Below, piece after piece: positions 1 to 64,000 of a DNA stretch of 64,000 bases (position 1 is the stretch's first letter; every line of letters begins with the position of its first letter). This DNA is from Ruania suaedae (GTDB taxonomy: Bacteria; Actinomycetota; Actinomycetes; Actinomycetales; Beutenbergiaceae), in assembly GCF_021049265.1 (NCBI RefSeq), contig NZ_CP088018.1:1488001-1552000 (forward strand), written 5' to 3'. Below the pieces are notes generated by a model. The model was given only the letters and a program-made list of their open reading frames with translations. It ran no database searches and was not told where the DNA came from. A program made the translations under genes and the position numbers.

Positions 1-1474
<1,474 letters not shown>

Positions 1475-1587
1475 CAATACATAATCACTGCGTGTATGCG
1501 TCCACTGTGCGGTTCCCGAGAGACCGCCACCCCCACCACCCCCCATTCGGCGGGGTGAGTCGGGCGGTGCCATGTCATCTCCATAGA
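1475..1587 (+). other. 23S-5S internal transcribed spacer
   Basis: A spacer of about 113 bases lies between the 23S end and the 5S start. It holds the ACTGTGCGGTTCCCGAG element that I recognise from rRNA spacers of high-GC Gram-positives, followed by a C-rich tract. I see no tRNA gene in it. Confidence 0.7.
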
Positions 1588-1704
1588 GTTACGGCGGCCA
1601 TAGCGAGGCGGGAAACGCCCGGTCCCATTCCGAACCCGGAAGCTAAGCCCCTCAGCGCCGATGGTACTGCGACCGCGAGGTCGTGGGAGAGTAGGACACC
1701 GCCG
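1588..1704 (+). rRNA. rrf: 5S ribosomal RNA
   Basis: The sequence starts GTTACGGCGGCCATAG and ends GTAGGACACCGCCG, so the 5' ACGGCGG and the 3' CCGCCG pair as helix I. The internal CCCATTCCGAACCCGGAAG loop is the universal bacterial 5S loop B/C block. Length is about 117 nt, normal for the family. The exact 3' end is uncertain by 2-3 nt. Confidence 0.95.
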
Positions 1705-1716
1705 GACACCCATTCC

Positions 1717-1751
1717 AACAAGGGCCACCCCACCACGGGGTGGCCCTTGTT
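1717..1751 (+). terminator. rRNA operon terminator
   Basis: A perfect 15-bp inverted repeat (AACAAGGGCCACCCC / GGGGTGGCCCTTGTT) with a 5-nt loop lies 12 nt after the 5S gene. The stem ends in TTGTT and so partly supplies its own T-rich tail. This is a strong intrinsic terminator for the rrn operon. Confidence 0.93.
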
Positions 1752-1764
1752 GCGTTGGCACGAG

Positions 1765-1770
1765 TATCGT
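1765..1770 (+). promoter_or_regulatory. -10 element of the 1801-3776 genes
   Basis: TATCGT fits the actinobacterial -10 consensus TAnnnT. Transcription from about 1777 would give a short leader containing the GAGGAG site at 1791-1796 before the ATG at 1801. No convincing -35 was seen. Confidence 0.5.
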
Positions 1771-1800
1771 GTCGCGGGAATCTGAACAGTGAGGAGCACG

Positions 1801-2733
1801 ATGGGTGAGCACCCACGGGAGAACGCCCCGCGTCATGGTGGCGACGGCGGGCGCAACCGGCGGCCGCGTGAGGATCGACCCCGGCGTGAGGGTGGCGGCA
1901 CGAGCGAGCGTCGGAGCTCTCGTCCGGCACAGGGGCGGGGTGGCCCGGAGCGCCGGCAGGAGGACCGCCGTCGGCGGCCACCGGTGGGCCAGGAGAGTGG
2001 TCGTCCGCCCCAGCCGGATCGCCCGCAGGATCCTCCTCTCGAGGAGTCGATCACGCCCGATCTGCTGGACCGTGCTGCTCGTTCCCGCCTGCGCACCCTG
2101 TCCAAGGACAACGCGGACCGCGTGGCCCGCCACTTGGTGACCGCTGGCCTTCTCCTGGACAGCGAGCCGGAACAGGCCTATCTGCATGCCCACGCGGCGC
2201 TGCGGCGCGCCGGTCGTGTCGACGTGGTGCGTGAGGCCGTCGCGCTGGCGGCGTACGCGACGGGACGTTATGCGGAGGCGCTGCGCGAGGTGCGCACGGT
2301 GCGACGGCTCAGTGGTGTCGATGCGATGCGTGCGATCGAGGCGGACTGCGAACGGGGTCTGGGCCGGCCCGAGCGCGCCCTGGCGGTGGCCGCGACCCCG
2401 GCGGACCCTGCCATGAGCGCCGAGGACAGCATCGAGATCGCCATCGTGGCCAGCGGCGCGCGGCTGGACCTGGAACAGCCGGAGGCGGCGCTGCTGTTGC
2501 TGGAGGAGCCACATGTGGCCGGAGCCGCGGGAGAGCAGGCTCTGCGAGTCGCCGAGGCGCGCGTGGCGGTGCTGCGGGCCCTGGGGCGTCAGGCGGAGGC
2601 GGACGAGCTCGAGGCGACGCTGCCGCCGCCGGCGGTCGAGGACGAGGGCGAGGGCGTCGACTTCGGTGAGGTCGAGCTGAGCAATGCGGAATGGGACGCG
2701 TTGACGCGCGCGGACGAGGGTGGGCGCTCGTGA
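1801..2733 (+). CDS. TPR-like helical-repeat protein with disordered N terminus
   Basis: This 310-residue protein has no assigned reaction. Residues 1 to about 85 are rich in Arg, Gly, Pro and Glu and look disordered. Residues about 85 to 270 are a run of Ala/Leu/Arg-rich helix pairs that resemble tetratricopeptide repeats, and the C terminus is acidic. The ATG at 1801 is chosen because GAGGAG (1791-1796) precedes it; an in-frame GTG at 1789 would overlap that site. The stop overlaps the GTG of the next gene. A helical-repeat protein holds the same place upstream of the HAD phosphatase in M. tuberculosis (Rv1691-Rv1692). The role is unknown; a scaffold function is inference from the repeats. 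Confidence 0.8.
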   Translation: MGEHPRENAPRHGGDGGRNRRPREDRPRREGGGTSERRSSRPAQGRGGPERRQEDRRRRPPVGQESGRPPQPDRPQDPPLEESITPDLLDRAARSRLRTLSKDNADRVARHLVTAGLLLDSEPEQAYLHAHAALRRAGRVDVVREAVALAAYATGRYAEALREVRTVRRLSGVDAMRAIEADCERGLGRPERALAVAATPADPAMSAEDSIEIAIVASGARLDLEQPEAALLLLEEPHVAGAAGEQALRVAEARVAVLRALGRQAEADELEATLPPPAVEDEGEGVDFGEVELSNAEWDALTRADEGGRS

Positions 2734-3776
2734 ACGTGACACTGCTCGGATGTGAGCGTCCCCTGCAGGAGGAGTACGACGTCGCGCTGCTCGACCTCGA
2801 CGGTGTGGTCTATCGCGGCGCGCACGGTGTCGAGCACGCGCCCGAGGCCATCGCTGCTGCCCGCGCCGCCGGCATGCGCTCGATGTTCGTGACCAACAAC
2901 GCGGCGCGTTCGCCGCAGACGGTGGCCCGCCACCTGACCGATCTCTCGGTCCCGACCGGGCCCGAAGAGGTCACGACGGCGGCCCAGGCCGCCGCAGCAC
3001 TGGTCGCCGGTGAGGCCGACGAGAGTACCCGGGTGCTGGCCATCGGTGGCGACGGCTTGCGCGAGGCGTTGCTCGAGCAGGGCCTGACGGTCGTGGACAG
3101 TGCGGCGGACGCACCGACGGTGGTGGTGCAGGGCTTCGCTCCCTCGTTGGGATGGGCCGACCTGGCCGAGGCGGTCTATGCGATCACGGCAGGTGCGAGC
3201 CATATCGCCTCGAATATCGACGCGACGCTACCCACCGAGCGCGGGATGGCCCCGGGGAACGGGTCCCTCGTCGCGGCCGTGGTGCATGCCACCGGCGTGC
3301 AGCCGCGGTCCACGGGCAAGCCGCAACCGGAGATCTTTCAGCAGGCCGCGTCCCGCGCCGGTGGCCGCCACCCGCTCGTCGTCGGGGATCGGCTCAACAC
3401 CGACCTGGCGGGGGCACGTGCGGCCGGTTTTGCCGGCCTGCACGTGCTGACGGGCGTGGACGGGATCGGTGAGGTGCTGTGCGCCTCCCCGGGGGAGCGA
3501 CCCAGCTACCTCGCTGCGGACCTGCGCGGTTTGGCGCATGCGCACCCCCAGCCCCAGCGGCAGGGCGAGGCGTGGGTGTGTGGTGAGGCCCGCGCCGTCG
3601 TGCGTTCGCGTGAACTGACCCTGGAGCGCGCCGGCGGCGCGGTGGCCTTCGGCGCTCAGCCGGTGACCCTCGACGAGTTCCGGGCGGCAGCAGCGGCGGC
3701 CTGGGACGCGAGTGACGCGGCCGGGGTGGCGACGATCCTCACCGACGTGCCCGACGTCGTGCTCGCCGCCGACTGA
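2730..3776 (+). CDS. HAD-IIA family phosphatase (NagD-like)
   Basis: A 348-residue cytosolic hydrolase of the haloacid dehalogenase superfamily, subclass IIA (NagD/PGP type), which dephosphorylates small phosphorylated metabolites. Visible motifs are motif I DLDGVV (about residues 22-27, nucleophile Asp22), motif II VTNN (about 55), a motif III lysine in TGKPQPEIF (about 195), and motif IV GDRLNTDLAGA (about 220). About 80 extra C-terminal residues follow the HAD core. The GTG at 2730 is preferred because it overlaps the TGA of the preceding gene (GTGA) and places motif I about 20 residues in; GTG 2736 is also possible. The gene corresponds in position to Rv1692. The substrate cannot be read from the sequence. 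Confidence 0.9.
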   Translation: MNVTLLGCERPLQEEYDVALLDLDGVVYRGAHGVEHAPEAIAAARAAGMRSMFVTNNAARSPQTVARHLTDLSVPTGPEEVTTAAQAAAALVAGEADESTRVLAIGGDGLREALLEQGLTVVDSAADAPTVVVQGFAPSLGWADLAEAVYAITAGASHIASNIDATLPTERGMAPGNGSLVAAVVHATGVQPRSTGKPQPEIFQQAASRAGGRHPLVVGDRLNTDLAGARAAGFAGLHVLTGVDGIGEVLCASPGERPSYLAADLRGLAHAHPQPQRQGEAWVCGEARAVVRSRELTLERAGGAVAFGAQPVTLDEFRAAAAAAWDASDAAGVATILTDVPDVVLAAD

Positions 3777-3788
3777 CGCGGCGCCGGG

Positions 3789-3794
3789 TAGCGT
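3789..3794 (+). promoter_or_regulatory. -10 element upstream of the small gene and tlyA
   Basis: TAGCGT lies in the 38-bp gap after the HAD gene. A start near 3801 would leave a leader containing AAGGGAG ahead of GTG 3815. This suggests that tlyA, nadK and recN have their own promoter besides read-through. Confidence 0.45.
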
Positions 3795-3814
3795 GGACCG
3801 TGAAGGGAGCTGCC

Positions 3815-3964
3815 GTGAGGACCACTGATGACGCCGAGGACGACCTGCAGGCCGCCCTCGCCGCGGCTGAGCGCCTGGGCGAGGAAGCCTTGCCCGTGCA
3901 CGTCGAGGCCTTCGAGCGCGTCCACACCGTGCTGCAGGACCGCCTCGCGCGAGCAGACGGCTGA
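3815..3964 (+). CDS. Conserved small protein upstream of tlyA
   Basis: A 49-residue acidic, helical protein of unknown function. It starts at GTG 3815 after the site AAGGGAG (3803-3809), and its stop TGA shares one base with the ATG of tlyA (TGATG), which suggests translational coupling. It has an Asp-rich N terminus (about residues 5-10), an Ala/Glu/Leu amphipathic helix (about 11-26) and a second helix (about 30-47). A similarly small ORF sits here in mycobacteria (Rv1693, between the phosphatase and tlyA), so synteny supports it as a real gene. No catalytic motif is visible; it could be a partner peptide. Confidence 0.7.
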   Translation: MRTTDDAEDDLQAALAAAERLGEEALPVHVEAFERVHTVLQDRLARADG

Positions 3965-4803
3965 TGGCTCGTCGTGCCCGTCTCGACGCCGAGCTCGTCC
4001 GTCGCGGACTGGCCCGGTCGCGCCAGCACGCTGCGGAGCTGATCGCGGACGGCCGGGTGCTGCTGGACGGGACCCGGGCCGGCAAGCCCGCGACCCAGCT
4101 CGATCCCGCGCGAGCGGTCCGGGTGCTGGACGCCGTCGGTGGTGAGCCCGAGTACGCTTCGCGTGGTGGCCACAAGCTCTCGGGCGCACTGGACGCCCTG
4201 GGTGAGCGGGGTCCACGGGTGGATGGCCGGCGGGCCCTCGATGCCGGTGCATCGACCGGCGGTTTCACCGATGTGCTGCTGCGCCGCGGCGCCCGGTCGG
4301 TCGTCGCAGTCGACGTGGGCTACGGCCAGCTGGTGTGGTCGCTGCGCACCGACGAGCGCGTCACCGTCATGGACCGCACGAACGTCCGCTCGCTGCGTCT
4401 GCAGGACGTGGGGGAGCCCGTCGACCTGGTCGTCGGAGACCTGTCCTTCATCTCGCTCACCCTGGTCCTGCCCGCGCTGACCGGACTCACCTCGCCCGGT
4501 GGGGACCTGCTGCTCATGGTCAAACCTCAGTTCGAGGTGGGCAGGGAACGGCTGGGGGCCGGGGGAGTGGTCCGTGACCCCGCGTTGCACGCCGATGCCG
4601 TGCGCACCGTCGTCGTGGCAGCGGCCGACCTCGGATGGGGCCTTCGCTCCGCCGTCGCGAGCCCGCTACCGGGCCCGAGCGGGAACGTGGAGTACTTCGT
4701 GCACCTTCGCGCAGGCGCCGGCGCCGAGGAGGAAGCACAGATCGCCCAGGCGATCGCCAGGGGACCCGCCGGACCAGGTGTGATCGCAGGAGGCGACCGA
4801 TGA
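3964..4803 (+). CDS. tlyA: TlyA family rRNA (cytidine-2'-O)-methyltransferase
   Basis: A 279-residue RNA methyltransferase. In mycobacteria the family adds 2'-O-methyl groups to cytidines of 16S and 23S rRNA, and loss gives capreomycin resistance. The N terminus (about 1-60) is an S4 RNA-binding domain, followed by an FtsJ-like Rossmann domain with SAM motif DAGASTGGFTD (about 91-101) and VGDLSFISL (about 157-165). The length is normal. The ATG at 3964 overlaps the previous stop, and the gene ends in ATGA overlap with nadK. The order tlyA-nadK-recN is conserved in actinobacteria. Function is inferred from family and context, and confidence is high. Confidence 0.95.
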   Translation: MARRARLDAELVRRGLARSRQHAAELIADGRVLLDGTRAGKPATQLDPARAVRVLDAVGGEPEYASRGGHKLSGALDALGERGPRVDGRRALDAGASTGGFTDVLLRRGARSVVAVDVGYGQLVWSLRTDERVTVMDRTNVRSLRLQDVGEPVDLVVGDLSFISLTLVLPALTGLTSPGGDLLLMVKPQFEVGRERLGAGGVVRDPALHADAVRTVVVAAADLGWGLRSAVASPLPGPSGNVEYFVHLRAGAGAEEEAQIAQAIARGPAGPGVIAGGDR

Positions 4804-5645
4804 GCCGTCACGTGCTCGTACTGACCCACCCCACCAGGCCGGCTGCCCGCCGCTCCGCGGAGCAGGTGGCCGCCGAGCTGCGCCGGCACGGGCTCACGCC
4901 CGTCACCGAGGACGAGATCGCCGGCATCGAGCTCGAGCTCGCGATCGTGCTGGGCGGTGACGGGACGATCCTGCGTGCCGCCGAGCTCATGCGCGGCAGG
5001 GAGGCCCCGCTCGTCGGCGTCAACCTCGGCCACGTGGGCTTCCTCGCGGAGTCGGAGGTGGACCGCATCTCGCATGTCGTCTCCCGTGCCGCCGCCCGCG
5101 AGTACTCGGTGGAGGAGCGGATCACGCTCGACGTCACCGTGACCCGGCCCGGCGCGCCGCCGGTGCACAGCTGGGCCATCAACGATGTCAGCGTCGAGAA
5201 GGCCGAGCGCGAACGTATGGTCGAGGTCGCCATCGGGATCGACGACCGAGGGTTGTCGACCTTCGGGTGCGACGGTGTCGTGATGTCGACGCCCACGGGA
5301 TCGACCGCCTATGCGTTCTCCGCCGGCGGACCGGTGGTCTGGCCCGACGTCGAGGCGATGCTCCTGGTCCCGATCAGCGCGCACACGCTCTTCGCCCGCC
5401 CGCTGGTGGTGGGGCCGAACTCGCGCATGAGCGTGGAGATCCTCAGCCGTAGCTATACCTCCGCGGTGGTCTGGTGTGACGGCCGGCGCCGGATCGACGC
5501 GCCGCCGGGCGCCCGTATCGACGTGGTGCGAGGCCAGGAGCGGGTCCGGCTGGCCCGGTTCAACCTCGCACCGTTCACCGATCGGCTCGTCGGCAAGTTC
5601 AACCTGCCGGTGGCGGGCTGGAGAGGAGAGCACGAGAACCCGTGA
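4800..5645 (+). CDS. nadK: NAD kinase
   Basis: A 281-residue enzyme that phosphorylates NAD+ to NADP+ with ATP or polyphosphate in the cytosol. The hallmark GGDGT is at residues 52-56, followed by NLGHVGFLAE and by the nucleotide-binding TPTGSTAYAFSAGGP block. The ATG at 4800 is preceded by AGGAGG (4789-4794) at an ideal distance and overlaps the tlyA stop. The stop in turn overlaps the GTG of recN. Every key motif is intact. Confidence 0.97.
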   Translation: MSRHVLVLTHPTRPAARRSAEQVAAELRRHGLTPVTEDEIAGIELELAIVLGGDGTILRAAELMRGREAPLVGVNLGHVGFLAESEVDRISHVVSRAAAREYSVEERITLDVTVTRPGAPPVHSWAINDVSVEKAERERMVEVAIGIDDRGLSTFGCDGVVMSTPTGSTAYAFSAGGPVVWPDVEAMLLVPISAHTLFARPLVVGPNSRMSVEILSRSYTSAVVWCDGRRRIDAPPGARIDVVRGQERVRLARFNLAPFTDRLVGKFNLPVAGWRGEHENP

Positions 5646-7366
5646 TCGAAGAGATCCAGATCCACGACCTCGGAGTCATCGAGTCGGCGAGTGTCGAGTT
5701 CGACCCCGGTCTGACGGTGATCACCGGCGAGACCGGCGCCGGGAAGACGATGGTCCTGACCGGGCTCGGCCTGCTGCTCGGCGGCAAGGCGGACCTGAGC
5801 GCCGTGCGCCCCGGCGCGCAGACCGCCGTCGTGGAGGGCCGGCTGGTGCCCCCCTCGGGGCACCGCTGCCTCGAGGTGGCGCTCGAGGCCGGCGCGTTGC
5901 TCGACGAGGGCGCCTTGCTCGTGGCACGGACCGTCTCCTCGTCCCGCTCTCGCGCGCACGTCGGTGGACGCTCCGTTCCGCAGGGGCTGCTGGCGGAGAT
6001 CGGCGCGGACCTGGTGACCGTGCACGGTCAGAGTGAACAACTGCGGCTGCGGTCGGCCACCCATCAGCGGCAGGCGCTGGACTCCTTCGCCGGTGCGGCG
6101 CACCTGGACCTGTTGGCGAGATACACCGACGTGCACAGCCGGCGCCGCTTGGCCGCCGGGGCGCTGGCCCGCTGGGACGAGGACACCCAGGAGCGCGAGG
6201 CCGAGCTGGTACGTCTGCAACGCGCGCTGGAGCGCATCGACGCCGTGGAACCCCAGCCCGGCGAGGACGAGGAGCTGCGCGCGGAGGCCGAACGGCTGGG
6301 CAACGTGGAGGACCTGCGCAGTGCGGCCGAGGGCGCCCACCTCGCGATCGCCGGTGCTGACGAGCCCGACGGGCCTGCCGGCGCCGCGGTGCTGTTGGAT
6401 CAGGCGCTGCGATCGCTGGCTGCTGCGGCCGACTACGACGCGACCCTGCGCGAGTGGAGCCAACGCCTGCAGTCCGTCTCCTACCAGCTCACCGACACCC
6501 TCACCGAGATCGGCAGCTATGTCACCGCGCTCGAGGCGGACCCGGAGCGGCTCGACCACCTGCACCGGCGGCGTGCCGAGCTCACCGACCTCGCCCGCAC
6601 GCTCACCGATGGCGGCACCCTCACCGATCTGCTCGCCTTCGCCGACGAGGCCCGCGAGCGGGTGAGCACCCTGACGGCGCCCGGTGCGGGGCGCGAGGCC
6701 CTGGCGGCCGAGCTGGACCGGCTCACCGCCGCGGAGCTGCAGGAGGCTGCTGCCCTCACCGCGGGCCGGCAGGAGGCCGCCGAGGCGATGGCAGCCGCGG
6801 TCGACACCGAGCTCGCCGGGCTGGCGATGCCAGGCGCCCGGGTCACCGTGCGGCTGACCCCGCGCGAGGAGCCCGGACCGTGGGGTTGCGAGGACGTCGA
6901 GTTCCTGCTGGCCGCCCACCCGGGCGCCCCGCCACGCCCTCTCGGCAAGGGCGCCTCCGGCGGCGAGCTCTCGCGCGTCATGCTCGCGCTCGAGGTCGCG
7001 ATGGCGCGCGCCCAGGTCGACGACGGTGACGGCACGCTGCCCACCTTCGTCTTCGACGAGGTGGACGCCGGTGTCGGGGGACAGGCGGCCGTCGAGGTCG
7101 GGCGCCGACTCGCCGAGCTCGCCCGGCACACCCAGGTGATCGTCGTCACCCACCTGGCCCAGGTCGCTGCCTTCGCCGACCGTCACCTCGTGGTCATGAA
7201 GACCGCCGGCGCCGGCGCCGATGCGGTCACCAACAGCGACATCCGGGTGGTCGAGGGGGAGGACCGCGAGGCCGAACTCGCGCGTATGCTCTCCGGTGAC
7301 GCCGGCTCTGTCACCGCGCTACGGCATGCCGCGGAACTCCTCGAGCGCCCCGTCGTGGGATCATAG
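5642..7366 (+). CDS. recN: DNA repair protein RecN
   Basis: A 574-residue SMC-like ATPase that acts early in double-strand-break repair. It has Walker A GETGAGKT (residues 29-36), a Q-loop HGQSEQLRLRS (about 125), a long Glu/Arg/Leu coiled-coil centre (about 160-370), an ABC signature near ASGGELSR (about 438), Walker B TFVFDEVDAGVGG (about 467-479) and an H-loop VTHLAQVA. The length is typical. The GTG start is coupled to nadK. I see no LexA box in front of it, so co-expression with nadK is more likely than a private SOS promoter. Confidence 0.97.
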   Translation: MIEEIQIHDLGVIESASVEFDPGLTVITGETGAGKTMVLTGLGLLLGGKADLSAVRPGAQTAVVEGRLVPPSGHRCLEVALEAGALLDEGALLVARTVSSSRSRAHVGGRSVPQGLLAEIGADLVTVHGQSEQLRLRSATHQRQALDSFAGAAHLDLLARYTDVHSRRRLAAGALARWDEDTQEREAELVRLQRALERIDAVEPQPGEDEELRAEAERLGNVEDLRSAAEGAHLAIAGADEPDGPAGAAVLLDQALRSLAAAADYDATLREWSQRLQSVSYQLTDTLTEIGSYVTALEADPERLDHLHRRRAELTDLARTLTDGGTLTDLLAFADEARERVSTLTAPGAGREALAAELDRLTAAELQEAAALTAGRQEAAEAMAAAVDTELAGLAMPGARVTVRLTPREEPGPWGCEDVEFLLAAHPGAPPRPLGKGASGGELSRVMLALEVAMARAQVDDGDGTLPTFVFDEVDAGVGGQAAVEVGRRLAELARHTQVIVVTHLAQVAAFADRHLVVMKTAGAGADAVTNSDIRVVEGEDREAELARMLSGDAGSVTALRHAAELLERPVVGS

Positions 7367-7371
7367 CGGCG

Positions 7372-8565
7372 ATGATCTCCCTGATGCGACGCCGTGCCAG
7401 GGACGAGGATGCTGCTGATGACGCCCTCGTCCCGGTCCGGGTCGACCCCCGGACGAAGTCGCTGACCAAGCGCCTACGAGCCGACGAGATCGCCGTCATC
7501 GACCACCTCGACCTCGACCGCGTCTCCGCCGAGGCGCTGGTCGCCTGCCGGCCGGCCGCCGTGCTCAACGCCGCCCCCTCGATCTCCGGCCGGTATCCCA
7601 ACCTGGGACCGCAGATCGTGCTGGAGGCCGGCATCCCGCTGATCGACGATCTCGGGCCGGACGTGATGGCGCTTCGCGAGGGGGCCCGCGTCCGGGTGGA
7701 GGACGGGACGGTCTTCGACGCCGCCGGGACCGTGGTGGCCGAAGGCACGGTGCAGACCGACGCCTCGGTCGATGCCGCCATGGACGAGGCCAAGGCGGGG
7801 CTCTCGGTCCAGCTCGAGGCGTTCGCGGCCAACACCATGGACTACATGCGCCGTGAGCGCGAACTCCTGCTCGACGGCGTGGGCGTGCCCACGGTGCGCA
7901 CCTCCTTCGAGGGGCGCCACGTCCTGATCGTGGTGCGGGGCTACACCTACCGCGAGGACCTGGCGATGCTGCGCTCCTACGTGCGCGAGTACCGTCCGCT
8001 GCTCGTGGGGGTCGACGGCGGCGCGGACGCCATCCTGGAAGAAGGCCTACGGCCCGACATGATCGTGGGCGACATGGACTCCGTCTCGGACAAGGCGCTG
8101 CGCAGCGGGGCCGAGATCGTCGTGCACGCCTATCGCGACGGGCGCGCCCCGGGGCTGGAACGGGTCAAGGAGCTGGGCGTGCAGCACGTCACCTTCCCTG
8201 CCACCGGGACCAGTGAGGATGTCGCCATGCTGCTGGCGGACGAAAAGGGCGCCTCGCTGATCGTCGCCGTCGGTACCCACGAGACCCTCGTGGAGTTCCT
8301 CGACAAGGGCCGGGCCGGTATGGCCAGCACCTTCCTCACCCGCCTGCGGGTGGGCGGCAAGCTCATCGACGCCAAGGGCGTCTCGCGGCTGTACCGGCAC
8401 CGCATCTCCAACTGGCAGGTCACGGCGCTGATCCTGGCCGGGCTCGCGGCCCTGATCGCCGCTGCCGCAGCGACGCCGGCGGGTCAGGCCTTCTTCGGGC
8501 TCGTCCTCGCCCGCTTCGACGACTTCTGGTCCTGGCTGCAGGACCTGTTCACCGGGCTCTTCTAG
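7372..8565 (+). CDS. steA: SteA-like cytokinetic-ring protein
   Basis: A 397-residue membrane-anchored protein. Homologues (Rv1697; Corynebacterium glutamicum SteA) work with SteB in septal cell-wall assembly and cell separation. The central region has a thiamine-pyrophosphokinase-like fold with VGVDGGADAILEEG and DMIVGDMDSVSDKA (about residues 210-245). One membrane segment near 349-370 (VTALILAGLAALIAA) is followed by a short tail. The TPPK-like part is not expected to make thiamine pyrophosphate. It lies 5 bp after recN and 25 bp before its partner. The ATG at 7372 lacks a clear ribosome-binding site; ATG 7384 is an alternative. Confidence 0.88.
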   Translation: MISLMRRRARDEDAADDALVPVRVDPRTKSLTKRLRADEIAVIDHLDLDRVSAEALVACRPAAVLNAAPSISGRYPNLGPQIVLEAGIPLIDDLGPDVMALREGARVRVEDGTVFDAAGTVVAEGTVQTDASVDAAMDEAKAGLSVQLEAFAANTMDYMRRERELLLDGVGVPTVRTSFEGRHVLIVVRGYTYREDLAMLRSYVREYRPLLVGVDGGADAILEEGLRPDMIVGDMDSVSDKALRSGAEIVVHAYRDGRAPGLERVKELGVQHVTFPATGTSEDVAMLLADEKGASLIVAVGTHETLVEFLDKGRAGMASTFLTRLRVGGKLIDAKGVSRLYRHRISNWQVTALILAGLAALIAAAAATPAGQAFFGLVLARFDDFWSWLQDLFTGLF

Positions 8566-8590
8566 AGCCCGCGACAAGAAAGACGACGCA

Positions 8591-9631
8591 GTGATCGATT
8601 TCCGCTACCACATCGTGTCCCTCATCTCGGTGTTCCTCGCGCTGGCCGTGGGCATCGTGCTCGGCGCCGGACCGCTGCGCGACTACATCGCCGACGAGCT
8701 CTCCGGGCAGGTGGAGCAGCTGCGCGCGGAGAAGGACGCGCTCCGCCAGGATCTCGATATCGCGGAGTCGGCCCTGCAGGCCCGCAGCGTCTTCCTCACC
8801 GAGGCGGCCCCGCAGCTCTACGACGACGTCCTGCAGGAGCGCTCGGTGGCCATGGTGACGCTTCCCGAGACCGATCCGGATGTGGCCGCCGCGGTGGAGG
8901 CCCGCCTCGTGCAGGCCGGGGCGAGCATCGCTGCCCGCGTCGAGGTGACGCCCGGGTGGACCGACCCCACCGAGGCCGCCTTCCGGGCCGGTATCGCGGA
9001 GAACCTGGTCTCCGAGCTCAGCCCGGCCCCCGAGGCGTCGGTACCGGCCGACCGGATCCTCGCGCAGGCGCTCGGGCAGGCCCTGACCCTGCGCGACCCG
9101 CTCGATCCGCAGCAACGCTCCGGCGAGGCGCAGAACATCGTGGAGATCCTGCGCACCTCGGAGCTGCTCACCGAGTCCAGCACGATCGAGGAGCCGGCGT
9201 ACGCGACCGTGGTGGTGGGACCGAACGACCACACGGACGAGCCCCTCACCGACGAGGAGGCAGCCGAGCGTGACGCACTGAACGAGGACTACCTCACGCT
9301 CGCCGAGGGGCTGGCGGAGACCGGCGAGGGCTCGGTGCTCGCCGGCGTCGACGTCGGGCAGGGGTCGCTGCTGGACGTGCTGCGCGGGCAGGACGTTCCC
9401 GTCACCAGCGTGGACTCCGTCGGCAGCATCACCGGTCAGGTGACCGTCCCGCTCGCGCTCGCCGCCGACCTCGCCGGCGAGGGTGCTCAGTTCGGCCTCG
9501 CCGAGTCCGCCGAGCTGGTGCTGCCCGCCCCCCTGACACTGCCCGCACCGGACCCGACGGCGTTCGCACCCGGGTCGGCGGACGCAGCGAGCGAGGGCGA
9601 CGACGGTGACGAGGACGGGACCGGCGGATGA
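8591..9631 (+). CDS. MctB/SteB family envelope protein
   Basis: A 346-residue protein with one N-terminal membrane segment (about residues 9-28, LISVFLALAVGIVLGAG), a coiled coil (about 34-60) and a large extracytoplasmic domain. The C-terminal 30 residues are acidic and low complexity. The family (Rv1698, DUF3186) was described as the copper-related channel MctB in M. tuberculosis and as the SteA partner SteB in C. glutamicum. Because steA is adjacent, I favour the septal role, but the sequence alone cannot separate the two. The start is GTG 8591; the stop overlaps the next ATG (ATGA). Confidence 0.87.
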   Translation: MIDFRYHIVSLISVFLALAVGIVLGAGPLRDYIADELSGQVEQLRAEKDALRQDLDIAESALQARSVFLTEAAPQLYDDVLQERSVAMVTLPETDPDVAAAVEARLVQAGASIAARVEVTPGWTDPTEAAFRAGIAENLVSELSPAPEASVPADRILAQALGQALTLRDPLDPQQRSGEAQNIVEILRTSELLTESSTIEEPAYATVVVGPNDHTDEPLTDEEAAERDALNEDYLTLAEGLAETGEGSVLAGVDVGQGSLLDVLRGQDVPVTSVDSVGSITGQVTVPLALAADLAGEGAQFGLAESAELVLPAPLTLPAPDPTAFAPGSADAASEGDDGDEDGTGG

Positions 9632-10482
9632 GTCCGTCGGGGCGCCTCGCGGCGGCTGCGGCCGGCGCGGCGGGCACCACTGCCGCGTCCGTGCTCCTGC
9701 GACGCAGCGGCGTACTGGGCGAGCGGTGGGAGCGGACGAACTATCGCGACCGCCGCGTCAGCCTGCGGGGTGGGACCGCGGCCGCGGCCGGGTGCGTGCT
9801 CGCTGCTGCCGCCGCCCCCAGCGGCACGCTGCCCAGGCTCGGCGCCGTGCTGGCGACCGCTGCCGGCGGCGGCTTCGGTGCGCTCGACGACCTGGACCCC
9901 CAGCCGGGCGCGGCGCGCGGCCTGCGCGGGCACCTGCGGGCGCTGGCCCACGGGCGCCTCACCACGGGAGCACTGAAACTGCTCGGGATCTCGGGCTGCG
10001 CCGTCGTCTCGGCCGCGCTGCTCACCGGCGGCGGACGGCGGGGAGCCGCGCACAGGCCCTCGCCACTCGCCCGTGTACTCGACGTGGTCTCCTCCGGAGC
10101 GCTCATCGCCGGGACAGCCAACCTGATCAACCTCTTCGACCTGCGCCCCGGCCGCGGGGTGAAGGTCGTCACGCTGGCCTCGGCTCCGCTTCTCGGCCGA
10201 CCCGACACCGGCGGAGCACTCGCGGCAGCGGCGGCCGCCGTGGCGGCAGCCTCCGCCCCCGGCGATCTGCGTGAGCGCACCATGCTCGGCGACACCGGCG
10301 CCAACGCCCTCGGTGCGCTGCTGGGTTCGGCGCTCGCCACCCATCCCCGCGCTGCGGTGCGCACCGGCGCGCTGGCCGTCGTCGTCGGCCTCATCCTCGC
10401 GAGCGAGCGCGTGAGCTTCTCGGCCGTCATCGCCGGGTCCCCGGCGCTGCGCGCGGTGGACGACTGGGGCCGTCTGCGGTGA
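9628..10482 (+). CDS. Short PNPT (WecA/MraY)-like membrane protein
   Basis: A 284-residue, very hydrophobic protein related to polyprenyl-phosphate N-acetylhexosamine-1-phosphate transferases. It keeps three family signatures: GALDDLD (about 84-90, the Mg-binding DD pair), NLINLFDLRPGRG (about 165-177, equivalent to the NxxNFxDG motif) and LGDTGAN (about 220-226, the GDxGS motif). It is clearly shorter than MraY or WecA (usually 320-360 residues), and I do not see the His-rich cytoplasmic loop. It lies between mctB/steB and murJ with 4-bp overlaps, so a role in lipid-linked precursor metabolism is likely but unproven. Confidence 0.7.
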   Translation: MSPSGRLAAAAAGAAGTTAASVLLRRSGVLGERWERTNYRDRRVSLRGGTAAAAGCVLAAAAAPSGTLPRLGAVLATAAGGGFGALDDLDPQPGAARGLRGHLRALAHGRLTTGALKLLGISGCAVVSAALLTGGGRRGAAHRPSPLARVLDVVSSGALIAGTANLINLFDLRPGRGVKVVTLASAPLLGRPDTGGALAAAAAAVAAASAPGDLRERTMLGDTGANALGALLGSALATHPRAAVRTGALAVVVGLILASERVSFSAVIAGSPALRAVDDWGRLR

Positions 10483-12107
10483 AGGTCAGCCGCCTGCTCG
10501 GGCCGGTAGCAGGAGCGGCGACCATGATCGCCGCACTGACCATCGTCTCGCGGCTGCTCGGCTTCGGCCGGTGGCTGGTGCAGGCGGAGACGGTTCGCTC
10601 GGGCGCCGTCGGGGATGCCTACGCCTCCGCGAACATGGTGCCGAACGTCCTCTACGAGGTGGTGGCCGGCGGCGCACTCGCCGGCGCGGTCATCCCGCTG
10701 CTGGCGGGCCCGATCGCGCGGGCCGTCCGCTCCGACGTCGACCGCATCTCCTCCGCGCTGCTTACCTGGGCGATCGCCGCACTGCTTCCCGTCGCGCTCG
10801 TCCTCACCGTGCTGGCCCGCCCCATCGCCGGTCTGCTGCCGGAGGTGGCCGGTGCCGACCCTGCGGTCCAGCTGGAGGTGACCACCCGGTTCCTGCAGAT
10901 CTTCGCCCCGCAGGTGGTGCTCTACGGCGTCGGGGTGGTCCTGACCGGCGTGCTGCAGGCGCACCGGCGTTTCCTCGCGCCGGTGCTGGCCCCGATCGCC
11001 TCCACCGGCGTGGTGATCGTCAGCTACCTGGTGTTCGCATCCCTCGCGGAGGGTCTGCAGGACTCGCCGGCCGCGCTGCCCGATGCGGCCTTCGCCTGGC
11101 TGGCGTGGGGGACCACGGCGGGAGTGGCTGCGCTGGCGCTGCCGCTGCTGATCCCGGTGCGCCGCTGCGGTGTCAGGCTGCGCCCGACGTTCCGTTTCCC
11201 CCCGGGCGTGGCCAGGCGAGCCCGGTCGCTGGCACTGGCCGGGCTCGGTTCGCTGCTCGCCCAGCAGCTGTCCGTGCTCGCCGTGCTGTGGGCTTCACGC
11301 ACGGGCGGTGACGCGGGCACCATCCTCATCTTCCAATGGACACAGGCCGTCTATCTCCTGCCCTACGCGGTGCTCGCCGTGCCGCTGGCCACGGCCGTCT
11401 TCCCCCGGGTCGCCGAGCTGGCGGCGGTCGAGCACCGCGGACTGAACCGCACGGTCTGGACGGCGGTCCGCGGGGTGCTGGCCGCCGCCGTGCTCGGGGC
11501 AGGTGTCCTCGCTGCGGTCGCTCCCGCGGTGGAGCAGGTATTCGCCGGCTGTGACGGTGCCGGGGTGTGCGCTAACGACACGGCCGGGATGGATCGAGCG
11601 CTGTCGGTCATGGCCCCGGGTGTCATCGGCCTGTCGGTGATCTTCCTGGTCTCCCGGGTGCTCTACACGATGGACCGCAACCGGGCGGCGGTGTCCGCCA
11701 CGGCGCTCGGCTGGCTGGTGGTGGCGCTCGCTGCTGTGCTCGGGGTGGCCCGCTTCGCTCCGGCGGGCGCGCAGGCACCGACCACGCTGCTGGTGCTGGC
11801 CGCTGCCCACACCGCCGGGATGGCGATCGCGGGTCTGGTGCTGCTGGCACTGCTCGCGCGCGCCCTGCACCAGCGCCCACCCGGACCGGTGGTCCGCACC
11901 GTCTCGGTGGCCGCAGCCGGCGCGCTGCTCGGCGCCCTCCTCGGGCGGCAGGTCGGGCTCGCACTGCTCACCACACTCGGACCCGGCCCGGCCGATGCCG
12001 CGCTGGCCGGCGCAGCCGGTGCGCTCGTCGCTGTCCTGGTGGCAGGGGCGGTGGTGCTCGTCGCGGATCGTGGGATCCTTGACCTCGTGAGGAGACACCG
12101 TGCCTGA
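10479..12107 (+). CDS. murJ: Lipid II flippase MurJ
   Basis: A 542-residue polytopic membrane protein of the MOP superfamily that flips lipid II outward for peptidoglycan synthesis. The N-terminal ALTIVSRLLGFGR and the AYASANMVPNVLYEVVAGGAL block are diagnostic for MurJ/MviN. About 14 hydrophobic segments follow. There is no C-terminal pseudokinase extension of the kind found in the mycobacterial homologue. The GTG start overlaps the preceding stop (GTGA). The end overlaps the GT4 gene by 8 bp. Confidence 0.94.
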   Translation: MKVSRLLGPVAGAATMIAALTIVSRLLGFGRWLVQAETVRSGAVGDAYASANMVPNVLYEVVAGGALAGAVIPLLAGPIARAVRSDVDRISSALLTWAIAALLPVALVLTVLARPIAGLLPEVAGADPAVQLEVTTRFLQIFAPQVVLYGVGVVLTGVLQAHRRFLAPVLAPIASTGVVIVSYLVFASLAEGLQDSPAALPDAAFAWLAWGTTAGVAALALPLLIPVRRCGVRLRPTFRFPPGVARRARSLALAGLGSLLAQQLSVLAVLWASRTGGDAGTILIFQWTQAVYLLPYAVLAVPLATAVFPRVAELAAVEHRGLNRTVWTAVRGVLAAAVLGAGVLAAVAPAVEQVFAGCDGAGVCANDTAGMDRALSVMAPGVIGLSVIFLVSRVLYTMDRNRAAVSATALGWLVVALAAVLGVARFAPAGAQAPTTLLVLAAAHTAGMAIAGLVLLALLARALHQRPPGPVVRTVSVAAAGALLGALLGRQVGLALLTTLGPGPADAALAGAAGALVAVLVAGAVVLVADRGILDLVRRHRA

Positions 12108-13200
12108 CCTCAGGATCGTCCAGCTGACCGGTTCCACCGACGGGGGGATCGGTCGTCACGTGCGCGAGATGGCCACCGAGCTCTCGAACCGACACCGGGT
12201 GATCCTGGCCGGGCCACGGGAGGCGCTCGCTGACGCCGCGCCGGACCTGCGTACCAGCGTGATCGACGTCAGTGACCGCCCGCGGGTCTCCGACGCGGCC
12301 GCCGTCTCCCGGATCCGCCGGATCGCCCGGGGGGCCGACGTGCTGCACGCGCACGGCCTGCGTGCCGGCGCGCTCGCGGCCCTTGCGCTGAGCGCACCGA
12401 CGCCCGAACGGACGGCCTTGGTGGTGACCCTGCACAACGCCGCCGTCGGAGGGTTCGGCGTGCGCTCGGTCGGCGCAGGGCTCCTGCGTGTGATCACCGC
12501 CCGTGCCGACGTCGTCCTGGGTGTCAGCGGTGACCTCGTCGACGACGCCCGGGCGCACGGGGCGCGGCGCAGCGAACGGGCGCTGATCCCCGCGCCCGCG
12601 CACGGCCCGCAGGCGCCCGCCTGGAGCGAGACCTCCCGCCGGGCGGCCGGCGTGGGCCCGGGCCAGCAGATCGTGCTCACCCTCGCCCGGCTGGCGCCGC
12701 AGAAGGGCCTCGGCCTGCTCGCGGACTCGGCGGCCCTGCTCGCCGACCGTGTCCCGGCGGCACGCTGGCTGGTCGCCGGGAGCGGACCGCTGATGGACGA
12801 GCTCGCCGACCAGATCCTGGGCGAGGCGCTTCCGGTCACCCTGCTCGGCAGACGCCCGGACGTGCCGACCATGCTCGCGTCCGCCGATGTCGTGGTGAGC
12901 ACGAGCGCCTGGGAGGGGCAACCGCTCAACCTGCAGGAGGCACTCGCCGCGGGCGCACCGATCGTCGCCACCGACGTCGGTGGCACGCGGGAGGTCACGG
13001 GCCAGGCCGCGCTGCTGGTGCCCTACGGCGACCCGGACGCCCTGGTCTCGGCCCTCACCCGGGTGCTCACCGACGACGGCCTGCGCGCCGAGCTAGGCCA
13101 CCGGTCGCTGGCCCGGGCAGCCGAGCTGCCGCGCACGGCCGACGCATGCGCCCAGCTCGAGCGCATCTACGCCGAGGCGGCCCAAGCAGTGATAGCGTAG
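12100..13200 (+). CDS. GT4 family glycosyltransferase
   Basis: A 366-residue GT-B fold enzyme. The N-terminal domain has the Gly-rich acceptor loop DGGIGRHV (about 14-21) and VLHAHGLRAG. The C-terminal domain has LARLAPQKG (about 195-203) and the sugar-nucleotide site SAWEGQPLNLQEAL (about 267-280), ending with a GGTREV loop. GTGAGGAG (12087-12094) precedes GTG 12100, which lies inside the end of murJ. Following steA, mctB, the PNPT-like gene and murJ, it probably glycosylates an envelope lipid or polymer precursor. Donor and acceptor are unknown. Confidence 0.85.
   Translation: MPDLRIVQLTGSTDGGIGRHVREMATELSNRHRVILAGPREALADAAPDLRTSVIDVSDRPRVSDAAAVSRIRRIARGADVLHAHGLRAGALAALALSAPTPERTALVVTLHNAAVGGFGVRSVGAGLLRVITARADVVLGVSGDLVDDARAHGARRSERALIPAPAHGPQAPAWSETSRRAAGVGPGQQIVLTLARLAPQKGLGLLADSAALLADRVPAARWLVAGSGPLMDELADQILGEALPVTLLGRRPDVPTMLASADVVVSTSAWEGQPLNLQEALAAGAPIVATDVGGTREVTGQAALLVPYGDPDALVSALTRVLTDDGLRAELGHRSLARAAELPRTADACAQLERIYAEAAQAVIA
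13193..13198 (+). promoter_or_regulatory. -10 element of pyrG (leaderless type)
   Basis: TAGCGT ends 8 nt before GTG 13207 and overlaps the stop codon of the GT4 gene. No Shine-Dalgarno site separates it from pyrG, so the mRNA probably begins at or next to the start codon. Confidence 0.5.
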
Positions 13201-13206
13201 AAGCCC

Positions 13207-14892
13207 GTGGTGATCACTTCGAACTCCGGTCAGGCTGGCGGCGTCCCGCGGCACATCTTCGTCACCGGGGGCGTGGCGTCCTCGCTCGGGAAAGGCCTGA
13301 CGGCCTCCAGTCTGGGGCACCTCCTGCGCGGTCGAGGCCTGCGTGTGACGATGCAGAAGCTCGACCCGTATCTCAATGTCGATCCCGGCACGATGAACCC
13401 GTTCCAGCACGGTGAGGTGTTCGTCACCGAGGACGGCGCGGAGACGGACCTGGACATCGGGCACTACGAGCGGTTCCTGGACGTCAACCTGGACGCCGGG
13501 GCGAACGTGACCACCGGCGTCGTCTACTCGAACGTGATCGCGAAGGAGCGGCGCGGCGAGTACCTGGGCGACACCGTGCAGGTCATCCCGCACATCACCG
13601 ACGAGATCAAGCGCCGGATGCGGGCGCAGGCTCACCCGGCCACCGGGGAGGCGCCGGATGTCATCATCACCGAGATCGGCGGCACGGTCGGTGACATCGA
13701 GTCCCAGCCCTTCCTCGAGGCGGCCCGCCAGGTCCGCCAGGACATCGGCCGCGACAACGTCTTCTTCGTCCACGTCTCCCTGGTGCCCTATCTCGGGCCC
13801 AGCGGCGAGCTGAAGACCAAGCCGACCCAGCACTCGGTCGCCGCCCTGCGCAGCATCGGGATCCAGCCCGACGCGATCGTGTGCCGCTCCGACCGCGACA
13901 TCCCGGAGTCGGTGAAGTCGAAGATCGCCTCGATGTGCGATGTCGATCGCGAGGCGGTCATCACCTGCGTGGACGCCCCGAGCATCTACGACATCCCCAA
14001 GGTCATCCACTCCGAGGGCCTCGACGCCTACGTCATCCGCCGGCTGAACATCCCGTTCCGGGACGTCGACTGGGACATGTGGAACGTCCTGCTCCAGCGC
14101 GTCCACCATCCCGCGGACGAGGTGGAGATCGCCCTCGTCGGCAAGTACGTCGACCTGCCCGACGCCTACCTCTCGGTGACCGAGGCGCTGCGTGCCGGCG
14201 GCTTCCACACCAACACCCGCGTGCGGCTGCGATGGGTCCCCTCGGACGAGTGCCGGACCGAGGAGGGCGCACAGAAGGCGCTCAGCGGTGTCGACGGGGT
14301 CCTGGTACCCGGTGGCTTCGGGGTGCGCGGGATCGAGGGCAAGCTCGGCGCCCTGCGATGGGCGCGCGAGCACCAGGTCCCGACCCTGGGGATCTGCCTC
14401 GGCCTGCAGTGCATGGTCATCGAGTACGCCCGCACCGTGCTGGGCCTGGAGAACGCCTCCTCCACGGAGTTCGACCCGGGCACCCCCGATCCGGTGGTGG
14501 CCACCATGGCCGAGCAGCTCGCGATCGTCGACGGCGAGGGCGACCTCGGCGGCACGATGCGCCTGGGCGCCTACGACGCCGTGCTGACGCCGGGCTCGGT
14601 GATCGCCGAGACCTACGGCAGCGAGCGCGTCAGCGAGCGTCACCGGCACCGCTACGAGGTGAACAACACCTACCGCGACGCACTCGCCGAGGCAGGGCTG
14701 CAGATCAGCGGCCGGTCGCCGGACTCCTCGCTGGTGGAGTTCGTCGAGCTGGACCGTGACAAGCATCCCTACTACGTCGCCACGCAGGCCCACCCGGAGT
14801 TCAAGTCGCGGCCCACCCGGGCGCACCCGCTGTTCATCGGCCTCGTCTCGGCCGCGCTGGAGCGCCAGCGGGAGACCCGGCTGCTCGGATGA
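13207..14892 (+). CDS. pyrG: CTP synthase
   Basis: A 561-residue glutamine-dependent enzyme converting UTP to CTP. The amidoligase domain opens with [14 protein letters not shown], followed by [12 protein letters not shown] and the Mg site [12 protein letters not shown]. The glutaminase domain has the nucleophile in GICLGLQC (about Cys397) and the His/Glu pair in AHPEFKSRP (His529, Glu531). Length and motifs are complete. GTG 13207 is used; GTG 13210 is equally possible. The stop overlaps the NUDIX start, and pyrG followed by a NUDIX gene repeats the Rv1699-Rv1700 pair. Confidence 0.98.
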
Positions 14893-15521
14893 GCGAGCCG
14901 CTGCATGACGAGCGGACGGACCTGCCGATCTCCGATCGGCGGGAGCTGCACTCCGGATACGTGATGGATCTGGTCTCCGAGGCGGTCGACCTGGGGATCG
15001 CCGGTGAGGTGCGGCGTGAGTTCGTCCGCCACCCCGGCGCCGTGGCCGTCGTGGCGCTCGACGACGAGGACCGGGTCGCGCTCGTGCGGCAGTACCGCCA
15101 CCCGGTGCGCGCGCACCTGTGGGAGGTGCCGGCGGGCCTGCTCGACGTGCCCGGCGAGCCGCTGCAGGCCGCGGCGGCGCGGGAGCTGGCGGAGGAGGCC
15201 GACCTGCGCGCGACCACGTGGCACACGCTCGTCGACTTCTTCACCTCACCGGGCGGCAGCGACGAGCGGATCCGAATCTTCCTCGCCCGGGGCCTGACCG
15301 GTGTGCCCGAGAGCCACCGTCACCAGCGGGAGGCCGAAGAGCTGGACATGGACCTGGCCTGGGTACCGCTGCAGGACGTGGTGGCCGCCGCCCTGACGGG
15401 GCGGGTCCACAACCCCAGCACCGTCACGGGCGTCCTCGCCGCGCATGCGGCTCGCGGGCAGGGATGGTCCCCGCTGCGACCGGCCGACGCGCCGTGGCAG
15501 CCGGCCTGGCACCGCGACTGA
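14889..15521 (+). CDS. NUDIX hydrolase, ADP-ribose pyrophosphatase type
   Basis: A 210-residue hydrolase that probably splits ADP-ribose to AMP and ribose 5-phosphate, as the Rv1700 family does. The Nudix box lies about residues 84-106, with the catalytic core RELAEEADL. Upstream, [11 protein letters not shown] and EVPAGL are typical of the ADP-ribose subfamily. ATGA overlap couples it to pyrG. It ends 9 bp from the convergent ctaA gene. Other NUDIX substrates cannot be excluded. Confidence 0.9.
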
Positions 15522-15530
15522 GCGCCGGAG

Positions 15531-16457
15531 TCAGGAGCGCACGCTGCGCTCGTGCATCGCCGCCAGGGTGAACGCCGTGGTCGCCACCAGCAGCGCCGCC
15601 CCGATCATGTGCATACCCACGAGGAGCTCGGGCAGGCCGGTGAAGTACTGCACGTAGCCGATCGCGCCCTGCGCGAGCGTCACCGCGATGAGGAGCCAGA
15701 CCCGCCGTCGCAGCGTGCCGACGCGCCTGACCGCCCCCTTGCCGGCGCGCACGACGTTGACGGCGAACGCCAGCAGCAGACCGGTGAAGACCCACACCGA
15801 CCCCGCGTGCAACCGGGCGACCAACACCGGGTCCACCTCGAACCGGTAGCCCATCTCCGCGTCGCCCGAGTGCGGGCCCGCACCGGTGACGATCATGCCC
15901 AGCACGACCACGACGGCGGCCACGCCTGCCAGTGACCAGCCCAGCCCCCGGGCGGGCCGGCCCAGCACCGGGGCCATCCGGCGTGGGCGGAACCACCCCA
16001 CCACCAACCAGGCGGAGATCCACACCAGCACCGCCGAGATGAGGAAGTGCGAGCCGACCAGCGCCGGGTGCAGCTCGAAGCGCACCGTCATCCCGCCGAG
16101 CACCGCCTGCAGCACCGACAGGGCGAGGGGTAGCGCGACCAGCCGCCGGTAGGCCGCCGTCGGCGCGGGCTGGACGCCCGAGGCCCGTACCGCCTGGACC
16201 AGCACCACCAGCAGCAGCGCCACCAGGACCACCACGGCACCGAGCACCCGGTTGCCGAACTCCACGTACGGGTGGATGGAGGTCGCGTCATGGAAGGTGG
16301 GGGAGAACTGGCCGGGCTCGCAGTTCGGCCACGAGGAGCAGCCCAGTCCCGAGCCGGTCAGGCGCACTGCGCCTCCGGTGCCGATGATGACGATCTGCGC
16401 GACGAGATTGCTCACCACGGCGATCGTGGTCAGCCGGGCGATGGTCTGGGGCCTCAC
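15531..16457 (-). CDS. ctaA: Heme A synthase (COX15/CtaA)
   Basis: A 308-residue integral membrane protein with about eight helices that oxidises heme O to heme A for the aa3-type cytochrome oxidase. It opens with TGGAVRLTGSGLGCSSWPNC, the conserved CtaA N-terminal loop. Four family histidines are visible in SIHPYVEF, FELHPALVGSHF, ARLHAGSVW and VGMHMIGAAL. The start is GTG 16457, placed by a -10 hexamer 6 nt upstream. A SURF1 gene for the same oxidase lies at 29305. Confidence 0.94.
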   Translation of the reverse strand: MRPQTIARLTTIAVVSNLVAQIVIIGTGGAVRLTGSGLGCSSWPNCEPGQFSPTFHDATSIHPYVEFGNRVLGAVVVLVALLLVVLVQAVRASGVQPAPTAAYRRLVALPLALSVLQAVLGGMTVRFELHPALVGSHFLISAVLVWISAWLVVGWFRPRRMAPVLGRPARGLGWSLAGVAAVVVVLGMIVTGAGPHSGDAEMGYRFEVDPVLVARLHAGSVWVFTGLLLAFAVNVVRAGKGAVRRVGTLRRRVWLLIAVTLAQGAIGYVQYFTGLPELLVGMHMIGAALLVATTAFTLAAMHERSVRS

Positions 16458-16463
16458 GTGACT

Positions 16464-16469
16464 ACGGTA
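16464..16469 (-). promoter_or_regulatory. -10 element of ctaA (leaderless type)
   Basis: Read on the minus strand this is TACCGT followed by AGTCAC and then GTG 16457, a 6-nt gap with no ribosome-binding site. Confidence 0.6.
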
Positions 16470-16529
16470 ATCCGCGCCGGAGCCCTCACGGCGCCGTCGG
16501 CGTGGTGCCGGACGTGGGACGGCACACAG

Positions 16530-17273
16530 TCATTGCCAGCGGAACCAGCGCGCCGTCGCCGCGGTGAGCACGAGGGTCCACCCGGCCAGCACCGCCAGTG
16601 CCAGGACGGTCGGGGCCAGCGGCCCTCCGGTGAGCGAGGAGCGCAGGGCCTCGCCGAGAGCTCCGGAGGGAAGGAAGCGGGTGACCGCATTGGCGGGCAG
16701 GAGCACGCCGCCGCCGACCACGAGCAGCAGCCACAGCAGATTCGCGCCGGCCAGCACCGCCTCGGCCCGCAACGTCCCGGCGATCAGCAGCGCGAGCGCG
16801 GTGAAGGCCGAGGTGCCGAGCAACACGGCCGCCAGCGCCAGCCCGAGACCGGACGGGTCCGGCCGCCACCCCAGCGCCAGCGCGAGCGAGCCGAGCAGCA
16901 CCACCTGCAGCACCTCGGTGGCCAGGACCCCGAGCACCTTGCCACCGAGCAGCCCGGTGCGACCCAACGGGGTGGTGGCGAGCAGACGCAGGGCTCCCGC
17001 GCGGCGGTCGAACCCGGTAGCGATGGCCTGGGAGGTGAAGGCGGTCGACATCACCGCCAGTGCGAGCACGCCGGGGGTGGCCACATCGACGGCTGCCTGC
17101 CCGTCGGTGTCCAGGCGCACCAGGTCCGTCCGCGCGAGCACCACGAGCACCAGCGCGGGCAGGACCAGCGTCAGCAGCAGCTGTTCGCCGTTGCGCAGCA
17201 GGTTGCGCACCTCGAACCCGGCGTGGGAGACGACCCGTGCGGCCCACGGGCTCGCGCCGGCGTGCCCGGTCAT
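16530..17273 (-). CDS. ABC-2 type transporter permease
   Basis: A 247-residue membrane protein with about six helices and the ABC-2 layout: an N-terminal amphipathic stretch (EVRNLLRNGEQLLL), then paired hydrophobic segments. GFDRRAGALRLLATTPLGR is the cytoplasmic coupling region typical of this class. Its ATG overlaps the stop of the upstream ATPase (ATGA), so the two make one exporter. It lies between the suf regulator and ctaA, as ABC genes do in mycobacteria. The substrate is unknown. Confidence 0.85.
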   Translation of the reverse strand: MTGHAGASPWAARVVSHAGFEVRNLLRNGEQLLLTLVLPALVLVVLARTDLVRLDTDGQAAVDVATPGVLALAVMSTAFTSQAIATGFDRRAGALRLLATTPLGRTGLLGGKVLGVLATEVLQVVLLGSLALALGWRPDPSGLGLALAAVLLGTSAFTALALLIAGTLRAEAVLAGANLLWLLLVVGGGVLLPANAVTRFLPSGALGEALRSSLTGGPLAPTVLALAVLAGWTLVLTAATARWFRWQ

Positions 17274-18112
17274 CGCAGGCTCCGTCCGGTCAGGTCGAGG
17301 AAGACGTCCTCGAGGGTGCGTTCACCGCTCGCCTCCGGTCCGCCACGTACCTGGAGGCCGTGGCGCAGGGCCACCTCCTCGACGGCGTTCCTCGCCTCGG
17401 CCGTGATCGTGCCGGTGAGGTGCAGGCTCTGGGCGGGGGCGCCGTCGTGGGGGAGGCCGGTCAGCTCGGTCACCGTGCCCTCCGCGATGACCGACCCGTG
17501 GTCGATGATCACGACACGATCGGCGAGCTGGGCGGCCTCGTCCATCAGATGGGTGCTGAGCACCACGCTCACGCCGTCCGAGCGCAGGGAGCGCACGAGG
17601 TCCCAGACCGCCAGGCGCGACTGCGGGTCCAGCCCGGCGCTGGGCTCGTCCAGGAACACCAGCTCCGGCCGTCCCACGAGGGCGATCGCGAGGGCCAGGC
17701 GTTGTCGCTGACCACCGGAGAGGCGCCGCACCGAGGTCCGGGCGAAGGGAGCCAGCCCCAGCTCGCGCACCAGCGCGTCGACATCGCGCGGCTGCGCATA
17801 CAGCCGGGCGACGTGCCGCAACAGCTCCTCGGCGCGGGCCATCACCGGCAGGCCGCCGTCCTGCACCATCACGCCCACGCGGGGGCGGAGCGTCGCGGGC
17901 GCGGCGTGCGGATCGCAGCCCAGTACCCGCACCGAACCGGAGTCCGGGCGTTGCAGACCCTCGCAGATCTCCATCGCGGTGGTCTTCCCGGCGCCGTTCG
18001 GGCCCAGGACGGCGGTGATCTCCCCGGCGCGAGCCTGCATCGACAGCCCGGCGAGGGCGCGGGTGGCGCCGAACGAACGATGGACGTCGGTCAGCTCGAC
18101 GGGGCAGGTCAC
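17270..18112 (-). CDS. ABC transporter ATP-binding protein
   Basis: A 280-residue single ABC ATPase with Walker A GPNGAGKT (residues 37-44), signature LSGGQRQR, Walker B LVFLDEPS and H-loop LSTHLMDEA. About 50 residues follow the core. GTG 18112 is chosen because TACGCT lies 8 nt upstream and the family usually starts right before the first beta strand; GTG 18139 would add nine residues and would place that hexamer inside the coding region. It is coupled to the ABC-2 permease at 16530. It is transcribed away from sufR, so the two share a 133-bp upstream region. Confidence 0.9.
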   Translation of the reverse strand: MTCPVELTDVHRSFGATRALAGLSMQARAGEITAVLGPNGAGKTTAMEICEGLQRPDSGSVRVLGCDPHAAPATLRPRVGVMVQDGGLPVMARAEELLRHVARLYAQPRDVDALVRELGLAPFARTSVRRLSGGQRQRLALAIALVGRPELVFLDEPSAGLDPQSRLAVWDLVRSLRSDGVSVVLSTHLMDEAAQLADRVVIIDHGSVIAEGTVTELTGLPHDGAPAQSLHLTGTITAEARNAVEEVALRHGLQVRGGPEASGERTLEDVFLDLTGRSLR

Positions 18113-18120
18113 GGCGTCCA

Positions 18121-18126
18121 AGCGTA
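18121..18126 (-). promoter_or_regulatory. -10 element of the ABC ATPase gene (leaderless type)
   Basis: Minus-strand TACGCT lies 8 nt before GTG 18112, with no Shine-Dalgarno site between them. Confidence 0.45.
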
Positions 18127-18179
18127 CGCGCTGCCTCACCGGCCCCCGACGCCGGCGGCCAGTAAGGATCGCCTTGCTT

Positions 18180-18245
18180 GCGTAGACCCATTTGAGAAAC
18201 GAGAATGTTCACTAATTGGTTGCCACAGCCTGAGGAGGTGAGCGC
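18180..18245 (+). promoter_or_regulatory. AT-rich control region of the suf operon
   Basis: The stretch 18189-18222 is far richer in A and T than its surroundings and directly precedes sufR. It ends with GAGGAGGTGAG (18232-18242), a strong ribosome-binding site for GTG 18246. SufR proteins repress their own operon, so an operator is expected here. I could not define a convincing dyad or a -35/-10 pair by eye. Confidence 0.5.
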
Positions 18246-18935
18246 GTGAGTGTCGAGCACTTGGACGAGACCGAGTCCACCACACGTGAACGCGTGCGTG
18301 ACCTCATCATCGAACTCGGCCCGATCACCGCGGCCGACATGGCCGAGCGACTGGACCTGACCTCCGCGGCCATCCGTCGCCACCTCGGTGCGCTGGAGAA
18401 GGTCGGCCAGGTCACGGTGCGCGAGGACACCTCCGCCGCCCCCCGGGGCCGAGGCCGTCCCGCGAAGCGGTACATCGCCACCCCCGCCGCGCACAAGCCC
18501 GCCGGTGAGGCCTACGCCCGGCTCGCCGTGCAGGCGCTGCAGCAACTCGGCGACGAGGTCGGGCCCGCGGCGGTGGAGGAGTTCGCACGGCACCGCTCGG
18601 CCGAGCTCACGACGCGCTATCGCGCGGCCGTCGAGGCGGCGGGTGAGGACGTCGATGCTCGCGCGGCCGCGCTCGCCCAGGCCCTGAGCCATGACGGCTA
18701 CGCCGCCACCTCCCGGCCGGTCGGCGTGAGCGACACCGTGGCCGTGCAGTTGTGCCAGGGCCACTGCCCGGTCCAGCAGATCGCGGCTCAGTTCCCGCAG
18801 CTGTGCGAGGCCGAGACACAGGCTTTCGCGGACCTGCTCGGCGTGCACGTGCAACGCCTCGCCACGCTCGCCGGTGGCGAGCATGTCTGTACCACCCACA
18901 TACCCGTGTCCATCCCCACCCGCGCGAAGGAATGA
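18246..18935 (+). CDS. sufR: Iron-sulfur-sensing suf operon repressor SufR
   Basis: A 229-residue transcription regulator. The N terminus (about 12-60) is a winged HTH ([20 protein letters not shown]), followed by a GRGRPAKRY wing common to this family. The C-terminal half holds Cys170, Cys174, Cys187 and Cys215, in LCQGHCP and PQLCEAE, matching the cysteines that bind the iron-sulfur cluster of SufR (Rv1460). It is the first gene of the suf operon and likely represses it when clusters are plentiful. Its stop overlaps an alternative ATG of sufB. Confidence 0.93.
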
Positions 18936-18946
18936 GAGCGCCTGAG

Positions 18947-20398
18947 ATGACCACCGAGACCACACCGGTTCAGCCCCCCGAGACGGGCCAGCTGACGCAG
19001 GAAGAGGCCATCGCCTCGATCGGCACCTACAACTACGGCTGGCACGACACCGATGACGCCGGTGCCAACGCCCAGCGCGGGCTCTCCGAGGCGGTGGTGC
19101 GCAACATCTCCGACATGAAGGACGAGTCGGAGTGGATGCGCAAGAACCGCCTCAAGGGATTGCGCCTGTTCGACAAGAAGCCGATGCCGAACTGGGGCGC
19201 CGACCTCACCGGGATCGACTTCGACAACATCAAGTACTTCGTGCGCTCCACCGAGAAGCAGGCCCAGTCCTGGGATGATCTGCCGGAGGAGATCAAGGAG
19301 ACCTACGACAGGCTCGGTATCCCCGAGGCGGAGAAGCAGCGCCTCGTCGCCGGCGTCGCCGCCCAGTACGAGTCCGAGGTGGTCTACCACCAGATCAACG
19401 AGGAGCTCGAGCGTCAGGGTGTGCAGTTCCTGGACACCGACACCGCGCTGCGCGAGCACCCGGAGATCTTCGAGGAGTACTTCGGCACGGTCATCCCGGC
19501 CGGCGACAACAAGTTCGCCGCGCTGAACACCGCCGTGTGGTCGGGTGGGTCGTTCGTGTACGTGCCGCCCGGTGTGCACGTGGAGATCCCGCTGCAGGCG
19601 TACTTCCGGATCAACACCGAGAACATGGGCCAGTTCGAGCGGACGCTGATCATCGCCGACGAGGGCTCCTACGTGCACTACGTCGAGGGCTGCACCGCCC
19701 CGATCTACACCTCGGACTCGCTGCACTCGGCGGTCGTGGAGATCGTGGTGAAGAAGGACGCCCGCGTGCGCTACACGACGATCCAGAACTGGTCGAACAA
19801 CGTGTACAACCTGGTGACCAAGCGCGCCACGGTCGAGGCCGGCGGCACCATGGAGTGGATCGACGGCAACATCGGTTCCAAGGTCACCATGAAGTACCCG
19901 GCCGTCTACCTCATGGGCGAGCACGCCCGTGGTGAGACCCTCTCCATCGCGTTCGCAGGCGAGGGCCAGCACCAGGACACCGGCTCCAAGATGGTGCACA
20001 TGGCCCCGCACACCTCCTCCTCGATCGTCTCCAAGTCGGTCGCACGCGGTGGTGGCCGGGCCTCCTACCGCGGCCTGGTGCAGGTCATGGACGGCGCCGC
20101 CGCCTCGAAGTCGAACGTGCTCTGCGACGCGCTGCTCGTGGACACGATCTCGCGCTCGGACACCTATCCCTACGTCGACGTCCGTGAGGACGACGTGGAG
20201 ATGGGGCACGAGGCGACGGTCTCCAAGGTGAGCGAGGACCAGCTCTTCTACCTCATGTCCCGCGGGATGGAGGAGACCGAGGCGATGGCGATGATCGTGC
20301 GTGGCTTCGTCGAGCCGATCGCCCGCGAGCTGCCCATGGAGTACGCCCTCGAGCTCAACCGGCTCATCGAACTGCAGATGGAAGGGGCCGTCGGCTGA
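18947..20398 (+). CDS. sufB: Fe-S cluster assembly scaffold SufB
   Basis: A 483-residue subunit of the SufBCD scaffold on which clusters are built. Recognisable blocks include GTYNYGWHD near the N terminus, the beta-helix core [11 protein letters not shown] with its conserved Cys, [13 protein letters not shown], and the C-terminal [21 protein letters not shown]. No intein is present, unlike the M. tuberculosis homologue. ATG 18947 is used; ATG 18932 overlaps the sufR stop and would add five residues. The gene ends TGATG into sufD. Confidence 0.97.
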
Positions 20399-21669
20399 TG
20401 TCGACCACCACTGAAGAGATCGGTCGTTCGACCGACCACACCCGGGCCACGGCGGATGACGCGCACAGCCACGGCTTGGCGCCGGAGGGCTCGCGGGCTG
20501 ACCGGGCGACCTCCTTCGCCCTGGCCGACTTCGACGTGCCGAACGGGCGCGAGGAGGAGTGGCGCTTCTCGCCCATGAACCGGCTGCAGGGCCTGACCGC
20601 AGGACTGCTCACCGGTGCCGCCCCGCAGGTGGAGGTCTCTGCTGACGAGGGCGTGCGGGTCGAGCACGTGACGCGTACGGATGACCGGCTCGGGAAGGCG
20701 GGAGCCCCGGGAGACCGGATCTCCGCCGCCGCGTGGGAGTCCTTCGACCAGGGTCTGCTGGTGATTGTTCCTGCTGAGCACGTCGCCGGTCGTGAGACCA
20801 CCGTGACGGTGCGCGGTGCGGGTCAGGACCCGGCCGCCCAGCACATCACCATCATGGCCGAGCACCACAGCGAGGCGGTGGTCGTGCTCGACCACCGCGG
20901 CAGCGCCCAGCTCGCCCAGACCGTGGAGATCCACGTCGCCGACGGCGCCTCGCTGCGCGTGGTCTCCGTGCAGGACTGGGACTCCGGGGCCGTGCACGCC
21001 GCCTCCCACCGTGCGGTCATCGGCCGCGATGCCACGCTCAAGCACGTCGTGGTCACCCTCGGTGGGGATGTCGTCCGGCTGACGCCGGAGTCGGCATTCG
21101 CCGCGACCGGGGGATCGGTCGAGATGAACGGTCTCTACTTCGCCGACGCCGGTCAGCACCAGGAGCACCGTCTCTTCGTCGATCACGCCGTGCCGAACTG
21201 CACCTCGCGGGTCACCTACAAGGGTGCCCTGCAGGGGGACGACGCCCGCAGCGTCTGGGTGGGCGACGTGCTCATCCGCAAGGCGGCCGAGGGCACCGAC
21301 ACCTACGAGCTGAACCGGAACCTGGTCCTCACCGACGGCGCTCGCGCCGACTCGGTGCCGAACCTGGAGATCGAGACCGGGGAGATCGAGGGAGCGGGCC
21401 ACGCCTCGGCGACCGGCCGCTTCGACGACGACCAGCTGTTCTACCTGCGCTCGCGCGGCATCCCCGAGGCGGCCGCCCGCCGGCTCGTGGTGCGCGGCTT
21501 CTTCGCCGAGATGATCACCAAGATCGGTGTGCCCGCCGTCGAGGAGCGGCTGCTGGCCGCGATCGACGCCGAGCTGGACGCTGTGCTCGGTGACCTGGCG
21601 GGCACCGAGGACGTCTCGCAGGAGCGTCGGGTGATCGAGGCCATCGAGTCCAGCGAGACGCAGGCATGA
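20398..21669 (+). CDS. sufD: Fe-S cluster assembly protein SufD
   Basis: A 423-residue partner of SufB in the SufBC2D complex. The N-terminal EEEWRFSPMNRL resembles the usual SufD entry motif, the middle is a parallel beta-helix, and the C terminus carries DDQLFYLRSRGIPEAAARRLVVRGFFAEM, related to the end of SufB. The ATG start shares one base with the sufB stop. The end overlaps the Rieske gene by 4 bp, indicating tight coupling. Confidence 0.95.
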   Translation: MSTTTEEIGRSTDHTRATADDAHSHGLAPEGSRADRATSFALADFDVPNGREEEWRFSPMNRLQGLTAGLLTGAAPQVEVSADEGVRVEHVTRTDDRLGKAGAPGDRISAAAWESFDQGLLVIVPAEHVAGRETTVTVRGAGQDPAAQHITIMAEHHSEAVVVLDHRGSAQLAQTVEIHVADGASLRVVSVQDWDSGAVHAASHRAVIGRDATLKHVVVTLGGDVVRLTPESAFAATGGSVEMNGLYFADAGQHQEHRLFVDHAVPNCTSRVTYKGALQGDDARSVWVGDVLIRKAAEGTDTYELNRNLVLTDGARADSVPNLEIETGEIEGAGHASATGRFDDDQLFYLRSRGIPEAAARRLVVRGFFAEMITKIGVPAVEERLLAAIDAELDAVLGDLAGTEDVSQERRVIEAIESSETQA

Positions 21670-22019
21670 CCGCGCAGGTCGTCGCCTCGAGGGACGACCT
21701 GGAGCCCGGGGAGGCGATGCGGCTCGAGCTGGACGGGCCGGACGGTTCCCTGGTCGAGGTCGCGCTCGCCCGTGCCGAGGACGGCGAGTACTACGCCTTG
21801 TCCGACATCTGCTCCCACGGTCAGGTCTCCCTCTCCGAGGGAGAGGTCGAGGGCGCCACGATCGAGTGCTGGTTGCACGGGTCGAGCTTCGACCTGCGCA
21901 CCGGCCGCCCGCTCGCACTGCCGGCCACGCGGCCGGTGGCCACCTACCCGGTGAGCTACGACGGCGACCGCGTGCTCGTCGATATCGACGTCGCCGCCAC
22001 CACCGAACCCACCACCTGA
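21666..22019 (+). CDS. Rieske [2Fe-2S] ferredoxin-like protein in the suf operon
   Basis: A 117-residue single-domain Rieske protein. The cluster ligands are Cys49 and His51 (CSH) and Cys68 and His71 (CWLH), with the usual 16-residue spacing. It has no membrane anchor and no attached oxygenase, so it resembles the ferredoxin subunits of non-heme dioxygenases. Its place between sufD and sufC, with overlap to sufD, suggests electron supply for cluster assembly; that role is inference from position. Confidence 0.92.
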   Translation: MTAQVVASRDDLEPGEAMRLELDGPDGSLVEVALARAEDGEYYALSDICSHGQVSLSEGEVEGATIECWLHGSSFDLRTGRPLALPATRPVATYPVSYDGDRVLVDIDVAATTEPTT

Positions 22020-22043
22020 GACACAGACGAGAGAAGAAGACGA

Positions 22044-24106
<2,063 letters not shown>

Positions 24107-24111
24107 GGTCG

Positions 24112-24603
24112 ATGACCTCGATGGAGCAGCTCTACCAGCAGGTCATCCTGGACCACTCCCGGGAGCGCCACGGCGCCGGATCGGCGCCGGGCGCAGCCGC
24201 CGAGTCGTTCCAGGTGAATCCGATGTGCGGGGACGAGGTACGTCTGCGCGTGCATCTCGCGCCGGGCACTCCGGCACCGGTGGTCGAACGCGTGACCTGG
24301 GACGGGACCGGCTGCTCGATCTCCCAGGCCTCGGTCTCGGTGCTGACCGACCTCGTGGCCGGCGCGGACGTGGCGACCGTGGATCGGTTGACCGAGACGT
24401 TCCGGGCACTGATGTCGAACCGAGGTCAGCCGCTCGAGGAGGACCGAGAGGAAATACTCGGCGACGCCGCGGCGTTCGTCGGAGTAGCGCGCTATCCGGC
24501 GCGGATCAAGTGCGCGCTGCTGGGCTGGATGGCCCTGCGGGACGCACTCGCCCAGGCTGTGACCGCCCCGCCGCAGGCGGGCCGACGCGAGGAAGAACGA
24601 TGA
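24112..24603 (+). CDS. sufU: SufU sulfur-transfer protein
   Basis: A 163-residue zinc protein that accepts persulfide sulfur from SufS. The conserved ligands are visible: Cys39 and Asp41 in NPMCGDEV, the Cys in DGTGCSISQAS, and the Cys in RIKCALLGW. ATG 24112 is preferred over GTG 24103 and ATG 24121 because AGGGAGGTGAGG (24097-24108) lies at a suitable distance. It is coupled by ATGA overlap to the DUF59 gene. Confidence 0.95.
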   Translation: MTSMEQLYQQVILDHSRERHGAGSAPGAAAESFQVNPMCGDEVRLRVHLAPGTPAPVVERVTWDGTGCSISQASVSVLTDLVAGADVATVDRLTETFRALMSNRGQPLEEDREEILGDAAAFVGVARYPARIKCALLGWMALRDALAQAVTAPPQAGRREEER

Positions 24604-25010
24604 CAGAGACCCAGGCGAACCCGCCCACAGAGACCACCGAGACCGAGAACACCGGCGCGGAGAGCACCGCCGGCGCGACCGCAGCAGCCCCCGCCCCGGG
24701 AGCACCGACGGCCGCGGACGTGGAGGAGGCCCTGCGCGACGTGATCGACCCCGAGCTGGGGATCAACGTCGTCGACCTCGGCCTCATCTACGGCGTGACC
24801 GTGGACCAGAATAATCACGCGGTGATCGACATGACGCTCACCTCGGCCGCGTGCCCGCTGACGGACGTGATCGAGGACCAGGCTGCTCAGTCGCTCGAAG
24901 GGATCGTCGCCGGGCAGCGCATCAACTGGGTGTGGATGCCGCCGTGGGGCCCCGAGAAGATCACCGACGACGGTCGTGAGCAGCTCCGGGCGCTCGGCTT
25001 CAACGTCTGA
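24600..25010 (+). CDS. sufT: MIP18/DUF59 Fe-S assembly factor (SufT-like)
   Basis: A 136-residue protein. Residues 1 to about 43 are a low-complexity Thr/Glu/Ala/Pro tail, and the rest is a DUF59 domain with DPELGINVVDLGLIY and the conserved Cys in TSAACPLTD. The family helps mature or deliver Fe-S clusters, and the same gene closes the suf operon in mycobacteria (Rv1466). It overlaps the sufU stop and is followed by a hairpin terminator. Confidence 0.92.
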   Translation: MTETQANPPTETTETENTGAESTAGATAAAPAPGAPTAADVEEALRDVIDPELGINVVDLGLIYGVTVDQNNHAVIDMTLTSAACPLTDVIEDQAAQSLEGIVAGQRINWVWMPPWGPEKITDDGREQLRALGFNV

Positions 25011-25061
25011 CCCCACCCACGCGCGTGATCCCACCCACGCACGTGACCCCACGCATGTGAC
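25011..25061 (+). repeat. Three short degenerate tandem repeats after the suf operon
   Basis: Three diverged copies follow the sufT stop directly: 25011-25029, 25030-25047 and a shortened copy at 25048-25061. The shared pattern is CCCACCCACGCrCGTGAy. Each copy contains a palindromic or near-palindromic core (CACGCGCGTG, CACGCACGTG, CACGCATGTG). Confidence 0.8.
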
Positions 25062-25079
25062 CGGACGGCCATCGTCCGG
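25061..25079 (+). terminator. Hairpin ending the suf operon
   Basis: CCGGACG and CGTCCGG form a perfect 7-bp stem with loop GCCAT. It lies 50 bp past sufT in the gap between convergent genes. There is no T tract, as is common in high-GC actinobacteria. Confidence 0.6.
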
Positions 25080-25133
25080 GCGTGCCGGTGTCCCCGTCGG
25101 CGGTGGTGGTCGGCGGGGTCCGGGGCGGGGTGG

Positions 25134-26630
25134 TCAGAAGGGTGGCGGGTCGGTTCTACCGGTCTTGCGTGCTGCTGGTGGCTGCCCGCGGGGAGGACGG
25201 GACGGCATTGTCTTGGCAGCGGTGCGCATGGAGTCCAGGGCTCGTTGGCGCACCCGTGCGGTCGAGGTCGCTGTGGTCCCCGGTGTGCTGGGTAGGTCGA
25301 AGGTGCCGGCGGGGGTGACCAGATAGGCGCCGCCGTCGGGACTGGCCCAGTGGTAGGTGCCGGGGGTGATCAGCTCATAGGTCCAGCCCGCATGCGTCCT
25401 GGCGCGGTGGTGGCGCCGGCACAGGGCGGCGAGGTTGGTCGAGGTGGTGGGTCCGTCGTCCTCGTACCGTTCGATGTGGTCCAGGTCGGCTGATCGGGCG
25501 CTGCGGTGGCAGTAGGGGAACCGGCACGTCCCGTCGCGCAGGATGACCTGCTCACGCAGCCTGGGGCTGGCTTCATAGGTGGTGGCCGCGTACTCGGCGT
25601 TGAGGTCGACCACAGGCCGCACCAGCACCCGCCCGGCGGTGGCGCACCAGGTGCGGACCTGTTCGGGGGTGATCGGGGAGCGGGTGTTCTCACACCGCCC
25701 CACACCAGAAGACTGCTCATCGAGGTCGGCGGCGGACAGGTGCAAATACAGCAACACCGTCCGCCCCGTCGCTTCGTTGGGATCGCCGGAGTCACTGGCA
25801 CTGTCATCCTCGCCGGTGGCCCGGACCATGGTCTGGCCGCGGGCGAGGTCGCCCAACGCGATGGACCTGCGTACGTCCTCGCTGGCACCGGGCATGAGGG
25901 CCGTCAACGCGGCCGCGCGGGCGGAGATGGCTGCTTCCAAGTCCAGAGCATCGGCCACGTCGAGGCCGCCGTCGATGCCGATCACGCTCATCGACCCCGG
26001 GTCCTGACCGTCACCGGCGCGGCCGAGGTGGATGTTCACCCGCCGCCCCTCCAACGCCGCCTCGCGGTCCCGCTCGGCCTGGTCGGGGTCGAAGGTGGCC
26101 ACCGCCGCAGCCACGGTGCGTTCGATCTGAGCCATCGAGCAGGTCCCGATCGTCCAGGCGACCTGGGCATCGACCCAGGCGGCACCAGCGGCGGGGAGCT
26201 TCTTGCTCAACCGCGCCACCGTTCTCGCCCGGTGAATGCTCACCTGCCCGGCCCTGACCCGGGACCACAGCACCGGCAACCGGTAGGCGAGCTCGACCAC
26301 CGCCCCCACATAGTTCATGGCGGCCTCGTTGGACTGTCCCAGCGCTGCGGCCAGGCGGGTGAAACCGAGATCGGCCACCCACGGGGCACCCTCCCCAGCC
26401 AGGCGCATCGGCTGCTCGGTCCCCGGCACCCCGACATGAACATCCGGGTCGAACACCGCAGTCCCGGTCATCTCCTCCGGGTCGATCGCCGCCTCGCGCA
26501 CCCACGCCAGCACCAGCTCCGCCCGCTCGACCTCCACCGCCCGAGCCGCCACCCCGTTGGCCCGCACCGCAGCCAACAGTTCCTTCTCGGCCGGAGCCGA
26601 GAACGAGGAAACAGTGGCTGTCGATGTCAT
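25134..26630 (-). CDS. DUF222 / HNH endonuclease domain protein (13E12-like)
   Basis: A 498-residue protein of the DUF222-HNH type, often present in several copies in actinobacterial genomes. The helical DUF222 region spans roughly residues 10-330. The C-terminal HNH nuclease has CRFPYCHRSARSADLDHIERY and ALCRRHHRARTH, with paired cysteines and the catalytic DH. GGAGGG lies upstream of ATG 26630. No terminal repeats, partner recombinase or target duplication was found, so I treat it as a free-standing gene. The function is unknown beyond probable nuclease activity. Confidence 0.9.
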   Translation of the reverse strand: MTSTATVSSFSAPAEKELLAAVRANGVAARAVEVERAELVLAWVREAAIDPEEMTGTAVFDPDVHVGVPGTEQPMRLAGEGAPWVADLGFTRLAAALGQSNEAAMNYVGAVVELAYRLPVLWSRVRAGQVSIHRARTVARLSKKLPAAGAAWVDAQVAWTIGTCSMAQIERTVAAAVATFDPDQAERDREAALEGRRVNIHLGRAGDGQDPGSMSVIGIDGGLDVADALDLEAAISARAAALTALMPGASEDVRRSIALGDLARGQTMVRATGEDDSASDSGDPNEATGRTVLLYLHLSAADLDEQSSGVGRCENTRSPITPEQVRTWCATAGRVLVRPVVDLNAEYAATTYEASPRLREQVILRDGTCRFPYCHRSARSADLDHIERYEDDGPTTSTNLAALCRRHHRARTHAGWTYELITPGTYHWASPDGGAYLVTPAGTFDLPSTPGTTATSTARVRQRALDSMRTAAKTMPSRPPRGQPPAARKTGRTDPPPF

Positions 26631-26728
26631 GAAAGAACCCTCCCACCGACCACCGACATCGCCCTGTCTGCCCAGGTCAGGGCAGCTCGGATCAGGTCAG
26701 AGGGTAGAGACACCGCGACGATCGACGC

Positions 26729-27670
26729 TCAGTCCGAGGCCACGAACCGGGTCTCCGTGACGACCTCGGCCGAACCGAGCACGAGCAGGTCGTCGACCAC
26801 ACCGGCGAGCGGGGTCATCGCGTCGTCGACCTCCACCTGAACCGGATACCGGGCCGCGAGCATCGCCAGCAGTTGGCGGACCGCCGCACGCGCGCGATCG
26901 TCCGTCAGCGTCGGGTCGTATCCCAGCAGCACCTGGGTCGGGGCATCGTCGGCCACCGGGACACTGTCCGGATCGTCGGGGTCCAGGCCCGGTGGATCGT
27001 AGGAGACCGCGAAGGCCAGGATGACTCCGCCGCTCGCCTTGGGGCGATCGCGCAGCACGATCGCGCCGCGGGCACCCGTGGCCGGGGCGAGTAGCAGATC
27101 CTGCGCCCGGCCGAGCGTCATCTCGGAAGGGTCCCAGGAGGCATGCGTGGCGTCGTAGAAGACCACCACCAGCTTGGTCAGTTCGACCGACCCCGTCGCC
27201 AGATCCTCCAGGGCCGGCCCGGTGGCCTCGAGCGCGGGCAGGTCCAGCGCACCCGGGCGCACCAGCACCTGACGCGAGCGGTGGATGGGCTCGAGACCGA
27301 GCGCTGCCGCGAACCCTTCGGCGGCGCTGCTCCCGGAGGCGAACCGCGCCCGCACCGCGCGCACTCCCGACGGCGCCGGTACCTCCCGAATCCGCTCCAC
27401 CAGTTCCGTGCCGACCCCGCGGCGGCGATGGTCGGGCGAGACCTCCACGTACAGCCACAGCCGCCCGGGGTGGAGCACACCCTCGAGCACCACGGCCGCG
27501 CCGAGGAATGCGCCGTTCTCCTCGGCGACGAGGGTGTGGCGCCACGCCTCGGCGCTCGGTAGCCCGAAGGAGGGCCGGTCCAGGGCGATGCGAGCGGACT
27601 CCGGTTCCCCGAGCGCGGCCCCCGCCGCCACTTCGTCGCCCTCGGCCCAGGGCCGGTAGGTGATGCTCAT
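26729..27670 (-). CDS. GNAT family N-acetyltransferase, two-domain
   Basis: A 313-residue protein. Residues about 1-160 form a GNAT domain, with the acetyl-CoA loop in VSPDHRRRGVGTELV (about 77-91). The second half (about 165-313) looks like a diverged GNAT domain without a clear CoA loop. GAGGAGGCGAGC precedes ATG 27670, so this gene has a leader. It is divergent from the ABC-F gene. The acetyl acceptor is unknown. Confidence 0.83.
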   Translation of the reverse strand: MSITYRPWAEGDEVAAGAALGEPESARIALDRPSFGLPSAEAWRHTLVAEENGAFLGAAVVLEGVLHPGRLWLYVEVSPDHRRRGVGTELVERIREVPAPSGVRAVRARFASGSSAAEGFAAALGLEPIHRSRQVLVRPGALDLPALEATGPALEDLATGSVELTKLVVVFYDATHASWDPSEMTLGRAQDLLLAPATGARGAIVLRDRPKASGGVILAFAVSYDPPGLDPDDPDSVPVADDAPTQVLLGYDPTLTDDRARAAVRQLLAMLAARYPVQVEVDDAMTPLAGVVDDLLVLGSAEVVTETRFVASD

Positions 27671-27720
27671 GCTCGCCTCCTCGTCCGAAAAACTTGGTGA
27701 GGGGCGCCGTCGGACGCCCG

Positions 27721-27726
27721 TAGACT
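27721..27726 (+). promoter_or_regulatory. -10 element of the ABC-F gene (leaderless type)
   Basis: TAGACT ends 7 nt before GTG 27734. This spacing helps choose GTG 27734 over GTG 27728, which is only one base from the hexamer. Confidence 0.6.
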
Positions 27727-27733
27727 CGTGCCA

Positions 27734-29332
27734 GTGATTATCGCGCAGGACGTCGAGCTGAGGATCGGAGCCCGTCAGCTACTCGCCGGGACCAGCTTCC
27801 GCATCGACTCCGGCGACCGTATCGGCCTCGTGGGTCGCAACGGCGCCGGCAAGACGACCCTGACCAAGACGCTCGCGGGTGAAGGCCAGCCCACCGGGGG
27901 GACGATCACCCGCACGGGCACGGTCGGCTACCTCCCGCAGGACCCGCGCACCGGCGACCTCGACCAGATGGCCATGGACCGGGTCCTCTCGGCGCGGGAT
28001 CTGCACGAGCTGCTGCGGCGGGTGCGCAAGGCCGAGCACGACATGGCCAGCGAGAACGAGAGCATCCGCGAGAAGGCGATGGCCCGCTACACCCGGCTCG
28101 ATGCAGAGTTCGAGGCCCAGGGCGGCTGGGCCGCGGAGAGCGAGGCCGCCCGGATCACCTCCAACCTCGGCCTCCCGTCGACGGTGCTCGCGCAGCCGCT
28201 GCGGACCCTCTCCGGTGGCCAGCGCCGCCGCGTCGAACTCGCCCGCATCCTGTTCTCCGACTCCGAGACGCTGCTGCTGGACGAGCCCACCAACCACCTC
28301 GACGCCGACTCGATCGTGTGGTTGCGCGAGTATCTCGCGACCTACTCCGGCGGCTTCGTGGTCATCAGCCACGACACGGGATTGCTCCAGGCCACCGTGA
28401 ACAAGGTCTTCCACCTGGATGCCACCCGGTCCGTGATCGACATCTACAACCTGCGCTGGCACGCCTATCTCGAGCAGCGCGAGACCGACGAGCGCCGGCG
28501 TAAGCGTGAACGGGCCAACGCCGAGAAGAAGGCCTCGGCACTGCTGGCCCAGGCCGACAAGATGCGCGCCAAGGCCACGAAGGCCGTCGCCGCGCAGAAC
28601 ATGGCCAAGCGCGCCGAACGGATGCTCTCGGGTCTGGAGGACACCCGCTCGGCCGACAAGGTCGCCAAGCTCCGGTTCCCGGACCCGGCCCCCTGCGGCA
28701 AGACGCCGCTGCGTGCCCAGGGCCTGTCGAAGTCCTACGGCTCGCTGGAGGTGTTCACCGACGTCGATCTGGCGATCGACCGAGGGTCGAAGGTGGTGGT
28801 GCTCGGGCTCAACGGCGCCGGCAAGACGACGCTGCTGCGGTTGCTGGCGGGTACCGAACCCGCCGACACGGGCGAGGTGCAACCCGGCCACGGGCTGAAG
28901 GTCGGCTACTACGCCCAGGAGCACGAGACCCTCGACACCGAGCGGACCGTGGTGGAGAACCTGCGCACGGCGGCTCCGGACCTGACCGACACCCAGGTGC
29001 GCAGCGTGCTCGGGTCGTTCCTGTTCTCCGGGGACGACGCCGACAAACCGGCCAAGGTCCTCTCCGGTGGTGAGAAGACCCGCCTCGCGCTCGCCGTGCT
29101 GGTGGTCTCGCAGGCGAACGTGCTGCTCCTGGACGAGCCGACGAACAACCTCGACCCGGCCAGCCGCGAGGAGATCCTCGCGGCCCTGCGCAGCTTCACC
29201 GGGGCGGTCGTGCTCGTCACGCACGACGAGGGCGCGGTCTCGGCGCTCGACCCCGAGCGGGTGCTCCTCCTGCCCGACGGTGACGAGGACCTGTGGGGCG
29301 AGTCCTACCTCGAGCTGGTCTCCCTGGCCTGA
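27734..29332 (+). CDS. ABC-F family ribosome-associated ATPase
   Basis: A 532-residue soluble protein with two ABC domains and no membrane segment. The first has GRNGAGKT, LSGGQRRR and LLLDEPTNHLD; the second has GLNGAGKT, LSGGEKTR and LLLDEPTNNLD. A long Arg/Lys/Ala-rich linker (about residues 245-325) joins them, as in ABC-F proteins that bind the ribosomal E site. Such proteins act in translation or, in some branches, protect against antibiotics; this member cannot be assigned to either. Its last 28 bases overlap the convergent SURF1 gene. Confidence 0.92.
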   Translation: MIIAQDVELRIGARQLLAGTSFRIDSGDRIGLVGRNGAGKTTLTKTLAGEGQPTGGTITRTGTVGYLPQDPRTGDLDQMAMDRVLSARDLHELLRRVRKAEHDMASENESIREKAMARYTRLDAEFEAQGGWAAESEAARITSNLGLPSTVLAQPLRTLSGGQRRRVELARILFSDSETLLLDEPTNHLDADSIVWLREYLATYSGGFVVISHDTGLLQATVNKVFHLDATRSVIDIYNLRWHAYLEQRETDERRRKRERANAEKKASALLAQADKMRAKATKAVAAQNMAKRAERMLSGLEDTRSADKVAKLRFPDPAPCGKTPLRAQGLSKSYGSLEVFTDVDLAIDRGSKVVVLGLNGAGKTTLLRLLAGTEPADTGEVQPGHGLKVGYYAQEHETLDTERTVVENLRTAAPDLTDTQVRSVLGSFLFSGDDADKPAKVLSGGEKTRLALAVLVVSQANVLLLDEPTNNLDPASREEILAALRSFTGAVVLVTHDEGAVSALDPERVLLLPDGDEDLWGESYLELVSLA

Positions 29333-30207
29333 CCGGCGCGGGCCGCGGCTAGCTGGGCGTCGATCAGGGCGTCCTCCTCCTCGGCCTCGGTGCGCCGCCG
29401 CGGACGCGCCGCCGGATCCGGCGTCGAGCCCGGCCCGCCGAGCACCGTCGCCTCCCGGCGGGCCAGCACGACGGCGCCGACCAGGGCGCCGACGGCGAAG
29501 ACCCACCACTGGAAGGCGTAGGAGAGGTGATTGCCCAGGTCGGCGCTCGGGCGGCGCAGGGCAGCGGGCGGGCTCGCGGTGGTCGGGGACTCCTGCGCCA
29601 CCACGCCATAGGTCCCGGTGACGACCTGTCCGGCCACATCGGCTCCGGGGGCGGCGGCGTCGAGCACCTGACTCGGATTGATCGCGTGGACCTGCCGCCC
29701 GCCGAGGTCGCGTCCGCTCGGTGGCTCCGCGGCCCGCAGCCGGACCGTCAGGGTGACCTGCCCGTCGGGCAGCTGCTGCTGCGCGGTGTGGTCACCGAAC
29801 GCGTCGGAGCGGTACCAGCCGCGGTCGACCAGCAGCCACCACGGTTCCTCCTCGCCCTCGACCTCGACGGCGAGCATCGCGAGCACGTGATCGGCCGGTG
29901 AGCCACCGATCGGACGCTGGGGGAGGACGACGGCGGGCGTCAGGTACTCCCCGGTGACCCTCACCTGACGCCAGGTGAGGTCGTCCGACCAGGGGGCCTG
30001 CGCCGTCGGGAGCAGCTCGGTCAGGGCGACCGGTGCGCTGTCGTAGTTCGCCTCGACCAGCGCGGCGGCCTCGGCCTTGCCCTGGTAGCGCGTGTACTGC
30101 CAGTAGCCGAGCAGGGCGCAGGTGAGGCTGACCACGAGTGCGACCACCGCGATCGTGACCCACCGGCGCGAGCGCAGGAACGAGTAGCGCGCAGCCACCT
30201 CAGCCAT
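29305..30207 (-). CDS. SURF1 family cytochrome oxidase assembly protein
   Basis: A 300-residue membrane protein that helps assemble heme-aa3 cytochrome c oxidase. It has an N-terminal helix (about 15-38) followed by LLGYWQYTRYQGK (the LGxWQ motif of SURF1), a large periplasmic domain with VLPQRPIGG and LLVDRGWYR, and a C-terminal helix (about 235-258) after NHLSYAFQWWVFA. The C-terminal 45 residues are charged and probably disordered. It is last in a three-gene minus-strand operon. Confidence 0.9.
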   Translation of the reverse strand: MAEVAARYSFLRSRRWVTIAVVALVVSLTCALLGYWQYTRYQGKAEAAALVEANYDSAPVALTELLPTAQAPWSDDLTWRQVRVTGEYLTPAVVLPQRPIGGSPADHVLAMLAVEVEGEEEPWWLLVDRGWYRSDAFGDHTAQQQLPDGQVTLTVRLRAAEPPSGRDLGGRQVHAINPSQVLDAAAPGADVAGQVVTGTYGVVAQESPTTASPPAALRRPSADLGNHLSYAFQWWVFAVGALVGAVVLARREATVLGGPGSTPDPAARPRRRTEAEEEDALIDAQLAAARAGQARETSSR

Positions 30208-30402
30208 CGGGATCGAGGTCGGCTACGGGAACGGTCTCGCACAGGAACGAGCGAGCCCCGAGGAAGTGCTCCAGGTGCTGACGGTGGGCCTCGCACGCCA
30301 GCCACGTCTTGCGACGTTCGGGGGTGTGCAGGCGCGGGTTGTTCCAGCGCAGGGCCCAGTCCGCCGTGCTGCGGCACGCCTTCGCGCTGCAGATCAGTTC
30401 CG

Positions 30403-30406
<4 letters not shown>
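30200..30406 (-). CDS. Small Cys-rich protein, putative zinc binder
   Basis: A 68-residue protein of unknown function. Four cysteines (6, 11, 38 and 56) and several histidines, in CSAKAC and ACEAHRQH, suggest a small metal-binding fold. It overlaps the upstream DUF3099 gene by 4 bp and the downstream SURF1 gene by 8 bp, so all three are probably made together. Proteins of this size and pattern are widespread in actinobacteria; I know no tested function. Confidence 0.8.
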
Positions 30407-31517
<1,111 letters not shown>

Positions 31518-31549
31518 GACGCGGCTGTCCACCCGCGGCGCCCGGCCGC

Positions 31550-31555
31550 TAGGCT
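31550..31555 (+). promoter_or_regulatory. -10 element of fabI
   Basis: TAGGCT lies in the fabG-fabI gap. The leader would carry GAGGAGAGGG ahead of ATG 31589, so fabI may be expressed apart from fabG. Confidence 0.45.
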
Positions 31556-31588
31556 CGGGGCCGCACACGTCACGAGGAGAGGGACACG

Positions 31589-32356
31589 ATGGGACTGCTG
31601 GACGGGAAGACGCTGCTGGTCACGGGCGTGCTCATGGAGAGCTCGATCGCGTTCTCCGTGGCGCGGCTCGCGCAGGAACAGGGCGCGACCGTGGTGCTCT
31701 CCTCGTTCGGCCGTCAGCTCAAGCTGACGCAGGCGATCGCCCGCCGGCTGCCCCAGCCCGCCCCGGTGGTCGAGCTCGACGTCACCGATGACGGTGACCT
31801 GGCAGCCCTGGCCGAGCGGGTGGGCGAGCACGTCGACCATCTCGACGGTGTGGTCCACTCGATCGGCTTCGCCCCGCAGTCGGTGATGGGCGGGAACTTC
31901 CTGGCGGGTGAGTGGGCGGACGTATCCACCGCCGTGGAGATCTCGGCGTTTTCCCTGAAGTCGCTCGCCGTCGCCGCCCGGCCGTTGCTGACCCGCGGAT
32001 CCTCGGTGGTCGGGCTGACCTTCGACGCCCAGTACGCCTGGCCGGTCTACGACTGGATGGGTGTGGCCAAGGCCGCGTTCGAGGCCACCGCCCGCTACCT
32101 TGCCCGGGATCTGGGCCCGGAGGGCATCCGGGTCAACCTCGTCTCCGCCGGCCCGCTGCGCACGACGGCGGCCAAGTCGATCCCGGGATTCGAGGCGATG
32201 GAGGGCGGCTGGCCCGACCGCGCCCCGCTCGGCTGGGACGTCAATGACGCCGAGCCGACCGCGCGCACCATCGTGGCCATGCTCTCGGACTGGTTCCCGG
32301 CCACGACTGCGGAGATCGTGCACGTCGACGGTGGCGTGCACGCGATGGGGATGTAG
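31589..32356 (+). CDS. fabI: Enoyl-ACP reductase FabI (InhA-like)
   Basis: A 255-residue NADH-dependent enzyme for the last step of each fatty acid elongation cycle. LVTGVLMESSIAFSVAR is the FabI/InhA cofactor segment, SIGFAP the substrate loop, and Tyr154 with Lys161 in YDWMGVAK (Y-x6-K) the catalytic pair. The wide spacing separates it from ordinary short-chain dehydrogenases. GAGGAGAGGG precedes the ATG. It ends 6 bp from the convergent GyrI-like gene. Confidence 0.95.
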   Translation: MGLLDGKTLLVTGVLMESSIAFSVARLAQEQGATVVLSSFGRQLKLTQAIARRLPQPAPVVELDVTDDGDLAALAERVGEHVDHLDGVVHSIGFAPQSVMGGNFLAGEWADVSTAVEISAFSLKSLAVAARPLLTRGSSVVGLTFDAQYAWPVYDWMGVAKAAFEATARYLARDLGPEGIRVNLVSAGPLRTTAAKSIPGFEAMEGGWPDRAPLGWDVNDAEPTARTIVAMLSDWFPATTAEIVHVDGGVHAMGM

Positions 32357-32362
32357 CCGACC

Positions 32363-32983
32363 TCACCGCGGGGCCCGCTCGACCGGTTGGCGCAGCACGG
32401 TACGCAGCCGCTCGGCCGGCACCCGGCGGGGGTCGCCGAGGTAGATCTCGTGGTGACGTCCCCGCAGCTGCAGTCCCTGAGCAGGGATGAACTCGGTGTG
32501 CATCCGCGCCAGCACCGGCCCCTCGGCGTCATAGGGGCCGATGTGCAGGGTCTGTACGCTGAGCCCCTCCTCGAGCGCGGCCAGACGGACCTCCGCCAGT
32601 GCCGGGGCACCGCCTTTGCGCCGCACCGTCTCCCGGGCGGCCTCGACGTGCTCGTTCCCGAGCCAGTCCGGTACGAGGATCATCACCGTCCACCGCCAGC
32701 GCGACTTGTCGCGGTGGGTGGTGAAGTCGGACATGTCCTCGGCCCACCAGAGCGCCTCGAGCGGCATGACCACGTAGTCGCGGCCGAGTTCGTCCTTGCT
32801 GAGGAACTTCAGGGCGTAGGCGAGCGGGTACAGCGACCCGACGGCGCCGGCGTAGTCGGGGGAGGTGTTCGGGTCCCCCTGTCCGTCGATCGCCAGGTAC
32901 TGCAGCGGAGGAACCTCCAGCAGGGAGAATCGGCCGTGGTGGGCGGTGTAGGAGGGGATCGTCGTCTTCAGGTCGATCTTCAC
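32363..32983 (-). CDS. GyrI-like small-molecule-binding protein
   Basis: A 206-residue protein resembling the GyrI-like/SOUL domain found at the C terminus of MerR and AraC regulators, but without a DNA-binding domain. Visible blocks are LEVPPLQYLAIDGQGDP near the N terminus, PLEALWWAEDM in the middle and LQLRGRHHEIYLGDPRR near the end. Stand-alone members bind, and sometimes hydrolyse, hydrophobic compounds; the ligand here is unknown. The start is GTG 32983. Confidence 0.85.
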   Translation of the reverse strand: MKIDLKTTIPSYTAHHGRFSLLEVPPLQYLAIDGQGDPNTSPDYAGAVGSLYPLAYALKFLSKDELGRDYVVMPLEALWWAEDMSDFTTHRDKSRWRWTVMILVPDWLGNEHVEAARETVRRKGGAPALAEVRLAALEEGLSVQTLHIGPYDAEGPVLARMHTEFIPAQGLQLRGRHHEIYLGDPRRVPAERLRTVLRQPVERAPR

Positions 32984-32990
32984 GCGTCAC

Positions 32991-32996
32991 AGTCTG
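32991..32996 (-). promoter_or_regulatory. -10-like element of the GyrI-like gene
   Basis: Minus-strand CAGACT is 7 nt from GTG 32983. It departs from TAnnnT at the first base, so this is a weaker call. Confidence 0.35.
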
Positions 32997-33037
32997 GCCC
33001 GACCGGCCCGGAATCCGGGTCGAACGGCACGCGCGCG

Positions 33038-33043
33038 TAGGCT
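33038..33043 (+). promoter_or_regulatory. -10 element of the SixA-type gene (leaderless type)
   Basis: TAGGCT is followed by six bases and ATG 33050, with no Shine-Dalgarno site. Confidence 0.6.
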
Positions 33044-33049
33044 GCCGAC

Positions 33050-33580
33050 ATGAGCTCGGAGACCAAACACCTGGTGCTGCTGCGCCACGCCCAGGCGGAC
33101 CACGGCGCCCTGCGCGATGTCGACCGGGCCCTGAGCCTGGACGGCCGGACGCACGCGCGGATCGTCGGGCAGCAGCTGGCCGAGGCAGGTCTGCTGCCCG
33201 ACCTGGTGCTGTGCTCGGCGGCGGTCCGCACCCGTCAGACCTGGCAGCTGGCCGAGTCCGGGATGGCCGAGCTCGGCGAGGGCGTGGAGGTGCGCTATCT
33301 GGACGAGCTCTACCAGGCCGACGTCGGTGACGTGCTCGAGGCCGTGCGCGCGGTCCCCGAGACCACCGGGACCGTCCTGGTGGTCGGGCACGAGCCGGTG
33401 ACCTCCGCCGTCGCGCACCTGCTGGCCGGCCCCGGGTCTCAGGAGTCGGCCGTGCACCGGGTCCGTACCGGGGTCTCCACCTCGATGGCCGTGGTGCTCG
33501 ACCACACCGCGCCCTGGGCGGCGCTGGAGCGCCGGGGTTGTGTCCTGACGTCGCTGATCAGCGGCCGCAGGGACGGCTAG
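33050..33580 (+). CDS. SixA-type histidine phosphatase
   Basis: A 176-residue phosphatase of the histidine phosphatase (phosphoglycerate-mutase-like) superfamily. The catalytic RHAQ is at residues 12-15, the second arginine is in CSAAVRTRQT (about 57-66), and the second His is in VVGHEPV (about 111). This short form resembles E. coli SixA, which dephosphorylates phosphohistidine proteins, though small-molecule substrates are possible. Its stop codon forms part of a hairpin shared with serB. Confidence 0.9.
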   Translation: MSSETKHLVLLRHAQADHGALRDVDRALSLDGRTHARIVGQQLAEAGLLPDLVLCSAAVRTRQTWQLAESGMAELGEGVEVRYLDELYQADVGDVLEAVRAVPETTGTVLVVGHEPVTSAVAHLLAGPGSQESAVHRVRTGVSTSMAVVLDHTAPWAALERRGCVLTSLISGRRDG

Positions 33581-33602
33581 CGGCCGGCGGTCGGCGCCGC
33601 TA
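33578..33602. terminator. Bidirectional hairpin between convergent genes
   Basis: TAGCGGC (33578-33584) and GCCGCTA (33596-33602) are perfect inverted copies. Each arm contains the TAG stop of one gene, the SixA-type gene on plus and serB on minus. The dyad therefore probably terminates both transcripts. Confidence 0.6.
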
Positions 33603-34247
33603 CAGCCACTGCAGGACCTGGTCCAACCCGCCGTCGGTGATGGCCCGGTCTGCCTGGGCGGCGACGATCGGCTTGGCATGGAAGGCGATGCCGAGGCCTG
33701 CGGCGGCCAGCATGTCGAGGTCGTTGGCGCCGTCGCCGATCGCGACGGTATCGGCCAGGTCGATGCCATCCTCGGCGGCGAAGGTCCGCAGCCACGTCGC
33801 CTTCGCCGCACGGTCGACGATCGGTCCCGCCACGCGACCGGTCAGGAGCCCTGCGCTCACCCCGAGCCGGTTGGCACGCACCCGCGTGATGCCCACCCCG
33901 GCCGCGATCGGGTCGACGATCTCGTGGAAACCGCCCGAGACCAGGACGAGCGGCCAGCCCCGCGCCTGGGCGCTCTCGACCAGTTCGGCCGCCCCCGGGC
34001 TCAACGAGATCTCGGCGCGTACCTCCTCGAGCACCGACACCGGCAGCCCGGCCAGGGTGGAGACCCGCTCGATCAGGGACCCGGCGAAGTCCAGCTCACC
34101 GGCCATCGCCTGCTCGGTGATCTCGGCCACTCGCTGGCCTGTCCCCGCCCGCGCGGCCAGGAGGTCGATCTGCTCGGCGGTGATGAACGTGGAGTCCACG
34201 TCCATCACGATCAGCCGACGGCGCGCCGGCGTGCTGTGCTCTCCCAT
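33600..34247 (-). CDS. serB: Phosphoserine phosphatase SerB
   Basis: A 215-residue HAD phosphatase for the last step of serine synthesis. The nucleophile is Asp16 with Asp18 in VMDVDST; motif II is VSGGFHEIV, the lysine lies in DRAAKATWL, and motif IV is GDGANDLDML. It lacks the ACT domains of mycobacterial SerB2. It lies downstream of glgC on the same strand and may have its own start signal. Nothing is missing from the catalytic set. Confidence 0.93.
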   Translation of the reverse strand: MGEHSTPARRRLIVMDVDSTFITAEQIDLLAARAGTGQRVAEITEQAMAGELDFAGSLIERVSTLAGLPVSVLEEVRAEISLSPGAAELVESAQARGWPLVLVSGGFHEIVDPIAAGVGITRVRANRLGVSAGLLTGRVAGPIVDRAAKATWLRTFAAEDGIDLADTVAIGDGANDLDMLAAAGLGIAFHAKPIVAAQADRAITDGGLDQVLQWL

Positions 34248-34254
34248 GCGCTCG

Positions 34255-34260
34255 ATCCTG
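34255..34260 (-). promoter_or_regulatory. -10-like element of serB
   Basis: Minus-strand CAGGAT lies 7 nt before ATG 34247, within the 24-bp glgC-serB gap. The first base differs from TAnnnT, so confidence is modest. Confidence 0.35.
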
Positions 34261-34271
34261 CCAGGGCCGGC

Positions 34272-35516
34272 TCAGTCAGCGGTGACGCGCCCGTTCTTCG
34301 GGACGACGGTGATTCCGCCGTCGGTCACGGCGAAGCCGCGCGCGCGATCCTTCTCGTGGTCGGTGCCCACACTCGCCCCCGCCTCGACCACGACGTTCTT
34401 GTCGAGGATCGCGCGACGCACCGTGGCATGCCGGTTGACGCTGACCCCGTCCATGAGGACGGCGTCGGTGACCTGGGACCACGAGTTCACCCGGACGCCG
34501 GGGGAGAGCACCGAGCCGGAGACCTCGCCTCCGGAGACGACCACACCGGGGGAGATGATCGAGTCCGTCGCGTGACCGACCCGGTCCTTGACGGCGTGGA
34601 CGAACTTGGCCGGCGGGAGCCCGGTGTAGCCGGTGTGCAGCGGCCATGCGCTGTTGTAGAGGTTGAAGACCGGCTCGACCGCGATGAGGTCGCGGTTGGC
34701 GTCGTAGTAGGCGTCGAGGGTGCCCACGTCCCGCCAGTAGTCACGGTCGCGGTCCTTCGACCCGGGGACGTCGTTGTCGATGAAGTCGTACAGGCCGCAC
34801 TGCCCCTGGGAGACGAAGTAGGGCACGATGTCGCCGCCCATGTCGTGCTTGGAGTCGGCGCGTGCGGCGTCCTTGGTGACGGCGTCGACCAGGGCGTCGG
34901 CGTTCATCACGTAGTTGCCCATCGAGGCGAGCACCTCGCCGGGGGAGTCGGCCAGGCCGGGGGGATCGGTCGGCTTCTCCAGGAAGGCCGCGATCTTCTG
35001 CGGGTCGTCGGGATCGGCGTCGATCACGCCGAACTGGTCGGCCAGGGACTTCGGCTGCCTGATCCCCGCCACGGTCATCTCGGCCCCCGAGGCGATGTGG
35101 GAGTCGACCATCTGGGAGAAGTCCATGCGGTAGACGTGGTCGGCGCCGACCACCACGACGATGTCCGGCTTCTCGTCGTCGATGAGGTTGAGCGACTGGT
35201 AGATCGCGTCAGCACTGCCCAGGAACCAGTTCTTTCCCACTCGTTGCTGGGCCGGCACGGGGGCCACGTAGTTGCCGAGCAGCGCCGACATCCGCCACGT
35301 GGTGGCGATGTGACGGTCCAGCGAGTGCGACTTGTACTGCGTGAGGACGACGATCTTGAGATAGCCGGAATTCACCACGTTCGACAGCGCGAAGTCGATG
35401 AGGCGGTAGATGCCGCCGAACGGGACCGCGGGCTTGGCCCTGTCCTGGGTCAGCGGCATGAGCCGCTTCCCTTCGCCGCCGGCCAGAACGATCGCGAGAA
35501 CTCGTGGTGCTGCCAT
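34272..35516 (-). CDS. glgC: Glucose-1-phosphate adenylyltransferase
   Basis: A 414-residue enzyme making ADP-glucose from ATP and glucose 1-phosphate. The N terminus has the nucleotidyltransferase signature [14 protein letters not shown] and [22 protein letters not shown] is the metal site, and the C-terminal third is a left-handed beta-helix (repeats such as [10 protein letters not shown] and [11 protein letters not shown]) where allosteric effectors bind. It is divergent from glgM, which uses its product. ATG 35516 is set by TAGGGT 7 nt upstream. Confidence 0.97.
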
Positions 35517-35523
35517 GCTCTGA

Positions 35524-35529
35524 ACCCTA
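35524..35529 (-). promoter_or_regulatory. -10 element of glgC (leaderless type)
   Basis: Minus-strand TAGGGT is 7 nt from ATG 35516. It overlaps the proposed -10 of glgM on the other strand. Confidence 0.55.
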
Positions 35530-35533
35530 GAGT
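35528..35533 (+). promoter_or_regulatory. Possible -10 element of glgM
   Basis: TAGAGT would give a start near 35540 and a leader of about 33 nt containing AGGGAG (35561-35566) before TTG 35573. It shares bases 35528-35529 with the glgC -10. Confidence 0.4.
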
Positions 35534-35572
35534 GATCGGGCGGGTTCCACCATCGAAAGCAGGGAGCGAACG

Positions 35573-36769
35573 TTGCGAGTCGACATCCTCAGTCGTGAAT
35601 ACCCACCTCACGTCTACGGCGGCGCCGGGGTTCACGTCGACGAGCTCTCCCGGGTGCTCCGCCGGCACGTGGACGTGCGCGTGCGGTGCTTCGACGGCCC
35701 GCGCGAGGCTCCCGGGGTCACCGGCTACCGGGTGCCGACGGAGCTCGAGGGTGCCAATGCCGCCCTTGCCACCCTCGGGGTGGACCTGCAGATGGCGAAC
35801 GACCTCGCCGGAGCCGATCTGGTGCACTCCCACACCTGGTACGCCAACATGGCCGGCCACCTGGGCGGGCTGCTGCACGGGATCCCGCACGTGATCTCGG
35901 CCCACAGCCTCGAGCCGTTGCGCCCGTGGAAGGCCGAACAGCTCGGCGGCGGGTACGCCCTCTCCAGCTGGGCCGAGCGCACCGCCTACGAGGGTGCCGA
36001 CCGGGTCATCGCCGTCAGCGCCGGCATGCGCGCCGACATCCTGCGCAGCTACCCCCAGCTCGACCCCGGCAAGGTCGTGGTCGTCCACAACGGCATCGAC
36101 CTGCAGGCCTGGCAGCGCCCCACGGCCGACGAGAGCGCCCGGGTCGCCCGGATGCACGGGCTCGACCCCGAGCGCCCGGCCGTCATCTTCGTCGGGCGCA
36201 TCACCCGCCAGAAGGGGCTGCCGCACCTGCTGGACGCGGTGGCGCAGCTGCCACCGGAGGTCCAGCTGGTGCTCTGTGCCGGCGCCCCGGACACCCCCGA
36301 GCTGGCCGAGGAGGTCGCGACCGCAGTGGCCGAGCTCCAGCGCACGCGGACCGGGGTCATCTGGATCGACCAGATGCTGCCCCGCGCCGAGATCGTGGGC
36401 CTGCTGGCGGCCTCGACGGTGTTCGTGTGCCCCTCGGTCTACGAGCCGCTCGGGATCGTCAACCTCGAGGCGATGGCAGTCGGAGTCCCGGTGGTCGGCT
36501 CGGCCACCGGAGGGATCCCCGAGGTGGTCGCCGACGGCGAGACGGGCCTCCTGGTCCCGCTGGAGCAGCGCGAGGACGGGACCGGCACCCCGCTGCAGCC
36601 GGAGCAGTTCGCCGCCGACCTGGCTCGTGCGCTGACGGACGTCACCAGCGACCCGGGCCGTGCTCGCCAGATGGGACGGGCGGGCAGGCGCCGGGCGGAG
36701 GAGCTGTTCTCCTGGGACGCCATCGGCGAGCGCACGCTGGAGGTCTATCGCGAGGTGCTCGGCGGCTGA
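35573..36769 (+). CDS. glgM: GT4-type glycogen/maltose-1-phosphate synthase (GlgM/GlgA)
   Basis: A 398-residue GT-B glycosyltransferase. Its start resembles actinobacterial GlgA proteins ([19 protein letters not shown]), and [12 protein letters not shown] near the C terminus is the ADP-glucose site. The protein belongs to the GT4 group, like Rv1212c, which forms maltose 1-phosphate from ADP-glucose and glucose 1-phosphate, rather than the classical GT5 glycogen synthase. The start is TTG 35573, with AGGGAG at 35561-35566; it gives the expected N terminus. The divergent glgC pairing matches mycobacteria. Confidence 0.92.
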
Positions 36770-36777
36770 GGCCGAGC

Positions 36778-37596
36778 TCAGCGCTGCTCGGGCACGCTGA
36801 GCGTGGCCGAGACCATCGCACGGCGCGCGGCAGCGGCGACGTGCCGCATGGCCGCGCCGCGCTGGTCCACCTGCCACACGTTCACCGCGGCTCCGTCGTC
36901 CTCCGCGGCGAGCTGCACGATCGCGTCCAGCCGGGCGGCGCGCACCAGCAGGTCCAGCCGGCGCCGCTCCACCCGCCCGGGAAGCCGCTGTGCCAGCTCC
37001 TCGGGAACCGTGCCCGAGGCGAGGTCGGCGATCTGCTCGGCCGCCTCCGGCCGCCACCGCGCCACGTCCATCCGGGTGAGCGCGTCGATCGCGAGCTCGA
37101 GCGCCTCGGTGAGCCGGCGGCGTGCGTCGGAGGGGGAGTCGGGCACCGGGACGGTGCCGCTGTCGCGGCGGACGTGCCAGGTCACCATCGCCCCCGGTTC
37201 CCAGGCCGATCCGAACTCGACCACGTGCGGCAGGGCCGCCACGGTCGCCTCCCCGGGGCCGCCGACGGCGAGGATCGCCTCTCCCACCTCGCTCGCCTCG
37301 TGCGAGAGGGCCGCGGGCACCCCGATCTCACCCGGGACGGGCAGGGCCGCGTGCACGAGCGCCCGGGTGGCGGCGAGCTCTGCCAGCAGCCGGGCGAGGT
37401 CGTGCCCGGCCCCGCTCGTCTCGGCACTGCTCGTCTCGACGCCGTTCCCGTGCTCGAGGACGATGTGCGGCTCGTCCTCGCCCTGAATCGCGCGCACTGC
37501 GGTGGTCAGGGTCGGGGCCCGGTCGGCAGGGGGAATGGTGCGCATCTCGTCCACCCAGAGGGTGGCGAGCACGCTCCGGGGAAGAGTGATCGGCAC
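36778..37596 (-). CDS. Conserved actinobacterial protein of unknown function
   Basis: I do not recognise a family for this 272-residue protein. It has no signal peptide or membrane helix. It is Ala/Glu/Arg rich, with beta-rich middle segments (VVEFGSAWEPGAMVTWHVRR) and helical stretches on both sides. No metal or nucleotide motif is obvious. The start GTG 37596 is supported by TAGCCT 7 nt upstream. It ends 8 bp from glgM and is divergent from an ABC ATPase, but neither neighbour points to a role. Confidence 0.75.
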   Translation of the reverse strand: MPITLPRSVLATLWVDEMRTIPPADRAPTLTTAVRAIQGEDEPHIVLEHGNGVETSSAETSGAGHDLARLLAELAATRALVHAALPVPGEIGVPAALSHEASEVGEAILAVGGPGEATVAALPHVVEFGSAWEPGAMVTWHVRRDSGTVPVPDSPSDARRRLTEALELAIDALTRMDVARWRPEAAEQIADLASGTVPEELAQRLPGRVERRRLDLLVRAARLDAIVQLAAEDDGAAVNVWQVDQRGAAMRHVAAAARRAMVSATLSVPEQR

Positions 37597-37603
37597 GGCA
37601 GGC

Positions 37604-37609
37604 AGGCTA
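37604..37609 (-). promoter_or_regulatory. -10 element of the unknown gene (leaderless type)
   Basis: Minus-strand TAGCCT is 7 nt from GTG 37596. Confidence 0.5.
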
Positions 37610-37645
37610 GGTCAGGAGCGGTGCAGGTGCCACCCGGGGGACCGA

Positions 37646-37651
37646 TAGGCT
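37646..37651 (+). promoter_or_regulatory. -10 element of the ABC ATPase gene (leaderless type)
   Basis: TAGGCT is 7 nt from ATG 37659, with no Shine-Dalgarno site. Confidence 0.6.
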
Positions 37652-37658
37652 CGCCTGC

Positions 37659-38480
37659 ATGGGTGATGTGCTCCAGCTCGACGATGTGACGGTCCGACGA
37701 GGAGACAAGGCGATCCTCGACTCGGTGACATGGTCGGTCGAGGAGGGCGAACGCTGGGTGGTGCTCGGGCCTAACGGGGCCGGCAAGACCACCATCGTCC
37801 AGCTCGCCGCCGCGCGGATGCACCCGACCGGCGGTCGGGTCCTCGTCCTGGGTGAGGAACTCGGCCGGGTCGACGTCTTCGAGCTGCGGCCGCGGATCGG
37901 GCTCGCGAGTGCCTCGCTCGCCGACCGGATCCCCGGGTCCGAGGTCGTCCTGGACGTGGTGCTGACCGCCTCCTACGGCATGACCGGGCGCTGGCGCGAG
38001 ACCTACGAACAGCTCGACGTGGGCCGTGCACGCGACCTGCTCGCCGCCTTCGGCATGGCGGGTTTCGAGTCCAGGCGCTTCGGGACGCTCTCGGAGGGGG
38101 AGCGCAAGCGGGTGCAGATCGCCCGCGCCCTGATGACCGACCCCGAACTGCTCATCCTGGACGAGCCCGGCGCCGGCCTCGATCTCGGTGGCCGCGAGGA
38201 GCTGGTGGCCGCCCTCGGTGAGCTGGCCGCCGACGTCACCTCACCGGTGCTGGTGCTGGTGACCCATCACGTCGAGGAGATCCCGCCCGGCTTCACCGAC
38301 GGACTGCTGCTGCGCGAGGGCGCCGTGGTGGCGGCCGGGGAGCTGGAGACGGTGATGACGCCCCAGCACCTGTCCCAGGCCTTCGGGCTCGACCTCGTGG
38401 TTGAACGCCACGGTTCGCGCTATGCGGCCCGCGCCCTGGCCGGGGAGCCGGGCGTCCACGGCGCGAGGGCCGCGCAGTAG
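37659..38480 (+). CDS. Stand-alone ABC ATPase (YlmA/ModF-like)
   Basis: A 273-residue ABC ATPase with Walker A GPNGAGKT (about 40-47), signature LSEGERKRVQ, Walker B LLILDEPGAGLD and H-loop VTHHVEEIPPG. LSEGE in place of LSGGQ and the HHVEEIP segment are typical of the YlmA/ModF-like soluble group. No permease gene is adjacent, so it may not be part of a transporter. The substrate or process is unknown. Confidence 0.87.
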   Translation: MGDVLQLDDVTVRRGDKAILDSVTWSVEEGERWVVLGPNGAGKTTIVQLAAARMHPTGGRVLVLGEELGRVDVFELRPRIGLASASLADRIPGSEVVLDVVLTASYGMTGRWRETYEQLDVGRARDLLAAFGMAGFESRRFGTLSEGERKRVQIARALMTDPELLILDEPGAGLDLGGREELVAALGELAADVTSPVLVLVTHHVEEIPPGFTDGLLLREGAVVAAGELETVMTPQHLSQAFGLDLVVERHGSRYAARALAGEPGVHGARAAQ

Positions 38481-38493
38481 CGACCATCCCCGC

Positions 38494-38509
38494 GGTTCGT
38501 GGACGAACC
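38494..38509. promoter_or_regulatory. 16-bp palindrome upstream of the nfeD promoter
   Basis: GGTTCGT-GG-ACGAACC is a perfect dyad. It ends 4 nt before the TAGGAT hexamer at 38514, so it covers the spacer and -35 region of the nfeD-SPFH promoter. It could be an operator. It could also end the ABC ATPase transcript, whose stop is at 38480, but it lacks a T tail and its loop would be only 2 nt. Confidence 0.5.
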
Positions 38510-38513
38510 CGGA

Positions 38514-38519
38514 TAGGAT
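38514..38519 (+). promoter_or_regulatory. -10 element of the nfeD-SPFH operon
   Basis: TAGGAT implies a start near 38526 and a short leader with AAGGAG (38536-38541) before ATG 38546. Confidence 0.5.
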
Positions 38520-38545
38520 GAGCGGCAAGAGACGGAAGGAGACCC

Positions 38546-39031
38546 ATGGACCTGGGCTGGCTGTGGTGGCTCGGAGCAGCGCTGGTGCTCGGCGTGGTCG
38601 AGATGCTCACCGTCGATCTGCTCTTCCTGATGCTCGCCGGGGGCGCCGTCGCTGCGGCCGTCGCCGGCCTGCTCGGTGCGCCGTTCCTGGTGCAGCTGCT
38701 GGTGGCGGCCGTGGTCGCCGTCCTGCTGCTGTTCGGGGTACGCCCGTGGGCGCTCGCCCGGCTCAAGGCGACCACACCCGAGGCCAAGACGGGCATCGAT
38801 GCCCAGATCGGCCGGCTGGCGACCGTGGTGGCCGACGTGACCGACCGGGCCGGCCGGGTCAAGCTCTCCGGTGAGGTGTGGACGGCCCGCAACGAGCAAC
38901 GGGGCACGGTCCTGCCCGCCGGCACCGACGTCGTCGTGGTCCGCATCGAGGGCGCCACGGCCTACGTGAGCGCACCGGAGGTGCCCACGGATCCGAGCCA
39001 GCCCTACGGGCCGCCGGCTCCGGGCTACTGA
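38546..39031 (+). CDS. NfeD-like membrane protein
   Basis: A 161-residue protein with an N-terminal membrane region (about residues 4-72, two to three helices) followed by a soluble OB-fold domain (about 85-145) containing LATVVADVTDRAGRV and LPAGTDVVVVRIEGATAYV. This is the short NfeD form that lacks the ClpP-like protease domain and usually pairs with a flotillin/stomatin-type SPFH protein, as here. The partners organise membrane microdomains. AAGGAG precedes the ATG. Confidence 0.88.
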   Translation: MDLGWLWWLGAALVLGVVEMLTVDLLFLMLAGGAVAAAVAGLLGAPFLVQLLVAAVVAVLLLFGVRPWALARLKATTPEAKTGIDAQIGRLATVVADVTDRAGRVKLSGEVWTARNEQRGTVLPAGTDVVVVRIEGATAYVSAPEVPTDPSQPYGPPAPGY

Positions 39032-39099
39032 GCAACTGATCAGCACTGGTGTGCCTGCGACCGCAGGGGCACCGCCAACCACCACATCGAGGGGTCATC

Positions 39100-40311
39100 G
39101 TGGGAGACGCAGGAGCCGTCGTCGGCTTCATCATCATCATCCTCGTGGCGCTGTTCGTGATCGTCGCCATCGCGCGGGCGATCCGGATCGTGCCCCAGGC
39201 CGGAGCACTGATCATCGAGCGACTGGGGCGCTACCAGTCCACGATGTACGCCGGCCTGCACTTCCTCATCCCGTTCGTGGACCGGATCCGGGCCGGTGTC
39301 GACCTGCGTGAGCGGGTGGTGCCGTTCCGGCCGCAGCCGGTGATCACCTCCGACAACCTCGTGGTGAGTATCGACACGGTCGTCTACTACCAGGTGACCG
39401 ACCCGAAGGCCGCCACCTACGAGATCGCCGACTACATCATGGCGATCGAGCAGCTGACCGTGACCACGTTGCGCAACATCATCGGTTCGATGGACCTGGA
39501 GCAGACCCTGACCAGCCGTGACCAGATCAACGGTCAGCTGCGCGGGGTGCTCGACGAGGCCACCGGCCGATGGGGGATCCGCGTCAACCGGGTCGAGCTC
39601 AAGGCGATCGACCCGCCGCCCAGCGTGCAGGGTGCGATGGAGCAGCAGATGCGCGCCGAGCGCGACCGCCGCGCCGCGATCCTGACGGCCGAGGGTGTCA
39701 AGCAGTCGGCGATCCTCACCGCTGAGGGTGAGAAGCAGTCGGCGATCCTCAAGGCCGAGGGTCAGGCGCAGGCGGCGATCCTCAAGGCCCAGGGTGAGTC
39801 GCGCGCGATCCTCCAGGTCTTCGACGCCATCCACCGCGGCGACGCCGACCCCAAGCTGCTGGCCTACCAGTACCTGCAGATGCTGCCCGAGATCGCCAAC
39901 GGCTCCTCGTCCAAGCTGTGGGTCGTGCCGGCCGAGTTCACCGCGGCGCTCGGCTCCATCACCTCGGCCTTCGGGGGTGGCTCCGGTTCCGGTGGCTCCC
40001 ACCCGAGCGGTGGGGGAGACGACGGTCCCGGCGGTGGTGGCCCCTCCCGGCGTGAGCGCCGCGAGGAGGACTTCGATCACATCGAGGGCCTGGACGTGGA
40101 GCTGCCGGAGACCTCCCTGCAGGACCCGGCCGAGGCGCTGCGCGAGGCGCGCGGGCAGGCCGACGAGGCCACGGCCGAGGCCTCGCAGGCGGGCGAGTCC
40201 AGCGGGCGCCCGTTCGACCCGACCAGCGCGGCCGGTCAGAAGCCCCCGGCCGACGGCGATGTGCAGCCGCCCGAGGATCCCCAGCCCTGGCACCAGCGCC
40301 CCCAGCAGTAG
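39100..40311 (+). CDS. SPFH/stomatin-like membrane protein
   Basis: A 403-residue protein with one N-terminal membrane helix (about 7-26), an SPFH/band-7 domain (about 28-190) with VPQAGALIIERLGRYQ and IDPPPSVQGAMEQQMRAER, a coiled coil made of four 11-residue repeats (about 193-236), and a Gly/Ser- and Asp/Glu-rich tail (about 290-403) that looks disordered. GAGGGG lies upstream of GTG 39100. It forms an operon with nfeD. A role in membrane organisation or protein turnover is known for the family; its partner proteases are not seen here. Confidence 0.9.
   Translation: MGDAGAVVGFIIIILVALFVIVAIARAIRIVPQAGALIIERLGRYQSTMYAGLHFLIPFVDRIRAGVDLRERVVPFRPQPVITSDNLVVSIDTVVYYQVTDPKAATYEIADYIMAIEQLTVTTLRNIIGSMDLEQTLTSRDQINGQLRGVLDEATGRWGIRVNRVELKAIDPPPSVQGAMEQQMRAERDRRAAILTAEGVKQSAILTAEGEKQSAILKAEGQAQAAILKAQGESRAILQVFDAIHRGDADPKLLAYQYLQMLPEIANGSSSKLWVVPAEFTAALGSITSAFGGGSGSGGSHPSGGGDDGPGGGGPSRRERREEDFDHIEGLDVELPETSLQDPAEALREARGQADEATAEASQAGESSGRPFDPTSAAGQKPPADGDVQPPEDPQPWHQRPQQ
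39676..39807 (+). repeat. 33-bp tandem repeat within the SPFH gene
   Basis: Four 33-bp units start at 39676, 39709, 39742 and 39775. Each begins GCGATCCTs and encodes an 11-residue unit such as AILTAEGEKQS. Copies 2 and 3 are the most alike. The in-frame length keeps the coiled coil intact and would allow copy-number change. Confidence 0.85.
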
Positions 40312-40315
40312 ACGG

Positions 40316-40349
40316 CGCCGGCGTGGGGGCTGCGGCCCCTACGCCGGCG
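40316..40349 (+). terminator. Terminator after the SPFH gene
   Basis: A 14-bp stem (CGCCGGCGTGGGGG with CCCCTACGCCGGCG, one G-T pair) and a 6-nt loop start 5 nt after the stop codon. There is no T tract. It isolates the nfeD-SPFH operon from the exporter genes that follow. Confidence 0.8.
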
Positions 40350-40383
40350 GTGAAATCACGTCGGCGAGGTTCATGACGCGGGG

Positions 40384-40389
40384 TAAGGT
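40384..40389 (+). promoter_or_regulatory. -10 element of the ABC exporter operon (leaderless type)
   Basis: TAAGGT is followed by CCCGAT and GTG 40396, a 6-nt gap without a ribosome-binding site. Confidence 0.6.
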
Positions 40390-40395
40390 CCCGAT

Positions 40396-42126
40396 GTGCT
40401 CGGCCTTCTGCGTGCGTCGCTGACCCCCTACCGCTGGTCGCTGCTGATCGTCTGCGTGCTGCAGCTGGTACAGACGCTGGCCGCGCTGTACCTGCCCAGT
40501 CTGAACGCCCGGATCATCGACGAGGGCGTCGTGGCGGGCAACACCGACCTGATCTGGCGGACCGGCGCCGTCATGCTCGCGGTCAGCGCCGTGCAGGTGC
40601 TCACCAGTGTGGTGGCGGTCTATGTCGGTGCCCGGACGGCGATGTCCCTGGGCCGGGATCTGCGCGAGGACCTGTTCACGCGGGTGATGCGCTTCTCCGC
40701 CCAGGAGATGTCGACCCTGGGCACCCCCTCGCTGATCACCCGGTCGACGAACGATGTGCAGCAGGTGCAGATGTTCGTCTTCATGGCGCTGACGGCGATC
40801 ATCATGGCCCCGATCATGCTGGTCGGTGGCGTCGCGATGGCGGTGCGTGAGGATGCCGGGCTCTCGTTGCTGCTGGTGGCGGTGGTCCCGGCCCTCGGCG
40901 GGACGATGGGAATCGTGGCCACGCGGATGGTGCCGTACTTCCGCACCATGCAGAAGCGCATCGACACCGTCAACGGGATCCTGCGTGAGCAGATCACCGG
41001 CATGCGGGTGGTGCGGGCCTTCGTCAAGGAGGCCGAGGAGGCCACCCGGTTCGGGGTGGCCAACGCCGACCTGCGCGAGGTGGCGGTGCGCGTGGGCCGA
41101 CTGATGGCGTTCGCGCTGCCGATGGTGATGCTCATCGTCAACCTCGCCTCCGTGGCGGTGATCTGGTTCGGAGGACGGCGTGTCGATGCCGGGGTGACCG
41201 AGATCGGGTCGCTGGTGGCGTTCCTGTCCTACCTGATGTTCGTCCTGTTCGCGGTGATGATGGCGACGATGATGTTCATGTTCGCCCCCCGCGCGGCGGT
41301 CTCCTCCGAGCGGATCCTGGAGGTGCTGGACTCCGAGCCGACCGTGCACCCGCCGGCGGATCCGCAGCGGCCGGAGGTGGTCAGCGGGATGGTGGAGATG
41401 ACCGGGGTGACCTTCCGCTACCCCGGGGCGGAGAAGGACGTACTCCACCAGATCGACCTGCAGGCGCAGCCGGGCACGACGACCGCGATCATCGGATCCA
41501 CCGGTGCCGGCAAGACCACGGTGCTGGCCCTCGTGCCCCGGCTCTTCGACGCCACCTCCGGATCGGTGCGCATCGACGGGGTGGACGTGCGCGATCTCGA
41601 TCCCGCGCTCCTCTCCCAGATCATCGGGCTGGTGCCCCAGCGGCCCTACCTGTTCAGCGGCACCGTCGCCTCGAACCTGCGCTACGGCCGCGCCGACGCC
41701 ACCGAGGAGGAGCTCTGGGAGGCCCTGCGGGTGGCGCAGGCCGAGAACTTCGTGCGGTCGATGGACGGCGGACTGGAGGCGAGGATCGCCCAGGGCGGCA
41801 CCAATGTCTCCGGTGGCCAGCGCCAGCGGCTCGCGATCGCCCGGGCACTGATACGCCGGCCCGCCATCTACCTGTTCGACGACTCCTTCTCCGCCCTGGA
41901 CTACGCCACCGATGCCGCCCTGCGGGCCGCCCTGCGGCCGAGGACGCGACGCTCGAGCGTGATCGTGGTGGCGCAGCGGGTGGCGACGATCCGTGACGCC
42001 GACCAGATCCTGGTGCTCGAGCACGGACGGCTGGTGGGCCGGGGCACCCACGCCGAGCTGCTGGCCACCAACGAGACCTACCAGGAGATCGTCTCCTCGC
42101 AGCTGAGCGCCGAGGAGGCGGCATGA
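40396..42126 (+). CDS. Heterodimeric ABC exporter, subunit A (degenerate Walker B)
   Basis: A 576-residue half-transporter: six membrane helices (about 15-310) fused to an ATPase. Walker A GSTGAGKTT and signature NVSGGQRQRLAIARAL are normal. Walker B reads IYLFDDSFSALD, with Asp where the catalytic Glu should be, and the H-loop reads VAQRVATI, with Gln in place of His. Such changes mark the non-catalytic site of heterodimeric exporters. The next gene, overlapping by 4 bp, has the complementary pattern. The substrate is unknown; drugs or lipids are typical for the family. Confidence 0.92.
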   Translation: MLGLLRASLTPYRWSLLIVCVLQLVQTLAALYLPSLNARIIDEGVVAGNTDLIWRTGAVMLAVSAVQVLTSVVAVYVGARTAMSLGRDLREDLFTRVMRFSAQEMSTLGTPSLITRSTNDVQQVQMFVFMALTAIIMAPIMLVGGVAMAVREDAGLSLLLVAVVPALGGTMGIVATRMVPYFRTMQKRIDTVNGILREQITGMRVVRAFVKEAEEATRFGVANADLREVAVRVGRLMAFALPMVMLIVNLASVAVIWFGGRRVDAGVTEIGSLVAFLSYLMFVLFAVMMATMMFMFAPRAAVSSERILEVLDSEPTVHPPADPQRPEVVSGMVEMTGVTFRYPGAEKDVLHQIDLQAQPGTTTAIIGSTGAGKTTVLALVPRLFDATSGSVRIDGVDVRDLDPALLSQIIGLVPQRPYLFSGTVASNLRYGRADATEEELWEALRVAQAENFVRSMDGGLEARIAQGGTNVSGGQRQRLAIARALIRRPAIYLFDDSFSALDYATDAALRAALRPRTRRSSVIVVAQRVATIRDADQILVLEHGRLVGRGTHAELLATNETYQEIVSSQLSAEEAA

Positions 42127-44156
42127 GCCACCAGGAGCCGCCCGCACGCGACGTCACCGCCGGGGAGCGCGCCGACGACTCCGAGCTCAAGGCGCAGGTC
42201 AAGGTCGACGAGCGCCCACGCCCCGGCCCCGGCCCGGGCGGAGGCCTTGGCGTCCCTGCGGAGAAGCCACGGGACCTGCTGGGTGCGGCGCGACGCATGG
42301 TGGTGGCGCTACGCGCCGACCGCGCGTGGGTGCTGGTCGCCGTCGTGCTCGGGACGATCGGGACGCTGCTGACCGTGGTGGGGCCGAAGATGCTCGGCAA
42401 CGCCACCAACGTCATCTTCGACGGTCTGGTCGGTCGCGGCCTCGATCCGTCGCTGACGCGCGCGGAGACGATCGAGGCGTTGCGTGCGGCCGGCGAGGAC
42501 ACCCAGGCCGACATGCTGGCGGGGATGCCGGGCGTGGTCCCCGGTCAGGGGGTCGACTTCGAGCGGCTCGCCGGTGTGCTCGCCGTGGTCCTGGCCGTCT
42601 ACGCCGGGGCGTTCCTGTTCACCTGGCTGCAGGGCCGGCTGATCACGACCGTGGTCCAGCAAGTGGTCTACCGCCTGCGGGAGCAGGTCGAGACCAAGCT
42701 TGCCCGGCTGCCGCTGCGCTACTTCGACCGGCAGGCCCGCGGCGAGGTGCTCTCCCGCGTGACCAATGACATCGACAACGTCGCGCAGTCGCTGCAGCAG
42801 ACCCTCTCGCAGCTGATCACCTCGGTGCTCACCGTGCTGGGAGTGCTGGCGATGATGGTGTGGATCTCCTGGCAGCTGGCCCTGGTGGCCCTGGTGACCA
42901 TCCCGTTGTCCGCCGTCGTGGTGGGTCAGATCGCGAAGCGGTCGCAGCCGGAGTTCGTGGAGCAGTGGAAGCGCACCGGCACGGTCAACGCGCACGTGGA
43001 GGAGATGTACACCGGCCACGACCTCGTGCACGTCTTCGGGCACCAGCAGGCGGCCGAGGCGACGTTCCGGGAGGAGAACGACCGGCTGTTCCGCGCCTCG
43101 TTCCGGGCGCAGTTCATCACCGGCACCATCCAGCCGGTGATGGGCTGGATCGCGAACGTGGGCTATGTCGCGATCGCCGTGCTGGGTGGGCTGCGGGTCG
43201 CCTCGGGGACGATGTCGCTGGGGGACGTGCAGGCGTTCGTGCAGTACTCGCGGCAGTTCTCGCAGCCGATCACCCAGATCGCCTCCCTGATGAACCTCAT
43301 GCAGTCCGGGGCGGCCTCCGCCGAACGCGTCTTCGATCTGCTCGACGAGGAGGAGGAGAGCGCGGACCCGCAGCAGCCCGCCACGCTCGAGGCGGTCTCC
43401 GGACGAGTGGCCTTCGAGGCGGTCGACTTCTCCTACCGCAGCGACACCCCGTTGATCGAGGGGCTCTCGCTCGTCGCCGAGCCGGGGCAGACGATCGCGA
43501 TCGTAGGCCCCACCGGTGCCGGGAAGACGACGCTGGTGAACCTGCTCATGCGTTTCTACGAGGTGCAGGCAGGCCGGATCACCATCGATGGCGTCGACAC
43601 CCGCGACCTGACGCGGGCCCAGCTGCGCTCCTGCATCGGGATGGTGCTGCAGGACACGTGGCTGTTCAACGGCTCGATCGAGGACAACATCCGCTATGGT
43701 GCGCACCGGCCGGTGACCGACGCCGAGCTGCTCGCCGCCGCCGAGGCGACCGGCGTCGACCCGTTCGTGCGCACCCTGCCGGAGGGGTACCGGACCGCGC
43801 TCGACGAGGAGGGCACCACCGGGATCGCCGTCAGCGCGGGGGAGAAGCAGCTGCTGACCATCGCGCGCGCCTTCCTGGCCGACCCGGCGATCCTCATCCT
43901 GGACGAGGCCACCAGCTCGGTGGACACCCGCACCGAGGTGCTGGTGCAGCGGGCGATGAACGCCTTGCGACGGGGGCGGACGAGCTTCGTCATCGCCCAC
44001 CGGCTCTCGACCATCCGCGACGCCGACGTCATCCTCGTGATGGAGGAGGGCTCGATCGTGGAGCAGGGCAGCCACGACGCGCTGATGGCGGCCGACGGCG
44101 CCTACTCCCGGCTCTACCGGTCGCAGTTCGCGGCGGCCGCGACCGAGGTGGACTGA
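42123..44156 (+). CDS. Heterodimeric ABC exporter, subunit B (degenerate signature)
   Basis: A 677-residue half-transporter. The first 60 residues are polar and Pro-rich; six membrane helices follow, with an insertion of about 50 polar residues after the first helix (about 98-150). Walker A GPTGAGKTT, Walker B ILILDEATSSVD and H-loop IAHRLSTI are intact. The signature is AVSAGEKQLLTIARAF, where SAGEK replaces SGGQ. Paired with subunit A, this leaves one working and one degenerate ATP site. Confidence 0.92.
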   Translation: MSHQEPPARDVTAGERADDSELKAQVKVDERPRPGPGPGGGLGVPAEKPRDLLGAARRMVVALRADRAWVLVAVVLGTIGTLLTVVGPKMLGNATNVIFDGLVGRGLDPSLTRAETIEALRAAGEDTQADMLAGMPGVVPGQGVDFERLAGVLAVVLAVYAGAFLFTWLQGRLITTVVQQVVYRLREQVETKLARLPLRYFDRQARGEVLSRVTNDIDNVAQSLQQTLSQLITSVLTVLGVLAMMVWISWQLALVALVTIPLSAVVVGQIAKRSQPEFVEQWKRTGTVNAHVEEMYTGHDLVHVFGHQQAAEATFREENDRLFRASFRAQFITGTIQPVMGWIANVGYVAIAVLGGLRVASGTMSLGDVQAFVQYSRQFSQPITQIASLMNLMQSGAASAERVFDLLDEEEESADPQQPATLEAVSGRVAFEAVDFSYRSDTPLIEGLSLVAEPGQTIAIVGPTGAGKTTLVNLLMRFYEVQAGRITIDGVDTRDLTRAQLRSCIGMVLQDTWLFNGSIEDNIRYGAHRPVTDAELLAAAEATGVDPFVRTLPEGYRTALDEEGTTGIAVSAGEKQLLTIARAFLADPAILILDEATSSVDTRTEVLVQRAMNALRRGRTSFVIAHRLSTIRDADVILVMEEGSIVEQGSHDALMAADGAYSRLYRSQFAAAATEVD

Positions 44157-44247
44157 GCCCCGAGGTCACCGAGGAGCTCCCTCGCCCGAGTGAGACGGCT
44201 GTGCAACATCAGCCCTGAGGTTGACCCGTTCGCGGCCCCGCATCTGC

Positions 44248-44253
44248 CACGAT
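44248..44253 (+). promoter_or_regulatory. -10-like element of the MgtA-like gene
   Basis: CACGAT is 6 nt from GTG 44260. It matches the leaderless spacing but not the first T. TTGACC lies at 44221, too far for a normal spacer. Confidence 0.35.
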
Positions 44254-44259
44254 GCCTGT

Positions 44260-45426
44260 GTGCGCATCGCTGTGGTCGCAGAATCCTTCCTGCCGCAGGC
44301 GAACGGGGTGACCGTGACGCTGCTGAGGCTGCTGGAGTACTTGTCGGGTCGAGGGGACGAGGTGCTCGTGCTCGCGCCCGCCGCCGGGCGGGGGCAGAAG
44401 GAGGTCACCTGCTACGCTGGGGCCTCGGTGCGCCGGTTCCGTGCGGTGCCGCTGCCCGGGTACGGCGAGCTGCGGCTGTCCACCCCGCGGGTGCGCACGC
44501 TGGAGGACCACCTGCGCACCTTCGGGGCCGACGTCGTCCACCTCGCCGCTCCCTTCCTGCTGGGCTGGCAGGCCATCGGCGCCGCGCACAGCCTCGGGCT
44601 GCCGTCGGTGGCCGTGTACCAGACCGAGGTCCCCTCCTACGCGAAGCGGTACCGCGTGCGCCAGATCGAGCCGCTGCTGTGGCGCCGCATCGAGGACATC
44701 CACAAGGGGGCCACGCTCTCGCTGGCGCCCTCCAGCTACGCCTGCGGTCAGCTCATCGACCGCGGGGTCCATCGCGTGGCCGTGTGGCCGCACGGGGTCG
44801 ACCGGGAGCGGTTCTCGCCCGTGCACCGCGACGACGCACTGCGGGCCGAGCTCGGTGGGGAGGTGCTCGTCGGGTACGTCGGGCGGCTGGCCCGCGAGAA
44901 GCAGGTCGAGGACCTGGCCGCGGTGCAGCACCTGCCCGGTGTGCGCCTGGTCATCGTCGGTGACGGTCCGCGTGAGGCCTGGCTGCGCCGGGTGCTGCCG
45001 CGGGCGACGTTCACGGGCCGGCTGGACGGGCCGGATCTTCCCCGGGTGATGGCCAGCTTGGACGTCTTCGTCCACACCGGCGAGATGGACACCTTCGCCC
45101 AGACCATCCAGGAGGCGCAGGCCTGCGGCGTGCCGACGATCGCCCCGGCCCGGGGCGGACCGATCGACCTCATCCAGCACGGCAGCAACGGCTTCCTCTA
45201 CGCTCCCGGCGACCTGTCCGCCATGGCCGAGCAGGTCCGATGGCTGGCCGACCACCCCGTCAGCCGCGCCGAGATGGGCATGGCCGCCCGGGAGTCCACC
45301 GACGGGCGCAGCTGGGACGCGGTGAACGAGCAGGTCACGATCCACTACCGCAACGCGATCCGGTTCGCCGAGAGCGACCGGGAGGCCGGCCACCGGCCCG
45401 CACGGCGCTGGCTGCTGACCCGCTGA
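44260..45426 (+). CDS. GT4 mannosyltransferase, MgtA-like
   Basis: A 388-residue GT-B enzyme similar to MgtA of C. glutamicum and Rv0557, GDP-mannose-dependent transferases in glycolipid and lipomannan synthesis. The N terminus has VVAESFLPQANGVTVTLL, then YQTEVPSYAKRYR and PHGVDRERFSP. The donor site is in YVGRLAREKQVEDLAAV and ACGVPTIAPARGGPIDLI. GTG 44260 matches the usual MRIAxVAESFLPQ start; upstream in-frame GTGs add non-homologous residues. The exact acceptor is not known. Confidence 0.87.
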   Translation: MRIAVVAESFLPQANGVTVTLLRLLEYLSGRGDEVLVLAPAAGRGQKEVTCYAGASVRRFRAVPLPGYGELRLSTPRVRTLEDHLRTFGADVVHLAAPFLLGWQAIGAAHSLGLPSVAVYQTEVPSYAKRYRVRQIEPLLWRRIEDIHKGATLSLAPSSYACGQLIDRGVHRVAVWPHGVDRERFSPVHRDDALRAELGGEVLVGYVGRLAREKQVEDLAAVQHLPGVRLVIVGDGPREAWLRRVLPRATFTGRLDGPDLPRVMASLDVFVHTGEMDTFAQTIQEAQACGVPTIAPARGGPIDLIQHGSNGFLYAPGDLSAMAEQVRWLADHPVSRAEMGMAARESTDGRSWDAVNEQVTIHYRNAIRFAESDREAGHRPARRWLLTR

Positions 45427-45443
45427 GCACCGCACCTGGTCGG

Positions 45444-45449
45444 TAGGCT
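45444..45449 (+). promoter_or_regulatory. -10 element of the rRNA methyltransferase gene (leaderless type)
   Basis: TAGGCT is 6 nt from GTG 45456. Confidence 0.6.
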
Positions 45450-45455
45450 CGGCCG

Positions 45456-46286
45456 GTGCCCGTCCTCACCCTCACCGCCGCCGACCTCGACTCCGATCGG
45501 CTCGCGGACTACACCCGGCTGACCGATGTGGCGCTGCGCCGCCGGCTGGAGCCCGAGCGCGGCCTGTTCATGGCCGAGTCCTCCACGGTGATCCGGCGTG
45601 CGGTCGCGGCGGGGTACCGGCCGCGGTCCTTCCTCATGGCGCCGCGCTGGCTGGCCGACCTGGAGGACCTGCTGGCCGAGGTGGGCGCCGGCGAGCACGG
45701 CGACATCCCCGTCTACCTCGCCGAGGAGTCGGTGCTGGAGACCCTGACGGGGTTCCACCTACACCGTGGGGCGCTCGCGGCGATGCAGCGGCCGGAGCTG
45801 GCACCCGTGGCCCAGGTGGTGGCCGGCGCCCGGCGGGTGGCCGTCCTGGAGGACATCGTCGATCACACCAACGTGGGGGCGGCCTTCCGCAGCGCCGCGG
45901 CGCTGGGGGTCGACGCGGTACTGGTGACCCCCCGGTGCGCCGATCCGCTCTACCGGCGCAGCGTGCGGGTCTCGATGGGGACCGTCTTCCAGGTGCCGTG
46001 GACGCGGATCGACCCCTGGCCCCGGGGCGCGGGCGAGCTGCGCGACCTCGGGTTCACGGTGGCGGCGCTCGCGCTGAGCGCGGAAGCACTCTCCCTGGAT
46101 CAGCTCGCTGCCGACGCGCCCGAGCGGCTCGCCCTCGTCCTCGGCACCGAGGGGGACGGACTCAGCCGGGCGACGGTCGCGGCGGCCGACGCCGTGGTGC
46201 AGATCCCGATGGCCGGCGGCGTGGACTCGCTCAACGTGGCCGCCGCCGCGGCCGTCGCGTTCTGGGCCACCCGCACGCGGTCATGA
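45456..46286 (+). CDS. SpoU/TrmH family RNA 2'-O-methyltransferase
   Basis: A 276-residue SPOUT enzyme. An N-terminal substrate-binding domain (about 1-105, with EPERGLFMAESSTVIRRA) precedes the knotted SAM domain. That domain shows the three SpoU motifs: EDIVDHTNVGAAFRSAAALG (about 132-151), LVLGTEGDGLS (about 226-236) and VQIPMAGGVDSLNVAAAAA (about 248-266). The target is probably a ribose in rRNA or tRNA; which one cannot be read. It overlaps the convergent GH32 gene by 6 bp. Confidence 0.92.
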   Translation: MPVLTLTAADLDSDRLADYTRLTDVALRRRLEPERGLFMAESSTVIRRAVAAGYRPRSFLMAPRWLADLEDLLAEVGAGEHGDIPVYLAEESVLETLTGFHLHRGALAAMQRPELAPVAQVVAGARRVAVLEDIVDHTNVGAAFRSAAALGVDAVLVTPRCADPLYRRSVRVSMGTVFQVPWTRIDPWPRGAGELRDLGFTVAALALSAEALSLDQLAADAPERLALVLGTEGDGLSRATVAAADAVVQIPMAGGVDSLNVAAAAAVAFWATRTRS

Positions 46287-47549
46287 GGGAAGACCCAGCT
46301 CCCAGGCGTCGACGGCGCCGCTCGCCTGGACCTGCCACCGCTCCCCGGGAGCGGGGTAGGCACGCACGGTGCTCGCCCGGCCGTCGACGAAGGCCTCCAG
46401 CACCGAACCGTCGACGAGCACCCGGATCGCGCGGGCGCCGGTGGCCGACCAGATCTCCCGCTCACCGCTCGGCCCCGTGAGGCAGACGCGCACGTCGGTG
46501 CCTCCGGACACCACCTCCCACGCGGGCAGGTCCAGCTCGAGCGGGTCGGAGACCGTGAGGGGCCGTCGCCGCAGGGCGGTCAGTTCGGGCACGGGTCCGC
46601 AGTGCAGCACTCCCTGGTGCAGCACGAGCTCACGCGGGAACGTGAGCGCGCCGGCCCAGCCGGCCTCCTCGATCTCGTCGGTGGGACGGGTCTCCCACGT
46701 CCAGCCCCACAGCAGCGCGCGGTCCTCGTACTCGACGCCTTGCGGGGCGTAGAAGTCCGGGCCGTCGTCGAGGAACTGACCGGTGCGCGGGACGAACTGC
46801 GGGCGCCCGTCGGCGGGGTCGATGTCACCGAACAGGACCACCACGCCGTCGAGCTGGGAGGTGCCGGGCTCGTCGTGCCAACGCGAGAGGATCAGCGCCC
46901 AGGCGCGCTCACCGTCGGTGCCCGGCAGGCGCAGCAGCTGGGGACACTCCCAGATCTGGGCGCGGGTCAGCTCGCGCAGGTCGCTGGGTACCCGGTCCCC
47001 GGTGAGCAGCTCGCCGAGGAGCTCCCAGTGGTCCAGATCCTCGGCGTCGTAGACCAGCACCACCGGGGTGCCGTCCGGGTATCCGCCACCGACGAGGCCG
47101 TAGCGGTGCTCGGCGATCGTGATCACGAACGGGTCCCGCATCTGCCGGAGTCCGGGCGGCACGGGGGCGACGAAGTCCTCGGCCTGGGTCCATCCGTCAC
47201 CGTGGGGACGGGCGAGGGCGATACCGGCTTCCTCGGCGCTGCCCGGGACGGCGGTGTAGACCAGTACGGGCTGCCCGTCCTCCACGGTGGCCACGCCGCT
47301 CCAGACGCCGCCGGCGTCGATCGTGCCGGGCCGTGGCCGCAGCGCGACGGGTTCGTCGTGCCAGGTGACCAGGTCGGTGGAGGTGGCGTGGCCCCATCCG
47401 ATGTTCCCGTGCACCGGCGCCTTCGGGTTGTACTGGTAGAACACGTGCCACGTCCCGTCGACGGCGACGATGCCGTTGGGGTCGTTGACCCATCCGCGGG
47501 GCGGGCGCACGTGCAGGTGCGGGAACGGGTCGAGGTGCGGCGCGCTCAT
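46281..47549 (-). CDS. Glycoside hydrolase family 32 (sucrose/fructan hydrolase)
   Basis: A 422-residue beta-fructosidase. WVNDPNG holds the nucleophile Asp23, QMRDPF the transition-state Asp and WECPQL the acid/base Glu. The five-bladed propeller is followed by a short beta-sandwich (about 330-422). There is no signal peptide, so it acts on imported sucrose, sucrose 6-phosphate or short fructans. GAGGAG lies before ATG 47549. No sugar transporter is adjacent. Confidence 0.93.
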   Translation of the reverse strand: MSAPHLDPFPHLHVRPPRGWVNDPNGIVAVDGTWHVFYQYNPKAPVHGNIGWGHATSTDLVTWHDEPVALRPRPGTIDAGGVWSGVATVEDGQPVLVYTAVPGSAEEAGIALARPHGDGWTQAEDFVAPVPPGLRQMRDPFVITIAEHRYGLVGGGYPDGTPVVLVYDAEDLDHWELLGELLTGDRVPSDLRELTRAQIWECPQLLRLPGTDGERAWALILSRWHDEPGTSQLDGVVVLFGDIDPADGRPQFVPRTGQFLDDGPDFYAPQGVEYEDRALLWGWTWETRPTDEIEEAGWAGALTFPRELVLHQGVLHCGPVPELTALRRRPLTVSDPLELDLPAWEVVSGGTDVRVCLTGPSGEREIWSATGARAIRVLVDGSVLEAFVDGRASTVRAYPAPGERWQVQASGAVDAWELGLPS

Positions 47550-47648
47550 CGGTGCTCCTCAGTTGGTCGGCGCTCGGATCCGGGGCCTTCCGAGCATGTC
47601 AGGCATCGGGGTCCGCTGCTGGTTGGACGGGCTGTCGGCGCGATAGGG

Positions 47649-47654
47649 CAGGCT
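47649..47654 (+). promoter_or_regulatory. -10-like element of the exonuclease gene
   Basis: CAGGCT is 6 nt from ATG 47661, with no ribosome-binding site. The first base departs from TAnnnT. Confidence 0.35.
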
Positions 47655-47660
47655 GTGGTC

Positions 47661-48644
47661 ATGACCGATCGCCAGTCGCTGATGCTGCTCGACACCGCCT
47701 CGCTGTACTTCCGGGCGTACTTCGGGGTACCGGACTCCCTCACGGCGCCGGACGGGACCCCGGTCAACGCGGTGCGGGGCATGCTCGACTTCCTGACCCG
47801 CCTGATCGACCAGTACCGGCCCACCCACGTGGCGTGCTGCTGGGACAACGACTGGCGCCCGCAGTGGCGGGTGGATCTGGTGCCCACCTACAAGGCGCAC
47901 CGGGTGGTCGAGGAGGTGCCCGGGGACAGTGACGTCGAGGAGGTGCCCGATTCGCTCGCCGTGCAGGTCCCGGTCATCGCCGAGACGCTCGCCGCGCTCG
48001 GCATCGCGGTGGTCGGCGCCGACGGCTACGAGGCCGACGACGTGATCGGCACCCTCGCCACCGACGCCGGGATGCCGGTGGACGTGGTTACCGGGGACCG
48101 GGACCTGTTTCAGCTGGTCCGTGACGGGAGCCCGCAGGGTCCTGATCACCCGGTGCGGGTGCTCTACACCGCGCGGGGGGTCGGTCGCCACGAGGTGCTC
48201 ACCGAGGCCGCCGTGCAGGAGCGATACGGGGTCGCGGCCTCGCGGTACGCCGACTTCGCCACCCTGCGCGGCGACCCCTCCGACGGGTTGCCCGGCGTGA
48301 AGGGCGTGGGGGAGAAGACCGCCGCCTCCCTGCTGGCCACCTACGGCGACATCGCCGGGGTCCGGGCCGCCGCTGCCGACCCCGCCACGCCGCTGGCCGC
48401 CGGCATGCGCGCGAAGATCAACGCCGCCGCCGACTACCTCGACGTCGCCCCCCAGGTGGTGGCCGTGGCGCGGGAGATCGACTCGGTCGATCCCGCCGCG
48501 CTCGACCTGCGCCGCCCCGGCAGCGCCTCGGACCGCCCCGCGCCGGCGGATCCGGAGGCGCTGCGGGACCTGCAGCAACGGTGGGGCCTGGACTCCTCGG
48601 TCGAACGCCTGCTGGCGGTCCTGCAGGACCTCACACCACGGTGA
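47661..48644 (+). CDS. 5'-3' exonuclease (flap nuclease, Pol I-type)
   Basis: A 327-residue stand-alone homologue of the 5' nuclease domain of DNA polymerase I. The PIN-like core has LLDTASLYFRAYFG, CCWDNDWRPQWR and ADGYEADDVIGTLA. VVTGDRDLFQLV carries further metal-binding acids, and GLPGVKGVGEKTAASLL is the H3TH DNA-binding motif (about 211-227). ATG 47661 starts the conserved region. It probably removes primers or flaps during replication and repair. The last 14 bp overlap the convergent regulator. Confidence 0.92.
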   Translation: MTDRQSLMLLDTASLYFRAYFGVPDSLTAPDGTPVNAVRGMLDFLTRLIDQYRPTHVACCWDNDWRPQWRVDLVPTYKAHRVVEEVPGDSDVEEVPDSLAVQVPVIAETLAALGIAVVGADGYEADDVIGTLATDAGMPVDVVTGDRDLFQLVRDGSPQGPDHPVRVLYTARGVGRHEVLTEAAVQERYGVAASRYADFATLRGDPSDGLPGVKGVGEKTAASLLATYGDIAGVRAAAADPATPLAAGMRAKINAAADYLDVAPQVVAVAREIDSVDPAALDLRRPGSASDRPAPADPEALRDLQQRWGLDSSVERLLAVLQDLTPR

Positions 48645-49407
48645 CGTCGATCCCGGCTGCCTCCAGGGCCGACAGCACGGCCGGGTCGGCGCCCGCGTCG
48701 GTGATCACCGCATCGACGCGGGCCGCCGGCACGATGCGGGCGAAGGCCCGCCGGCCGAGCTTGGAGGAGTCGGCCACCACCACCACCCGGGCCGAGCGGG
48801 AGGCGAGCGCGGCGGCGATGGCGGCCTCGCCGTCGTCGTGCGCGCAGGCGCCGGCCTCGGCATCGAGACCGTTCACGCCCAGGAACAGGTTGTCGACCTC
48901 GACCTGGCCCAGCAGCAGGTCGGCGAGTGGGCCGGTGAGCTCGTAGCTCTGGGCCCGCACCACCCCGCCGGTCACGACCACCCGCAGATGGGACCGCACG
49001 GCCAGCTCACCGGCGATGTTGATCGCGTTGGTCACGACCGTGACCGGGGCGCCCTGCCGGAGCTCGGGATGGACCGCCAGTTCGCGGGCGACCTCGGTGG
49101 TGGTGGTGCCTCCGTTGATCGCCACCACCTGACCGGGGCGCACGAGCTGGGCGGCGGCCACCGCGATCCGCGCCTTCTGCCCGCTGTGGCGGGCTGCCTT
49201 GTAGCGCAGCGGGAGGTCACCCGAGGACGGCTGCATCCGCGCCCCGCCCCGGGTACGGACCACGAGCTGCTGGGCTGCGAGGGAATCAAGGTAGCGTCGA
49301 GCCGTCGCGGGCGAGACACTCAGTTCGGTGACGACGTCCTCGACCTGGACGTGCTCGCGCGCGACCACGAGGTCCAGCAGGGACGCCAGGCGATCGTCGC
49401 GATTCAC
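48631..49407 (-). CDS. DeoR family sugar-phosphate-responsive regulator
   Basis: A 258-residue repressor. The N-terminal winged HTH (about 15-60) includes LSVSPATARRYLDSLAAQQLVVRTRGGA, and the C-terminal ribose-isomerase-like sensor has INGGTTTTEVARELA, TGPLADLLLGQVEVDNLFLGVNG and VVVADSSKLGRRAFARI. GTG 49407 with GGAGGAG just upstream is better than TTG 49419, which lies next to that site. It is divergent from the SIS-ROK-PfkB-aldolase operon and most likely controls it, with a phosphosugar as inducer. Confidence 0.92.
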   Translation of the reverse strand: MNRDDRLASLLDLVVAREHVQVEDVVTELSVSPATARRYLDSLAAQQLVVRTRGGARMQPSSGDLPLRYKAARHSGQKARIAVAAAQLVRPGQVVAINGGTTTTEVARELAVHPELRQGAPVTVVTNAINIAGELAVRSHLRVVVTGGVVRAQSYELTGPLADLLLGQVEVDNLFLGVNGLDAEAGACAHDDGEAAIAAALASRSARVVVVADSSKLGRRAFARIVPAARVDAVITDAGADPAVLSALEAAGIDVTVV

Positions 49408-49436
49408 TCGCTCCTCCAAGGGTGATGTTTTCTGAT

Positions 49437-49472
49437 TGGTTGCAGGGTACTATGATCACAAAAGCGCAACCA
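49437..49472. promoter_or_regulatory. Inverted repeat flanking the sugar-operon promoter
   Basis: TGGTTGC (49437-49443) and GCAACCA (49466-49472) are perfect inverted copies separated by 22 nt. TATGAT (49451-49456), a good -10 element, lies between them. The wide-spaced arms flanking a core promoter in the divergent gap suit a DeoR-family operator. The whole segment is AT-rich for this genome. A start near 49463 would leave AAGGGG (49477-49482) as ribosome-binding site for GTG 49488. Confidence 0.6.
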
Positions 49473-49487
49473 CTGAAGGGGTACTCC

Positions 49488-50375
49488 GTGTCAGACGCAG
49501 CACCGCGGTCCCAGACCGCCGTCGAGGTGGCTTCCCAGCCGGATGTCTGGGAGTGGGCTATCGAGCACACCCGTGAGGCTGAGGGACTGCCCAGCCGGGG
49601 CGAGCGGGTGGCCGTGGTCGGATGCGGGACCTCCTGGTTCATGGCACAGTCCTACGCCGCGCTGCGTGAGGCCGCAGGCCACGGCGTCACGGATGCCTTC
49701 ACCGCCTCCGAGATGCCTGCAGCGCGCACCTACGACCGGCTGGTGGCGATCTCCCGGTCCGGAACCACCACCGAGATCGTGCAGCTGCTGGCCGCCACCA
49801 CGGTCCCCAGCGTGCTGCTCACCGCCGTCGGCTCCGGCCCTGCCGCGGCGCACGCCGGCCACGAGATCGTGCTCGACCGGGCCGATGAGTCCTCGGTGGT
49901 GCAGACGCGGTTCGCGAGCACCGCCCTGCTGGTGCTGCGCGCCAGCCTCGGCGAGGACCTCGCGCCGGTGGTCGCCGACGCGCGCGCGGCCCTGACCGCC
50001 CCGCTCGAGCAGACCTGGGTGGAGGCCGATCAGATCAGCTTCCTCGGCACGGGCTGGACGATCGGCCTGGCGCACGAGGCGGCGCTGAAGCTGCGCGAGT
50101 CCTCCCAGTCCTGGACCGAGTCCTACCCGGCGATGGAATACCGGCACGGCCCGATCTCGATCGCCCAGCCCGGCCGGGTGGTGTGGGTCTTCGGCCCCTC
50201 CCCGGACGGCCTGGCCGGCGATGTGCGTGCCACCGGTGCCGAGCTGGTCACCAGTGAGCTGGACCCGCTGGCCCATCTGGTGCTGCTGCACCGGCTGGCC
50301 GTCGCCCGGTCCGAGGCACGCGGTCTCGATCCCGACACCCCGCGGCACCTCTCGCGCGCCGTCATCCTCGACTGA
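49488..50375 (+). CDS. SIS domain sugar-phosphate isomerase/deaminase (AgaS-like)
   Basis: A 295-residue protein with two SIS domains. The first has VVGCGTSWFMAQSYAALRE and VAISRSGTTTEIVQLL, the second FLGTGWTIGLAHEAALKLRES and EYRHGPISI, similar to GlmS, FrlB and AgaS isomerase domains. There is no glutaminase domain. It may deaminate or isomerise an amino-sugar phosphate. GTG 49488 is used, with AAGGGG upstream. It heads an operon with a ROK kinase, a PfkB kinase and an aldolase; the exact substrate is not known. Confidence 0.87.
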   Translation: MSDAAPRSQTAVEVASQPDVWEWAIEHTREAEGLPSRGERVAVVGCGTSWFMAQSYAALREAAGHGVTDAFTASEMPAARTYDRLVAISRSGTTTEIVQLLAATTVPSVLLTAVGSGPAAAHAGHEIVLDRADESSVVQTRFASTALLVLRASLGEDLAPVVADARAALTAPLEQTWVEADQISFLGTGWTIGLAHEAALKLRESSQSWTESYPAMEYRHGPISIAQPGRVVWVFGPSPDGLAGDVRATGAELVTSELDPLAHLVLLHRLAVARSEARGLDPDTPRHLSRAVILD

Positions 50376-50391
50376 ACCGGTGGGGGAGGGA

Positions 50392-51273
50392 GTGAACCCG
50401 GCGAGGGCGCTGGGCATCGACATCGGTGGAACGACCATCAAGATCGGCAGGGTGGGCGCGGACGGCACCCTGACCGAGACCCGGACCGTACCCACACCGC
50501 GCGACCCGCACGCACTCGCCGACGTCGTCGCCGCCGAGGTCGATCGCACCCCGGAGCCGGTGATCGGCGTGGTCAACCCGGGAATCATCGACGAGCGCAC
50601 CGGGGTGGTGACCTTCGCCGCCAACCTGGGCTGGCGGGACCTGCCGCTGCAGGCCATCCTCGAACGCCGGCTCGGTCGCCGGGTGCTGCTCGGCCACGAC
50701 GTGCGCGCCGGTGCGCTGGCGGAGTCGCTGTGGGGCGCCGGAGCAGCCGGCGACATGCTGTTCATGCCCCTGGGCACCGGGATCGCCTCGGCCCTGGTGA
50801 TCGACGGCGTCGTCCGTGGCACCGGCTGGTCCGGAGAGGTCGGGCAGGTCCTGGTGCCCGATCCCGGCCGGCCCGGGGCGCGAATCCAGTTCGAGCAGAT
50901 CGCCTCGGCCTCGGCGCTCGCCGCCCGCTACGCGGCGATCACCGGCTCCGCGGACGTCAGCGCCGGTGCACGTGGCGTGCTGGAGCGCCTGAGCGCCGGT
51001 GACACCGCGGCGGCGGACGTGGTGCGCACCGCGATCGAGGTGCTCGCCGACCTGCTCGCCGACGCCGCCGGGCTGCTCGGCCCCACGCCGGTGGTCCTGG
51101 GAGGCGGCCTGGCCGAGGCCGGGGACGCCGTCCTGGAGCCGTTGCGGGCTGCGCTGGCCCAGCGTCTGCCTGCCGAGCTGCGCCCGCCACTGCGCGCTGC
51201 GGTGCTCGGCTCCTGGGCCGGGTGCCTCGGCGCCGGCGCACTCGCCCTGGAACTGCGACAGGAGCGCCGATGA
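50392..51273 (+). CDS. ROK family sugar kinase
   Basis: A 293-residue kinase of the ROK group. It has the phosphate loop GIDIGGTTIKIG, PGIIDERTGVV, the catalytic base in GHDVRAGALAE and LGTGIASALVIDG. The CxCGxxGCxE zinc motif common to ROK proteins is absent: the region reads GEVGQVLVPDPGRPG. GTG 50392 is used; GTG 50380 is also possible, and GGGGAGGG lies between them. It probably phosphorylates the sugar entering this cluster's pathway. Confidence 0.88.
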   Translation: MNPARALGIDIGGTTIKIGRVGADGTLTETRTVPTPRDPHALADVVAAEVDRTPEPVIGVVNPGIIDERTGVVTFAANLGWRDLPLQAILERRLGRRVLLGHDVRAGALAESLWGAGAAGDMLFMPLGTGIASALVIDGVVRGTGWSGEVGQVLVPDPGRPGARIQFEQIASASALAARYAAITGSADVSAGARGVLERLSAGDTAAADVVRTAIEVLADLLADAAGLLGPTPVVLGGGLAEAGDAVLEPLRAALAQRLPAELRPPLRAAVLGSWAGCLGAGALALELRQERR

Positions 51274-52199
51274 TCCGGACCGTGACGCCCAACCCGGCGC
51301 TGGACCTGACCTACCGGCTCGAGCGCCTGCGCATCGGCGAGGTCCACCGTGCCCAGGACGTGACCGAGACCCCGGGAGGGAAGGGCATCAACGTGGCCCG
51401 GGTGCTCGCCTCGCTCGGTCACGAGGTGCACTGCTGCGGCTTCCTCGGCGGGAGCACCGGTGAGCACCTCGAGCACCTGCTCAGCCGCACGCCCGTGCAC
51501 CAGGACTGGACCCTGGTGGCGGGGGAGACGCGCCGCACCGTGACCGTCGTGGACGAGGCCGGAGCGACGCTGATCAACGAGCCCGGGCCGCCGGTGAGCC
51601 GGCGGGACTGGGAACGACTCACGCGCACGGTGCAGGCACGCACCGGGGCGGGGGACGTCGTCGTGATCTCCGGCTCCGCCCCGCCCGGGACGGGCGCCGA
51701 CGACCTACCGGCGCTGGTACGGGCCCTGGTCGAGGCGGACGCGCGGGTGATCGCCGACACCTCCGGGCCGGCGCTGCTCGACGTCGCCGCCGCCGGGCCG
51801 GCCGTGCTCAAGCCGAACCATCTCGAGCTGCAGGCCGCGACCGGGATCGACGATCCCGTGGCCGGGGCCCAGGACCTGCTCGCCCGCGGCGCCGGGGCCG
51901 TGCTGGTCTCCCGCGGCGCCGACGGCGTGCTGCTGGTGACACCCGAGGGCGCCTGGCAGGCCCGCACCGAGCCGATCAAGGGCGGCAACCCCACCGGCGC
52001 CGGTGATGCGGCGGTGGCGGCGCTCGCCGCGGCCCTCGCCTCGGGCGCCGAGGGGGCGGGGCTCGCCGATCACCTTCCCGACGTGGTCGCGCTCTCGGCG
52101 GCCGCGGTCCTCATGCCCACGGCGGGTGCGGTCGATGCCGACTTCTATGCGCGGATGCGCCCCTCGATCCGGACGGAGCCCTTCCATGCCGCTAGCTGA
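51270..52199 (+). CDS. PfkB family hexose-phosphate kinase (FruK/LacC type)
   Basis: A 309-residue ribokinase-fold enzyme of the 1-phosphofructokinase/tagatose-6-phosphate kinase group. TPNPALDLTY opens the sequence, TPGGKGINVARVLASLG is the first PfkB signature (about 34-50), and GGNPTGAGDAAVA the second, with the catalytic Asp (about 239-251). It phosphorylates a ketohexose phosphate to the bisphosphate, which the next gene product would cleave. ATG 51270 overlaps the ROK stop; the end overlaps the aldolase start by 14 bp. Confidence 0.92.
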   Translation: MIRTVTPNPALDLTYRLERLRIGEVHRAQDVTETPGGKGINVARVLASLGHEVHCCGFLGGSTGEHLEHLLSRTPVHQDWTLVAGETRRTVTVVDEAGATLINEPGPPVSRRDWERLTRTVQARTGAGDVVVISGSAPPGTGADDLPALVRALVEADARVIADTSGPALLDVAAAGPAVLKPNHLELQAATGIDDPVAGAQDLLARGAGAVLVSRGADGVLLVTPEGAWQARTEPIKGGNPTGAGDAAVAALAAALASGAEGAGLADHLPDVVALSAAAVLMPTAGAVDADFYARMRPSIRTEPFHAAS

Positions 52200-53022
52200 T
52201 CTGACCGCCGTGGCTGCGCCCCTGCGCGCCGCACAGACCGGACTCGGTGCGTTCAACGTGGTCCACCTCGAGCACGGCGCCGCCTTCATGGCCGCCGCCG
52301 AGCGCGCCGGCCGGCCGGTGGTGCTGCAGGTGAGCCAGAACGCGGTGGCATTCCACGGCGCGCTCGCCCCGATCGCGACGGCGACCCTCGCCCTGGCCAG
52401 GGCCGCGTCCGTGGAGGTGGTGGTCCACCTGGACCACGCCGACGACGTCGCGCTCGTGCGCGAGGCGCTCGACCTGGGCTTCACCTCCGTCATGTACGAC
52501 GGGTCGAAGCTGCCCACCGAGCAGAATCTCGCCACCACCGCCGAGGTGGTCGCGATGGCACACGCGCGGGGCGTGTCCGTCGAGGCCGAGCTCGGGGAGG
52601 TGGGTGGCAAGAACGGCGTGCACGACCCCTCCGCACGCACCGATCCGGCCGACGCAGCCCGGTTCGTGGCCGAGACCGGAGTGGACCTGCTGGCGGTGGC
52701 GGTCGGCTCCTCGCACGCGATGACCACCCGCGGTGCCGTGCTGGACACCGAGCTCATCGCCCGGATCGCCGACGCCGTGGACGTGCCGCTGGTGCTGCAC
52801 GGCTCCTCCGGGGTGAGCGATGAGGGGATGCGGGCGGCGATCGAGGCGGGGATGACCAAGATCAACGTCTCCACCCACCTGAACAAGATCTTCACCGGCT
52901 CCGTGCGCGAGGCCCTCGCGGCGGACCCGGACCTGGTGGACTCCCGGAAGTGGTTCGCACCCGGCTTGGAGGCCATCTCGGCCGAGGTGGAGCGGCTGCT
53001 GCGCTGGTACGCGGGCTCTTAG
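52186..53022 (+). CDS. Class II ketose-bisphosphate aldolase (GatY/KbaY/Fba-like)
   Basis: A 278-residue zinc aldolase. The catalytic Asp83 and zinc ligand His84 are in HLDHADD; further ligands lie in EAELGEVGG, VGSSHAM and LHGSSGV. It is shorter than the housekeeping Fba and closer in length to the GatY/KbaY tagatose-bisphosphate aldolases. It ends the sugar operon and would give dihydroxyacetone phosphate and glyceraldehyde 3-phosphate. Its stop codon is part of the metH promoter hexamer. Confidence 0.9.
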   Translation: MPLADLTAVAAPLRAAQTGLGAFNVVHLEHGAAFMAAAERAGRPVVLQVSQNAVAFHGALAPIATATLALARAASVEVVVHLDHADDVALVREALDLGFTSVMYDGSKLPTEQNLATTAEVVAMAHARGVSVEAELGEVGGKNGVHDPSARTDPADAARFVAETGVDLLAVAVGSSHAMTTRGAVLDTELIARIADAVDVPLVLHGSSGVSDEGMRAAIEAGMTKINVSTHLNKIFTGSVREALAADPDLVDSRKWFAPGLEAISAEVERLLRWYAGS

Positions 53023-53025
53023 ACT
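53020..53025 (+). promoter_or_regulatory. -10 element of metH (leaderless type)
   Basis: TAGACT overlaps the aldolase stop codon and ends 6 nt before ATG 53032. There is no room for a cobalamin riboswitch. Confidence 0.6.
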
Positions 53026-53031
53026 TCTCCT

Positions 53032-56000
53032 ATGCGTCCACCCCGTTCCGCCGCCCTGCTCGAGACCATGCGCAACCGGGTGGTGGTCGCCGACGGCGCG
53101 ATGGGCACGATGATCCAGGACGCCGGGCTCACCCTGGAGGACTTCCAGGGCCTGGAGGGCTGCAACGAGATCCTCAACGTCACCCGGCCCGAGGTGATCG
53201 AGTCCCTGCACGCGGAGTTCTTCGCCGTCGGGGTCGACTGCGTGGAGACCAACACCTTCGGCGCCAACGCCTCCAACCTGGGTGACTACGACATCATCGA
53301 GCGCATCGGTGAGCTCGCCGAGGCCGGCGCCGCGATCGCGCGCCGCAGCGCCGAGAAGCACTCCACCCCCGACCACCCGCGTTGGGTGCTCGGCTCGATG
53401 GGCCCCGGCACCAAGCTGCCCAGCCTCGGGCACGTCACCTACGCCTCCCTCAAGGCCTCCTTCGCCGAGCAGGCCGCGGGCCTGATCCGCGGCGGCGCCG
53501 ACGCGCTGCTGGTGGAGACCAGCCAGGACCTGCTGCAGACCAAGGCTGCGATCAACGCCTGCAAGCAGGCCCAGGCCGAGACCGGCCTGGAGGTGCCGAT
53601 CTTCGCCCAGGTCACGGTGGAGACCACCGGCACGATGCTGATGGGCTCCGAGATCGGCGCCGCCCTGACCACCCTGAGCGCGCTCGGCATCGACGCCATC
53701 GGCCTCAACTGCGCCACCGGCCCGGCGGAGATGAGCGAGCACCTGCGCCACCTGTCCAAGCACTCCCCGGTGCCGATCACCTGCATGCCCAACGCCGGGC
53801 TGCCGGTGCTGGGCACCCACGGCGCCGAATACCCGCTCACCCCGGCCGAGCTCGCCGCCGCGCACGAGCAGTTCGTGGGCGAGTTCGGGCTCAACCTGGT
53901 CGGTGGATGCTGCGGTACGACACCCGAGCACCTGCGGGCGGTGGTGGACAAGGTCCGGGGGAGGGCCGTCGTCGCCCGGGAGCCCGAGCCCACCCACGGG
54001 GTGGCGAGCCTGTACGCCCACACCGACTTCGACCAGGACGCGGCGTTCCTGGCCATCGGCGAGCGCACCAACGCCAACGGCTCCAAGGCCTTCCGGGAGG
54101 CGATGCTGGCCGAGAACTGGGACGAGTGCGTCCAGATCGCCCGGGCCCAGACCCGCGACGGCGCCCACCTGCTGGATGTGTGCGTGGACTACGTGGGCCG
54201 CGACGGCGTGGCCGATGTCACCAGCGTGGTCTCCCGGCTCGCGAGCGCCTCCACGCTGCCGCTGGTGATCGACTCCACCGAGCCCGCGGTGATCGGTGCC
54301 GGGCTTGCGCTCGTGGGCGGGCGCGCGGTGGTGAACTCGGTCAACTTCGAGGACGGTGACGGCCCGGACTCCCGGTACGCGAAGATCATGCCGCACGTGA
54401 TCGAGCACGGCGCGGCCGTGGTGGCCCTGACCATCGACGAAGAGGGGCAGGCGCGCACCGCCGAGCACAAGGTGGCGATCGCCTCCCGTCTCATCGAGGA
54501 TCTCACCGGCCGCTGGGGAATGGCGGTGGAGGACATCATCGTCGACACCCTCACCTTCCCGATCGCGACCGGTCAGGAGGAGACCCGACGGGACGCGATC
54601 GAGACGATCGAGGCTATCCGTGAGCTCAAGCGCCGCTACCCGGCGGTGCACACCACCCTGGGTGTCTCCAACATCTCCTTCGGGCTCAACCCGGCCGCCC
54701 GGGTGGTGCTGAACTCGGTGTTCCTGCACGCCGCCGTCGAGGCCGGGCTGGACTCGGCGATCGTGCACGCCGCGAAGATCCTGCCGCTGGCGCAGATCCC
54801 CGAGGAGCAGCGTCAGGCCGCCGAGGACCTGGTGTGGGACCGGCGGGCCTACGACGGTGACCAGCTCACCCATGACCCGCTCGCGCACCTGCTGGACGTC
54901 TTCTCCGGGGTGGACTCGGCGGCGCTGAAGGACGCCCGCGCCGCCGAGCTCGCCGCGCTGCCGCTGGACGAACGCCTCGCCCGCCGCATCATCGACGGCG
55001 AGATGAAGGGGTTGCACGACGATCTCGACGCCGCGCTGGCTGAGGGCTGGAAGGCCCTCGACATCGTCAACGACCAGCTGCTCGCCGGGATGAAGGTGGT
55101 CGGTGAGCGGTTCGGCGCCGGGGAGATGCAGCTGCCGTTCGTGCTGACCTCCGCCGAGACGATGAAGACGGCGGTGGCCCATCTCGAACCCCACATGGAG
55201 AAGGTCGAAGAGGGCGGGGGGAAGGGCACCATCGTGCTCGGCACCGTGCGCGGGGATGTGCACGACATCGGCAAGAACCTCGTGGACATCATCCTCACCA
55301 ACAACGGCTACACGGTGGTCAACATCGGCATCAAGCAGCCGGTGTCGGCGTTCATCGAGGCCGCGCAGGAGCACCGGGCCGACGTGATCGGCATGAGCGG
55401 GCTGCTGGTGAAGTCGACCGTGGTGATGAAGGAGAACCTGGAGGAGCTCAACACCCGGGGGCTCGCCGACCAGTACCCGGTGCTGCTCGGCGGCGCGGCG
55501 CTGACCCGGGTGTACGTCGAGGACGACCTGGACGAGGTCTACGACGGCGAGGTGCGCTACGCCCGCGACGCCTTCGAGGGGCTGCGCCTGATGGAGCCGC
55601 TGGTGCGGGTGGCCCGGGGAGAGGGAGCGGACGCCGTCGGGCTGCCGGCGCTGAAGAAGCGCCGCCACGCCCAGGTGACCGTGGACGAGACCCCGGCCGA
55701 GGACCTGCCCGAGCGTTCGGACGTGGCCACCGACAACCCGGTGCCCACACCGCCGTTCTGGGGGACCCGCATCGTCAAGGGCATCGCCCTGGCCGAGTAC
55801 TCCTCATTCCTGGACGAGCGGGCCACGTTCATGGGCCAGTGGGGCCTCAAGCCCGGGCGCGGGGTGGGCGGTGCGACCTACGAGGAGCTGGTCGAGACCG
55901 AGGGCCGGCCGCGGTTGCGGGACTGGCTGGCGCGCATCCGTGCCGAGGACATGCTGGTGCCGTCGGTGGTCTACGGCTACTTCCCGGTGGTCGCCGAGGG

Positions 56001-56562
56001 CGACGATGTGGTGCTGCTGCACCACGAGGGCCCCGACGGCGGTAGCGGTGGGGAGCCGGGCACCGAACGGATGCGCTTCAGCTTCCCCCGGCAACGGCGC
56101 GACCGGCACCTGTGCCTGGCCGACTTCGTGCGGCCGCGTGAATCCGGTGAGACCGACGTGCTCGGGGTGCAGCTGGTGACCGTGGGCTCCGGGGTGGCCG
56201 AGCACACCGCGCGGCTGTTCGAGGCCAACGCCTACCGCGAGTACCTGGAACTGCACGGCCTCTCGGTCCAGCTGACCGAGGCGCTCGCGGAGTACTGGCA
56301 CGCCCGGGTGCGCGCCGAGCTCGGGTTCGCCGGCGAGGATCCGGCCGACCTGGAGGGCATGTTCAAGGTCGACTACCGGGGCGCGCGGTACTCCTTCGGC
56401 TACCCGGCCTGCCCGGACCTGGAGGACCGGGCCAAGATCATCGAGCTGCTGCGCCCGGAGCGGATCGGGGTGAGCCTGAGCGAGGAGCTGCAGCTGCACC
56501 CGGAGCAGTCCACCGATGCGGTGGTCTTCCACCACCCGGAGGCGAAGTACTTCTCGGTGTGA
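53032..56562 (+). CDS. metH: Cobalamin-dependent methionine synthase
   Basis: A 1176-residue enzyme that methylates homocysteine from methyltetrahydrofolate through cobalamin. The four domains are in order: homocysteine-binding with zinc cysteines (Cys227 in GLNCATG; Cys pair near 293-294 in GGCCGTT); folate-binding (FLAIGERTNANGSKAF, about 341-356); cobalamin-binding with the axial His744 in GDVHDIGKN; and the SAM-binding reactivation domain (about 850-1176, with VVYGYFPV). The length is close to E. coli MetH. All key residues are present, so it should be functional. Confidence 0.97.
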   Translation: MRPPRSAALLETMRNRVVVADGAMGTMIQDAGLTLEDFQGLEGCNEILNVTRPEVIESLHAEFFAVGVDCVETNTFGANASNLGDYDIIERIGELAEAGAAIARRSAEKHSTPDHPRWVLGSMGPGTKLPSLGHVTYASLKASFAEQAAGLIRGGADALLVETSQDLLQTKAAINACKQAQAETGLEVPIFAQVTVETTGTMLMGSEIGAALTTLSALGIDAIGLNCATGPAEMSEHLRHLSKHSPVPITCMPNAGLPVLGTHGAEYPLTPAELAAAHEQFVGEFGLNLVGGCCGTTPEHLRAVVDKVRGRAVVAREPEPTHGVASLYAHTDFDQDAAFLAIGERTNANGSKAFREAMLAENWDECVQIARAQTRDGAHLLDVCVDYVGRDGVADVTSVVSRLASASTLPLVIDSTEPAVIGAGLALVGGRAVVNSVNFEDGDGPDSRYAKIMPHVIEHGAAVVALTIDEEGQARTAEHKVAIASRLIEDLTGRWGMAVEDIIVDTLTFPIATGQEETRRDAIETIEAIRELKRRYPAVHTTLGVSNISFGLNPAARVVLNSVFLHAAVEAGLDSAIVHAAKILPLAQIPEEQRQAAEDLVWDRRAYDGDQLTHDPLAHLLDVFSGVDSAALKDARAAELAALPLDERLARRIIDGEMKGLHDDLDAALAEGWKALDIVNDQLLAGMKVVGERFGAGEMQLPFVLTSAETMKTAVAHLEPHMEKVEEGGGKGTIVLGTVRGDVHDIGKNLVDIILTNNGYTVVNIGIKQPVSAFIEAAQEHRADVIGMSGLLVKSTVVMKENLEELNTRGLADQYPVLLGGAALTRVYVEDDLDEVYDGEVRYARDAFEGLRLMEPLVRVARGEGADAVGLPALKKRRHAQVTVDETPAEDLPERSDVATDNPVPTPPFWGTRIVKGIALAEYSSFLDERATFMGQWGLKPGRGVGGATYEELVETEGRPRLRDWLARIRAEDMLVPSVVYGYFPVVAEGDDVVLLHHEGPDGGSGGEPGTERMRFSFPRQRRDRHLCLADFVRPRESGETDVLGVQLVTVGSGVAEHTARLFEANAYREYLELHGLSVQLTEALAEYWHARVRAELGFAGEDPADLEGMFKVDYRGARYSFGYPACPDLEDRAKIIELLRPERIGVSLSEELQLHPEQSTDAVVFHHPEAKYFSV

Positions 56563-56565
56563 GGC

Positions 56566-57123
56566 TCAGGCGGGGATCTCCTTCGCCAGCCCGTCCACGA
56601 GCTCGGCCCCGGGCAGCTCGGCGAGCACCTCACCGGGCAGCAGGATCTTCGAACCGCGGATACCGCTGCCGATGATCGCCGGGCCGGTGGTGGTGCGGGC
56701 ATCCAGCAGCACCCGGTACTGATCGGGCAGGCCGATCGGGGTGATGCCGCCGTACTCCATCCCGGCGTCGCTCACCGCCCGCTCGGCGGGCAGGAACGAG
56801 GCCTTGCGCACGTCCAGCAACCGCTTGATGGTGGAGTTCACGTCCGCCCGGGTGGTGGCGCGCACGATGGCGGCCGCGAGCCGCTCCTCGCCGTTGCGCT
56901 TGCCGGCCACCAGCACGCAGTTCGCCGAGGCCTCCAGCGGCAGGTCGTAGGCGGCGCTCATGTCGGCGGTGTCCGCCTGCTCCGGATCGATCGGCGTCAC
57001 CAGCACCTGCCCGACGGCGTCCGGTGCGTGCTGTGCCCAGGCCAGCAGGGCCTGGTGCACCGGCGCCGCCAGCAGGTCCGGGTGGTCCAGCGCCGGGGAC
57101 CACTCGAGCGTGCCCAGCCGCAT
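56566..57123 (-). CDS. YbaK/EbsC family aminoacyl-tRNA deacylase-like protein
   Basis: A 185-residue YbaK-type domain of the kind that removes wrongly attached amino acids from tRNA. Family blocks are SANCVLVAGKR, RKASFLPAERAVSDAGMEYGGITPIG (split across about 113-138) and IIGSGIRGSKILLPG near the end. The N-terminal 45 residues are less conserved. ATG 57123 overlaps the stop of the PEBP gene (TGATG). The gene ends 3 bp from metH. Substrate specificity (Cys-tRNAPro or another) is not readable. Confidence 0.9.
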   Translation of the reverse strand: MRLGTLEWSPALDHPDLLAAPVHQALLAWAQHAPDAVGQVLVTPIDPEQADTADMSAAYDLPLEASANCVLVAGKRNGEERLAAAIVRATTRADVNSTIKRLLDVRKASFLPAERAVSDAGMEYGGITPIGLPDQYRVLLDARTTTGPAIIGSGIRGSKILLPGEVLAELPGAELVDGLAKEIPA

Positions 57124-57650
57124 CAGTTCTGGTAGGTCACCGTCAGCACGCCGCGGCCGATGGTGTGGAACAGGGCCATGAAGGAGGCCTTGGTGGGGCT
57201 GTCCTCGCTCGAGAGCTCCAGCGTGGGGACGTCCAGGGCGTGCACGGCGAAGACGTAGCGGTGCTCCCGGTCCCCGGGCGGAGGTGCCGCGCCCTCGTAG
57301 GCGAAGGCACCGCCGTCGGTGCGCAGGTGGAATGCCGCGCCCGGCAGGCTCAGGTCGCTCTCGCCGGCGCCCTGCTCCAGGGTCGAGACGGAGGAGTCCA
57401 GATCGGTGACCGTCCAGTGCCAGTAGCCGGACGGGGTCGGGGCGTCCGGGTCGAAGCAGGTGACCAGCAGGCCCTGGGTGCCCTCGGGCAGGTCGTCCCA
57501 GACGAGGGTGGGGGAGGTGTTCTCGCCGTCGGCGGCGTACCGGGAGTCCATCGCCGCGCCCTCGGTGAGGTCCGGGCTGGAGAGCGGGAACGAGGGGACT
57601 GTGGGCAGGATCTCGTAGGGGTGCGGGGCCAGGGGGCGCTGCAGGTCCAT
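57123..57650 (-). CDS. PEBP (YbhB/YbcL) family protein
   Basis: A 175-residue phosphatidylethanolamine-binding-like protein. Ligand-pocket motifs are FDPDAPTPSGYWHW (about 76-89), GAFAYEGAAPPPGDREHRYVF and VHALDV. No signal peptide is seen, so it is cytoplasmic. ATG 57650, with GGAAAGGACG upstream, is chosen over a start 40 residues earlier that adds non-homologous sequence. It is coupled to the YbaK-like gene and divergent from imuA. No function is known for bacterial members of this type. Confidence 0.9.
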   Translation of the reverse strand: MDLQRPLAPHPYEILPTVPSFPLSSPDLTEGAAMDSRYAADGENTSPTLVWDDLPEGTQGLLVTCFDPDAPTPSGYWHWTVTDLDSSVSTLEQGAGESDLSLPGAAFHLRTDGGAFAYEGAAPPPGDREHRYVFAVHALDVPTLELSSEDSPTKASFMALFHTIGRGVLTVTYQN

Positions 57651-57763
57651 GACACGTCCTTTCCGTCGAGGCGTCGTCTCCCAACCTACGACGCCTGGCC
57701 GCGATGTGTCCTGCCACGCCGGAGTTGCCCTGGCGTGTCGCGCGATCGGCACGCCGGGCTGTC

Positions 57764-57793
57764 TTGACACCGGCCCCCGGGGGGACGTCTACT
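57764..57793 (+). promoter_or_regulatory. imuA-imuB promoter (-35 TTGACA, -10 TCTACT)
   Basis: TTGACA (57764-57769) is a perfect -35 element. TCTACT (57788-57793) follows after 18 nt and is a plausible -10. The LexA box at 57796 begins 3 nt downstream and covers the expected start site. Confidence 0.6.
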
Positions 57794-57795
57794 GA

Positions 57796-57811
57796 TCGAA
57801 CCGATGTTCGA
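57796..57811. promoter_or_regulatory. LexA (SOS) box upstream of imuA
   Basis: TCGAAC-CGAT-GTTCGA matches the actinobacterial LexA consensus TCGAACnnnnGTTCGA at all 12 defined positions. It sits between the core promoter and the imuA gene. Confidence 0.92.
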
Positions 57812-57857
57812 TGTCGGTGGTGGCTCCTACCGTGCAGCACAGAGAGGAGGGACGCCG

Positions 57858-58727
57858 ATGAGTCTCACCGCAGAACGGGTCACGGAGCCCGTGTCACGCG
57901 AACTACCACCCGAGCTGGCTGCTCGCCTGGATGCCGCACGGCAGGTGCTCGCCACCGCCGAGGCGGAGGTGGGGGTGCGTGCCCGGTTGGAGCCGCCGGA
58001 CGTCGTCTCCCTGCCCCCTGCGCAGGAGGGCACGGGAGAGGAGCCCGACGAGGGTCGCCGTGTGGATCCCGAGCAGGCGCTCGCGGTCCCCGGCGGGCTC
58101 GCCCCGCTCTTCCCGGACGGGATGCGCCGCGGGGGTGCGGTCCAGGTGCTCGGCAGCACCTCGGTGCTGCTCTCCCTGGCGGCCGGGGCGATGTCCGGAG
58201 GTGCCTGGTGCGCCATGGTGGGGCTGCCGGACCTCGGGCTCGCCGCCGCGGCCGAGCTGGGACTACCGCTGGAGCGCACGGTCGTGGTGCCACGGCCGGG
58301 TCCGGATCTGGCGGGCGTGCTCGGCGCCCTGGTGGACGGGGTGGACGTGGTGGTGCTCGGGTCGGCGGGCTCGTTGCTCGACCGGGAGCGTCGCACGATC
58401 GGTTCCCGGATCCGGGTGCGCGGGGCGGTCATGCTCACCGCCGGCCCCTGGCCGGGTGCGGACACCGTGCTCGAGGTGACCCCACGCGCCTGGCACGGAG
58501 TGGGGCAGGGCAGCGGTGTGCTGCGTTCGGGAGAGGTGACCATCACGGCGAGGCATCGTCGCGGCGACCTCACCCGGGCCCTCCACGCCCGCCGCGGCCT
58601 GCAGGGCTGGGGACCGGTCCCGGCGGTGCCGGCGGTATCACCGCTGCGATCGCTCGACCGGCCCGCCGGGGCCGCGGCCGGCACCGCTGATGCCCGTGCC
58701 GATGCCCGACTGGTGCGGGCCGGGTGA
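57858..58727 (+). CDS. imuA: ImuA'-like mutasome protein
   Basis: A 289-residue RecA-like protein without a working ATP site: the Walker A position reads LGSTSVLLSLAAG, lacking the GK(S/T) lysine. The core spans about residues 80-240, with ALVDGVDVVVLGSAG resembling the strand before Walker B. The C terminus is Ala/Arg rich. In mycobacteria ImuA' and ImuB form the mutasome with DnaE2 for translesion synthesis. ATG 57858 with GAGAGGAGGGA upstream is chosen; ATG 57804 lies inside the LexA box. GTGA overlap links it to imuB. Confidence 0.88.
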   Translation: MSLTAERVTEPVSRELPPELAARLDAARQVLATAEAEVGVRARLEPPDVVSLPPAQEGTGEEPDEGRRVDPEQALAVPGGLAPLFPDGMRRGGAVQVLGSTSVLLSLAAGAMSGGAWCAMVGLPDLGLAAAAELGLPLERTVVVPRPGPDLAGVLGALVDGVDVVVLGSAGSLLDRERRTIGSRIRVRGAVMLTAGPWPGADTVLEVTPRAWHGVGQGSGVLRSGEVTITARHRRGDLTRALHARRGLQGWGPVPAVPAVSPLRSLDRPAGAAAGTADARADARLVRAG

Positions 58728-60358
58728 GTGCGGTGAGTGCGGCAGTGCCCGAGCCGGCAGCTGCGCAGGAACAGGCGACCCGTCTCGCGGTCCTGTGGGT
58801 ACCCGACTGGCCGGTGGTCGCCGCCGCAGCCGAGGGGCTGGTCCAGTCGCACCAGCCCGTCGCCGTGTACGACGCCCGCGGTGTGGTGGCCGCATCGGCC
58901 CGGGCCAGGGCGAGCGGGGTGCGCCGGGGGCAGCGCCGCAGGTCGGCGCAGGCGGTCTGCCCCGAGCTGGTCCTGGTGCCGATGGACGAGGGGCGGGACG
59001 TGCGCGCCTTCGAAGCGGTCGCCCAGGCGGTCGAGGGGGAGGTGCCGCACGTGCAGGTGCTACGCCCGGGAGTGGTGGTCCTGGCGGCGCAGGGCCCGCG
59101 CCGCTACCTCGGGTCCGAGGAGGCGGTGGCCGAGGTGCTGATCGGCGCCGCGGTGGGAGCCGGGGTGGAGGCGCAGGTCGGGATGGCGGACGGGCTGTTG
59201 GCAGCCCTGCTTGCCGCACGCGAGTCCGTCCTGGTCCCGCCGGGCGCCTCGGCCGGCTTCCTCGCGCGGAGGGACGTGCGCGACCTCGTGCACGTGACCA
59301 CCACCCGGCAGTCCCGGGGGGAGATGGGCGAGCTCACCGGAGTGCTGCGCCGGCTGGGCATCGACACCCTGGGCGGCCTCGCACAGATGCGCTCGGGGCA
59401 GGTGGCTGCCCGGTTCGGCACGCTGGGGGCGCAGGCGCGGCGACTTGCGGCCGGCCTGGACGGGCAGGCGCCCTCCGGGCGGCGGGGTGAGCCGGACCTG
59501 ACCAGTGCTGCCGAGCTCGACCCGCCGGCGCAGCGGCTGGACACCGCCGCGTTCGCAGCCAGGCGGCTGGCCGAGGACCTGCACGCGCGGATGATGCGGC
59601 GCGGGGTGCTGTGCGGGCGGTTGCGGGTGCAGGCGCGTACCGAGGACGGCGGCGAGCTGGAACGCACCTGGCGCATCGATGGCGTCCTGGCCGCCACCGA
59701 GCTGACCGACCGGGTGCGCTGGCAGCTGGACGGATGGCTCAGCGGCCGCAGCGGCCGCCCACCGAGCTCGGCCCTGACCCGGCTGACCCTCACCGCCGAG
59801 GAGGTCTCCCCGGCGAGCACGGTCTCCGAGGGGCTGTGGGGACGGGTCGGGCGCGGGGAGCGGCAGGCGGGCCGGGCGGCGTTGCGGGTGCAGGGGATGC
59901 TCGGGGCCGACGGGGTGCTCGTCCCGGTGCCCGAGGGCGGGCGTTCCCCGCGTGACCGGGTCCGGCTGGTGGCCTGGGGTGACGACGTCGCGCCCGTGCG
60001 CGATCCCGACCAGCCGTGGCCGGGGCAGATCCCCCGCCCACTGCCCGCGACCGTGCCCGCCGAGCCGGTGCCGATCCGGCTCGTGGACGAGGCGGGGGGC
60101 CTGGTGCGGGTCGGGGTGCGAGGGGAGCTCTCGGGCCACCCGGTTCGAGCGCAGGTCGAAGCAGGGCAGAAGGAGGCAGGCCGGGCCGGGCAGCCTCGTC
60201 GGCTACGTATCACCGGATGGGCAGGGCCCTGGCCGGTCCATGAGCGGTGGTGGGCCGGCGGGCAGGCGCGGCACTACCTGCAGGTCACCGGGGACGGTGC
60301 TGCCCTGCTGCTCGCCGGCGACGGGCAGCGCTGGTGGCTGGAGGGGGTCTACGACTAG
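58724..60358 (+). CDS. imuB: ImuB, catalytically inactive Y-family polymerase homologue
   Basis: A 544-residue Y-family polymerase-like adaptor. The N-terminal segment reads AVLWVPDWPVVAAA where active polymerases have an Asp-rich metal site, so the catalytic acids are missing, as is typical of ImuB. The little-finger region (about 185-330) has LGIDTLGGLAQM and ARFGTLGAQARRLAAGLDG. A long C-terminal part (about 400-544) is specific to ImuB, which links DnaE2 to the sliding clamp. The GTG start overlaps the imuA stop; both lie behind the SOS box. Confidence 0.92.
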   Translation: MSAVSAAVPEPAAAQEQATRLAVLWVPDWPVVAAAAEGLVQSHQPVAVYDARGVVAASARARASGVRRGQRRRSAQAVCPELVLVPMDEGRDVRAFEAVAQAVEGEVPHVQVLRPGVVVLAAQGPRRYLGSEEAVAEVLIGAAVGAGVEAQVGMADGLLAALLAARESVLVPPGASAGFLARRDVRDLVHVTTTRQSRGEMGELTGVLRRLGIDTLGGLAQMRSGQVAARFGTLGAQARRLAAGLDGQAPSGRRGEPDLTSAAELDPPAQRLDTAAFAARRLAEDLHARMMRRGVLCGRLRVQARTEDGGELERTWRIDGVLAATELTDRVRWQLDGWLSGRSGRPPSSALTRLTLTAEEVSPASTVSEGLWGRVGRGERQAGRAALRVQGMLGADGVLVPVPEGGRSPRDRVRLVAWGDDVAPVRDPDQPWPGQIPRPLPATVPAEPVPIRLVDEAGGLVRVGVRGELSGHPVRAQVEAGQKEAGRAGQPRRLRITGWAGPWPVHERWWAGGQARHYLQVTGDGAALLLAGDGQRWWLEGVYD

Positions 60359-60398
60359 CGGGGGACACGAGCTGCTGCCGGCGTCCTACCGGTTCGCC

Positions 60399-61070
60399 TC
60401 AGGCTCTCGCTGCCGTCCCCGCCCGCAGGGCAGCCTGCACCTCGGCCACGCCGATCTCCGCCAGCGAGGACAACAACTGGGCTGGGACCCCGGGATCAGG
60501 GGTGTGGCTGGTGAGGAACCACACCTCCAGGCCGGCACCATGAGCGCTGATCGCTCCGGCGGCGGAGTCCTCGAAGGCGAGGCTGCGGGCAGGGTCGATC
60601 CCCAGGCGGGTCGCGGCGCTCAGGTAGGGCTCGGGATCGGGTTTGGGTGAGGTGACGTCGTCGGCGCTGACCGCCAGGCGCAAGGCGCCGCGGGGGGCGG
60701 CCGCGAGCAGCAGCTCGGCATTGACGCCGGCGTTGTTGGTGACCAGGGCACAGGGGACCCCGGCGTCGGCAAGGCCGGCGAGCAGCTCCCGCGCGCCCGG
60801 CAACCACGGCATGTCGGCGCGCATCCGCTCGCTGACGTGGGCCACCGCCCGGGCGATGATCTCCTCGATGCTCCCGGCCACGCCGCGCTCGCTGAGGATC
60901 GTGGCCCAGCGTTCCATCGGCCGGCCGATCGAGGCCTCGAAGTCCTCCTGTGACCAGGTGGTGCCGGCGCTCGCGGCCAGCGCCTCCTGGGCGGACTGCC
61001 AGTGGGGTTCGGTGTCGACGAGCGTGCCGTCCATGTCGAACAGGACGCCGGCGGGGAGGGGAGAGGTCAC
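60399..61070 (-). CDS. HAD family hydrolase, beta-phosphoglucomutase-like
   Basis: A 223-residue HAD phosphatase of subclass IA. Motif I is VLFDMDGTLVDTE (about 9-21), motif II LVTNNAGVN, the lysine is in SPKPDPEPYL, and motif IV is FEDSAAGAISAHGAG. The GTG start at 61070 is supported by TACCGT 6 nt upstream. It lies convergent to imuB and divergent from dnaE2, so it separates the mutasome genes. The substrate (a sugar or nucleotide phosphate) is unknown. Confidence 0.9.
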   Translation of the reverse strand: MTSPLPAGVLFDMDGTLVDTEPHWQSAQEALAASAGTTWSQEDFEASIGRPMERWATILSERGVAGSIEEIIARAVAHVSERMRADMPWLPGARELLAGLADAGVPCALVTNNAGVNAELLLAAAPRGALRLAVSADDVTSPKPDPEPYLSAATRLGIDPARSLAFEDSAAGAISAHGAGLEVWFLTSHTPDPGVPAQLLSSLAEIGVAEVQAALRAGTAARA

Positions 61071-61076
61071 CCGCTC

Positions 61077-61082
61077 ACGGTA
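61077..61082 (-). promoter_or_regulatory. -10 element of the HAD gene (leaderless type)
   Basis: Minus-strand TACCGT is followed by GAGCGG and GTG 61070. Confidence 0.55.
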
Positions 61083-61120
61083 CCCGTGGGGTGGCCGTGC
61101 CCCGGTCCGACAGAGGCGAC

Positions 61121-61126
61121 TACAAT
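61121..61126 (+). promoter_or_regulatory. -10 element of dnaE2 (leaderless type)
   Basis: TACAAT is the most consensus-like -10 hexamer noticed in the window. It ends 7 nt before ATG 61134. No clear -35 was found. Confidence 0.7.
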
Positions 61127-61141
61127 AGAACGCATGTTCGC
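61126..61141. promoter_or_regulatory. LexA (SOS) box over the dnaE2 start codon
   Basis: TaGAAC-GCAT-GTTCGc matches 10 of 12 defined positions of TCGAACnnnnGTTCGA. The spacer contains the first bases of ATG 61134, so LexA would sit on the transcription and translation start. Confidence 0.8.
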
Positions 61142-64000
61142 ACGACCGCCGGGTGGGCCTCCTGCCTACGCCGAGCTGCACGCGCACTCCGCGTTCAGCT
61201 TCCTCGACGGTGCCAGTCAGCCGGAGGAGCTGGTGGCCGAGGCGGCCCGGCTCGGGCTCAGTGCGCTCGCGATCACCGATCACAACGGCCTGTACGGGGT
61301 GGTCCGCTTCTCCGAGGCGGCCCGCGCCGCGAACCTGCCGGCCCTCTACGGCGCCGAGCTGAGCCTGGACGCCCCCGTGCGCCCCACCGGAATGCCCGAC
61401 CCGGACGGCACCCACCTGCTCGTCCTCGCTCGTGGCACCGAGGGCTACCGTCGGCTCTCCCGCGCCATCGCCACCGCGCACCTGGCCAGCGGCGCGAAGG
61501 GGGAGGCCCGGTACGTGCTCCCCGAGCTCGCCGACCTCGCCGGCGGCAACTGGCTGATCCTCACCGGGTGCCGCAAGGGCGCCGTGCGCCGCGCCCTGGA
61601 ACCCGAACCCGGCCGGTTCGACCTCGACGCCGCCCGCCGCGAGCTCGACGTCCTCACCGACTACTTCAGCGGCGAGAACGTGGCGGTCGAGGTCACCGAC
61701 ACCGGTACCCCGCTGGACTCCGTGCGTGGGGATGCTCTCGCCGAGTTGGCTGACCGCAGCGGCCTGCCGCTGGTGGCCACCGGTGGGGTGCACTGCGCCA
61801 CCCCGGCCGATCAGCGCCTGGCCCACGTGCTCGCCGCCGTCCGGGCCCGGTCGAGTCTGGACGAGATCGACGGCTACCTACCGGCCGCCGGGCCCCACCT
61901 GCGCAGCGCCACGGAGATGCTCGCCCGCCACCACCGTCATCCTCACGCCGTGGCCACCGCCGCCGCGCTGGCGGCCGAGTGCACCTTCGACCTGCGGCTG
62001 GTGGCCCCGAACCTGCCCCCGTGCCCCGTGCCCGAGGGACACACCGAGGCCTCCTGGTTGCGTGAGCTCACCCACCGCGGCGCGCGGGAGCGTTACGGCC
62101 CGCCCGAGGCGCCCCGTCACCCGCAGGCCTATCCCCAGCTCACGCACGAGCTGGACGTCATCACCGCACTGGACTTCCCCGGCTATTTCCTGATCGTGCA
62201 CGAGATCGTCGACTTCTGCCGGCGCGAAGGGATCCTGTGCCAGGGGCGCGGCTCAGCCGCGAACTCCGCCGTCTGCTTCGCCCTCGGGATCACCGCCGTC
62301 GATGCGGTGGTGCACGAGCTGCTGTTCGAGCGGTTCCTCTCCCCGGGCCGCACCGGCCCCCCGGACATCGACCTGGACATCGAGTCCGGCCGGCGCGAGG
62401 AGGTCATCCAGCACGTCTACGCCACCTACGGGCGCACCCACGCCGCGCAGGTGGCGAACGTCATCTCCTACCGGCCCCGCTCCGCCGTGCGGGACGCCGC
62501 CCGCGCCTTCGGGTACGAGACCGGTCAGCAGGACGCCTGGTCGAAGTCCATCGAACGCTGGGGGTCCCTGCGCGGCAGTGATCCGCGCACCCAGGCCACC
62601 AACGACCTGGACGGCATCCCCGACCAGGTGCTCGACACCGCCGAGCAGATGCTGCGCCTGCCCCGCCACCTGGGCATCCACTCCGGTGGCATGGTGCTGT
62701 GCGACCGGCCGGTCATCGACGTCTGCCCGGTGGAGTGGGCCACCATGCCCGGGCGCACCGTGCTGCAGTGGGACAAGGACGACTGCGCCGACGCCGGGCT
62801 GGTGAAGTTCGACCTGCTCGGCCTCGGGATGCTCACCGCGCTGCGGCTGGCGTTCACCACGATCACCGAGATCGAGGGGATCGAGCTCGGCCTGCACAGT
62901 CTTCCGCAGGAGGACCCGGCGGTGTATGAGCTGCTGTGCGCCGCCGACACCGTCGGGATCTTCCAGGTGGAGTCCCGGGCCCAGATGGCGACCCTGCCTC
63001 GACTGCGCCCGCGCACCTTCTACGACATCGTCGTCGAGGTCGCCCTCATCCGGCCCGGCCCGATCCAGGGTGACGCCGTCCACCCCTACATCGAGCGACG
63101 TAACGGCCGCGAAGAGGTCACTTACCTGCATCCCCTGCTCGAGCCGGCGTTGCGCAAGACGCTCGGGGTGCCGCTCTTCCAGGAACAGCTCATGCAGATC
63201 GCCATCGACGTCGCCTCCTTCACCCCGGACGAGGCCGACCAGCTGCGCCGGGCGATGGGCTCCAAACGCTCCATGGAGCGGATGGAGGCGCTGCACCAGC
63301 GGCTCCTGGACGGGATGGCCGCCAACGGGGTCAGCCGCCCGGTCGCCGAGCAGATCTACGACAAGCTCAAGGCCTTCGCCGACTTCGGCTTCCCCGAGTC
63401 CCATGCGTTCTCCTTCGCCTACCTGGTCTATGCCAGCGCCTGGCTGAAGGTCCATCACCCCGAGGCCTTCTACGCCGGTCTGCTCGCCGCCCAGCCGATG
63501 GGCTTCTACTCCCCGCAGTCGCTCGTGGCCGACGCCCGCCGCCGCGGGGTGCAGGTGGAGCGGGCGAGCGTCGTGCGCTCGCAGGTGCAGGCCGGTGTGG
63601 AACGGGTGAGTGAAGTTCACGACGGTGAAGCCCTCGCCACGCCCCTCGCTGTGCGCCTCGGCCTGGCCCCGGTGCGAGGAGTGGGGGAGGAGACCGCGGA
63701 GCGGATCGTCGCCGCCCGCGCCGGCCGGCCCTTCGACGACGTCGCCGACCTGGCCCGCCGGGTGCGGTTGAGCACCGCTCAGCTCGAGGCGCTCGCCACG
63801 GCGGGGGCGCTGGTGGACCTGGGCCACGAGCGCCGTCAGGGGCTGTGGGTGGCGGGGGCGCTGGCCGGGGAGAGCGGTCGTTCCCACGGCCGGTGGGTGC
63901 AGGAACCGCTACCGCTGACCGCCGTCGGGCTCGACGTGCCCGAGCTGCCCGCCATGGACGAGGTGACCACCGCGGTGGCGGACGTGTGGGCCACCGGGGT
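61134..64000 (+). CDS. dnaE2: Error-prone DNA polymerase DnaE2 (ImuC), 3' end outside window
   Basis: The first 955 codons of a C-family polymerase used in SOS translesion synthesis. The PHP domain opens with YAELHAHSAFSFLDGAS and ITDHNGLYG. The polymerase active site has GRGSAANSAVCFALGIT, then PDIDLDIESGRREE with the catalytic acids, and KFDLLGLGMLTAL. ALIRPGPIQGDAVHPYI and FPESHAFSFAYLVYASAW mark the DnaE2 branch. ATG 61134 is set by TACAAT 7 nt upstream and overlaps a LexA box. imuA-imuB lie just upstream, completing the mutasome. Confidence 0.95.
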   Translation, partial: MFARPPGGPPAYAELHAHSAFSFLDGASQPEELVAEAARLGLSALAITDHNGLYGVVRFSEAARAANLPALYGAELSLDAPVRPTGMPDPDGTHLLVLARGTEGYRRLSRAIATAHLASGAKGEARYVLPELADLAGGNWLILTGCRKGAVRRALEPEPGRFDLDAARRELDVLTDYFSGENVAVEVTDTGTPLDSVRGDALAELADRSGLPLVATGGVHCATPADQRLAHVLAAVRARSSLDEIDGYLPAAGPHLRSATEMLARHHRHPHAVATAAALAAECTFDLRLVAPNLPPCPVPEGHTEASWLRELTHRGARERYGPPEAPRHPQAYPQLTHELDVITALDFPGYFLIVHEIVDFCRREGILCQGRGSAANSAVCFALGITAVDAVVHELLFERFLSPGRTGPPDIDLDIESGRREEVIQHVYATYGRTHAAQVANVISYRPRSAVRDAARAFGYETGQQDAWSKSIERWGSLRGSDPRTQATNDLDGIPDQVLDTAEQMLRLPRHLGIHSGGMVLCDRPVIDVCPVEWATMPGRTVLQWDKDDCADAGLVKFDLLGLGMLTALRLAFTTITEIEGIELGLHSLPQEDPAVYELLCAADTVGIFQVESRAQMATLPRLRPRTFYDIVVEVALIRPGPIQGDAVHPYIERRNGREEVTYLHPLLEPALRKTLGVPLFQEQLMQIAIDVASFTPDEADQLRRAMGSKRSMERMEALHQRLLDGMAANGVSRPVAEQIYDKLKAFADFGFPESHAFSFAYLVYASAWLKVHHPEAFYAGLLAAQPMGFYSPQSLVADARRRGVQVERASVVRSQVQAGVERVSEVHDGEALATPLAVRLGLAPVRGVGEETAERIVAARAGRPFDDVADLARRVRLSTAQLEALATAGALVDLGHERRQGLWVAGALAGESGRSHGRWVQEPLPLTAVGLDVPELPAMDEVTTAVADVWATG

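Follow-up and report, generated by a model that had tools for sequence, protein, structure and literature searches.

The mutasome cassette of ImuA', ImuB and DnaE2 and its control by LexA have long been known (PMC3901139, which cites Erill 2006 for a pressure towards LexA control). In mycobacteria, imuA'-imuB lies apart from dnaE2 and both units are controlled by LexA (PMC10421592); the locus of Ruania suaedae analysed here has the same three proteins, the same separation and predicted LexA control of both units. In Cellulomonas, Demequina, Sanguibacter and their relatives the same genes form a contiguous operon, and those contiguous loci whose imuA upstream region was checked (20 G-labelled genomes) have a LexA box there. 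In this arrangement dnaE2 comes immediately after imuB and lacks a separate box (0/62 loci), whereas the Ruania dnaE2 has one. Two further systems resemble the dnaE2 promoter described below. In lexA of Mycobacterium tuberculosis, likewise an SOS gene, the translation start has been shown to coincide with the transcription start; an operator containing the start codon is not stated in the available portion of that report (PMC2897130). Many SOS genes of the 13E12 or DUF222-HNH type, which are LexA targets in M. tuberculosis (PMC4181829), start inside the same -10/operator/ATG element, but their products are endonuclease-like and that of dnaE2 is a polymerase. A search of open-licence papers found no description of LexA operators containing a start codon. 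We therefore treat the locus as a known system with a regulatory variant that we have not found described, which is no proof of novelty, and propose a mechanism for it.

Gene content of the locus

The window, that is, the whole 64-kb stretch analysed, comprises bases 1488001-1552000 on a single contig of 3.56 Mb. An imuA-imuB cassette followed by dnaE2 after 775 bp had been recognized in the initial annotation; profile matches and open reading frames for all three genes bear this out, and the gap between the imuB stop codon and the dnaE2 ATG indeed measures 775 nt (Table 1). ImuA' is present and its gene is coupled to imuB by the GTGA overlap, and dnaE2, whose full-length product has 1076 aa, overruns the end of the window. 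ImuB shares 34-84% identity with the imuB products of relatives. It lacks the catalytic acid motif: IDEAFLD of the organism's own DinB aligns with PGVVVLA in ImuB, and in the first-acid stretch, compared by eye outside the scripted alignment, DinB reads HVDMDAFF and ImuB LWVPDWPV. The beta-clamp region reads SEGLWG here and QDGLWG or QEGLWG in several relatives; the mycobacterial ImuB motif is QLPLWG (PMC10421592). Judged from its sequence, the locus encodes an ImuA'-ImuB-DnaE2 translesion mutasome with intact genes and predicted function. The cassette is of a known kind, and the closeness of imuB and dnaE2 is no novelty.

An antisense HAD hydrolase gene, overlooked earlier, lies within the gap, and a relative of it occupies the same position between imuB and dnaE2 in seven genomes (G001, G002, G003, G005, G006, G007 and G010). 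Because this gene separates imuB from dnaE2, the latter is expected to require its own promoter.

Table 1. Features of the mutasome locus, in window coordinates.
Feature	Position	Strand	Remarks
Promoter hexamers of imuA'-imuB	57764..57793	+	TTGACA 57764-57769, TCTACT 57788-57793; from sequence
LexA box TCGAACCGATGTTCGA before imuA'	57796..57811	+	From sequence, genome search and relatives
PafBC/RecA-NDp type motif TGTCGGTGGTGGCTCCTACCGT	57812..57833	+	Abuts the imuA LexA box
imuA'	57858..58727	+	NF058630, 149.8 bits (cut-off 65); Shine-Dalgarno-led ATG preferred
imuB	58724..60358	+	PF00817 (IMS domain); GTGA overlap with imuA'
HAD hydrolase gene	60399..61070	-	Between imuB and dnaE2, divergent from dnaE2
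-10 hexamer TACAAT of dnaE2	61121..61126	+	Last base is operator position 1
Predicted LexA operator TAGAACGCATGTTCGC	61126..61141	+	Spans expected transcription start and start codon of dnaE2
dnaE2	61134..64000, extends beyond window	+	NF004225 (error-prone polymerase model), 1289.5 bits (cut-off 939; in-window part scored); likely start ATG 61134

Probable breakage of a contiguous operon

In a search of 59 genomes, the ImuB query matched 40 (weakly in G024, 2.3e-6) and the DnaE2 query, which picks up DnaE1 as well, matched every one. The imuA-to-dnaE2 region of 38 relatives (40 stretches) was sampled together with the best 80 named loci among the matches listed, giving 121 loci for comparison; three had no dnaE2 N-terminus (G004a, G008, G014a) and 118 were classed. 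The genes imuB and dnaE2 are contiguous in 62 of these 118, which include the best 80 named matches listed. Within the family they are adjacent in seven genomes (G011, G012, G013, G015, G016, G019, G022) and lie 0.8-57 kb apart in the genus Ruania and in G009, G010, G014, G017, G018, G020, G021 and G023; the distance is about 700 kb in G004, and contig ends interrupt G008. Among the best 80 named matches listed, the contiguous form is seen in Cellulomonas, Demequina, Sanguibacter, Isoptericola and Promicromonospora, and 2.7-7 kb separate the two units in Rhodococcus, Nocardia, Gordonia, Williamsia and Mycolicibacterium where imuB was located. A quick, unrooted ImuB tree of 99 rows, which warns of long branches (G057 among them), places the broken family members, G008 included, in one group of 16.

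Since many relatives keep a single imuA-imuB-dnaE2 operon, it was probably broken secondarily here; judging from its spread, and with the tree unrooted, the contiguous form would be ancestral. The initial annotation had it the other way round, with genes scattered in mycobacteria and gathered at this locus: the operon is contiguous in 62 of the 118 loci and broken in the genus Ruania, and the contrast with mycobacteria also falls, as several Mycobacteriales have both units 2.7-7 kb apart.

The two arrangements differ in their LexA boxes, which were scored with a home-made weighting and accepted at 16 or more of 20 points. None of the 62 contiguous loci has such a box within 300 nt of dnaE2, versus 40 of the 56 others, again with the best 80 named matches included (Fisher 8e-19, relatedness ignored). 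The 40/56 includes two duplicates (L120, a record of G005, and L141, a record of G031). In a control for chance with 187 coding windows of 310 nt, a score of 16 was reached by 5 and one of 18 by 2; the 16-point boxes of G041, L128, L147 and L188 are weak for this reason, and leaving them out lowers the count from 40/56 to 36/56. Shared ancestry among the loci limits the rule: in a tree pairing from which both duplicates were dropped, about five independent pairs differ in contiguity, of which 3.7-3.9 agree with it and none opposes it, and the sign test (p 0.125) is too weak to settle independence.

Where imuB was located in separate loci, with L120 dropped, dnaE2 has a box in 32 of 38. Among the six exceptions, G001, G018 and G021 have an ORF of 510-628 aa immediately preceding dnaE2; its LexA box is at the ORF start in G001 and G018 and 35 nt before it in G021. 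Two of these three ORFs reach the Pfam HNH cut-off, and the third has no Pfam match and, by eye, the same cysteine-histidine pattern. In L193 (Nocardia), dnaE2 follows a small gene beginning in a LexA-like box, in L198 the box lies at -306 of dnaE2, and in L170 (gap 397) no LexA box was found at dnaE2. In 17 separated rows imuB was not located, and 10 of these have no box at dnaE2; six of the ten look contiguous by eye from the end of the preceding ORF (L144, L167, L178, L184, L189, L190), and in L126, L129 and L131 dnaE2 follows a small gene beginning in a LexA-like box; the tenth is L161, which fits neither group clearly. A LexA box thus stands at dnaE2 or at the preceding gene in nearly every separated locus examined, which suggests compensation for the breakage of the operon.

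The imuA'-imuB promoter

The TTGACA/TCTACT promoter and the LexA box before imuA' are all present as initially annotated, with 2 nt rather than 3 separating hexamer and box, and a TTGACA-like hexamer also lies 5' of the box in several relatives. When the 200 nt 5' of imuA were Markov-shuffled 5000 times, a box equalling that of imuA appeared once, and the 16-mer TCGAACCGATGTTCGA is found twice in the 3.56 Mb genome. Its second copy precedes a HEPN_SAV_6107 gene and dinB. The core GAAC-N4-GTTC is found at 37 places versus 2 for the backward pattern; those near gene starts include recA, lexA, the dinB region, imuA, dnaE2 and DUF222 genes, and most of the remaining ones are intragenic according to a rough gene prediction. 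An ATG at 57804 inside the imuA box is in frame with imuA', but was set aside as a start codon, as it lies 11 nt past the -10 hexamer and G001 has an extra base that disrupts the frame; the Shine-Dalgarno-led ATG at 57858 is preferred.

Directly abutting this box is a second motif, overlooked by the initial annotation. Its stricter form, TGTCRGTG-N8-TANNRT, which we take to be that of the RecA-NDp literature, has six exact sites in the genome, of which only the one at imuA lies in the window; the genome search found no exact site of this strict form at dnaE2. The sequence TGTCGGTGGTGGCTCCTACCGT also fits the PafBC consensus TGTCGG-N10-TA-N3-T (PMC8151990). Near the imuA box the motif is exact in 15 of 16 broken-clade genomes and has one mismatch in G009; G008 is among the 16, and the G007 contig carries no imuA. 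In each of the 15, none of 200 shuffles equalled it. The distance from box to motif is 0-1 nt in 11 of the 16. All seven intact family members show 3-5 mismatches, and among 14 genomes outside the family G025 has one, G032, G050 and G052 have two and the others 3-5, so that the gain of the motif maps to one clade. The genes pafB and pafC lie near tatC: one of two WYL genes matches PafC (7.8e-46), the other the PafB half of the PafBC structure (6.3e-53), although NCBIfam offers a name for neither.

That imuAB obeys LexA alone, the motif being an unused relic or read only via the TTGACA promoter, is a rather doubtful reading. It would fit the location of the motif 3' of a good sigma-70-like promoter and its absence from the seven intact family members, but sits poorly with its exact conservation in 15 of the 16 clade genomes, the mere six exact sites genome-wide, the presence of pafBC genes, and the PafBC response reported for mycobacterial mutasome genes (PMC10421592). 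Dual LexA/PafBC control having already been reported for the mycobacterial mutasome (PMC10421592), the predicted dual control of imuAB would be a conserved instance, with the difference that here the motif is seen at imuAB only. As for joint LexA control of both units, as previously proposed, boxes occur at both promoters and are conserved in relatives, and intact lexA and recA genes with confirmed LexA and RecA domains are present, which supports it; that LexA acts alone is improbable, because imuAB carries the exact PafBC motif and dnaE2 does not.

The dnaE2 operator and start codon

The LexA-type box that the initial annotation had assigned to dnaE2 is real, with one equally good box among 5000 shuffles of its 320 nt, but it is not an upstream site: the likely start codon lies inside it. 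The promoter has no clear -35, and the ATG begins 7 nt after TACAAT (TANNNT). This -10/operator/ATG register puts the expected transcription start at the ATG, hence a leaderless mRNA is predicted, with no space for a Shine-Dalgarno sequence ahead of the start codon. Markov-shuffling the 320 nt surrounding the dnaE2 start 100000 times never produced the full element. An upstream in-frame start codon was rejected, as the residues upstream vary among relatives (by eye); the operator ATG is the likely start codon, with a predicted N-terminus of Met-Phe-Ala-Arg.

An ATG within a LexA box proves nothing by itself, since it is common inside actinobacterial LexA boxes; the M. tuberculosis LexA motif reads RYWTGTTCGA (MKWMTCGAAMRYWTGTTCGA; PMC4181829). 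The overlap might accordingly be incidental and dnaE2 an ordinary LexA-controlled gene with its start elsewhere or a leadered mRNA, as could also be argued from the imuA box, whose ATG is probably not a start, and from three members of the genus (G002, G005, G007) in which dnaE2 starts 3' of the operator. We consider this quite unlikely, because the operator ATG (positions 9-11) is in frame with dnaE2 in 11 genomes, ten of the family (G000, G003, G004, G006, G009, G010, G014, G017, G020, G023) and G057 of another family, and its distance to a conserved Tyr takes six values, 9, 12, 15, 18, 33 or 36 nt, all multiples of three in 11/11. Moreover, a TANNNT hexamer ends at operator position 1 in 10 of the 11 (CATACT in G014), and in G009 and G057 only two codons, with no start codon between, separate ATG and Tyr. 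A start at the operator ATG is hence preferred. In G002, G005 and G007 that ATG is out of frame and opens ORFs of 12, 19 and 12 codons, respectively, which overlap dnaE2 by ATGA in all three; this would fit a coupled leader ORF, the overlap being partly automatic given the frame. Ruania, where the operator contains the start codon, differs from those named Mycobacteriales loci that have a box no more than 300 nt away: their box lies 177-278 nt 5' of the conserved core, and a stop-checked test found no embedded dnaE2 start (a simpler frame test flagged L123 and L166).

Occurrence of the element at other genes

The pattern TANNNTNGAACNNATGTTC was found in 17 of 24 genomes of the family, 64 of 248 of the order and 69 of 296 of the phylum, versus 0, 1 and 3, respectively, for the backward control (control counts read from listings). 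Thirty loci of the phylum were fetched, of which 23 open an ORF of at least 150 aa at the operator ATG, a further argument against an incidental overlap, and 7 open short ORFs only. Scanning of 21 of the long ORFs (L100 and L105 left out) identified 5 RuvC, 4 UvrD-like and 12 DUF222 and/or HNH proteins (L099 HNH weak, 0.0044), and two DUF222 genes of R. suaedae itself begin in the same element. The predicted operator-start fusion thus precedes ruvC, uvrD-like and DUF222/HNH genes across Actinomycetota. In M. tuberculosis, the reported LexA targets include RuvC and 13E12-type HNH genes (PMC4181829); RuvC is also named as one in Streptomyces venezuelae, where uvrD has an intragenic LexA site without induction (PMC9380542).

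An alternative source of the dnaE2 operator and start codon would be a DUF222/HNH gene that formerly separated imuB from dnaE2 and has since been deleted. G001, G018 and G021 keep an HNH-type gene with a LexA box directly 5' of dnaE2, opened at the operator ATG in G001 and G018, their nearest relatives in the tree (G004, G014) bear the operator on dnaE2 itself, and the two DUF222 genes of R. suaedae start in the same element. On the other hand, the HNH genes may equally have landed later on a dnaE2 operator, the operator ATG of G021 is immediately followed by a stop, and by eye the element of the organism's own DUF222 genes shows no similarity to dnaE2 past the operator core; such an origin therefore appears improbable to us. 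It is about as likely as not that operator, transcription start and start codon together make up a portable module for leaderless SOS starts in Actinomycetota (TANNNT, one base, GAACNNATGTTC), which would dictate a Met-Phe- N-terminus and serve dnaE2, ruvC, uvrD-like helicases and DUF222/HNH genes. On leaving the imuAB operon in this family, dnaE2 would have been plugged into it directly, via a coupled leader ORF of 12-19 codons, or downstream of an HNH-type gene that has its own LexA box.

Proposed regulation and its implications

From the genes, boxes, register and comparative pattern observed, the following account of a mutasome from a broken operon, with two predicted SOS units and the dnaE2 operator on the start codon, seems probable. 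A single imuA-imuB-dnaE2 operon was most likely broken in the ancestor of Ruania and its sister genera, yielding two SOS units. The first, imuA'-imuB, would be driven by the TTGACA promoter, with a LexA operator just downstream that abuts a PafBC-type promoter, and would be raised both by LexA cleavage and by the RecA-independent PafBC pathway. The second, dnaE2, would depend on a -10-driven promoter whose LexA operator lies across the transcription start and start codon, so that a leaderless mRNA is expected. Bound at this site, LexA would prevent initiation at +1; after RecA-driven cleavage of LexA, ribosomes would start directly on the 5' ATG of the induced transcript, and mutagenesis would follow. 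The operator would thereby set the N-terminus of the protein (Met-Phe-...).

In the broken clade, the accessory unit imuAB carries a second, RecA-independent motif and the polymerase gene does not. If the account is true, a single element of 21 bp would determine the repression of a mutator polymerase as well as the starts of its transcription and translation, and this SOS output would proceed without Shine-Dalgarno initiation. The element could likewise account for the Met-Phe beginnings of many LexA-controlled actinobacterial proteins, and may help to place their start codons.

Further predicted LexA sites and the putative ImuB clamp motif

The predicted LexA box sequence preceding imuA'-imuB has a second exact copy in the Ruania suaedae genome (loci L001 and L066), followed by an HEPN_SAV_6107 gene and then dinB; 190 nt upstream of this copy starts an exact motif of the PafBC (RecA-independent) type. 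In the same genome, a DUF222 gene starts within a -10/LexA/ATG element and is the divergent neighbour of recA. The phylum search returned 31 matches of this element vs 0 control matches in the 2.5 Mb genome G073, where the single element locus read (L091) is a DUF222-HNH gene.

The putative clamp-binding motif region of the Ruania ImuB reads SEGLWG (about residues 366–373). Many relatives have QDGLWG or QEGLWG, and this leading Gln is substituted in part of the clade in which imuB and dnaE2 lie apart.

In four Nocardia loci (L126, L129, L131, L193), dnaE2 is preceded by a small gene whose ATG lies within a LexA-like box and whose product begins MCDT (about 156 aa where read). The dnaE2 operator of G057, a genome from another family, is palindromic and carries a -10 hexamer and an ATG on either strand, with a comparable double match at L101. 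By its sequence, the G057 site looks as if two divergent putative leaderless starts shared one operator.

Coordinates of the features described
Feature	Genome or sequence	Position	Strand	Locus
imuB	R. suaedae, window	58724-60358
DUF222 gene start element	R. suaedae, G000:C1	1384454-1384472	minus	L064
Second imuA box copy	R. suaedae, G000:C1	1408953-1408968		L001, L066
dnaE2 operator	G057:C3	217552-217577		L063
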